A stretch of 38,034 nt of DNA from Ectobacillus panaciterrae DSM 19096 (GTDB lineage: Bacteria; Bacillota; Bacilli; Bacillales; Bacillaceae_G), in NCBI RefSeq assembly GCF_000430785.1, contig NZ_KE387255.1:19314-57347 (forward strand), in the 5' to 3' direction. The translations under genes were made by a program, and so were the position numbers. This document shows, one piece after another, positions 1 to 38,034 of the stretch. The notes under the pieces were generated by a model. That model searched no databases. It saw only the letters and a program-made list of their open reading frames with translations, and was not told the origin of the DNA. Each line of letters begins with the position of its first letter. The stretch's first letter is position 1.

Positions 1-626
1 GTTTGAAGTAATATTATTTGCTTCTCTGCCTCAGCCTTGGTGCTCTCCAACTCTCTATCCAAGTTTTTATTTTTGTCTTGAAGAATTTTTAGTTCATCTT
101 CATAGTGTGTTAATTTTGTTTGAAGTAATTTGATTTCCTTCTCTTTTCCTGCCTTGTAATTTTTCAACTCCCTATCCAAGTTTTCATTACTCTGTTGAAT
201 TGATTCTTGCAAGGCAAATTTTTCATAAAAATCTTCTACTTCCGATTGTAATACTTTGATTTTCTCTTCTAATTGTTGCTGAATTTCGGAATTTTCCTGT
301 AGATCTTTTTCATATTTAGTTTCTGTTTCCTTTAACTGGATCCTATACGCTTTACTCTCCTCTTCCAATTCAATAATCTTAGTGTTTGTAATCATCCTTT
401 CATCTTCTGTATTTTTGAGCTGTGCTTTATATTCTTCAATATTTTTTAATAACATCAGATTTTTAATTTTCAGGTTTTTCAGCATATCGAAATGGTAATC
501 CTCTTGATATTCTCGTACCTTAGATTTATATTGAGCCAGCTCACATTTAAGTTGAATAATAATTTGCTCGAGTTGTAGCTGAGTCAATTTATGACTGGTA
601 TTCCCTCTCTTTTGTTTCCTCTCCAT
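1..626 (-). CDS. Coiled-coil protein, partial (C-terminus lies beyond the left edge)
   Basis: An open frame runs from an ATG at 626 leftward out of the window, giving at least 208 residues. It is preceded by a good Shine-Dalgarno (GAGGTGAG, 5-8 bases before the ATG). The product begins MERKQKRGNTSHKL and is then almost entirely Glu/Lys/Gln/Leu-rich heptad sequence, as in a long coiled coil, with no signal peptide or membrane segment. A 39-residue internal duplication is visible: the DNA word gtttgaagtaat occurs at 1 and again at 118, and the NLDREL motif recurs at the same interval. It is divergent from the other coiled-coil gene at 1189 and shares its composition but not its sequence. I recognise no catalytic domain. 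A structural or scaffold role, perhaps at the spore or cell surface, is inferred only from composition and the neighbouring glycosyltransferases. Confidence 0.8.
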   Translation of the reverse strand, partial: MERKQKRGNTSHKLTQLQLEQIIIQLKCELAQYKSKVREYQEDYHFDMLKNLKIKNLMLLKNIEEYKAQLKNTEDERMITNTKIIELEEESKAYRIQLKETETKYEKDLQENSEIQQQLEEKIKVLQSEVEDFYEKFALQESIQQSNENLDRELKNYKAGKEKEIKLLQTKLTHYEDELKILQDKNKNLDRELESTKAEAEKQIILLQ

Positions 627-1188
627 CTTCTCACCTCTTTCCTCAATATAAATGCCTATATAACCAGATATACTATCTATATGTAAGGAGCGCTCCTATC
701 GCCACACTTCCTAACTGAAAAGCCTTCATCATACAAAATCAAATACGTAACTTTTACGGAATCACCTTATAAGCATTGCGTACATATATCTATATAGATC
801 AACTTGATATCTCACCATGTTTAAAAGTGGGTGTTTTCTGTCCCAACAAGGATGGGCCATGGAATCATGCTGGAACACAAAGATTCTTCAACACATGTCG
901 GAAGAGAACTTTCATATGACCATGATCCAATTTGGAATTGCAAAACCGCTTCATCGATAGAGACTAAGCTGCACAAACCCGACTTATACGTTAAATCGGG
1001 TAAATCTCCAGAAACAACAAGAGTTTCAAGCTGAACTCCATTCATAAAAAAGCAAAAATGTTTAAAGTAACGCCTGAAGTTTTAACGCATCAAGTTTTAT
1101 AAACTAAAAGTAATTAAAACCTTTGTTTCTCTATATACACGAAATGAACGGGAGAAAAAGCTAAATTAAAGAAAGGTAGGTTTAATTA
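627..1188. other. Divergent intergenic region, no convincing gene
   Basis: These 562 bases separate two divergent coiled-coil genes and should hold both promoters. A 10-base perfect palindrome, GGAGCGCTCC, lies at 687-696. Open frames of 60-75 codons exist on both strands at about 821-1045. Neither has a ribosome binding site or a recognisable family, so neither is called. Confidence 0.5.
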
Positions 1189-2058
1189 ATGTCTAATACA
1201 CAAAATGAAGAAAGAAAATTGGAATTCAATGAGGTAAAAAAACAGTTGATACATGCGGAAAATCTTATAAATGATATTTCTGAAATAAAGTCCCTGCTTT
1301 CTCAAATTAACAAAACGATTCTTATCTACCAAGAAATAGAAACATATAAAGTGGAAATACAAAAATTGAATGAAACAATTATTAGTTACAAAACAAAAGA
1401 AACTGAACATAAACAAGAAATAGAAAATTTAAATGAAACAATCATCAGTTACAAAACAAAAGAAACTGAACATAAACAAGAAATAGAAAATTTAAATGAA
1501 ACAATCATCAGTTACAAAACAAAAGAAACTGAACATAAACAAGAAATAGAAAATTTAAATGAAACTATTATCAGTTACAAAACAAAAAAAACTGAATATA
1601 AACAAGAAATAGAAAATTTAAATGAAACTATTATCAGTTACAATGCAAAAGAAAATGAATATAAACAAGAAATAGTAAATTTAATGAAAAAAATGAAAAA
1701 TGGTGGTAGGGAAAAACAAATACAGTCTTTTAATTCTGTAAATCAGACAAAGCCTCCTTTCGAACAAAGAAATTCTGTTGCGAATAGAAATGATATCTAT
1801 TCAAATCAAATAGCTCCTAACTCAACCAAAGGAAATACTCTAAATAGTAATTATGAAAATTACACTTCTCATATACATTCTAACTCTAGCCAAACAAACT
1901 CTCTAAATAGTAATTATGAAAATTACACTTCTCATACACGTCCCAACTCCGACCAAACAAACGCTCTTAATTATTATTATGAAAAAAATCCATACTTAAA
2001 TAGCCAATCCCAGCATATTTCGAATCCCATTAATCCCTTTAAGAATTATAGAAATTGA
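1189..2058 (+). CDS. Coiled-coil protein with 21-residue tandem repeats and an Asn/Ser-rich tail
   Basis: This 289-residue protein starts at an ATG with the ribosome binding site AAAGGTAGG 8-10 bases upstream. Residues about 1-60 are a charged helical lead-in. Residues about 62-165 are five tandem 21-residue repeats built on LNETIISYKTKETEHKQEIEN. Three copies are nearly identical at the DNA level (63-bp unit), and the last two are more diverged. The tail, about 175-289, is rich in Asn, Ser, Tyr and Gln and holds a second 21-residue repeat (LNSNYENYTSH...). There is no signal peptide, transmembrane segment or cysteine. The repeats should form an extended coiled coil, and the Ser/Thr/Asn-rich tail could be a glycan acceptor. 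That fits the glycosyltransferase next door but is inference. I do not recognise the family. Confidence 0.85.
   Translation: MSNTQNEERKLEFNEVKKQLIHAENLINDISEIKSLLSQINKTILIYQEIETYKVEIQKLNETIISYKTKETEHKQEIENLNETIISYKTKETEHKQEIENLNETIISYKTKETEHKQEIENLNETIISYKTKKTEYKQEIENLNETIISYNAKENEYKQEIVNLMKKMKNGGREKQIQSFNSVNQTKPPFEQRNSVANRNDIYSNQIAPNSTKGNTLNSNYENYTSHIHSNSSQTNSLNSNYENYTSHTRPNSDQTNALNYYYEKNPYLNSQSQHISNPINPFKNYRN
1374..1690 (+). repeat. 63-bp tandem repeats inside the coiled-coil gene
   Basis: Five head-to-tail 63-base units, each containing gaaactgaacataaacaag or a close variant, are in frame with the coding sequence. Units 2 and 3 are virtually identical, so they were recently copied and copy number is probably variable between strains. 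Confidence 0.85.
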
Positions 2059-2241
2059 CTGACGGTTTTCGTATTTAAGTTGGATGTTTAAGGTATTGTA
2101 CAGCGCATTCGAACTTATCGTTGACGTCTTTTGTTAAGGTAAAAAACAAATTTAAGGGTAAAATAGGAAATCACGAGGTTTTTTCGAAATTTCACCTTAT
2201 CAAGGGGAGGAATCGGTCTGTTTGCAGCCCTTAAATGTCCA

Positions 2242-2281
2242 AAAGCTTATGAACGGGAGGGAATTCCCGATCATAAGCTTT
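2242..2281 (+). promoter_or_regulatory. Strong stem-loop in the leader of the GT2 gene
   Basis: AAAGCTTATGA (2242-2252) pairs perfectly with TCATAAGCTTT (2271-2281). After one mismatch, CGGGA (2254-2258) pairs with TCCCG (2265-2269), leaving a GGGAAT loop. No T-run follows, so it is not an ordinary terminator. It ends 40 bases before the ATG at 2321 and could be an operator, a processing site or an mRNA stabiliser. Confidence 0.6.
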
Positions 2282-2320
2282 AGAGTTGTATTACGCTCCT
2301 TATACGGAAGGGTGTTAGTA

Positions 2321-3151
2321 ATGTGGATTAACAATAATACCCCAACAGATAATACTCCGTTAACATCGATCATTATTCTCACCTTTAACGGCCTTTCATT
2401 TACAAGGGAATGTATATTCAGTATTTTTCAATACACTAAGGAAAACTATGAATTAATTGTGATTGACAATGGATCTACAGATGGCACTCTTAAATTTCTT
2501 AGATCTCTCCCTAACGCTAAGGTTATCGCTAATCAAAAAAATAGAGGATTTTCAGGCGGCTGCAACCAGGGGTTATCGATTGCAAAAGGAGAAAATATCG
2601 TACTGCTTAACAATGATACCGTTGTTACAGAAGGATGGTTAACCCGGTTACTGTGGCGGCTTAATCACGACGGGTCGATAGGTATAGTGGGCCCCAGATC
2701 AAATATTATTGTGTGGCATCAAGCAATAATGCCAGTTTCTTATAAATCAATACAGCAAATGCAAACTTTCGCGAGTAAATGGACAAAAACACACCACAGA
2801 CAAGGCTATGAAGTCGACCAACTAAGCGGTCTTTGTATGGTTTTTAAAAGAAGCTTAATCGATGTGATTGGAGGGCTTGATGAACGTTTTTTTCCCGGTT
2901 ATTACGAAGATACTGACTTCTGTATAAGAGCTCAAATAAGTGAAAAAAAACTGTGGGTAGCAAATGACGTTTTTATTCATCACTATGGAAGTAGCAGTTT
3001 TAAGCTAAATAAAGAGATGCATGCGGAGATCCTAAAAGAAAGCAGACAAAAGTTTTTTGATAAATGGATGATGGATGATTTGAAACAAATTAGAGAAATA
3101 GTAGAACGTGAAAAGCCTTTTGATCAAGAACGTCACTATATCCCTTTTTAA
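2321..3151 (+). CDS. Family 2 glycosyltransferase (GT-A fold), intact copy
   Basis: This 276-residue enzyme has the classic GT2 order: SIIILTFNGL near residue 15, VIDNGSTDGT near 45, NRGFSGGCNQG near 74, LLNNDTVV (the metal-binding DxD equivalent) near 97, and GLDERFFPGYYEDTDFC (acceptor/catalytic region) near 187. It resembles rhamnosyltransferase-like WcaA/GT2 enzymes that move a nucleotide sugar onto a glycan or protein. There is no membrane segment. The frame stays open upstream to a TTG at 2222, but that start would run through the hairpin at 2242-2281. The ATG at 2321 has a good GGAAGGGTG site and is preferred. The last ~65 codons are duplicated as a wreck at 5427-5631. Just downstream lies the dead, convergent copy of a second GT2 gene. 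Confidence 0.85.
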   Translation: MWINNNTPTDNTPLTSIIILTFNGLSFTRECIFSIFQYTKENYELIVIDNGSTDGTLKFLRSLPNAKVIANQKNRGFSGGCNQGLSIAKGENIVLLNNDTVVTEGWLTRLLWRLNHDGSIGIVGPRSNIIVWHQAIMPVSYKSIQQMQTFASKWTKTHHRQGYEVDQLSGLCMVFKRSLIDVIGGLDERFFPGYYEDTDFCIRAQISEKKLWVANDVFIHHYGSSSFKLNKEMHAEILKESRQKFFDKWMMDDLKQIREIVEREKPFDQERHYIPF

Positions 3152-3170
3152 AAAAGGTTACTTTATTTCA

Positions 3171-3569
3171 ACTCAGTTAAAAGGCTCTCCTTGTTTAAAT
3201 TTAGTCAAAAAGCTAGGTCCTATTCTCACTGGATTTGTTACAGGTAAGTTCAGTTTAACTGCCACTCGTTTTTCTATAGGATGAAGATGATTATTTAAAT
3301 GAATATAATGGAATTCATCATTAAATAATACAACCTCTGGTAAAATAGTTATCTTCGGAGAAATTTTTCGTCGTTCCTGATTGTCGATTATATATCAGAT
3401 GAAGGCCCTTTCACTAATGTCCCATTTGGAATACTCTTCGGCAAGTGAGTGTAAAGTTTCTGGAAGGCTTCAGGGCCTTTACAATATATCCTTAATTTTG
3501 ATTATAAGGTAAAATTGAACAATATTGGTTAAACGATTCCAAAAAGACCAATTATCATCCCAGTGCCTA
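3171..3569 (-). pseudogene. Decayed 3' half of a GT2 gene, a copy of the intact gene at 12176-13459
   Basis: Read on the minus strand, this segment aligns base for base with the C-terminal coding part of the intact GT2 gene at 12176-13459 (shared words include aaaaggctctccttgtttaaatt and ccctttcact). It has lost about 300 bases internally: the text jumps from the region matching about 12375 to that matching about 12683 at the join near 3354. A second gap of about 26 bases lies near 3547. Several single-base changes also break the frame. It is convergent with the GT2 gene at 2321, exactly as in the second copy of this block. Confidence 0.85.
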
Positions 3570-3743
3570 GGGAAAGAACTTGTCTTTGACCTATTAGTAA
3601 GTTTTAGTTATAAGACAGGTGTTATTGTACATATATACCTACTAAAGTAGCCCATACTTATGTTTTAGCGCTGCATCCCTTGTCAGTAAAGAGTTTCTAA
3701 AATTGTTTTTAGCTTATACAACAATGAGGAAGGTGGATTCATC

Positions 3744-4355
3744 ATGCTAACATCTCGCGATGGAAAAATCCTTGAGGCGTTAACCCTTTTTCGTTGCATG
3801 ACTAGGGACCAAATTACACATCTATTTTTTCGGAATCTTAAGAATCCTATTACAGCAGCAAATTCTGTTTTGAAAAGGCTAAGACGAGACAACCATATAG
3901 AAGCAAATACACAATGGCAACCCTATATTTACTTCCCTAGTCCTTCCACAATAAAGCCAAATTCACGAAAGATCAGCCATTATCTAGCTATTGTTGATTT
4001 TTACATCAAATTATGTAAATTTGAGCAACCAACCGTATTCCAAGTCGAACAAAGATACGGGCCTGGTTTTATGCAGCCGGATATCTTCATGGTATGGCGT
4101 AACACTCCATTCTTCGTAGAAATCCAAAAATCAAGATACACCACCGAGATAATGAAGGCAAAGCTAGAACGCTATGCAAGGTATTTTAAGTTTATGGGCT
4201 GGTGTCCTAGCCTCCCTAATCATACGGATAAAAAATTCCCTTACGTGTGGATTGTTTCAAAGTCGCCTTACCGTGTAGATATAGATGATGGCATTCGTAT
4301 TATTCAGACCTCAAATGTAGAATCGTTTTTGCTGGAGCACATTTCCCAAACATAA
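3744..4355 (+). CDS. Replication-relaxation family protein, wHTH plus PD-(D/E)xK-like
   Basis: A 203-residue soluble protein starts at an ATG 7 bases after AAGGTGG. Residues 1-65 look like a winged helix (TSRDGKILEALTLFRCMTRDQI, then an Arg-rich recognition stretch SVLKRLRRDN). The middle carries QPDIFMVW (P112-D113) followed by FFVEIQKSR (E126, Q128), a PD...ExQ arrangement reminiscent of nuclease-fold proteins. The overall pattern matches the replication-relaxation family (Replic_Relax), which is common on Bacillus plasmids and conjugative or integrated elements. Whether it cuts or only binds DNA is not known to me. Together with the XRE regulator downstream it suggests that 3.7-5.3 kb came from a mobile element now lying between the two copies of the GT2 block. 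Confidence 0.65.
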   Translation: MLTSRDGKILEALTLFRCMTRDQITHLFFRNLKNPITAANSVLKRLRRDNHIEANTQWQPYIYFPSPSTIKPNSRKISHYLAIVDFYIKLCKFEQPTVFQVEQRYGPGFMQPDIFMVWRNTPFFVEIQKSRYTTEIMKAKLERYARYFKFMGWCPSLPNHTDKKFPYVWIVSKSPYRVDIDDGIRIIQTSNVESFLLEHISQT

Positions 4356-4392
4356 TTGTAAGTAAGTTATTCAATTTAAATATATATCGGCT

Positions 4393-4442
4393 ATTGGTTT
4401 TATATACCAAAAAAAACTATATGTTCCACTTATAAAACCAAT
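4393..4442 (+). promoter_or_regulatory. 12-bp inverted repeat and probable promoter of the XRE gene
   Basis: ATTGGTTTTATA (4393-4404) is repeated in perfect inversion as TATAAAACCAAT (4431-4442), 26 bases apart. A plausible promoter follows just downstream (GTGACC, 17 bases, TACAAT, ending near 4481), then AAAGGAGGGG before the ATG at 4504. The repeat may be the autoregulatory operator, or a terminator-like stem for the upstream gene. Confidence 0.5.
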
Positions 4443-4503
4443 TTTTACCTACAAGTGACCAACTGTTTAAAATCGTATACAATTAATAAAGGAGGGGAAG
4501 ATA

Positions 4504-4872
4504 ATGAACAAAATCAAAGAACTTAGAAAGAAAAATGGCGATACGTTAAAAAGTCTCGCTGAAAAAATCAATTATGACTACAGCAATCTTTCAAAGATCG
4601 AAAGAGGAATTTACGCCCCTTCTCTAACATTATTGCAAAGGATCGCAAACATTTATGGGGTAGACATCCGATATTTCATCGAATCGAAAGGTGAAAAAGA
4701 ATATACCCAAGCAGAACAACAATTTATGCAAGATTTAGATATTGATTCGGAAGAGCTTTTCAAAAAATATAATTTAGTTCTAGATGACCAAAAAATTACT
4801 CAGGAAGAAATGGAATTTATAATCGATATCATCCGAAAACTCCGTCAAACTATCCAAAAATATATACAGTAG
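4504..4872 (+). CDS. XRE-family transcriptional regulator
   Basis: This 122-residue DNA-binding protein has a helix-turn-helix in residues 2-58 (IKELRKKNGDTLKSLAEKI, then NLSKIERGIYAPS, then LLQRIANIYGVD), the typical Cro/C1 layout. The C-terminal half (63-122) is acidic and helical, with no known enzymatic motif, and probably serves dimerisation or sensing. The start has a strong AAAGGAGGGG site 7 bases upstream. The inverted repeat 60-110 bases upstream is a likely binding site (inference). Its stop lies only 6 bases from that of the convergent PAS-like gene. Regulators of this size are usual in mobile-element control regions. Confidence 0.85.
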   Translation: MNKIKELRKKNGDTLKSLAEKINYDYSNLSKIERGIYAPSLTLLQRIANIYGVDIRYFIESKGEKEYTQAEQQFMQDLDIDSEELFKKYNLVLDDQKITQEEMEFIIDIIRKLRQTIQKYIQ

Positions 4873-4878
4873 AATATA

Positions 4879-5322
4879 TTAATCATCTAAAATTCCAAGT
4901 GGCTCAAGAGAGGCTAGTGTGTTTGCTATGTACACAAATTCTTTACTATCCAAAGATACACAATGTGCAACTACTTCTATTACTTGCCCCTGATACATAT
5001 TTGGCTTTAAAGCTACGACCAAGAATATATCTTGATTCGTATCAGGGATAAGGTAATAAACAACCTTTTTTCCTTCCCAAGCTATTCCACAAATTTTTTG
5101 GAGCTTACTAATTGATTCTTCACATATGAATAGAGCATTTAACCCCTTTCCAACTACCTCGTCCCGTGTTAAATTGACTACATCGAGCAATCCTTGATTG
5201 ATATCTATCAAAATAAACTTTCCGGCCTGTTTTTCGAATTTAAATATCATTTCCCCGTGTATCTTTTCATATTCAGTTATTAACTTATCAAGAAGAGTGG
5301 GCAAGTTTACTTCATTTCGCAT
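4879..5322 (-). CDS. PAS-like sensory protein
   Basis: A 147-residue soluble protein starts at an ATG behind AAGGAAGAAA. Residues about 30-130 read as a PAS core: FILIDINQGLLDVVNLTRDEVVGKGLNALF is the usual 'who am I, what comes next' segment that leads to the Ex(V)GK turn, followed by the beta strands KVVYYLIPDTNQDIFLVVALKP and IEVVAHCVSL. No kinase, cyclase or helix-turn-helix is attached, so it would act as a free sensor or partner protein. It converges on the XRE regulator. The ligand is unknown. The identification rests on pattern only. Confidence 0.6.
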   Translation of the reverse strand: MRNEVNLPTLLDKLITEYEKIHGEMIFKFEKQAGKFILIDINQGLLDVVNLTRDEVVGKGLNALFICEESISKLQKICGIAWEGKKVVYYLIPDTNQDIFLVVALKPNMYQGQVIEVVAHCVSLDSKEFVYIANTLASLEPLGILDD

Positions 5323-5426
5323 ATTCTGTTTCTTCCTTTTTTACAAATTCAATTCTTTTACCATTTTATCACAATGCCTCGTTGATGATAACCACTAATT
5401 AGTAAAGTTTTCCAAATAAAAAGTTA

Positions 5427-5631
5427 AAATGACGTTTTTATCTATCACTATGGAAGCAGCAGTTTTAAGGTAGATAAAGAGATGCATACGAAGATATTAA
5501 AAGAAAGCAGACAAAAATTTTTTGATACATAGATGACGAATAATCTGAAACAAATTAAGGAAATAGTGGAACACGAAAGCCTTTTGATCAAGAACGTCAC
5601 TACATCCCTTTTAAAAGGTTACTTTATTTTA
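5427..5631 (+). pseudogene. Decayed 3' end of a GT2 gene, a copy of 2962-3162
   Basis: The segment reproduces the last ~65 codons of the intact GT2 gene and its 3' flank (gaaagcagacaaaa and ttttgatcaagaacgtcacta occur in both). It carries a premature TAG where the intact gene has TGG (at about 5529-5531) and a one-base deletion in the run gaaaagcc. It ends exactly at the boundary of the inverted-repeat cassette at 5632. The rest of this gene copy is gone. Confidence 0.9.
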
Positions 5632-5656
5632 GGCTCTGTTAAAGAATATTGTTGAT
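5632..5656 (+). repeat. Left terminal inverted repeat of the cassette
   Basis: This 25-base repeat differs from the right end at one position. The base before it closes the left TTATTTTA target duplication (5624-5631). Confidence 0.85.
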
Positions 5657-5669
5657 ATGTCGCAAAAAG

Positions 5670-5695
5670 AAAAGGACCTATTTTTTGGTCCTTTT
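5670..5695 (-). terminator. Intrinsic terminator of the SNF2 helicase gene
   Basis: AAAAGGACC (5670-5678) pairs with GGTCCTTTT (5687-5695) around an 8-base loop. T-rich sequence lies on both sides, so it can stop transcription both ways. It lies inside the cassette, between the left repeat and the helicase stop, so the cassette carries its own terminator. Confidence 0.75.
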
Positions 5696-5806
5696 GTATG
5701 TCTTCTATTTGAAGATTAGGAGCGATACTGTTTCAACAAACTCGTTCGAAGGCTTTCCGATAAAGCATCGACTTTATAGATCAGTTCAAAATGGTCCTAA
5801 CCCCTT

Positions 5807-7074
5807 CTATATCATCAATATTGCCCGAATGTCCTCTTCGGTAAGAGCAAAAGACGCTTTCTCCTCAGAATCGATGATTTCTTCAATCAAATGTCTCTTT
5901 TTCTCTTGCAGTTCATTCATTTTTTCTTCGATTGTGCCTCGGGCAACAAGCTTGATGACCTGTACAACATTTGTCTGACCAATACGATGGGCACGACCAG
6001 CTGCTTGCTTCTCGACTGCAGGATTCCACCAAATGTCATAGAGGATAACGGTATCAGCACCTGTCAGATTGAGGCCTGTTCCGCCTGCTTTCAAGGAAAT
6101 GAGGAAAAAATCACGTTCGCCTGCATTAAAACGATTGCAGATTTCCACTCGTTCTTCAGATGGGGTTTGTCCATCAAGGTAGAAAAAAGGGATTCCTTGA
6201 ATCGCTAAATCTCTACCTATGAGCTCAAGCATTTTCGTAAACTGAGAGAAAATCAACACCCTTCTTCGAGAAAGCTTTGATTCTTCTACAATCTGCATCA
6301 GCTGTTCAAATTTCGCTGAGCTTCCTTTATAGCCGTCCACAAATAAGGCTGGGTGACAACAAATCTGTCGTAACCGAGTCAAACCAGCCAGGATTTTGAT
6401 ACGATTTTTCCTGAGTGTATCTTTGTCCAGATGCTTCAACGTGTCGTGTCGCAGCTTCGCCAAATAGGCAGCGTAAAGCTTCTTCTGATCAGGGAGCAAC
6501 TCCACTGATTCCATCGACTCGATTTTTTCTGGAAGTTCTGAAAGTACATCCTCTTTTAATCTACGAAGCAAAAATGGACGGATCCGCCGGGCAATCGTTT
6601 TCCTTGAGAGGTTACTGTATTCCTTTAACCCCAGGAATAGTTCAGGAAAGACAACGTGAAAAATTGACCACAGCTCCTCTAGTGAATTCTCCACCGGTGT
6701 ACCAGTGAGGGCGAAGCGATAATCTGCCTGTATCCTCTTCACCGCTCGTGCTGTTTGTGTCACAGGATTTTTAAATGCCTGTGCCTCATCAAAAAACACA
6801 GTGTGAAAGACTTGTTTCTCAAACCACTTTATGTCCCTGCGTAATAATGGATAGGAGGTAATGACAACATCCATATCCGTTACATCCTTCTGAATCTTGA
6901 ACCTCTCTGTTTTATTGCCATCAATGACAACGGCTTGTACATCTGGGGCAAATTTCATGATTTCACTAAGCCAGTTATACGTCAAAGATGATGGGCAAAC
7001 AATAAGGACCGGGAACTTCTTTTTACGTATGTCATGAAGCTCTGATAGAATGAACGTGATGCTTTGCAGCGTTT
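5807..7074 (-). CDS. SNF2-family helicase, exon 2 (ATPase motifs Ia-VI)
   Basis: This is the 3' exon of the helicase whose 5' exon is 9929-11879. Joined across the intron it gives 3219 bases, a clean 1072-residue frame. Exon 2 starts with the last two bases of the Walker A lysine codon and reads KTLQSITFIL, VLIVCPSSLTYNWL, FFDEAQAFKN (motif II, DEAQ), FALTGTPVEN (III), IRPFLLRRLKEDVL, RRVLIFSQF (IV), LISLKAGGTGLNLT (V) and QAAGRAHRIGQ (VI). All ATP-hydrolysis motifs are present, so the spliced enzyme should be an active double-stranded-DNA translocase of the bacterial YwqA/HepA-like SWIM-SNF2 group. Its cellular role is poorly known. Alone, this exon would be a dead fragment starting at a TTG. 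Confidence 0.92.
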
Positions 7075-9928
7075 ATGACGATAGGTAAGCTTTTGAATTC
7101 ATCTCCAGCTTTTCCCCCGTCCCACACCGTGCGTGCACCTTTCAATGCACACGGCGTTCCATCGATAGAAATTTACTTCCTTCGTGGTTTTCTCCGTAAA
7201 GGTTTCATCACTGCCTACAACCTCACAGTTGTAAGTGTGTAATTAACTAACAGTTTCCGCTGGTCTTTTCAACGCTTTTTGGTAATTTTCGATTTTCTGC
7301 ATACTCTTAGCTGTTCCTATGTTAGGTCTTCCGCCGTGTATTTTTTGATGACAGAACTTACATATCGTAGCCAGGTTTGGGACTTTATTTACCTCGTCAA
7401 GAGGTAGCCAAGGTTTTATATGATGACAGTGTATGGTGTCAGAATGAAGAGCGACGTCGCAACACTTGCATTTGCATTTGTCTCGATTACAAGCATATTC
7501 CCTGTTCATGATGTATTCATAGTTGTATCTTGGGCTGATGAGCTTGTTTTGCAGTGCCTTTGTCCGTAATTTCAGCATTTGTATCGTGTATAGCGTCTGC
7601 CTGTCCTTCAGGAAGTTTTTCCCTGTCATTCTTTCGTACAGTTTCCTTCCTTCCGGCGTATACGGAGTCAAGCCTGTTTTAATTCGAGTTTGCATTTTGC
7701 TTTTGGTGAAGCTGAATTTGGTCAAACCTATTTTTACACCATCTACTTCCAGATAGAAAATCCTATCATTCCGTTTACCGTGTCGGTTGGGCCTGTTTCG
7801 GACTTGGTTCGCTGGGATCACGTAGTTTTCCCATCTTCGCTTTTGTCCGTTACTTTTCATCTTGCACCATTTTTTATATGCCGCCATATATATTTTCTGG
7901 TCCGCTCTTTTCATAATATGAGCTGAGTGACATACCTTATAAAACTCTGCTATGCCTACGATTTTGGAGTTTATCAATTCAATGATATATCCATTACCGT
8001 ATTGGTCTCGCTTATTGTGAATGGAGCGGATATCCTTGGCAATTTCTCGAACTTTTCCTTTCAACTTTTCGATATTCGGAAGGCTCCGACAGCTAATCCT
8101 CTTGGCTTTACTATTTGGATTTTTGTTGACAAAGAATTCGAATCCGAGGAACTTCATCCTCTTTTCTCTTAAGTCCGTTATGAGCGTTTTCTCTTCAGAG
8201 AGTTCTATCTTCAGAACGTGCTTAAGGTACTTCCTGCATTTGATTAAAATTGATTCGGCTTGTTTTCTATCTTCGCATAAGATTACCCAGTCATCGGCGT
8301 ACCTTATAATTTGGCATTTCTTATGATACTTAGCTACTTTCTTCAAGCCTTGCTTGAAGGGGTTAGGAGCTAGTTGCCTTGCTGGGTGAGCTTGGAACAT
8401 CTTTGCTATCATCCAGTCGAAATTGTTGAGATAGATGTTGGCAAGTAGTGGCGATATAATACCGCCTTGCGGCGTCCCTATGTCTTCCACATACTTTTTT
8501 CCATCCTTCATATAGCCCGCTTTCAGCATTTTCTTGATTATAGCCAGATAGCGTTTGTCCCTTATTCCCATCGCCCACATCATTTTGATTAGTTTGCTGT
8601 GATTGATATTGTCGAAAAATCCTTTGATGTCACCTTCTATGGCGACGTACATCTTGCTTCGAGTCACACGTCCCATGATTTCGGCTTGCGCATGCGCCAC
8701 ACTCCGGAAAGGGCGAAAACCAAAGCTGTATTCGTAGAATTTCGCTTCTGCGACGGGTTCCAGAACAATTCTGGCTAATTCTTGAATAATTCTGTCTATC
8801 ATAGCTGGAATGCCTAGCGGTCTCTTCTTATCCGTTCCAGGTTTCGGAATGTACACACGCCGTACTGGACTAGGATGATAGTTATCGATGTAGTTTCGAA
8901 TCGTTCCGAGAAGTGCCGTTTCATTCATTTGCAGATATTCATTTATATCTTTGTCATCCACACCAACTGTTTTACTTCCTTTGTTGGATTTAATGTTATG
9001 GATGGCTGTCAGGATTGTTTCCCGATGTTTCATAAGTTCTATCAAGTTGTAAAATGGTTCGGCGTTTTCTTTTGCTTTTGTATACATTTCATCAAGCATT
9101 TGTTTCAGACCAGATTCCGATTTGATTCTACGTGTGTTAACCTTCACGTCGTCTCATAACCTCCTTGATTTTAGGATTACAGGTTATGCGTGAATTGACT
9201 GTTTAACTCCCACGTTCCCCGAGGAACGGTTCGTATCCGTAGAATCTGTTAGTTATTATTTTCTATCGACTAGTGTCCTTCGCTAGGATAGTTTTGTGCT
9301 CCTTGACATTTCCACAGCGTTTCATCTGTTTTATAGCCAAATCATTGCCTATCCATCATCGCTACTACGACACTGCTGACTCTCGGCTAACTTCTTTGCT
9401 CCTTTTAGCTCCATTAGCCGAGTCTCAAACGTTCCAAATCATCTATCCCTTTGTTTTCATCCCTTAGGTGCCCTCTATACACCGAGGTTACTCTCTCAAG
9501 TTAGATTGACCTTAACTTCTTGAGTCATCTCGACAGTTTAGGCAAATCCGTCGAGAAGTTTCCTTACATTAGGAAAAGGTAAGGAAATTTCGCCTGTACC
9601 ATCCTTTGACCTACATTAAGATAGCTATGGGTAACGGTGCGTACATGACGAGGGTTCGTCTTCGCTCACCATAGGATGATTTTAAGGACTACCGCCTCAT
9701 ATCGGGGACTGTAGGTTCCCGTCAGTAGACGACTTCACCTGGCTCTCATACCGCGGTTACAAAAGGATAACCGCCGCATGCAGGAGGCTCATAGATAGGA
9801 TTATTCTTTCACAGGTCATTAATCCCATTTGGGGATTTCACCCAACAATTCGATGATTCAGTTAGAGCATTTCATATTGCTCTCGCAACTTCATGCTTAT
9901 GCAGCATTTATATGCGAACGTTTCGCAC
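7075..9928 (-). mobile_element. Complete group II intron (2854 bp) interrupting the SNF2 helicase
   Basis: On the minus strand the intron begins GTGCGAAACG (consensus GUGYG) at 9928 and ends CGTCAT (consensus AY) at 7075. Removing exactly this segment rebuilds GGT-AAA-ACG, the GKT of Walker A, in frame. Domain V lies at about 7109-7155 (CGCCGTGTGC...GGTGCACGCACGG, GAAA-type loop). Domain VI follows, with a candidate branch A 8 bases from the 3' end. The 5' exon end TGGGTA can pair with TACCCA at 9628-9633 (EBS1), and the preceding GGGAC with GTCCC at 9705-9709 (EBS2). These lie about 300 and 220 bases into the intron, as expected for a IIA/IIB architecture. Confidence 0.93.
7243..9147 (-). 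CDS. ltrA: Group II intron reverse transcriptase/maturase with HNH endonuclease
   Basis: This 634-residue intron-encoded protein helps the intron fold and splice, and copies it into new DNA sites. Reverse transcriptase signatures are RRVYIPKPGTDKKRPLGIP near 96, EGDIKGFFDNI (first catalytic Asp) near 171, GTPQGGIISPLLANIYL near 224 and RYADDWVIL (YADD, 283-286). The maturase X domain follows at about 390-470. The C-terminus carries an HNH endonuclease with zinc ligands (CKCKCC, HCHHIKPWLPLDEV, ICKFCHQKIHGG). The start is a GTG at 9147 with AAGGAGG 12 bases upstream. An overlapping mini-frame (ATG-AGA-CGA..., six codons) lies between the two. No frameshift or missing motif is seen, so the intron looks mobile-competent. 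Confidence 0.95.
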   Translation of the reverse strand: MKVNTRRIKSESGLKQMLDEMYTKAKENAEPFYNLIELMKHRETILTAIHNIKSNKGSKTVGVDDKDINEYLQMNETALLGTIRNYIDNYHPSPVRRVYIPKPGTDKKRPLGIPAMIDRIIQELARIVLEPVAEAKFYEYSFGFRPFRSVAHAQAEIMGRVTRSKMYVAIEGDIKGFFDNINHSKLIKMMWAMGIRDKRYLAIIKKMLKAGYMKDGKKYVEDIGTPQGGIISPLLANIYLNNFDWMIAKMFQAHPARQLAPNPFKQGLKKVAKYHKKCQIIRYADDWVILCEDRKQAESILIKCRKYLKHVLKIELSEEKTLITDLREKRMKFLGFEFFVNKNPNSKAKRISCRSLPNIEKLKGKVREIAKDIRSIHNKRDQYGNGYIIELINSKIVGIAEFYKVCHSAHIMKRADQKIYMAAYKKWCKMKSNGQKRRWENYVIPANQVRNRPNRHGKRNDRIFYLEVDGVKIGLTKFSFTKSKMQTRIKTGLTPYTPEGRKLYERMTGKNFLKDRQTLYTIQMLKLRTKALQNKLISPRYNYEYIMNREYACNRDKCKCKCCDVALHSDTIHCHHIKPWLPLDEVNKVPNLATICKFCHQKIHGGRPNIGTAKSMQKIENYQKALKRPAETVS

Positions 9929-11879
9929 TACCCAGTCCCATATCATCCGCAAGAATCCCTCCTAAGCCATAGCTGGCAAGTGTTTTCATCCATTTATAGC
10001 CGCGTTTTTGATAGTCTCGCAATATCGACTCTAAACTCTTCGGCACCTCGAACTCCAAACTGCCCGGATTGCGGATGTTTTCCAAGAACTGAAGGAACGA
10101 TTCCTCTAACGTGAATGCATTATCATCAACAGAATCAAGCAGCTGAAGACCCCTGACGATTGGTAAATTCAAGCCACTTTCCAGATCTTCATTTTGGACT
10201 GGTAGTGCATTCAGAAAACGATTAATTTCTTCAAATTCCCTTGTCTCCAACGAGAGTAACGATCCGTTCCGCAAACGATAATACTTCCGTTTTTCCTCTA
10301 GAGCCAATAGAACCTCACGTATATGTTTTTCAAGAATGCCATCCATTTCAAATTTGAATTCCAGCCAATTGGTCCGTTCTTTTTTGACCTTTACCCTAAC
10401 CTGCGGACGAGCATTCCCTCTGAAAATCCGATTTCTCACTGCGGTAGTTGCATATATTTGTACAAGTTTTTGAAGCTCGGGAACGACATGGTACAAAAAC
10501 TCATACTCCAACTCTTCATTATGCAAAAAATATCCGCCGTCCGTCTTGGCAAACAAGCTATCCTCCATCAGCTGCAGGATCGCATCCTCCTTTTCCACAT
10601 CCCTTATAAGCATAGAGCCTGCCCGGAGTTCCCGACTTTCCAATGGATTAATTACAATATTTTCATAGTGAAACTCCAGCCCAGCAAGCAGGCGATTTTT
10701 CACACGATCCAAGTATAGCTTGGTAATCAACGGTGTCTTCACAAACTGCTTGGAAATAGCTCCAGATATTTGGACATCGCCTAGTCTTTTCAAACCTGGA
10801 ACCACTTTTTCCAGAAAAAAATCTATTTGCTCCTGAGGAATCGGAATTTGATTCGTTCCTGAAGCATCTAGCATCTGTTTTAGGTCTGAAAGACGGTTAC
10901 AGTCCTCACTTTTCATCTGTATTAGTTTTCCTTCAGATAGGACAGACCTATATGAATTCAACACAACCATCCGATTCAGCCCATTGATTTTCAGTTGATA
11001 GCCTTTGCCCTCGGCTTCAGCAAAGTCAAACTGTAAAGAAAGTGGTTCGTTCGATAAGCGAAGACCGTCATACATATTCCAGTCATACTCCAGCTTCACC
11101 ATTGGTGCTTTCTCAAGTATAGGAAAAAGCCTGTCCCAAGAAGATGGAGGAATCAGTAATATATGATTATCGCTTACATAATCTGATTCATCTGACAATT
11201 TTTCGATGTACACCTTTTCATCATGGATTACTTGTATGAGTTGCTGAATCACAGCATCTGTTTCATTTTGAAAGCAATGAAGGCTTGGGTCGTACGTGAA
11301 TAAAATGGAAAGCACGCTGGGAATACCTTCTTTCACTTGCTCCAGAAAATCTCGGATATTTTGCACATGTGTCGTCCCGATCTTAACTTCTATTCCGAAC
11401 ATGTGTCGTCCCTTGCCTATGGTGACGGGTTTACACGTAAACTCTGTATCAAGCACTTGCCTGTTTTCAAAGTGAAGCTGATGGCTGCTTGGTCGTATAG
11501 GCTGATCATTGAAAAGGGTCAGCAAACCTTCTGTCAGTGCTTGATTTGTTGAAGAGTCAGAGTGTCGTTTGCTGAAGCTAATAGGGATTGTTCCTTGACG
11601 CTGGTGTTCGTAAATCGACAGTAAAACGGCCGCAATATGCTGACAATCCCTTTGAAAGGAAGCTAGCGTAGGGCAGCTGCATTTCGTGCGAAAGCCTCCG
11701 TTGGCATCCTTTTCAATGGTGACATGGAAATCTTCCATTCCTGTAACCGTTGCTTCACAACCACCGGGACTGTAATTTTCAAATGTCACGTTATTAGCGC
11801 GATATAAAGAGTCTCCTCTTTTGAAGGAGACTGTACCGCACATTTCTTTAATGATTTTTTGATTTAATTTTATATTCAA
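9929..11879 (-). CDS. SNF2-family helicase, exon 1 (SWIM zinc finger and N-terminal region)
   Basis: Exon 1 encodes residues 1-650 plus the first base of codon 651. A SWIM zinc finger is visible at 67-81 (C67, C69, C79, H81). A long bacterial SNF2-associated region follows, then LRDYQKRGYKWMKTLASYGLGGILADDMGLG, where the frame meets the intron exactly at the Walker A lysine (K651). The frame is open up to a GTG at 12020. I prefer the TTG at 11879 because AAGGAG lies 8 bases before it and because the resulting start, followed by KLNQKIIKEMCGTVSFKRGDS, fits the family's N-terminus. Unspliced transcript would give a truncated 660-residue product ending in ten intron-encoded residues. The gene fills the cassette apart from the intron. 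Confidence 0.92.
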
Positions 11880-12026
11880 ATGCCTTGCTCCTTCCTGAGG
11901 ATATTTCGCTTCTGTTATCAAGGCTTGCTTATGTGAAATTGGTGTTTTGAATAAATGTGGTGCATGTATGAAATTTTGCATTCGTGCATTAATTACCCCT
12001 TGATAAAATCTACTTATCACAATTGT

Positions 12027-12055
12027 ATCATAAGGGCGGAATATTTTTTATTGAA
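12027..12055 (-). promoter_or_regulatory. Probable sigma-A promoter of the SNF2 helicase
   Basis: On the minus strand TTCAAT (12050-12055) is followed after 17 bases by TATGAT (12027-12032). This lies inside the cassette, so the gene travels with its own promoter and terminator. Confidence 0.5.
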
Positions 12056-12145
12056 CTATCCTCCCCCGTTAGCCATCCATGAAGCAAGGCTTCACCACAA
12101 AAAATGGAAGAAAATGCCGTTCTTACATGGTAGTTTAATAAGGAA

Positions 12146-12170
12146 ATCAACAACATTCTTTAACAGAGCC
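12146..12170 (-). repeat. Right terminal inverted repeat of the cassette
   Basis: It matches the left end at 24 of 25 bases. The adjoining target duplication (12171-12178) contains the stop codon of the neighbouring GT2 gene, so insertion barely spared that gene. Confidence 0.85.
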
Positions 12171-12175
12171 TTATT

Positions 12176-13459
12176 TTAAAAAACGATCTTCCAGTTAAAA
12201 GGCTCTCCTTGTTTAAATTTAGTCAAAAAACTAGATCCAATTCTCACTGGGTTTGTTACAGGCAGGTTCAATTTAACTGCCACTCGTTCTTCTATAGGAT
12301 GAAGGTGATTATTCAAACTAATATAATAGAATTCATCATGAAATAATACACCATCTGGTAAAATAGTTATCTCATTTGATAATGCTTCAATCGGCAAGCC
12401 ATCTGGTAATTCGGCTAATAATTGGTCGCTGACTATTACAATTTGATTCCATTGGAATTTAAAATCTCTAAATGCTTTTTCATTTTTAATAAGATGCTTT
12501 TTATTGTTCTGTATATAGTATACTGCTGGATGTTCAGGAGACTTAATGAGCCTTTGATTTGGTAACAGTGTCAAGTTTAAAAAAATCTGGTCGTCAATAA
12601 AAATCCCCTCTTTATATTTAAAAAGAAACGGATCCGGGATTTTTACAACCTGGTTATGGTCATATTTCAGCTTTTCAAAGATTTCCGGAGAAATTTTCCG
12701 CCGTTCTTGATTGTCGATTATATATATCTCAGATGAAGGCCCTTTCACTAGAGTTCCATTTGGAATACTATTCGGCAAGTGAGCGTAAAGTTTCTGGAAG
12801 GATTCTGGGCCTTTAAAAGCGATATCTAAAGTTTTGGGAATAGGATAAAATGAATTAAACTTGGTTAAACGATTCCAAAAAGCTGCATCACCATTAAACC
12901 AATAAGCTGGATCATCATCCCAGTAGCCCCCGTGTTTCCTAAATATTTTATCAGCTATTTCTCGAGTATGCATGATAGAACAATGATCAACCAATCCGGC
13001 TGGTTTATTTAATATCCCCTTGGTATTTCGGGTAATTTCATATTGCATTTTTCCATTTTCATCTAAAAACCTTACTATCTGCTGGGAATAAACAATTTCT
13101 ACTTGCCGATTTTGCTTTAGTACATCAACCATCACTCTAAAACGTTCAGATAAAAATATATTGTCATCGGTTAGATAAGTGATATATTTCCCTTTTGCCT
13201 TAAGCAACGCTCCATTTATCAGAGTGGCATATCTGGTTTTTTTATACCTTTCGCTATCTTGAATGTTACTGTTAAAATAATATATTCTCGGGTCATTTAA
13301 ATAGCGTTTGATGATTCCAACCGTTTCCTCATTGGAGTTATCATCCATGATGAACAATTCCCAATTCCCCATTGTTTGAGCAAGTACACTTTCAATCGCT
13401 TGCCCAATTGTATGGGATTTGTTATAACTTGTCAAAATGGCCGATACGATTGGAGCCAT
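12176..13459 (-). CDS. Family 2 glycosyltransferase with C-terminal repeat domain, intact copy
   Basis: This 427-residue protein starts at an ATG behind AAGGAGGACGTG. Residues 1-215 are a GT2 catalytic domain: VSAILTSYNKSHTI, ELFIMDDNSNEET, ITYLTDDNIF (DxD-type metal site near 98) and HGGYWDDDPAYWFNGDAAFW. Residues about 225-427 hold three related ~50-residue modules of the type 'G.L+K.p...+YYI.n...+.I....F....F.w.qiv.v.d.ll...p.G' (NGTLVKGPSSEIYIID, NQRLIKSPEHPAVYYIQ, PDGVLFHDEFYYISL). Such modules occur in many surface-associated proteins, probably for binding. No secretion signal is present, so it acts in the cytosol. Its last codon abuts the cassette's target duplication. A wrecked copy lies at 3171-3569. 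Confidence 0.85.
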   Translation of the reverse strand: MAPIVSAILTSYNKSHTIGQAIESVLAQTMGNWELFIMDDNSNEETVGIIKRYLNDPRIYYFNSNIQDSERYKKTRYATLINGALLKAKGKYITYLTDDNIFLSERFRVMVDVLKQNRQVEIVYSQQIVRFLDENGKMQYEITRNTKGILNKPAGLVDHCSIMHTREIADKIFRKHGGYWDDDPAYWFNGDAAFWNRLTKFNSFYPIPKTLDIAFKGPESFQKLYAHLPNSIPNGTLVKGPSSEIYIIDNQERRKISPEIFEKLKYDHNQVVKIPDPFLFKYKEGIFIDDQIFLNLTLLPNQRLIKSPEHPAVYYIQNNKKHLIKNEKAFRDFKFQWNQIVIVSDQLLAELPDGLPIEALSNEITILPDGVLFHDEFYYISLNNHLHPIEERVAVKLNLPVTNPVRIGSSFLTKFKQGEPFNWKIVF

Positions 13460-14087
13460 ATCACGTCCTCCTTATTATCCGGTTTATAATAATTATATGC
13501 ACCCCTGTAATTAAGCTTGAGGCTTAATATTTATGTAAGCTGTATTTTGAAACATGTGACTATGTACTTGACAAATGAATTACCTTAGACAACACCAATG
13601 ATCTTCTTCATAATCTAGACAAGAATCAGTTCATTTATATATATCCTAAATGAATTTTCGACATGAAGTTGGATTTTGTCCATGTCGAACTTATAAATTG
13701 GATTTATATAGATTGTGGAAATCAAGAAGCACTTATGAAGAAGATAAAATAATCTATATACCTATACAAATCAAAGAAATATGTGAATATGACAAGAGTG
13801 AAGAAACATAATATGTATCTAGAACAGTAAAAATAGTTCATTCCGGGATAAAAGTAAAAAATTCACATGAACAAGGCGACCTGCTCTGCTCCTACTCATC
13901 TACTTCACTGCCCCTTACATAAATCATTTGAAATATTTTATTCAGCTTCAAAGGAGACCGGAAAATCTTTATGAACTTAGGCTTAAAGACTACCATAGGG
14001 TTCCAAACAAGAAATCTCATTCGTTGAACCCGTGAATATTTACAAAAAACATCAGATGTAACTTAATAATTAGGGAGGAACTCATGT
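13460..14087. other. Gap with gene debris between the GT2 and methyltransferase genes
   Basis: These 628 bases contain no intact gene. The GT2 promoter should lie at 13470-13600 on the minus strand. A short coding-like stretch at about 13660-13770 reads HVELINWIYIDCGNQEALMKKIK before a stop and is unidentified. A fragment of an ATP sulfurylase gene lies at the right end (separate entry). Confidence 0.5.
13968..14056 (+). pseudogene. ATP sulfurylase (sat) fragment, first ghost
   Basis: The stretch reads NLGLKTTIGFQTRNLIR, a stop, then TREYLQKT. This is the nucleotide-binding motif of sulfate adenylyltransferase ([15 protein letters not shown]) with P-to-L, H-to-R and a stop. At the DNA level it matches 21145-21222 of the longer ghost closely, so both derive from one gene family. 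Nothing else of the gene remains here. Confidence 0.75.
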
Positions 14088-14870
14088 ATGCATAATTTTT
14101 ATAAATTAAACTGGAAAGCAGATCGAGTTGTTTTAGATAGCCTAGTTTTTCGTTTACAACATTTTAAAAATGATCAAACATGGGACTTAGGAGATCAATG
14201 TTTTATTTTTTATAAATCAGTGGAATTAATAAATCAATATGTGAATTTTTTTCAACTAAGACCTAATTTCAAACCTAAAAACATCTTAGAGTTAGGAATG
14301 TTTGAAGGTGGTAGTATTGCATTCTGGTATGAAATTCTTAATCCCGAAAAAATTGTGGGGATTGACATTAGTATTCAAGACCCATCCTACTTAAAAAGAT
14401 ACATCAGCGAAAATGGATTACAAGAGAACATCAAAATGTATTGGGGCACTAGTCAGACTGATTCTCAGAAATTAAATGAAATCTGCCTATTTGAGTTTCC
14501 AAATGGTTTTGATTTGGTTTTCGACGATGCTTCTCATTTATACCCATATTCTAAAAAAAGTTTTGAAATTCTGTTTCCTTTAATGAATCCGGGAGGAATG
14601 TATGTAATTGAAGATTGGGCTTGGGGACACTGGCCTGAATATCAAAAAATCAATGACCCTTACTTTACCGAAGAAAACGAACCTACTAAACTTGTATTTG
14701 AACTAGTAGAAGCTGTAGGAAGTCATTCCTCCTACATATCGAGTATAACTATATATGGGGGATTCGTAGCTATCGAAAGGTCAGCTACCCCTTGGTTAAA
14801 TAACAACGAAAGTATTGAACTAAGTAAAGAATTTGAATTAGAGAACGAAATATCTAGACGCTCAAAATAA
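14088..14870 (+). CDS. Class I SAM-dependent methyltransferase (CmcI-like)
   Basis: This 260-residue enzyme starts at an ATG 8 bases after GGGAGGAA. Motif I is ILELGMFEGGSIAFW near 67, followed by IVGIDISIQDP (acidic ribose-binding Asp) near 90, FDLVFDDASHLYPYSKKSFEIL near 144 (the post-II metal/substrate region), and a GGMYVIEDWAWG strand near 170. This order matches CmcI and rhamnosyl O-methyltransferase-type enzymes, which methylate sugar hydroxyls. Here a rhamnose or other glycan residue made by the neighbouring genes is a reasonable target (inference). It is transcribed alone on the plus strand, downstream of sulfurylase debris. Confidence 0.8.
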   Translation: MHNFYKLNWKADRVVLDSLVFRLQHFKNDQTWDLGDQCFIFYKSVELINQYVNFFQLRPNFKPKNILELGMFEGGSIAFWYEILNPEKIVGIDISIQDPSYLKRYISENGLQENIKMYWGTSQTDSQKLNEICLFEFPNGFDLVFDDASHLYPYSKKSFEILFPLMNPGGMYVIEDWAWGHWPEYQKINDPYFTEENEPTKLVFELVEAVGSHSSYISSITIYGGFVAIERSATPWLNNNESIELSKEFELENEISRRSK

Positions 14871-15187
14871 GTAACAACACTAAATCTGTATGTAAAATCA
14901 AATCTTTACTTAGCCTTTGGAGATAGAAAATTTTCATACACTTTTTACTATCCATTCTGTAGTCATCGTATATGAAAACAAATTCTCAATCTCAATCATT
15001 TTCTTGTAATTATTGTCTGATAAGGATCTTCTTTATTTACCTTGTAGTCAATAAGTTCCCACAAAGCGAAATATCTTTAAATAACTCAGGTATATTTTCC
15101 GGTTTAGTATTTAAAATCCTCTCATTAATAATGCTTCCCCTTTCTTATAGAAGCTCAGCTATGACTCTCTTGAAATTCTTGCTACCC
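14871..15187. other. Convergent intergenic region, nothing recognised
   Basis: These 317 bases lie between the methyltransferase and the first WbsX-type gene. On the minus strand, coding-like scraps such as FALWELIDYKVNKEDPYQTIITRK appear between stops, so this is probably decayed coding sequence. No hairpin terminator with a clear T-run was found. Confidence 0.4.
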
Positions 15188-16237
15188 TTATATTTCCACC
15201 CCATTAGCTTGTAATGCTTTTTTCACGGATTCCAAATACTGCAAATTATACCTTTTGTCCGGCTCCAAGTATGCTCCTTCAGCCCATTCATTCCACGCAT
15301 TAATAAATAAAAACTCGCTTTTGTACACAAATTTTGCTCTTTGTATTTGCATTGTTAAATATCGATAAAACTTTTCAGGGGTCGAACCAACAAAAACTCC
15401 ACCATTCGCTCCTTTTCGAGGCGTATTATCCCAATCAACGAAAGCACCTGGAAAAACTTTTTTATGCCGTTGAGATGGATGTCTATTTAGGATACATTCC
15501 CACACCTTATCATAATCTATTACACCATATCCATGTATCGCCTTCCAAAGACGTGAACAGTTCCCATGAATAAGTGTGTACATTGGCTCAAACTCAACAC
15601 TGGCATCAAACCCCTTAGTATTAGGAATTGAAAAGCTATTCAGTGTCTCAACAAAGAAGATACCCTTTAAACCATTTTGTTTAGCTAAAACATTCCAGTA
15701 AGCTAACATCTCTTCACATCGCGGAATATGGTCTGGTCTATATATAATAAATAAAGGTTTATCATCAACACGAATATACCTCTTATCTTGAAAAGCCTGT
15801 ATTAAATAATCAAAATGTTCTTTCCAGTCCTCCTTACCTCCATAATCCTGTGGCATTAAAACGTTATGTTCTAGCCCATCCCAGCTCCTAGTCCAAGGTT
15901 CATTAGCCCATGACAGACAAAAAGGAAAATCAGGTTGCCCAGATTTTAAAACCTCATTAAATGGCCTCTCTAACAGTCTTTTTCCTTTAAACCAGTAATG
16001 ATAATAACAAAATCCGTGTATACCATGTTGCTTAGCTATATCAGCCTGCCACTTCCTTACTTCAGGTCTAGTTAAATCATAATAAAAGTCATTGTAAGGT
16101 TCCCTTGGCTGATAATGTTCCGGAAACAAAGGCATTGCTTTACGTGTATTAGTCCACTCTGTAAATCCCTCTCCCCACCATTTATCATTTTCGGGTATCT
16201 GATGGAATTGTGGCAGGTAGAAAGCTATTGTTTTCAA
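15188..16237 (-). CDS. WbsX-type glycan-processing enzyme (GH99-like), paralogue 1
   Basis: The 349-residue product is a full-length member of the glycosyltransferase-WbsX family, a GH99-like barrel found in O-antigen and surface-glycan clusters. Family signatures are AFYLPQFHQIPENDKWWGEGFTEW at the N-terminus, HGIHGFCYYHYWFKGKRLLE near 71, FCLSWANEPWTRSWDG near 105, DASVEFEPMYTL near 208 (paired acidic residues), PGAFVDWDNTPR near 260 and FINAWNEWAEGAYLEPD near 313. The start is a TTG with GGGGGAA upstream. There is no membrane segment. It follows paralogue 2 in the same direction after an 80-base gap, so they are probably co-transcribed. Whether it transfers or cleaves a sugar is unsettled. 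Confidence 0.82.
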   Translation of the reverse strand: MKTIAFYLPQFHQIPENDKWWGEGFTEWTNTRKAMPLFPEHYQPREPYNDFYYDLTRPEVRKWQADIAKQHGIHGFCYYHYWFKGKRLLERPFNEVLKSGQPDFPFCLSWANEPWTRSWDGLEHNVLMPQDYGGKEDWKEHFDYLIQAFQDKRYIRVDDKPLFIIYRPDHIPRCEEMLAYWNVLAKQNGLKGIFFVETLNSFSIPNTKGFDASVEFEPMYTLIHGNCSRLWKAIHGYGVIDYDKVWECILNRHPSQRHKKVFPGAFVDWDNTPRKGANGGVFVGSTPEKFYRYLTMQIQRAKFVYKSEFLFINAWNEWAEGAYLEPDKRYNLQYLESVKKALQANGVEI

Positions 16238-16317
16238 ATAAATTCCCCCAATCTTTTATATTTTGAAATAAAATAATATTCTTCTAGCGAGATAGTGTAT
16301 TACCTTTATTAATAATT

Positions 16318-17367
16318 CTAGCTATTCTCCTCTACAGCCTTTTTAACCTCTTCTAGGTACCGAAACCCATATCTTTTATCAGGTTCTAAATAAGTACCTT
16401 CTGCCCACTCATTCCAAGCGTTGATAAATAAGTAATTACTATTATAAATGCTCTTTGCTCTTTGAATCCGCACGCTTAGATACTTCCCAAACTTCTCGGG
16501 GGTTGCACCTCTATAGATTAACGCATTTTTTTTAAGTCGGGCTGTGTTATCCCAATCTACAAAAGCGCCTGGTATAATAGGGTTATTATTCTTATCCTGC
16601 GGAACTCTACTTACTATACGATCCCATGTTGCGTCATAATCTGCAAACATAGGCCTATATGGTGAATCCAGTATATGCGGGTTGGGTAAATAATCATGGC
16701 GCAGGGTATACATAGGCTCAAATTCAACACTCGCATCGAAACCATTTTTTTCAACATAAGGGAACCCATTTAATGTTCTAATGAAATATATACCATCTAA
16801 TCCTGCTTCTTTAGCTAAGTCGTTCCAGAAATTAAGCATTTCTTCACAGTGCTGTATAAGTTCTGGTCGATATATTAAAAAAACAGGCTTATTATTTATA
16901 CGAATATATCTATTATCTAAAAATGCTTTTAATAGATAATCGAAATGCTTTTTCCAATCTTCTCTATGACCGTATTCTTGACCTATTAATATATCATTAT
17001 TTCCCCCGTCCCATGTTCGAGTCCATGACTCATTTGCCCAAGAAAGACAGAAGGGAAAATCAGGCTCCCCTAACCTTAAAACTTCATTGAATGGTCTCTC
17101 TAAAAGTTGCTTGCCTTTAAACCAATAATGGTAGTAACAAAAGCCGTATATTCCATATTTTTTCGCAATTTCAGCTTGCCACCTTCTGGTTGTAGGATCT
17201 GTTAAGTTGTAATAATAATTATTAAGTGGTTCTCTTGGTTGATAATGCCGGTGGAACAAAGGTTGGGCCCTCCGTGTATTAGTCCATTCAGTAAACCCTT
17301 CTCCCCACCATTGGTCATTTTCCGGTATTCTATGAAATTGGGGTAAGTAAAAAGCTATTATTTTCAA
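16318..17367 (-). CDS. WbsX-type glycan-processing enzyme (GH99-like), paralogue 2
   Basis: This is also 349 residues and is clearly a tandem paralogue of the gene at 15188, sharing every signature (AFYLPQFHRIPENDQWWGEGFTEW, YGFCYYHYWFKGKQLLE, LSWANESWTRTWDGG, DASVEFEPMYTL, FVDWDNTARL, INAWNEWAEGTYLEPDKRYGF). The middle (210-260) differs most and probably sets sugar specificity. The start is a TTG at 17367, 8 bases after an AGGAGG. An ATG 3 bases after that site is out of frame. It lies 43 bases downstream of the LamG-CgeB gene and is probably in its operon. Confidence 0.83.
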   Translation of the reverse strand: MKIIAFYLPQFHRIPENDQWWGEGFTEWTNTRRAQPLFHRHYQPREPLNNYYYNLTDPTTRRWQAEIAKKYGIYGFCYYHYWFKGKQLLERPFNEVLRLGEPDFPFCLSWANESWTRTWDGGNNDILIGQEYGHREDWKKHFDYLLKAFLDNRYIRINNKPVFLIYRPELIQHCEEMLNFWNDLAKEAGLDGIYFIRTLNGFPYVEKNGFDASVEFEPMYTLRHDYLPNPHILDSPYRPMFADYDATWDRIVSRVPQDKNNNPIIPGAFVDWDNTARLKKNALIYRGATPEKFGKYLSVRIQRAKSIYNSNYLFINAWNEWAEGTYLEPDKRYGFRYLEEVKKAVEENS

Positions 17368-17410
17368 TACTCATACCTCCTTCATATAAAACTTAATATC
17401 CCCTCTCAAT

Positions 17411-19096
17411 CTACGTACATTCCTCACTAAGCACTATAGTTATTAACTTTGAAATTCTATGATAAAAAGTATGCTCATTCCGAATCCTGTCTAATGCCCT
17501 TCCTTCCATCAACTTTCTTTCTTCTTCGTGAGTTAAATAATATTCCACTTTCCTAACGAAATCTGCGGAAGTATCATATGTGACGACATCATAGCCCGGT
17601 GTGTAAAAGTCACTTAAATCAGAGCGTTCATCAGTTAACTGAAAGGCTCCGCAAGCAGATATTTCAAAAGTCCGAGGATTAAGGGATAGAGCCTTTATCT
17701 TTCCACTATTCTGATTGATTCCATCAGGGGCTAACTGTAATTTGTTAGGATCGATAACTGAATGCCTTGCCCCCTCATTACCTCGATTAAAATTCGCATC
17801 ACCAGAAGAACGATGTAAATTAATTACAATTTTTGCCCCATTATAATAATTTGCCGTCTCTTCAGGTGATAGCCAGCGATTCAAGTAAATTTTGTGCCTC
17901 AGCAGTTGATAATTTTTTAAACGATCCCACCATAAACCTGAAATCATTATATTTTTACTTACTAGGTAATCCGCTATGCTATCAAAAAATTCTACACGAT
18001 TCCAAAATGCGTTTCCAATAAACAGAATGTCAGTATTATAATTTTTATCAACGTTTTTGGGATAGTATATATTTAAATCTACAGCGAGTGGTAAGTGATA
18101 GACATTTTTGCAGCCTAATGATGTATAGAAAGAAACACAATTTATTTCTTGTGTGAATACAAAGTCATAGTAGGGGGTTATTACTTTTGTAATGTCGGTA
18201 TAATAAGGGTCATCTGTCATCCATATTACAGTTTTAAATCCATACTTCTTTAGTGCATCTACCTTATCACAAGCTAACTGAAAGCCACAGAATACAAGGA
18301 CAAGGTCTGGTTTAGTTCTCTGAGCAATAGAAAGTAAATCATCTTTCGGGAGGGCTACATGTAATTCTTGAACGTTTCTTTTCAATGCAGCGATGATACT
18401 TCTTTCCAATGGGCTGTATGGAGAGTCATATCCTGACTTTACAAACAAAACACTAATATCTGAAAAAAGTTTTTTTTCAATAGTACGGGTAATTAGAGAA
18501 CCTGTAGCATTAGGTAAAGTTCCATTATCAAATTTCCAATAACCAAACATGCCATTTTCACTTACTATCTGTTTTTCATCTTCCCTAATTTGTTGAGGTA
18601 ACTTAGGAGAACTCCAAATTGTAATATCCCTTATAAATCCTATATAAAAACCATATGGATCATAACCGCCAAAAATTCCAGATGCATATACATTTTGCTT
18701 TAAACTTCTTAATCCTCTCCTCCTAAACTGACCATTAATATATAGAATAGGTATTTTATCTCTAAAAACTACAGTGATGTGTGTCCAATCATTAATTGGT
18801 ATAGGATATACCAATAGAGCCGGTAAATGATCGGCAGTATGTTCAAATACAGCTATTCCGTTGGTTCCTACTGAGATTCCTATGCCTGCTTTTGTCTTTA
18901 TCTCTCCGTGTCCTGGACCAATCACATATCTCTGACCTTTTATACCGGTAACTCCCGTATAGGATTCTTGAACTAATTGAATGGATGCCGTTGGTTTAAC
19001 ATAGAATTCATAAGCAAATGAATTACTAACTTCTTCAAATATAGTGCTGATTACCATGTTTTCTTTTCCTGCAAAGTACATAGCCTGTTCCTCCAC
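17411..19096 (-). CDS. LamG-like lectin domain fused to CgeB-family glycosyltransferase
   Basis: 561 residues. Residues about 15-195 form a concanavalin/LamG-type jellyroll (FAYEFYVKPTASIQL, INDWTHITVVFRDKIPILYINGQ, GFIRDITIWSSPKLPQ, GMFGYWKFDNGTLPNATG). Residues about 210-555 are a GT-B glycosyltransferase of the CgeB type (ISVLFVKSGYDSPYSPLERSII, DLVLVFCGFQLACDKVDAL, TVIWMTDDPYYTD, YHLPLAVDLNIYYPK, DILFIGNAFWNRVEF, ALSLNPRTFEISACGAFQLTDERSDL, and a C-terminal EEERKLMEGRALDRI helix). CgeB proteins glycosylate the outermost spore layer in Bacillus subtilis. The lectin may hold the glycan acceptor. A GTG at 19096 has GGAGG 5 bases upstream. An ATG at 19081 with GGAGG 8 bases upstream is equally good. 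Confidence 0.85.
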   Translation of the reverse strand: MEEQAMYFAGKENMVISTIFEEVSNSFAYEFYVKPTASIQLVQESYTGVTGIKGQRYVIGPGHGEIKTKAGIGISVGTNGIAVFEHTADHLPALLVYPIPINDWTHITVVFRDKIPILYINGQFRRRGLRSLKQNVYASGIFGGYDPYGFYIGFIRDITIWSSPKLPQQIREDEKQIVSENGMFGYWKFDNGTLPNATGSLITRTIEKKLFSDISVLFVKSGYDSPYSPLERSIIAALKRNVQELHVALPKDDLLSIAQRTKPDLVLVFCGFQLACDKVDALKKYGFKTVIWMTDDPYYTDITKVITPYYDFVFTQEINCVSFYTSLGCKNVYHLPLAVDLNIYYPKNVDKNYNTDILFIGNAFWNRVEFFDSIADYLVSKNIMISGLWWDRLKNYQLLRHKIYLNRWLSPEETANYYNGAKIVINLHRSSGDANFNRGNEGARHSVIDPNKLQLAPDGINQNSGKIKALSLNPRTFEISACGAFQLTDERSDLSDFYTPGYDVVTYDTSADFVRKVEYYLTHEEERKLMEGRALDRIRNEHTFYHRISKLITIVLSEECT

Positions 19097-19190
19097 AGTA
19101 TCCTCCCGCTCCTATCTTCTTTTGTCACTATTACCAGATTAAAGATTGTAACTCCAGCTTAAATATAAACAATATTCCGATAACTAAACA

Positions 19191-19901
19191 TCAGATTTTT
19201 CTACTTATGAAAACATGTAAGAATTCAGCTTCCAGCCCTAAAGCTTTTTCTTTTTGTAGGTATACAATTGTACACATATTTGTGTGTTTATAAATGAATT
19301 CAATAAGATCCATTCCCCAATCAAATGTTACCAGAGATCCCTCCGGATCAATAGGATTTCCATGGTATATAGGCTCCTTAAGATATTCGATGCTATCCCC
19401 GTCTACTCTCGCTCTCTGCACAGTAGCAGGAGAACTATGATACCAAGGAACTGTAAATATATGGACTCCTCCGGACTTTAACACCCTTTTGATCTCTTTA
19501 AAAGCCTTTTCGGGATTCATTACATGCTCAAATACGTCTTGAGTAATAAAAATATCAAAGGAGTCATCAGAAAATGTCATACATTCTAGGTTTTCACATC
19601 TTGTACCCTGAAAATCTTGGCCAAGAGGGATATTGTTAAAGTATTGAGATGCTGTATAATTCTTACATGTTCTAGAAAATAATTGTGTAGTTGCACCTGC
19701 TGGGGATGATTCATGAATAATTTTTCCCTTCCAATTTTGAAAAAAAATGTTCAAAACATTAATTAATGCTCTTTGTCTCGGTATAGAACCACATGTTTTA
19801 CATAGGTAACAATCTCGAAGCCATTCACCATATTCTATAAATGTAGTTTCTTTTTCACAAATAACACAATAACCCGAATTACTCTTAAAATGATTTACCA
19901 C
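19191..19901 (-). CDS. SAM-dependent methyltransferase with N-terminal zinc ribbon
   Basis: 236 residues. The N-terminus has paired cysteines (C12-C15, C31-C34, C37) that look like a zinc-binding knuckle. A type-11 methyltransferase core follows: KGKIIHESSPAGATTQLF (degenerate motif I), LGQDFQGTRCENLECMTFSDDSFDIFITQDVFEHVMNPEKAFKEIKRVLKSGG (motifs II-III, unusually clear) and HIFTVPWYH. The start is a GTG with GGAGGG 6 bases upstream. It heads the LamG-CgeB/WbsX gene run on the minus strand, about 95 bases upstream of it. The substrate is probably a glycan precursor. Confidence 0.82.
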   Translation of the reverse strand: MVNHFKSNSGYCVICEKETTFIEYGEWLRDCYLCKTCGSIPRQRALINVLNIFFQNWKGKIIHESSPAGATTQLFSRTCKNYTASQYFNNIPLGQDFQGTRCENLECMTFSDDSFDIFITQDVFEHVMNPEKAFKEIKRVLKSGGVHIFTVPWYHSSPATVQRARVDGDSIEYLKEPIYHGNPIDPEGSLVTFDWGMDLIEFIYKHTNMCTIVYLQKEKALGLEAEFLHVFISRKI

Positions 19902-20665
19902 TTTAATCCCTCCTCACCTATACACATCTCTTTTAGAATATGTAACCAGTTTTTTTTGGTTAAAACAAAATGACTTATATTTTTTTATTCCTTTCTTAAC
20001 AGGTCTCCCAAGTTGCTGCGTAATCATTGTAAAATATGCTTGCTCTTCGTCCCCCCGACCTATATAACTTACCAAAACGCTACATAGAATGTTGTCTTTC
20101 AGCCTTTGGACACTGTCAAGCTCCCGTTTCAACTCATTTCGAGGCTCAATCACATTCAATCCTGCTTTCGGATACGATTAACCCAAACAATTACTCGTGT
20201 GGGTCTAAGGCTCGCTATTGGTGATTTAGTTAGAATCTTACCAAACTGGGTTTCTATCTGCTAAATTACGCACCTTACTTAGTCGCTCCGAAAATCGAGT
20301 CACTTATATAAATAATAGCAATAAGCGACTCGCAAGTTGTATGGCTTTTCCACTGCGTATCAAGAACTACAAGTGATGTTTACAGAGCATTATGCTTAAT
20401 AAAAAAAAGCGTATCCATGGAGGTAGAGCCAGCACATTATTCTATCTCTCTGCTGAAATATCCTATCTATGTTTTACACAAAATTCTTGACGCTCCCCCT
20501 CATTATCAGTAAGTTACATAAAAAATGCACAATTTAATATAATTTGCATATAAAAATAGTAGAGTAAACGTTTAGAAGATCATAATTGATAATAGGCACC
20601 CGTAATAGTTACAATTTTGATTGTTACAGCAATGTTTTAAGCTTTGCTTCTAGAGAAGAACTCTC
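19902..20665. other. 764-bp region of uncertain content
   Basis: An 81-codon minus-strand frame (19914-20159, TTG start, ending RDVYR) lies 12 bases upstream of the methyltransferase, with only a weak AGCAGGA site and no recognisable family. It may be debris. At about 20480-20507 the plus strand reads tttacacaaaattcttgac followed by gctcccc, which resembles the termini of IS256-family elements. No transposase sequence could be read beside it. The rest holds nothing I can name. Confidence 0.35.
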
Positions 20666-20990
20666 TTGGACAACCCCCGAAACATATTTCATCATCCCTT
20701 TACAATCACAAAGAAAGACAGGCAAAATCTGCACGGACACAAAATTTATATTCTTTGGTTTACCTGTCTGTTAGGCTCTGGAAAATCGACGATTGCCAGT
20801 GCTATTAAAAGTAAATTGCACGAGCTCGGTATTTCCACGTATATTCTCGATGGTGATAACCTCCACGAAGGGATTATAATCAAGATCTCGGATTTTCTGC
20901 TGAAGGTCGAAAAGAAAATATTCGTCGAGTAGGAGAAATCACTAAATTAGTGGAAGAAATATTTGTATATGACAAAAAAAGAAGCGCAGC
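20666..20990 (+). pseudogene. cysC: APS kinase (cysC) N-terminal half, decayed
   Basis: The frame reads HHPFTITKKDRQNLHGHK, then ILWFTCLLGSGKSTIASAI (P-loop GxxGxGKS intact, but the usual TGLSGSGKS is TCLLGSGKS), then GISTYILDGDNLHEG. A frameshift follows, and another frame continues NQDLGFSAEGRKENIRRVGEI. The C-terminal half is missing, and the sequence jumps straight into ATP sulfurylase. APS kinase makes PAPS, the donor for sulfotransferases, so this is the dead supply gene for the sulfotransferase at 21925. Confidence 0.88.
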
Positions 20991-21760
20991 ATGGATTTGG
21001 AACAATAAAAGAGGCTCATCCTAGTGTAAAAAGCTCTATAGCCAAGGGGATGTATATATCAGGGTCAATTCATATGTTGAACCACCCTTCACATAAAGCT
21101 TTCGAAGCGTTCTATATGAGCCAAAAAAAACCGAAAAATGTTCACTGATTTAGGATGGAAAACCATTGTGGGATTTCAAACAAGGAATCCTATTCATAGA
21201 GCACATGAATATTTGCAAAAAACAGCTTTGGAAATAGTTGACGTTCTATTTTTGAATCCCCTTGTCGGTGAAACAAAAGAAGACGATGTTCCTGCAGAAA
21301 TTCGAATGGAAAGCTACCACTTCTCAAAAATTATTATCCAACCGAGCGGGTTCGTCTTGTTGTTTATCCGGTTGCCATGCGTTATACAGGTCCACCTGAA
21401 GCTGTTCTACATGCCCTTGTCCGGAAAAATTACGGATACACGCATTTTATTGTAGGGCGTGATCATGCTGGAGTTGGAAATTACTACGACACATATGATG
21501 CTCAAAAAATTTTTAACAAATTTGATCCTATAATGATTGGCATTAAGCTGCTATTCTTTGAACATAGTTTTTATTGTAAAAAGTGCATAAATATGGCTTC
21601 TGTGAAGATATGCCCGCATTCTAATGAAGACCGTGTTATTTTAAGCGGCACTCAAGTTAGACAAATACTGCGAAACGGACAATTGTTACCGATTGAGTTT
21701 ACTCGTTCTGAAGTGGCTGAAGTGCTTATAAATGGCTTAAATAAGAATGATACTAACTAG
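20963..21760 (+). pseudogene. sat: ATP sulfurylase (sat), decayed
   Basis: Three reading frames must be joined: EAQHGFGTIKEAHPSV...HMLNHPSHKAFEAF; then [52 protein letters not shown]; then [43 protein letters not shown]...[11 protein letters not shown]...[20 protein letters not shown] to a normal C-terminus. The QTRNPxHRAHE and GRDHAGxG motifs are intact within frames. The N-terminal PUA-like domain (about 150 residues) is deleted. Frameshifts lie near 21125 and 21340. The gene is non-functional. Confidence 0.92.
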
Positions 21761-21924
21761 TTGAGTATGTATTTGTGTTATCCTCTCCAACCTAAAAATC
21801 TCTAAATGTAAATTTAAAGATTTTATCATTTATTTACAATGAATTTCTTATATACATTTGAATTTTTATCAACTAAATAATACATGAATTAAATTACTTT
21901 AAAAGTTATTAGGAGGTGATTTTT

Positions 21925-22599
21925 ATGTCTTCAATAGCAAATAAAAATAGCAAACTGTTTTTGATATTGTCTCTTCATCGTTCCGGGTCAAGTGCAACAG
22001 CTGGCGTATTACATCATTTAGGAATAAATATGGGTGATCATTTAGTTGGTGGTACACCAGACAATCCGAAGGGGCATTATGAAAACAGTGAATTTGTCAA
22101 AATGAATGATGAAATTCTTCATTCTGTAGGCGCAAGCTGGGATCATCCAGTTTCATGGGATGTCATTATGTCTTCTAGCTTTCCAAAAGATGAAATTCGC
22201 TCTTTTCTAACTACGCAAATAAAACCTATATGGGGTTTAAAGGATCCTAGAACACTTTTGACGTTCGATATTTGGAAACCCTACTTAGTGGAAATTGCAG
22301 ATATTACTTACGTATTTATTTGGCGCCCATTTGAGTCTTCTGCACTTTCATTGGCTCATCGAGATAAACTGGATTTAAATGTTGCAACTTCTATCCTAAC
22401 CCCATATTATAACAATTTTAAATACTACCGGAACCAACTTGAAAAGGCTGGTCAAGAGATAGTTGATATTCATTTTGATGATCTTTTAAACAAGCCTGAA
22501 GTTTTTGTAAAAGAAATAAATTTGAAATTATGTCAAGACCCCCATCACAATCTTGATATAGTCAAGAGCTTTCTAGATGAAACATTAAGACATTTTTAA
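21925..22599 (+). CDS. PAPS-dependent sulfotransferase family protein
   Basis: 224 residues from an ATG 5-6 bases after a near-perfect AGGAGGTGA (the frame opens at a GTG inside that site, which is rejected). ILSLHRSGSSATAGVLHHLG near 15-33 is the 5'-phosphosulfate-binding P-loop. NPKGHYENSEFVKMNDE follows, then GLKDPRTLLTFDIW near 103. YVFIWRPFESSALSLAHRD near 127 corresponds to the 3'-phosphate-binding segment. A C-terminal FDDLL region is also typical. It would sulfate a glycan hydroxyl. It is intact, unlike the cysC/sat genes just upstream with which it was probably co-transcribed, so it either draws PAPS from another locus or is on its way out. Confidence 0.8.
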   Translation: MSSIANKNSKLFLILSLHRSGSSATAGVLHHLGINMGDHLVGGTPDNPKGHYENSEFVKMNDEILHSVGASWDHPVSWDVIMSSSFPKDEIRSFLTTQIKPIWGLKDPRTLLTFDIWKPYLVEIADITYVFIWRPFESSALSLAHRDKLDLNVATSILTPYYNNFKYYRNQLEKAGQEIVDIHFDDLLNKPEVFVKEINLKLCQDPHHNLDIVKSFLDETLRHF

Positions 22600-22627
22600 T
22601 GTTTCAGCTTATTTTTTATTTTAAATA

Positions 22628-22652
22628 AAGAGTGAGCCTTGAACTCACTCTT
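22628..22652. terminator. Bidirectional hairpin after the sulfotransferase
   Basis: AAGAGTGAG (22628-22636) pairs with CTCACTCTT (22644-22652) around a 7-base loop. A short T-rich tract lies on each side. Confidence 0.65.
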
Positions 22653-22659
22653 CTAACTA

Positions 22660-22850
22660 TTACCCTAAAATATGATACCTAAAATCCACATGAGGATTTT
22701 CATCGCTATTACCTCTTACCATATCACTGAACAAAGACGCTGCAGCGCCTTCTGCTTCTCCCTGCGTTACATTGCAGCGAAGCAGTGCAGGCAATGTACG
22801 AATCAGACCTGCCGAGATGGAGTTTATGCAGCTATCAAGATTCCTGGATT
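22660..22850 (-). pseudogene. Unidentified gene remnant (3' end)
   Basis: On the minus strand a frame reads SISAGLIRTLPALLRC, NVTQGEAEGAAASLFSDMVR, GNSDENPHVDFRYHILG and a stop at 22660-22662. It looks like a genuine protein C-terminus. No start codon with a binding site exists, and the frame is broken upstream, where SAENPGILIAA continues in another frame. I cannot assign the family. Confidence 0.45.
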
Positions 22851-22891
22851 TTCAGCCGAACAGGTATTAAATTGTACATAAATTTATTTCG

Positions 22892-23743
22892 TCAGCAATT
22901 TTCCCTTTCTTGCAGATATTCTATCAATCCCTCTTTCCAAGATCTCATTAAACCGAATCCATTCAACCCCAATGCATAATGATTCAAAATTGAATAAGCA
23001 GGACGCGGCGCCGCGGCACCGAACTCATTCGTAGAGACAGGTTTTGTATTAGCACTTATATTACATAAGGAAAATATCTCCCTTGCAAATTCATACCATG
23101 TACAAATGCCAGCGTTGGATACATGGTATGTTCCATACAATTCTGTTCCCATCAATTTTCGCACACACTGTACTAAATCCTTTACATAAGTAGGTGATCC
23201 CGTTTGATCATTTACTACCTTAATTTCATTCTTAGCTTTCGCAAGCTTCAACATGATTTCAACAAAATTATTTCCATACTTGCCGTACAGCCAAGAGGTA
23301 CGAACTATAAAATAACGCGAATGGAAGCTCTTAACGAAATTCTCCCCCGCATACTTGGAGGCGCCGTAAACGTTTATGGGGTTAGGAAGATCAAACTCGT
23401 CATATCCTGTGCTTTTTGTTCCATCGAATACATAATCCGTACTAATATAAACGAGTTTTGCCGAAATATTTTCGGCTGCGACGGCAACATTTCTCGCTCC
23501 AAGGGCGTTTACAAGAAATGCTTTATCTCTTTCAGCTTCCGCTAAATCTACTTTTGTATAAGCAGCACAATGAATAACGATATCGGGCTTTATTTCCCTT
23601 AAAATCTTATCGACTCCTGAAAAATCCGTTATATCCATCTCATCTCTACTTAAAGCGTAAACCTGATAATCTGACACATTCAAATCTTCAGCAAACTGTT
23701 TTCCTAGTTGACCGTTCGCCCCGGTAATTGCGATTTTTTTCAT
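22892..23743 (-). CDS. rmlD: dTDP-4-dehydrorhamnose reductase
   Basis: 283 residues, the normal family length. It reduces dTDP-4-keto-L-rhamnose to dTDP-L-rhamnose with NAD(P)H, the last step of the pathway. The Rossmann motif is ITGANGQLGKQF at residues 5-16. The catalytic Tyr-Lys pair is in NVYGASKYAGE near 126-136. YISTDYVFDGT near 98 and the RTSWLYGKYGNNFVE segment are characteristic of RmlD. The start is an ATG behind AAGGGAGAG. It is last in the rmlA-rmlC-rmlB-rmlD operon, 15 bases after rmlB. Confidence 0.95.
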   Translation of the reverse strand: MKKIAITGANGQLGKQFAEDLNVSDYQVYALSRDEMDITDFSGVDKILREIKPDIVIHCAAYTKVDLAEAERDKAFLVNALGARNVAVAAENISAKLVYISTDYVFDGTKSTGYDEFDLPNPINVYGASKYAGENFVKSFHSRYFIVRTSWLYGKYGNNFVEIMLKLAKAKNEIKVVNDQTGSPTYVKDLVQCVRKLMGTELYGTYHVSNAGICTWYEFAREIFSLCNISANTKPVSTNEFGAAAPRPAYSILNHYALGLNGFGLMRSWKEGLIEYLQERENC

Positions 23744-23758
23744 GGCTCTCTCCCTTTA

Positions 23759-24736
23759 CTAGGATGTGCCGTATTTTAAAGGCTTCCACCAAGCTTCATT
23801 ATGGATATACCATTCAATCGTTTCTTGAAGACCCGTTTCAAACGTATACACAGGCTTCCAGCCAAGCTCTTTTTTAATCTTCTCCGCATCAATGGCGTAG
23901 CGCCAATCGTGTCCTAGACGATCCTTTACGAATGTAATTAATTCTTTAGGTTTACCTAAGGTTTTAATAACCAGCTCGACAATTTCAATGTTGCGCTTCT
24001 CATTGTTTCCCCCGATATTATAGACCTCTCCCCTTGCCCCTTTATGCAGGACTAAATCAATAGCTGTACAATGATCATATACATGAAGCCAATCTCGAAT
24101 ATTTCTGCCTGTTCCGTATACAGGCAACGGTTTATTTTCCAAGGCATTTGTAATCATGAGAGGAATCAATTTCTCCGGATATTGATAAGGACCATAATTG
24201 TTAGAACAGCGGGTAATATTTACGTGTAAGCCATACGTTTTGCAGTAAGCCAATGCAATTAAATCGGCACTTGCTTTACTCGAAGAATAAGGACTGTTAG
24301 GGTTCAAAGGAGTATACTCTCCGAAATGACCTGTTTCCCCTAATGAGCCATACACTTCATCAGTGGAGATTTGAACAAATTTTTCAATCTGCTTTTCCTG
24401 CGCAGCTTCTAATAGTGTTGTAGTTCCTAATATATTTGTGGAATAAAAAATTTGTGGATTTTCAATACTGCGGTCAACATGCGATTCTGCGGCAAAGTTA
24501 ATGATGCTGTTAATTTCGTACTGTTTTATGATGTGATGAAGCAATTCTTTATTTTGGATATCTCCTTTGATAAATTGATAATTTTTGCGGTTTTTTATCT
24601 CTTCTAAGTTCAATAAGTTTCCGCAGTACGTCAATGCATCATAATTAATAATGTTGTAGTGCGGGTACTTCTTGACGAAGAACCTTATAAAATTACTGCC
24701 AATAAAGCCGGCTCCGCCCGTTATTAAAATGTTCAT
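23759..24736 (-). CDS. rmlB: dTDP-glucose 4,6-dehydratase
   Basis: 325 residues, full length. It converts dTDP-glucose to dTDP-4-keto-6-deoxyglucose using bound NAD+. The N-terminal glycine motif is ITGGAGFIGSNFIRFF. FAAESHVDRSI near 82, QISTDEVYGSL (catalytic Thr-Asp-Glu) near 121, YSSSKASADL (Tyr-Lys) near 149 and RCSNNYGPYQYPEKLIPL near 178 are all diagnostic. The ATG overlaps the rmlC stop (ATGA), which implies translational coupling, since the upstream binding site is weak. Confidence 0.96.
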   Translation of the reverse strand: MNILITGGAGFIGSNFIRFFVKKYPHYNIINYDALTYCGNLLNLEEIKNRKNYQFIKGDIQNKELLHHIIKQYEINSIINFAAESHVDRSIENPQIFYSTNILGTTTLLEAAQEKQIEKFVQISTDEVYGSLGETGHFGEYTPLNPNSPYSSSKASADLIALAYCKTYGLHVNITRCSNNYGPYQYPEKLIPLMITNALENKPLPVYGTGRNIRDWLHVYDHCTAIDLVLHKGARGEVYNIGGNNEKRNIEIVELVIKTLGKPKELITFVKDRLGHDWRYAIDAEKIKKELGWKPVYTFETGLQETIEWYIHNEAWWKPLKYGTS

Positions 24737-25308
24737 GTGCTTTTCTCACTAAAAAAATTATGATTGCTATCTTTTAAAGACGGCAATGATTGATCTTTGT
24801 CAGACAAAATCGGGTGTTTAACCGGCCACTCAATTTGCAGCTCTTCATCATTCCAGCGGATTCCGCTATCATATTGGAAATCGTAATGCTCATCGACCTT
24901 ATACATTACAATCGTATTAGGGACTAATGTACAAAAGCCATGTGCATACCCTTTTGGCACAAGCAGCTGCCGATGGTTATATTCGCTTAATATAAATCCT
25001 TGCCATTTCTTATAGGTAGGGGACCCCTTTTGTAAATCTACAATCACATCAAATACAACCCCTTGCATGACTTGCACGAGCTTCGTTTGAGCTTTTGGAT
25101 CTGTTTGAAAATGCAAGCCTCTTATTGTCCCTGCTTCTACTGATTTTGATATATTATCCTGAATAAATTCATATGATATCTGTAATTGCTCAAAGACTTT
25201 TTTATTATGACTTTCTTTAAAAAATCCCCTATGATCCTTATATACGTCTGGCTCTACAATTTTTACATTCTCGAATACAGTTTCAATTACATTCATCTTC
25301 GTCATCAC
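24733..25308 (-). CDS. rmlC: dTDP-4-dehydrorhamnose 3,5-epimerase
   Basis: A cupin-fold epimerase acting on C3 and C5 of the keto sugar. VYKDHRGFFKES near 21, GTIRGLHFQTDP (catalytic His in RGLHFQ) near 60, VFDVIVDLQKGSPTYKKW near 85 and VPKGYAHGFCTL near 115 match the family. The frame opens at a GTG (25308), but the fifth codon, an ATG at 25296 reading MNVIETVF, is the usual family start and has AAGGTGA 8 bases upstream, giving about 187 residues. It lies 2 bases after the rmlA stop. Confidence 0.95.
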   Translation of the reverse strand: MMTKMNVIETVFENVKIVEPDVYKDHRGFFKESHNKKVFEQLQISYEFIQDNISKSVEAGTIRGLHFQTDPKAQTKLVQVMQGVVFDVIVDLQKGSPTYKKWQGFILSEYNHRQLLVPKGYAHGFCTLVPNTIVMYKVDEHYDFQYDSGIRWNDEELQIEWPVKHPILSDKDQSLPSLKDSNHNFFSEKST

Positions 25309-25310
25309 CT

Positions 25311-26057
25311 TTATTCTTCAGGCTTCTCATCAAAATTCTTACCAAATCGGATATCCTTTGCAAGCGTATTGGCGCGATAAAGGGAATCATGAGTCCCCGC
25401 ATCACTCCACCAGCCTTGCATTATGTCGTAAGTCAATGTTCCCCTCCGAAGATACTCGTTATTTAAATCTGTTATTTCCAATTCACCGCGTGCAGAAGGC
25501 CTCAGCTTTTTAACCATATGAAACACATCAGGATCGTACATGTATATTCCAGTCACTGCGTAAGAGCTTTTAGGATTTTGTGGTTTTTCTTCTATTCTAA
25601 TGATGTGTCCATCCCTTATTTCAGGAACACCAAACCTTTTGGGGTCAGCAATTTCTTTTAAAAGAATCTTGGCTCCTTCTTCTTGTTGTTTGTACTTTTC
25701 CACAAAAGGTTTTAATGTATCGGAAAATACATTATCTCCTAAAATCACAACTATCCTGCTGTTTCCTGCCAAAGATTCACACAATCCTAAAGCCTGTGCA
25801 ATTCCTCCCGCTCTTTCTTGAACCCGATAGGTAAATGATACTCCAAATTCCACGCCGCTCCCTAAAAAACTCACGACATCTCCCATATGTTCTTTACCGG
25901 TTACAATAATGATATCTGTAATATTACATTCCTTTAATCTATAAACAGCATGATAAATCATTGGATACCTTCCTACAGGAAGCAAATGCTTGTTCGTTAC
26001 TTTTGTAATGGGATATAGACGCGACCCTGTACCTCCAGCGAGAATAATTCCCTTCAT
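25311..26057 (-). CDS. rmlA: Glucose-1-phosphate thymidylyltransferase
   Basis: 248 residues, the short Gram-positive form. It makes dTDP-glucose from dTTP and glucose-1-phosphate and opens the rhamnose pathway. The signature is LAGGTGSRLYPITKVTNKHLLPVG at residues 6-29, with VILGDNVFSD (metal-binding Asp) near 103 and GVPEIRDGHIIRIEEKP near 143. The start has GGAGGG 5 bases upstream. It is the first gene of a tight four-gene minus-strand operon. Confidence 0.96.
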   Translation of the reverse strand: MKGIILAGGTGSRLYPITKVTNKHLLPVGRYPMIYHAVYRLKECNITDIIIVTGKEHMGDVVSFLGSGVEFGVSFTYRVQERAGGIAQALGLCESLAGNSRIVVILGDNVFSDTLKPFVEKYKQQEEGAKILLKEIADPKRFGVPEIRDGHIIRIEEKPQNPKSSYAVTGIYMYDPDVFHMVKKLRPSARGELEITDLNNEYLRRGTLTYDIMQGWWSDAGTHDSLYRANTLAKDIRFGKNFDEKPEE

Positions 26058-26462
26058 CTACTCCCTCCTTATTCAAATTATATATATCTGTAGTTATATA
26101 AATAGCTACATATCTTAGGTTAAACACTATATAATGTTAACCTTCAATACGATTACCACGCACTTTATTTTCTGTGTTTTCTCCATATCCATTATACTTT
26201 TTACTTTTAAAGGTTATAACCTGCCCTGAGCAAACAGTACGTGCCAGACATGTACTATTTTAAGCTGCGCTTAAACTCCTCTCGTGTTTTCACTAATGAT
26301 TTCTGGTTGCTTTTCCTTCAATGCCTTCACAGTCACATAATGACTCATTGTTCATTTCCCTTTATTTTTGAAACATAATACCAAAAATTCACAAAATAAT
26401 ATAAAAAAACAGCAAGTTCCCCCACTGCTTCATTCATCCCCAGTATCATTATTTTCTAAATA
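26058..26462. other. Upstream region of the rhamnose operon
   Basis: The minus-strand promoter of rmlA must lie here. GGTTAA and GTTAACC in inverted orientation flank an ACTATATAAT core (about 26117-26141), a possible operator or -10 region. The rest (26145-26460) holds no gene. Confidence 0.4.
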
Positions 26463-26690
26463 TTACACGAATACTTCTCCTGTACTTAAAATGACAAAGT
26501 CCTTAATTCCTAAGTCAACGCCAACGCTTGATCCCATTTTCTGTTTGGGCTGTACCTCTACTTCTGCCAATAGGGATACAAAGTATTTGCCAGATGGATT
26601 TCGTCTTACTGTGGCGCTCAGAATACGGCCTTCCACTTCACGGCTTTTTAAACTGATACCATTTGCCTTTTCAGATAGAATGGATTAAAT
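26463..26690 (-). pseudogene. TnpB (IS200/IS605 OrfB) fragment
   Basis: The minus frame reads ILSEKANGISLKSREVEGRIL, ATVRRNPSGKYFVSLLAEVE, then SSVGVDLGIKDFVILSTGEVF and a stop. GVDLGIKDF is the first RuvC-like catalytic Asp motif of TnpB. Everything downstream (second and third catalytic residues, zinc finger) and the N-terminus are gone. A second, longer TnpB C-terminus lies at the right edge of the window. Confidence 0.85.
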
Positions 26691-26709
26691 CAGCTGTTTA
26701 CATACTTCA

Positions 26710-26764
26710 AAAAATACAAAAAAACTGGCTCCAAAGGTCTCGCTTCAGCGACCTTTAGAGCCAG
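26710..26764 (-). terminator. Intrinsic terminator of the LTA synthase gene
   Basis: CTGGCTC and AAAGGTC pair with GACCTTT and GAGCCAG with one internal mismatch. On the minus strand a T7 run follows the stem directly, 8 bases after the ltaS stop. Confidence 0.9.
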
Positions 26765-26771
26765 AATCAAA

Positions 26772-28739
26772 TTAGTTGTTAGCTGCTGTCGTTTTAACCT
26801 TCGTTTTGTTTATATCAGGATGGTTATAACTATATTTAGAACGATCTATAGGTGTAAATCCTTTAGGCGTGTAAAAACGTAATAAATCACCATACACTAC
26901 TTTATCAGACAGACTCAGTTTCGTTTGTACCATTTGTTCATCGCGTGTGATGTCAGCATTCTTTTGAATTTGATTTCCAGTTTTTGAATCGTAATATTTT
27001 CCGTTCAACGCAGTGACAGTCGGACTTACATAGCTGCCGTCACGGAACGCTACAACCTGTGAATGCTGTGGTGATAATAAATCGGTACCAAACTGCACAT
27101 AATCTTTTGTATCAACACCTAGCAAATGAAGCAGCGTCGGAAGAACATCTATCTCTCCGCCATATTGATGCATCACTCCGCCCTGTACACCAGGCGTATG
27201 GATAATAAGCGGTACACGCTGCAATTGCGCATCTTCAAAAGGAGTAATTTGTTTTCCCATTACTTGAGACATAGCTTTATCATGGTTTTCTGAAATTCCG
27301 TAATGGTCACCGTACATCACAATAATGGAGTGGTCATATAAACCGGATTGTTTCAGATAGTCGATAAATTGCTTTACAGCCTCGTCCAAATAACGCGCTG
27401 TCTGGAAATAAGTGTCCACAGATGAATCGCCAGTATTATCTGGTGCAATCGTTGCTTCTTCTTTTGCGATAGGATATGGGAAATGGTTAGACAACGTAAT
27501 AAATTTTGTGTAAAACGGCTGCTTCAAAGTTTCTAACATCGGAATAGATTCTTTAAAGAATGGCTTATCTTTCAAACCGTAATTCAGCACATCATTACTG
27601 TTCATATCATAATAGCTGGCATCAAAAAACTTATCAAATCCAAATGATTTATATATTTCGTCACGATTCCAGAATGTTTTATAGTTACCGTGGAAAACGG
27701 CACTTGTATATCCTTGCTGTCCTAAAATTGCCGGAGCAGCCTGGTACGTATTTTGTGCTTTTGTCGTGAATACAGACCCTTGCGGCAATCCGAACAATGA
27801 ATTTTCCAGCATGAACTCTGCATCAGACGTTTTGCCTTGTCCTGTTTGATGGAAGAAGTTATCAAAGTACATCGTATTCGCATCTTTCGTGAACGAATTT
27901 AAAAACGGTGTAACTTCTTGTCCATTCAGTTTGTAGTTGATAAGGAAATTTTGGAATGATTCTAAGTGAATATAGATTACATTCATTCCTTTTCCTTTAC
28001 CGAAATAAGCCGGATTAGGCTGTGCATACATTGCTTTTGTATTATTAAGAACCGTCGTGACATCATTGCTGTCCGCAAACACACGTTGAGCGGATGATTT
28101 TGTACTTTGGATGGCATCATAAATCGTATAGTTGTAAGCACCTAAATATTTAACGAGATAGTTGCGGTCAAATGTTCTTGACAGCAATTGCGGTCGGTCT
28201 GTTTCAGCCATGCCTAAGTTTACGCTAAAAACAACGATAGCAATTAAAAATACTAACGAAATTTTACGTCCAGCAACACGAGTTGGTTTTGGTTTAACCA
28301 TTTTTGCTGCGACAAGCACAATCAAGATGACAGTGTCTAGGAAATAAAGCGGATCATATGCTTTTAACAAAGCGAAAATACTTCCGCCTAAATCACCAAA
28401 GTTGTTGGTTTGTGTAAGTGTCGGAAATGTAATAAAGTCATTAAAAAATCGGTAATACACTACATTTGCATACAAAATAAAGGACATAATACAGTTAATG
28501 ACGATTAACCAAATATATGTTTTTTTCCCTTTCGCAAATAAGGCAAAACCAAGAAAGAAAATAGCTGAGCTTATTGGATTAATAAATAACAGGAATTTCT
28601 GCACTGTGTTGCTAATGCCTAAATTAAACTCTACACGATAAGCTATATATGTTTTAGCCCAAAACAGCAAGATTGCAAAAACAAAAAAGCCTAGATGTTT
28701 ATTAAGTATATTTTGGCATTTACTCAATAAATTTTTCAT
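26772..28739 (-). CDS. ltaS: Lipoteichoic acid synthase family protein
   Basis: 655 residues. Five hydrophobic segments lie in residues 13-180, followed by a linker and an extracellular sulfatase-fold domain that polymerises glycerol phosphate from phosphatidylglycerol. HLESFQNF (metal ligand E260), QGKTSDAEFM (nucleophile T304), LSNHFPYP (H419) and YGDHYGISENHD (D478, H479) are all in place. SSAQRVFA near 215-222 is a likely signal-peptidase cleavage site, as in other LtaS proteins. Bacilli have several LtaS paralogues (LtaS, YfnI, YqgS, YvgJ), and I cannot tell which this is. It is monocistronic, with AGGGGTGA before the ATG and its own terminator. Confidence 0.93.
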   Translation of the reverse strand: MKNLLSKCQNILNKHLGFFVFAILLFWAKTYIAYRVEFNLGISNTVQKFLLFINPISSAIFFLGFALFAKGKKTYIWLIVINCIMSFILYANVVYYRFFNDFITFPTLTQTNNFGDLGGSIFALLKAYDPLYFLDTVILIVLVAAKMVKPKPTRVAGRKISLVFLIAIVVFSVNLGMAETDRPQLLSRTFDRNYLVKYLGAYNYTIYDAIQSTKSSAQRVFADSNDVTTVLNNTKAMYAQPNPAYFGKGKGMNVIYIHLESFQNFLINYKLNGQEVTPFLNSFTKDANTMYFDNFFHQTGQGKTSDAEFMLENSLFGLPQGSVFTTKAQNTYQAAPAILGQQGYTSAVFHGNYKTFWNRDEIYKSFGFDKFFDASYYDMNSNDVLNYGLKDKPFFKESIPMLETLKQPFYTKFITLSNHFPYPIAKEEATIAPDNTGDSSVDTYFQTARYLDEAVKQFIDYLKQSGLYDHSIIVMYGDHYGISENHDKAMSQVMGKQITPFEDAQLQRVPLIIHTPGVQGGVMHQYGGEIDVLPTLLHLLGVDTKDYVQFGTDLLSPQHSQVVAFRDGSYVSPTVTALNGKYYDSKTGNQIQKNADITRDEQMVQTKLSLSDKVVYGDLLRFYTPKGFTPIDRSKYSYNHPDINKTKVKTTAANN

Positions 28740-29423
28740 TTCATCACCCCTAATTACTAAAAAATTTTCTCTTCTATCAATCTTAAAATAATGGCCTTCA
28801 GTCTATGAAAACAAAAAACTGATATAAACTAGAAGGCATAGTAAAAAGAGCACATACAACATTATATCTCTCTGTGCTAAAAATAACATGGTTTTCATTT
28901 GGAAAATCATCTATTTACTTCTTACTCATATAGATTTTAGCTTTAATTTTTATATTATCCATATACTAAATGCTAGAATTTCTAACGACCTGGAGGGTAT
29001 TATACACACGTGATGTGTTTTTCGTGCGAACTTTATATGTTTTTTATTTGTAGCGATGTGACTGTACCCCACATCCATCAATTTAAGCATTTAGGCTATT
29101 CTTAAAGTTAAAAGCACGTTACTACTCTCTTATGTTAATGAGAAAGGGTGCCGTGCACTATATAAGTTCACTTTGTTATTCCGACATATCTATCGTTTGC
29201 CACGTAGAACAAAAAGGAAACTGCACTCGCTCCCTTGCTCTCTCCCCCTAAAAGAAAAGTTTTCATGTCGATTTTTTTAGTTGCATTTATATAGCCTTGC
29301 ATATCTTAAAAAAATGTAAAAACTTCTTGGTAGAACCCTATTGGCGCAATAAAAAAACTCCTATTGTAGAAGTTGTTGCACTTGTTCGTCCAAAAACAAG
29401 TCTTCTACAAAAGAAGTTTACCA
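28740..29423. other. Upstream region of LTA synthase, with a diverged repeat
   Basis: No gene is visible in 684 bases. The ltaS promoter should lie at 28760-28960. A ~115-base sequence at 29181-29296 resembles the leader of the MFS gene (separate entry). A weak ACACA/TGTGT stem with a T5 run lies at about 29000-29025. Confidence 0.45.
29181..29296 (-). repeat. Diverged copy of the MFS-gene leader, orphan
   Basis: On the minus strand both copies contain AGTGCAG, a few bases, CCTTTTGTTCT (CTTTTTGTTCT here), then ATATGTCG, and both have a run of seven A/T bases at the far end (cf. 31479-31630). Here no transporter gene follows. Confidence 0.55.
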
Positions 29424-29915
29424 ATGAATAAAGACACTATAGTACAACCAAGCATGATCTGTCAATGTCTAGAACTTCTGCCTACGGAAAAAGTTGCTTG
29501 CCCCCTCCTCAACTATGATGAGAAAAAGCTAACTATGAAAGCGTTACTGAAGATTTTTGTCGCGGCGTAACTTGGGAAATGGGAATCGTATGAAGACATA
29601 GAAGAACAGCTTGGGGCGGATGAAGAGTTGCGGGAACATCTGAAGATAGACAGCATCAGCGGTTCACAGCTCAGCAGAAGAATCTATACATTGCCTACCG
29701 AGAGGGCTTAAAGGCTTGTTTGTCTCATCATTAGGAAAGTCAAAGACATGACAAGATCACGTTTAGAGGAAAGCAAATGTGACAAGGACATGGATATTCT
29801 TTTCGATGGAAAAGTCGTACTCTCTTTCTGCTTACTTTGAGCGTATTCGCATCCTTGATTCCACGACCTTTCAAGTTCCTGATCGATGTTCAGCTACTTA
29901 TCCTATCGCCAGAAG
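29424..29915 (+). pseudogene. IS4-family transposase, decayed
   Basis: The frame runs MNKDTIVQPSMICQCLELL...ALLKIFVAA, stop, LGKWESYEDIEEQLGADEELREHLKIDSISGSQLSRRIYTLPTERA, stop. The first stop is a CAA-to-TAA change. After a frameshift RLVCLIIRKVKDMTRSR and later ERIRILDSTTFQVPDRCSATYP (first catalytic Asp region of IS4 DDE transposases) can be read. The C-terminal half is missing. It is inactive. Confidence 0.85.
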
Positions 29916-30190
29916 CAAGGAAAGGAACGAGCAAACTATTAGTAAAAGGAGCTGCGCTTGCGTTAGAAGAGCAAGTGCAGGGTTTGACAACTGGTGTACA
30001 GAATTAATTTGGTACAATTGCAGAAGAAGTAAAAGTTGAAAAAGAGATGATGATTCATGCGTTTCGAAGTAAGGAGTAGAGGAAGGAATTGAAGCTATGC
30101 GTATGATCAAAAAGGACAAACTTCCTCAGGAGAGAAGTCTGTCCAAAATCAAGCGAAGTTCATCCGTCAACTATTTGGAATAGCTGCATA
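29916..30190 (+). pseudogene. Unidentified coding debris joined to the IS4 remnant
   Basis: In one frame the text reads EARKGTSKLLVKGAALALEE, QVQGLTTGVQN, stop, FGTIAEEVKVEKEMMIHAFRSKE, stop. Another frame continues GIEAMRMIKKDKLPQERSL. The composition is protein-like, but I cannot identify the family. Confidence 0.35.
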
Positions 30191-30227
30191 AATCTCGATT
30201 CCGTTAGAAATAAAGTTCTTCTTAACC

Positions 30228-31442
30228 CTAATAAGACACGTCTTTACTGCTCTTTGTGGAGATGGATGTAATGAAGTATAAGCATATAGAAAGGACAAGA
30301 GAGAATACCAATAAGCTCATAATCATGCTCACGACACCTCCCCAGCCAAAAGACGTCCAGAACATTCCTCCAACCGTTCCCCCTACGCTCGAACCAATGT
30401 AATAAAAAAATAGGTAGAGCGACGACGCTTGCGCCTTGTCGTGAAGGGCGCGCTGTCCCACCCAACCGCTAGCGATGGAATGACTTCCGAAGAATCCAAA
30501 GGTAAAGACCGCAATACCAATGATTTTAATTAGCAAATTGGTACTCAAAGTGGTGCCGGCACCTATAAACATGATGATAAGTGTGATCCACAGCACTTTA
30601 CGCCGATCAAATTTGTCCGCTAAGCTCCCAATCCAGGCAGAGCTGAATGTCCCAACAAGGTAGACAATAAAAATCCATCCGACCATTGTTTGACTTAGGA
30701 AATACGGAGGTTCAATTAATTGAAATCCGATGTAATTATATAACGTGACAAAACTTCCCGCTGACAAAAAACCAATCATATATAAGCAAAGTAACGCTGG
30801 ATCTTTAAGATGACTCATCATTGAATTCATTAATTTTCCTAGTTCTAGAGTGCGCGGGTGAAAATTTTTGGATGGTGGAAGAGTTAACCAAAATAGCAAG
30901 CTGGCTACAACACTCAATACTCCGATACCAACGATGGCCAAGCGCCAATTTAAGAAGTCGGTCAACGTCCCGATAATGATTCGGCCGCCCAACCCTCCAA
31001 TCGTATTTCCACTAATATACAGGCCCATTGCCACACCTAAGCTGGTGGGTTCGATCTCTTCACCAAGATAAGCCATCGCAATCGAAGGCAATCCTGCAAA
31101 CAGGATGCCTTCTAGTATCCTAAGGGCTAATAAGAGATGAAAATTTGGAACAAATGATGTAAGCAAAACCAACGCCGAAACGGAGAACAGTGAAAGTGTC
31201 ATGATTGGTTTGCGCCCCCATGCTTCTGATAAGGAGCCGACAAGCAACATGCTGATCGCCAAAGCAATAGTAGTCAACGATAATGATAGGCTAGCAACAG
31301 TCGGAGATATGTGAAACATCTTGGAGAACTCCGGTAACAGCGGCTGTACACAATATAAATTGGCAAATGTACTGAAGCCCCCCGCGAACAAAGCAAGATT
31401 GGTCTTGCGAAAAGCAGATGTACCTCGTTTGATATAACTCAT
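30228..31442 (-). CDS. MFS transporter, YybF/YnfM-like
   Basis: 404 residues with about 12 hydrophobic segments, a 12-TM major facilitator. The cytoplasmic loop 2-3 signature is GSLSEAWGRKPIMTLSLF near 68, and the equivalent in the second half is GSLADKFDRRKVLWITL near 270. It probably exports a drug or small metabolite. Similar MFS proteins (YybF in B. subtilis) sit beside a divergent LysR regulator (YybE), exactly as here. The start is an ATG 8 bases after AGGAGTG. The leader contains a sequence repeated at 29181-29296. Confidence 0.85.
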   Translation of the reverse strand: MSYIKRGTSAFRKTNLALFAGGFSTFANLYCVQPLLPEFSKMFHISPTVASLSLSLTTIALAISMLLVGSLSEAWGRKPIMTLSLFSVSALVLLTSFVPNFHLLLALRILEGILFAGLPSIAMAYLGEEIEPTSLGVAMGLYISGNTIGGLGGRIIIGTLTDFLNWRLAIVGIGVLSVVASLLFWLTLPPSKNFHPRTLELGKLMNSMMSHLKDPALLCLYMIGFLSAGSFVTLYNYIGFQLIEPPYFLSQTMVGWIFIVYLVGTFSSAWIGSLADKFDRRKVLWITLIIMFIGAGTTLSTNLLIKIIGIAVFTFGFFGSHSIASGWVGQRALHDKAQASSLYLFFYYIGSSVGGTVGGMFWTSFGWGGVVSMIMSLLVFSLVLSICLYFITSISTKSSKDVSY

Positions 31443-31478
31443 GATGGAATCACTCCTATATATAAATGATTTATAATT

Positions 31479-31630
31479 TCGACATATGAGCCGCTGCTAT
31501 GCAGAACAAAAGGCAGCCTGCACTTGCTTCCTCTCTCTCATCCTTATATGGGACAGGAAAAGAGGTTGACCGCTTCTATGCTCTTTCCTCACTATAAAAA
31601 GACGGTTTTTTTATTCAGTTGTATATAGTT
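31479..31630 (-). promoter_or_regulatory. Leader of the MFS gene with repeated conserved blocks
   Basis: This stretch lies 40-190 bases upstream of the MFS start. It shares spaced sequence blocks with 29181-29296 (AGTGCAG, CCTTTTGTTCT, CATATGTCG), which suggests a conserved leader RNA or a duplicated upstream region. Confidence 0.45.
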
Positions 31631-31763
31631 TCTGCAATCTATTGTATAACAAGCTTATATTTACAGCCCTATAGCTATAGATTATCCGTTTTAGAATTTT
31701 ACATATTACGAAAACATCCTCGAGTCTGTTTCTAAAATTATTTTATCACCTTCCTTTTATAAC

Positions 31764-31779
31764 GTATAATGTATTATAC
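31764..31779 (+). promoter_or_regulatory. Probable LysR operator in the divergent intergenic region
   Basis: GTATAAT-GT-ATTATAC is a perfect interrupted palindrome 60 bases upstream of the LysR start. It fits the dyad-symmetric, AT-rich T-N11-A class of LysR boxes and would let the regulator control both itself and the MFS gene. Confidence 0.6.
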
Positions 31780-31839
31780 AAATCAAATTAATGCATATAG
31801 GTTATGGATTTTAATGGATTAATCAGGAGGTATTTTTAA

Positions 31840-32724
31840 TTGGAATGGCATCATTTTGAATATTTTCAAACTCTCGCACGTACACAACACATGACACGTT
31901 CAGCTAAGCTTCTATCAATATCTCAACCTGCGTTAAGTCGCTCTATTTCTCGATTAGAGGATGAATTAGGTGTTCCACTATTTGAACGTCAAGGACGTTC
32001 GATTAGATTAAATCGATATGGTCACATCTTTTTAAAGCGTGTAGATTGTATTATGAAAGAATTCTATGAAGGTAAACAGGAAATTCAAGATCTGCTCGAG
32101 CCAGATCAGGGAGAAGTGTCGCTTGGTTTTCTACACACGCTGAGTACGAACCTTATTCCAGATTTAATTGCTTCTTTTCGTACTAACTATCCAAAAATCA
32201 ACTTTCAACTCAGACAAAGTCCCTCCCATACTCTTCTCGAACAGTTACAATTAGGAGAATTGGATCTTTGCCTACTTGCTCCTATGGAAATGAAACCACC
32301 GATTCAGTGGGCTCAGCTCTGGAGTGAGGAACTCTTTGTTATCGTCCCTAAAGGCCACCAATTTGCTAGTCACGAAAGTATCACGTTAAAAGAAATTGCA
32401 GATGAGTCGTTTATTCTTTTAAAAAAAGGGTTTTCACTCCGCATAACTACCGAGCAATTGTTTCAAGAAGCGGGAATTACACCTAAGATTACATTTGAAG
32501 GAGAGGAAGCAGACACCGTGGCAGGGCTTGTTGCTGCTGGGCTGGGGGTTTCAATTCTACCCGATCTCAAGGGGGTAGACCAGAGTAAAATATCACAAAT
32601 ACCGGTACGTTGGCCGAAGTGCCAACGGGTAATCGGAATAGCTTGGGTCGAGGGAAGGTACTTATCACCTGCAGCTCAACAATTTAAACAATTTGTTTTG
32701 GATCATTTCTACGAATTAGAATAG
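31840..32724 (+). CDS. LysR-family transcriptional regulator, YybE-like
   Basis: 294 residues, the standard LysR length. The N-terminal winged helix is clear (MEWHHFEYFQTLARTQHMTRSAKLLSISQPALSRSISRLEDELGVPLFERQGRSIRLN). The periplasmic-binding-like sensor domain covers about 90-290 (VSLGFLHTLSTNLIPDLIASF, LDLCLLAPME, ELFVIVPKGHQFA, VAAGLGVSILPDL). The start is TTG, 9 bases after AGGAGG, and gives the typical MEWxxFEYF beginning. It is divergent from the MFS gene and probably regulates it through the palindrome at 31764. Confidence 0.92.
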   Translation: MEWHHFEYFQTLARTQHMTRSAKLLSISQPALSRSISRLEDELGVPLFERQGRSIRLNRYGHIFLKRVDCIMKEFYEGKQEIQDLLEPDQGEVSLGFLHTLSTNLIPDLIASFRTNYPKINFQLRQSPSHTLLEQLQLGELDLCLLAPMEMKPPIQWAQLWSEELFVIVPKGHQFASHESITLKEIADESFILLKKGFSLRITTEQLFQEAGITPKITFEGEEADTVAGLVAAGLGVSILPDLKGVDQSKISQIPVRWPKCQRVIGIAWVEGRYLSPAAQQFKQFVLDHFYELE

Positions 32725-32886
32725 GAATTCCTGTACAAGTTTTAAAGTTCTGGTGCAAACACAATGTGAATTTGAAGTTAGTTCACTAAATAATTTCAAT
32801 AGTAACATCCACTTCTCAGAAAAAGGAATTAATGTTATCGTTTTTTCTAGACGCAATGCAAGCTATAGATAAAAGGAGCTAATATA

Positions 32887-33627
32887 ATGAAGGTAGTTGC
32901 ATCTAAGCCTTTTACATACAGAGGCGGAAATAAAGCTGTTCTTTTGCTTCACGGATTTACGGGAAACACAGGAGATGTAAGAATGTTAGGTCGGTATCTA
33001 CAAGAACGCGGCTATACCTGCCATGCTCCTTTATACAAAGGACACGGACTGGAACCTAAAGAACTAATACACACTGGTCCAGAGGATTGGTGGCAAGACG
33101 TAATGGGTGGTTATCATTTCCTTAAAAATGAAGGCTTCGAGGAGATTGCCGTTGCAGGGGTTTCCCTAGGAGGAGTTTTCTCATTAAAAGTAGGCGCCGA
33201 ATTACCCGTAAAGGGTGTTGTTTCAATGTGTGCTCCCGCGCAAGGAAAAAGCATTGATGAATTATATAAACGTGTACTCAATTATGCTAAGGGATATAAG
33301 AAGTTTGAGGGCAAAAACGAGGAACAAATCTCTTCGGAAATGAACCAATTTGAAAAAACACCTATGCATTCCCTGAAAGACCTTCAACAAATAATCGTTG
33401 ATACGAGTGAAAAACTCCATTTAATCTCTTCACCAACCCTCGTTTTACAGGGGCGCTTGGATGATGCTCTATACACCGAGAGTGCTACAGTTATCTACAA
33501 TACTGTGAATACGGAGAAGAAACAACTAAAATGGTATGAACAATCTGGTCACATTATTACGTTAGATAAAGAACGTGAGCAGGTGTACGAGGATGTGTAT
33601 ACATTCTTAAATAGATTAAATTGGTAA
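32887..33627 (+). CDS. est: Carboxylesterase, Est30 type
   Basis: 246 residues, an alpha/beta hydrolase closely matching the Geobacillus stearothermophilus Est30 family. It hydrolyses short-chain carboxylic esters in the cytosol. The oxyanion region is LLHGFTGNTGDVRMLGR at 20-36. The nucleophile is S93 in GVSLGG. The acid is D192 in LQGRLDDAL, and the base H222 in EQSGHIITLD. YKGHG and HTGPEDWWQDV are family hallmarks. The start is ATG with AAAGGAGC 7 bases upstream. It is monocistronic and unrelated to its neighbours. Confidence 0.94.
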   Translation: MKVVASKPFTYRGGNKAVLLLHGFTGNTGDVRMLGRYLQERGYTCHAPLYKGHGLEPKELIHTGPEDWWQDVMGGYHFLKNEGFEEIAVAGVSLGGVFSLKVGAELPVKGVVSMCAPAQGKSIDELYKRVLNYAKGYKKFEGKNEEQISSEMNQFEKTPMHSLKDLQQIIVDTSEKLHLISSPTLVLQGRLDDALYTESATVIYNTVNTEKKQLKWYEQSGHIITLDKEREQVYEDVYTFLNRLNW

Positions 33628-33802
33628 CGTGCAAAACAAAGGCTACGCTTATTACAAAAAAAAATCTGCTACCTTATTGACATGAGTTATCGGTAGTTAG
33701 TAATTTCACTTCTCTCACTGTTTACTTTGCGGTCTAGGACAGGAATTCTATCACTACCGACGATAAGAACAACAACGAAACGGTTTAATATGCGAAAAGA
33801 AA

Positions 33803-33841
33803 AGCAACCAAAAACCACTACAAGACGGTTTATTGGTTGCT
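33803..33841. terminator. Hairpin between the esterase and EamA genes
   Basis: AGCAACCAA (33803-33811) pairs with TTGGTTGCT (33833-33841). T-rich tails follow on both strands, so it can terminate both convergent genes. Confidence 0.7.
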
Positions 33842-33919
33842 CTTTTGTTTGCTTCGAGATTACCGAAATTTTATTCGGCAGTGCATTTGTAACACTCATA
33901 AAGAAATTGCTCATTTTGT

Positions 33920-34825
33920 TCAGCCTTTAGCATTGCTGCGAATCTTGATCAACAACTGCCGAAAATCAATTTCCATAAGAATAAGAGAAAGCATAATAAG
34001 CGTTCCTCCAAACACCAACTCAACTGTAAATATTTCAAAACCAAACGCTATTGAAAAAACGCTTCCAAAAACTCCTTCAAGCATCATAATTAGTCCAGCA
34101 GATGTTGCGGAAGTATGTTTTTGTGCTAAAACCTGAACAGTTTGACCAACAAACGAACATATTATTCCCATGTATAGCAATGGTACTATTGCAACAGACC
34201 AATTGACACCCGCAAGCTGTCCTTTCTCTACCAAGAGGAAAAAAACTAATCCGCCTATTGCTTGTACAGCTGCAAGCATAAAAGCTACAATACTAACATC
34301 TGTTGTTCTTGCTCCATAGCTGAGATATGCAATAGAGCCTGCATAAAACAACGCACAGATAAGGGAGTATACGTCACCTATATTTATGGTTAATGCTTCG
34401 TTTAATATTCCTGTTAATATGACCATTCCCAGTAAACAAAAAGTAATGGAAACAAAGCTTTTTACTTGAAACTTTTTTCCATATATAGCCCAGGCTATAA
34501 AAGGCACAATTACCACATACGTTGCTGAAATAAAGGCGTTATTCGATGGAGTGGTATACTTGACACCAATAGTCTGTGTAATATATCCGCCAAAATTAAG
34601 CAATCCCGCAATTAGCCCTATTTTAAATGCTTTAAAAGTCATTTTAAATATTTTTTTATGAAAAAATATAAGTGCTAAAACAACAAAGAGAAAACCTCGA
34701 AAAAAGTTTATGAATCCCGCAGACACATTTGCGTCTAGAGCTATTTTTGTTACAACAAACCCAGAACTCCAAAGTACAGAAGTTAACAATAGTAGTACGT
34801 TTGCCATTGATTTTGTCATTTTCAT
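33920..34825 (-). CDS. EamA/DMT-family transporter
   Basis: 301 residues with about 10 hydrophobic helices arranged as two EamA repeats (first: SVLWSSGFVVTKIAL...TTPSNNAFISATYVVIVPFIAW; second: DVYSLICALFYAGSIAYLS...MLEGVFGSVFSIAFGFEIFT). These proteins export amino acids or other small metabolites across the inner membrane, and the substrate cannot be read from sequence. The start is ATG behind AGGAGAG. A terminator-like hairpin sits in its leader, 33 bases upstream of the start. Confidence 0.9.
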   Translation of the reverse strand: MKMTKSMANVLLLLTSVLWSSGFVVTKIALDANVSAGFINFFRGFLFVVLALIFFHKKIFKMTFKAFKIGLIAGLLNFGGYITQTIGVKYTTPSNNAFISATYVVIVPFIAWAIYGKKFQVKSFVSITFCLLGMVILTGILNEALTINIGDVYSLICALFYAGSIAYLSYGARTTDVSIVAFMLAAVQAIGGLVFFLLVEKGQLAGVNWSVAIVPLLYMGIICSFVGQTVQVLAQKHTSATSAGLIMMLEGVFGSVFSIAFGFEIFTVELVFGGTLIMLSLILMEIDFRQLLIKIRSNAKG

Positions 34826-34850
34826 ATACTAACTCTCCTTTTCTATTTTA

Positions 34851-34884
34851 ATAAAAAAATCCCGTCTCTTTAAGAGACGGGATT
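34851..34884 (-). terminator. Terminator hairpin in the EamA leader (possible attenuator)
   Basis: A perfect 13-base stem (AATCCCGTCTCTT with AAGAGACGGGATT) is followed on the minus strand by a T7 run. It ends about 25 bases before the EamA start. It could terminate an upstream transcript or attenuate EamA. The stem resembles T-box terminators, but no T-box sequence was found upstream. Confidence 0.75.
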
Positions 34885-35139
34885 GATCTACTCTTATATT
34901 GTTTTCATTGAACATTCAACGATAATTAGTAACGGAATTGATTTTCCGACACCCCCTAATTTGGTTTTAGGGAGTTTTTTAGAAGTTCTCTTCATTATGA
35001 TAAAATTAGGCTTGCGTCTTCTCTAACAACTACTAATTTGATGCATAATTATTAACTTCTTTATGTATTTTTTGAATCTTTTTATTAATGTACTACATTA
35101 ACTTAATGAAATCAACCAGAAATCTTGGATACCCGATTC
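34885..35139. other. Intergenic region, one further hairpin
   Basis: CCCTAA/TTAGGG at about 34953-34973 is followed by GAG and a T6 run on the plus strand, a terminator for plus-strand transcription. No plus-strand gene lies nearby. Nothing else was recognised. Confidence 0.5.
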
Positions 35140-35340
35140 TTAAGTATGTCTATTTTCGTTATTCAACTGACCTAATATGTAATTTATGAAAAAGGCATAA
35201 ACAAAAAACCAAGGGATGGATAGAACTGTGTAAACTAAACCCATAATAATAAGCTGTTGAATAGCATCTGCCCCTGTTTTTACAAATTGCGGTAAAACCG
35301 TTAAGAAAAATACTGCAACCTCCGGATTAAGCACAAAGGA
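35140..35340 (-). pseudogene. LysE/RhtB-family exporter fragment
   Basis: The 64-residue frame reads LNPEVAVFFLTVLPQFVKTG, the conserved (N)LLNPKxxxFFLxxxPQF segment that sits near residue 130 of ~205-residue LysE/RhtB amino-acid exporters, then two hydrophobic helices and a stop after NNENRHT. The N-terminal two thirds are missing. At about 35341 the sequence passes abruptly into the 3' end of the Crp-type gene. Confidence 0.8.
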
Positions 35341-35356
35341 ACGCTCTTTTTAAGTT

Positions 35357-35850
35357 CTAAATCTCTTTGGCTAATTTTTGTAAGCGTTCTTTGTCTTGAA
35401 TGATGTAGCCTCGTGATTGTTTTTCAATGATGTTTGCCTCGCATAGCTGCGCTAGTACGTGAAGTAGATGGCGATATGAGACGCCTAAGTATTCGCATAC
35501 TTCGGTGTGTTTTTCTTTGTAAAAGTTATGATCGGCTGACATAAGTATAAAGGCGGCAAGGCGGTTTTCAAGTGGATAAGCTTGACTTTGCGCATATTTG
35601 GCTGAAATCATAGCCGCCTTTTTACTTAAAAAGATGCATAAATATCTTAGAAAAGTGGTGTCCGTTAAGAGTTCATCTTTACAGGCATGAATTGGAATGG
35701 CAAGACAAATTACTTGCGTGGCAGTTTGGATCCCTTTGGAATAGAGTTCCGCATTTAACAGTTCAATTTCGCCCATGAAGGTTGGAGCTTGTAAAAAATT
35801 GATGAGCGACACTTTGCCATTTTTGTGTGTAACATATATTTTTGCCTTAT
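35357..35850 (-). pseudogene. YeiL-like Crp/Fnr-family regulator, 5'-truncated
   Basis: Readable from NKAKIYVTHKNGKVSLINFLQAPTFMGEIELL (the end of the cyclic-nucleotide-binding-like barrel) through a helix-turn-helix of Crp type (TEVCEYLGVSYRHLLHVLAQL) to a normal C-terminus, LQKLAKEI. The first ~50-60 residues are absent: upstream of 35850 the minus frame enters the antisense of an MFS gene (LPSHSILLPVRAILS). YeiL-type regulators are about 220 residues, and this piece is about 165. It is a remnant or a truncated, probably inactive regulator. Confidence 0.75.
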
Positions 35851-36447
35851 TGGACAGGATGGCTCGTACAGGCAAAAGGATTGAGTGTGACGGAAGCAAG
35901 TCTAATCATGGGATTTGGATTATTGGCACGCGGTGCATCGACGCTGTTTGTCTTCCCACTTGCATCTAAGTATTGGAGCAGTCAAACGGTTATTCTTGTT
36001 TTGACAGTTAGCTCACTTGTAGCGACGGTCCTTTATATTCTCTCTTCGTCATTTAGCACGCTTTTTGTTGTAACAGTTCTATTTAGTGCCGTTTATCCAG
36101 CCCTACTTCCTGCTATTGATAGTACAGCAGGTACCTTAGTACAGCAAGGGAACATACATTACGGGAAAAGTCGTTCGTATGGATCAATTGGCTTTGTTAT
36201 CTCGGTGCTTATCATTAGTATCATAACAGGCTATTTTGGGGATCGGGCGATTTTATGGAGTATGATGGCTGGACTTTGTTTAATGTTTTTAATGAGCGTT
36301 CTACCGACACCAGCTGTACTGTTAGTGAAACCGGCAGCGAAGGATCGTAAGGAGTCACTAACGATGCGCAGTTTATGGAAGGTTAAAAGTTTCCCAAGCG
36401 TACAAAATTTCCGAAATATTGGCTGTACCCCATCACCATCAAGCTAA
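35846..36447 (+). pseudogene. MFS transporter, truncated at both ends
   Basis: The frame starts inside helix 1 (PYWTGWLVQAKGLSVTEASLIMGFGLLARGASTLFVFPLASKYW, as in the HcaT/PPP-like MFS group). It runs through about six helices (SRSYGSIGFVISVLIISIITGYFGDRAIL) and leaves the family after SLWKVKSFPS, ending in unrelated residues before a stop. The true N-terminus and the second six helices are missing. It abuts the truncated Crp gene head to head, so a single deletion removed both starts and their shared promoter. Confidence 0.8.
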
Positions 36448-36621
36448 CACTGGTAAAGAGTTTTTAGGGATATAATATTTTAAACCAAACCATTTACTTC
36501 AGGAGCGAAATCGTGACGTGCGATGGGCTTGAAGAATAAGAAATAATACTCAGGTCATACTGATAGCAGCGATAGTTTTTCTGGCCTATTTTTCACAAAG
36601 AGAAGCAAGGAGATTAAAATC

Positions 36622-36864
36622 ATGGAATTCGTAGACAAGCTGTTTGAATTTTATCGGGACCGGTTAACGGGTGAAGAGGAAGACGCCGAGATCATTGTGG
36701 CTTCTCTTCTGGGAGAGATGGAGCGCGAAGATGTTCTCGATTTGATACAGGAAATGGATGACGAGGAACTGTACGGGCTAATCGGTTTTTATTTGATAAA
36801 AAGCTTGAAAGCAAGGATAGCGAAAGAAGAGTTGAATGAAAATGAGCTCCCAAAGTTTCATTAA
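36622..36864 (+). CDS. Small acidic cytosolic protein, DUF6154-like
   Basis: 80 residues, MEFVDKLFEFYRDRLTGEEEDAEII..., helical and acidic with no membrane segment or cysteine. The pattern FVDxLxExYRxxLTGxEEDA...LLxEMxREDxLDLIxEMxxEELYxLI resembles a small conserved Bacillaceae protein family of unknown function (DUF6154-like, from memory). The start has AAGGAG 9 bases upstream. The 56-residue gene at 36922 follows after 57 bases, with its own binding site. Confidence 0.75.
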   Translation: MEFVDKLFEFYRDRLTGEEEDAEIIVASLLGEMEREDVLDLIQEMDDEELYGLIGFYLIKSLKARIAKEELNENELPKFH

Positions 36865-36921
36865 CGTAAAAAGGAAAAGCGTTTAGGTACTACATTCCAT
36901 TAGAAAGGAGATGCAGCGATA

Positions 36922-37092
36922 ATGAAAAAGAAAAAAGAACCCTTGTTTCAAAGCGGAGAATCAGTGAAAGATGAACGTAAGGGGCATTACAGTATGGACC
37001 CGGAGATGAGTCTTCAATCAGTGAACTTTGCGACAACTGAAAATCCCTACTTGAACGAGCACTATCAAGAAGATTCCAAAGAAGATGAATAG
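36922..37092 (+). CDS. Small hydrophilic protein, 56 residues
   Basis: An ATG 11 bases after AAAGGAG opens a frame MKKKKEPLFQSGES...NPYLNEHYQEDSKEDE, ending TAG at 37092. It is highly charged, with no hydrophobic stretch and an acidic tail. The clear ribosome binding site and codon use like its neighbour support a real gene. The function is unknown. Confidence 0.65.
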   Translation: MKKKKEPLFQSGESVKDERKGHYSMDPEMSLQSVNFATTENPYLNEHYQEDSKEDE

Positions 37093-37140
37093 GATTGTCC
37101 TGCCCTTCACATAAAATCTTGAATGTTTATGCCATTGCAA

Positions 37141-37264
37141 GAAAATAAAAAGACGCTTGCACAAAGCAAGCGTCCCATACGAAATTTGCGGCGAAAGACC
37201 GCGCGCCACATCGCGCGTTTAGCCCGAAGGCTTATCATCCGACTTATGCAAATCAGCTCATCGC
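37141..37264 (-). ncRNA. Candidate structured small RNA with its own promoter and terminator
   Basis: On the minus strand a sigma-A-like promoter (TTGTGC at 37294-37299, 17 bases, TATATT at 37271-37276) precedes a G+C-rich segment unlike its AT-rich surroundings. ATTTGC near the start can pair with GCAAAT about 60 bases later. Between them lie AGCC-UUCG-GGCU, CGCGC-gaugug-GCGCG and GCGG...CCGC hairpins. The transcript ends in a perfect 9-bp terminator (GACGCTTGC/GCAAGCGTC, 37152-37174) with a T5 run. No open frame of use exists. It could be a known Bacillus sRNA (a CsfG-like RNA is one guess) that I cannot identify by eye. Confidence 0.65.
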
Positions 37265-37460
37265 TCAAATAATATAACATAAAACAGAAATTCGCACAAG
37301 TCTTTTATCATTTCACTTCCACTTTTTTCGTTCCCCTTAGATTCCCTTTGTATTGCCGCCTTTAATATATTAAACTTAAAATGAAATCCATATTAAGCAA
37401 AACAACATATAATTTCATTCGTATAACCCTCTTATTTTCAACGCATTTCGACACAAAAAC
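37265..37460. other. Intergenic region, nothing beyond the sRNA promoter
   Basis: It is AT-rich. Apart from the promoter at 37271-37299 no gene or hairpin was recognised. Confidence 0.4.
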
Positions 37461-37653
37461 CACATGAACCTCCCCCACTTACTCGCATCCGCTCCTTGAA
37501 GTGGAGGTTTCTTAGCACCAACAAAGACAAGGTCCCATGAGAAGCGGATTTGCCATCTCCTCTCTGCACCTATGCAGGGGCTCCTTCCTTTATCTGACTA
37601 AGCAACTTCTGCACACACAGAAGGGTGGGAACACACCGTCTACTACTTTTTGC
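37461..37653 (-). repeat. IS200/IS605-type right end with candidate omega-RNA region
   Basis: AACCTCCcccCACTT (37468-37480) pairs with AAGTGGAGGTT (37499-37509), the imperfect subterminal hairpin typical of IS605/IS1341 right ends. It lies 145-185 bases downstream of the tnpB stop, where the guide RNA of TnpB is normally encoded on the same strand. Confidence 0.65.
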
Positions 37654-38034
37654 TTACGCAATCCGTAGATACTTTCTTTTTGTTTCTTCTGGGATATGAC
37701 GCATCTCTCCGTACAGTTCTTTTGCCAAGATGTTGCGAGCACCATGAATGTCCCGGTGTTCTTCGTAGCCGCACACACAAACGTAGTTGCGTGTCCGCAC
37801 TTTCTTTCTTCTTTGACAACATGGACATGTTTGAGAAGTGTATGCTTCGTCTACAAGAAACAAGAGAATGCCTTTTGCGTGCAGTTTATACGCCAAATAC
37901 GCGCGGAGTGTGCCAAATGACCAATTTGACAGCTTTTGGTTGACGTGTTTCGTCCGTTTTTTCTTTTTCCTTCGCTGTACGCCTTCTGGATTGCCGACGA
38001 AAACTTGCTTCACTTCGTTTTCCAGGCACCAATC
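37654..38034 (-). CDS. tnpB: TnpB (IS605 OrfB) RNA-guided nuclease, C-terminal part; start lies beyond the right edge
   Basis: At least 126 residues are visible. [38 protein letters not shown] leads to [23 protein letters not shown] (four-cysteine zinc finger) and [20 protein letters not shown], with the last RuvC-type catalytic Asp in HRDIHGARN. These are the final elements of a TnpB, the ancestor-type RNA-guided nuclease of IS200/IS605 transposons. The visible part is intact. It differs from the short TnpB fragment at 26463-26690, which covers an earlier part of the protein. Confidence 0.9.

Follow-up and report, generated by a model that had tools for sequence, protein, structure and literature searches.

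The window, a stretch of 38,034 nucleotides from Ectobacillus panaciterrae DSM 19096, holds a 6539-bp element (positions 5632–12170) that carries an SNF2/SWIM helicase gene interrupted by a group II intron. We consider it very probable that this segment is a non-autonomous, IS1595-derived mobile insertion cassette that would have been moved in trans by an IS1595-group transposase. Several lines of evidence support this reading: the borders of the element, its insertion site, its likeness to transposase-bearing elements in the host's family, and the surroundings of the same helicase in relatives.

Borders and insertion site

The two borders of the element, here called the A-end and the B-end, consist of inverted repeats that agree at 24 of 25 positions, and the 8 bp directly outside them are duplicated exactly (8/8). 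The features of the element and its site are as follows.

2962..3354, + strand: paralogous stretch without the element; it resembles the left flank at 87%, as far as TTTATTT, and the right flank at 91%, starting with CAGTTAAAAGG
5624..5631, no strand: left target-site duplication TTATTTTA, directly outside the A-end
5632..5656, + strand: A-end terminal inverted repeat GGCTCTGTTAAAGAATATTGTTGAT
5632..5706, + strand: A-end module common to other cassettes of the host genome (G000), 87% identical to G000:C1:261985, 82% to C5:114599 and 75% to C16:62689
5670..5695, both strands: terminator-like hairpin with a 9-bp stem, inside the A-end
5807..7074, − strand: helicase exon 2 (SNF2-rel_dom, Helicase_C)
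7075..9928, − strand: group II intron of 2854 bp, starting with GTGCG and ending with AT
7243..9147, − strand: intron-encoded reverse transcriptase/maturase, 634 aa
9929..12020, − strand: helicase exon 1 (SWIM, SNF2_assoc and the start of the SNF2 domain), start codon uncertain
12055..12170, − strand: B-end module, similar to G000:C13:78393 (85% over 110 bp) and to G000:C24:1379 (87% over 106 bp)
12146..12170, − strand: B-end terminal inverted repeat GGCTCTGTTAAAGAATGTTGTTGAT
12171..12178, no strand: right target-site duplication TTATTTTA, directly outside the B-end

The repeats and the duplication had been pointed out in an earlier note on this DNA, and we confirm both. Searching the genome for the 25-bp end, a check proposed there, gave 13 occurrences at up to 3 mismatches and 0 for the reversed pattern. 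Within the window, a scan at a threshold of at least 15/19 found the two outer ends and no others. The element thus has the IS-type terminal inverted repeats and target duplication of mobile insertion cassettes and, as in these, a cargo gene is present and a transposase absent: Pfam recognised none among its three main ORFs (small overlapping ORFs left out). On the same three ORFs, the earlier description of a transposase-free, passenger-carrying element whose sole gene cargo is the helicase plus the intron was borne out. Its further claim that the helicase has its own promoter found no support, as a scan of positions 11900–12200, near the B-end, found 0 sigma-70-like promoters against 1.4 expected by chance. 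One weak sigma-70 match (9/12; 0.6 expected) lies at the A-end and points out of the element. The terminator claimed for the gene does correspond to the hairpin at 5670–5695; this hairpin, however, sits inside an end module common to other cassettes, so it is part of the end of the element and not necessarily a terminator of the gene itself.

The element is inserted in a glycosyltransferase region, and the last three bases of the right duplication form the stop codon of a glycosyltransferase ORF (12176–13459, − strand). The paralogous stretch without the element lies on the same contig. The right flank has no match in three genus-mates.

The helicase cargo and its intron

Everything annotated between the ends is read from the − strand, in the order helicase exon 1, group II intron with its reverse transcriptase/maturase, and helicase exon 2. 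The start of exon 1 is uncertain, with the matches of relatives beginning anywhere between residues 1 and 48. The intron is a separate mobile element within the helicase gene and splits the lysine codon of the Walker A motif between its first and second bases. Its limits are marked by six relatives, whose DNA matches end at 7074 and restart at 9929–9931, and it is missing from all 80 relatives that could be measured at both exons (one locus, L089, was not measurable); the gap at the intron site is 75 bp in 79 of them and 74 in one. From the form of the intron we infer that it may splice and that the helicase may be functional.

The cargo is the only gene with SNF2_assoc (PF08455) found in the genome, and such a gene is present in two of four genus genomes, the host included. 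An assignment to the anti-phage SNF2 systems Dpd, Zorya or DISARM was considered. The best NCBIfam match of exon 2 is pilus_reg_Snf2 (468.6 bits against a cut-off of 1100), followed at a lower score by ZorD (144.8 bits, cut-off 1500); because each exon was searched by itself, cut-offs set for whole proteins are not strictly applicable. PADLOC matches of exon 2, likewise searched apart, are to DpdE (334 bits) and ZorD (272 bits).

The ends are of IS1595 type

The earlier note had named IS6 or IS1595 as possible relatives and had suggested looking for IS elements with the same ends. Such elements exist, and they are IS1595. A single IS1595 transposase gene, so identified by NCBIfam, was found in the host genome, within a 2319-bp element (G000:C17:49374-51692) that has GGCTATGTTAAA......TGTTGAT ends, is flanked by an exact 8-bp duplication and carries a VOC-family gene as passenger. 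Elsewhere in the family, one element in genome G017 combines a transposase, GGCTCTGTTAAA ends and an exact duplication with a SUKH passenger, and one in G018 combines a transposase with an internal stop, GGCTCTGTTAAA ends and an exact duplication with a glycerol-3-phosphate acyltransferase passenger, which we read as PlsY-type. All three share the end type of the helicase element and its exact 8-bp duplication, and in all three the passenger is the gene nearest the hairpin end. The ends of the helicase element are therefore like those of transposase-encoding elements, and its duplication is equal in length to those of the transposase-bearing copies. An 8-bp target duplication is typical of the IS1595 family. 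The IS6 family was set aside on this fit of ends and duplication.

A related IS with compatible ends is thus present in the host genome itself. Its ends are similar and not identical to those of the cassette (GGCTATG... against GGCTCTG...), so the C17 transposase may not be the mover. Family-wide, we counted 13 PF12762 matches, 4 of them with paired ends of any type around them within loci of about 3.4 kb. All 19 family genomes contain a degenerate form of the end pattern, whereas the reversed control gave one match overall.

A family of cassettes with shared end modules

Inside the inverted repeat, the A-end and the B-end of the helicase element differ from each other, and each recurs elsewhere. 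Matches to the A-end at C1, C5 (two) and C16 have 74–87% identity over 47–78 bp, and matches to the end modules sit on several contigs of the same assembly. Models of the two ends matched in 18/19 (A-end) and 16/19 (B-end) family genomes; with at most 150 candidates scored per genome, the numbers of matches are lower bounds. The signal of the B-end model is largely an inner hairpin repeat, also found without the terminal repeat.

In most, though not all, of the fetched stretches, we collected facing pairs of ends (n = 52). An exact 8-bp duplication flanks 13 of them and a 7/8 duplication one, compared with 0 of 1040 shifted controls. The other 39 pairs have no exact duplication, so many end pairs mark no single insertion. 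The 13 exact cases lie in the host genome (contigs C16, C17 and C32), G003, G004, G007, G017 (six) and G018. Three of the 13 are IS with a transposase and the end type of the helicase element, and the G003 case is a small repeat of 171 bp. The G004 element (7.6 kb) has cupin and DUF6944 cargo and a nested IS1595 of a different end type; its 408-aa ORF is presumably an IS110-type transposase. Other ordinary genes are thus carried between the same ends in the family.

Some candidate units were rejected. A 6.7-kb pair of ends in G003 has ordinary genes between, outer flanks that differ and no common duplication, and an end pair on G000:C5 likewise has no common duplication. Adjacent matches had raised the idea that small repeats are a joined A-end and B-end; in L170, a 1097-bp element and the sole case read for this idea, the inner B part is the hairpin repeat beside the A-end.

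Hairpin ends and polarity

Folded as RNA toward the end, five A-ends form hairpins that are matched by 1, 0, 9, 3 and 2 of 200 shuffles. The corresponding numbers for three B-ends are 71, 0 and 76 of 200, C13 alone being unusually stable. With a strict hairpin finder, a strong stem was detected at one end in 9 of the 13 elements with exact duplications, starting 35–42 bp from the tip; in each of the nine, 0 of 100 shuffles gave an equally long stem. The opposite end of the helicase element has a weaker stem of 6 bp, equalled in 2 of 100 shuffles.

The longest ORF is directed at the strong-hairpin end in all nine elements (two-sided sign test, about 0.004, with six of the nine coming from two genomes' worth of related ends and hence not fully independent). 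Left out of this count are G004 and G007, which have imperfect hairpins visible by eye and missed by the strict finder, and G017f and the G003 small repeat, in which the strict finder detected no strong hairpin. A 539-bp element on C1, outside the 13 with its 6/8 duplication, breaks the longest-ORF rule, since the longest reading frame in it is the antisense one; the DUF3934 gene of this element, by contrast, is directed at the hairpin. In an alignment of the five A-end stems, one pair has turned G-T and C5:114599 breaks three pairs. A description of the stem as covarying was dropped, since only one of the nine pairs has both partners changed, and this in two sequences that resemble each other.

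The helicase in relatives

Named genomes contain 231 matching helicase stretches, of which the best 80 were kept; two of these are entered as complete chromosomes and the rest as draft contigs, which makes a chromosomal location largely an assumption. With a short G002 locus added, 81 loci were scanned, several of which end early on one side. None of the 81 has an end pair with a 7- or 8-base duplication around the helicase. L074 has two weak facing ends (15/19 each) about 10 kb apart around the gene, without a duplication, and the longer G002 locus has no end above 14/19. When 80 loci (79 relatives and the window) were searched for inverted repeats of any kind around the helicase, the window ranked top, with a score of 23 and an 8-bp duplication; the runner-up, L054, scored 16 and has no duplication, and a swapped-flank null had a 99th percentile of 14 and a maximum of 21. 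This lack of a duplicated end pair in the relatives examined suggests that a normally free-standing gene has here turned cargo.

The earlier note had seen a telling case against mobility in a helicase kept in a conserved syntenic place without these ends. Its second half is what we find, in that relatives show no duplicated pair of such ends; there is no conserved place either. Neighbours vary, the commonest neighbour family occurring in 10 of 66 loci (3 kb on both sides, window included), and the four neighbour ORFs of the window have no match among those of the other 65. In G002 the helicase precedes a DEAD-box gene whose homologue in the host genome (C74, 92–93% DNA identity) has no adjacent helicase. 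Of the 81 loci, some of which end early, four show this pairing, and it was not supported as the ancestral place. A cassette-related matching stretch lies just 5′ of the helicase in G002, and similar stretches lie near the helicase in L083 and L088.

In a tree of exon 1, the window copy groups with Bacillus sp. PAMC26568, Metabacillus idriensis, Peribacillus frigoritolerans F-D2 and two Paenisporosarcina; this set of six is supported (98), and its genus-mate G002 falls outside it. The exon 2 tree has no supported set. The exon 1 grouping hints at transfer of the helicase, for which we make no claim. Plasmid records matching the element DNA number 278, and the 15 listed have group II introns or distant helicases, with one unannotated. 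The nearest plasmid homologue of the helicase is 48.7% identical, and a plasmid origin was rejected.

Alternative explanations

The abundance of such ends, which occur in every one of the 19 family genomes, raises the question of whether two small IS1595-type repeats inserted independently on either side of a resident helicase, without the unit ever having moved in one piece. The 6.7-kb pair in G003, which surrounds ordinary genes without being a unit, is a precedent for such an arrangement. Two independent insertions are nevertheless hard to square with the exact 8-bp duplication in the outer flanks, of which the shifted controls gave no instance, and complete small repeats should have left inner ends, which are absent from the window at the threshold of at least 15/19. 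Together with the paralogous stretch that lacks the element, these observations make this account very unlikely. Less credible still, to the point of being nearly negligible, is an assembly artefact or a contaminant contig. The genome is indeed a draft of 189 contigs with an estimated contamination of 4.03%, but the element is internal to one 57-kb contig, similar end modules are present elsewhere in the assembly on other contigs, and the paralogous stretch is on the same contig as the element.

A variant that is compatible with a non-autonomous cassette concerns its origin: the helicase may first have been the passenger of an autonomous IS1595 whose transposase was lost later. The three IS1595 elements that have both a transposase and a passenger nearest the hairpin end (VOC, SUKH and PlsY-type) are a model for this. 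Against it, the stretch from the B-end to the helicase shows no recognisable remnant of a transposase, and DNA homology to the helicase of six relatives extends to within 123–267 bp of the B-end tip. We hold this origin to be possible, somewhat short of an even chance.

Relation to known mobile elements

Mobile insertion cassettes of the MIC231 type carry cargo genes. Siguier et al. 2009 reportedly described IS1595-family 'transporter IS' with passenger genes. Judging from excerpts of PMC6542083 and PMC3129680, transposase-less mobile insertion cassettes with IS-type ends that rely on a transposase from elsewhere are a known kind, as are IS elements with passenger genes. MIC231 and its relatives in the Bacillus cereus group resemble the helicase element, according to the same excerpts, in having IS-type ends, no transposase of their own and a transposase supplied from elsewhere. 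MIC231 is grouped with IS231 in reference titles of both papers, whereas the ends and duplication of the helicase element match IS1595 elements; its cargo, an SNF2/SWIM helicase with a group II intron, also sets it apart from the MIC231 cassettes. IS1595 has a table row in PMC7371123, and PMC3129680 cites Siguier et al. 2009 on the 'transporter IS'. With these, as far as the cited excerpts describe them, the helicase element has in common IS1595-type ends, an 8-bp duplication and a passenger gene; unlike them, it has no transposase. By its title, PMC3913671 likewise proposes mobile insertion cassettes for gene mobilisation, those of qnrD in Proteeae; cargo and host differ from ours, and the likeness is one of title and not of end type.

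The earlier suggestion of a new type of cargo is therefore partly right. Transposase-less cassettes and passenger IS are already known, going by the excerpts of PMC3129680 and PMC6542083, and other ordinary genes use the same ends. Among the open-access literature matches listed, we found no description of an SNF2 helicase carried by IS1595 elements or MICs, or of polar, terminator-bearing IS1595 cassettes, and both the helicase cargo and the polar terminator end appear to be undescribed there.

Model and implications

For the cassette of the window, we envisage that the helicase gene became enclosed by a B-end and an A-end. Acting in trans, a transposase of the IS1595 group, perhaps that of G000:C17 or a related one, would bind and pair the two 25-bp ends, and the cassette would be inserted at an AT-rich target, with duplication of 8 bp. 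The A-end hairpin, 3′ of the cargo, would stop cargo transcription at the boundary and could insulate the cargo from the target.

An extension of this model, to which we give even odds, is that IS1595-ended cassettes in the family form a polar system: an upstream B-end, one-way cargo and, downstream, an A-end that brings its own terminator at the same place, the stem sequences differing. Transposases acting in trans would move ordinary genes one at a time, each as an insulated unit, among them small ORFs, a PlsY-type acyltransferase, cupin-family enzymes and the SNF2_assoc helicase. If this is true, mobile ends that supply a terminator would offer a simple, integrase-free way to spread single ordinary chromosomal genes. 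In the helicase case, a gene that is free-standing in relatives would have become the sole cargo of a cassette, and a second mobile element, the group II intron, interrupts the Walker A codon of this gene.

Sequences surrounding the element in the window

The ends of a glycosyltransferase gene are present in duplicate around the helicase-carrying element (2222-3354, 5427-5629 and 12192-12372), one copy being reduced to a short tail on the element's left side. Three further features lie elsewhere in the window:

20041-20254 (-), group II intron match, the second in the window (Rfam group-II-D1D4-6)
37152-37264 (-), match to the small RNA BsrF (Rfam RF01411; 97.8 bits)
37654-38034, continuing past the window edge, ORF encoding a Cas12f1-like/TnpB zinc-binding domain (PF07282)

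No reverse transcriptase was found beside the second intron match among ORFs of at least 80 aa, and it is perhaps a remnant.

Related elements and repeats

G000:C16:62689-65143 (host genome; L036 8690-11144), cassette without transposase, exact 8-bp target duplication TAAATAAA
G018:C1:939513-941113 (another genome of the family; L161 1014-2614), IS1595 element with a glycerol-3-phosphate acyltransferase passenger
G000:C74:1156-1235 and G000:C58:22306-22388, with further occurrences in genomes of other family members, inner segment of the B-end module (the element's right end) without the terminal repeat

The cargo of the host cassette comprises a regulator of the PucR type plus an EamA transporter. 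The acyltransferase, which we read as PlsY, is an unusual, core-type passenger, and the transposase of its element contains an internal stop. The inner B-end part, a hairpin of ~80 bp, is perhaps an independent repeat family.
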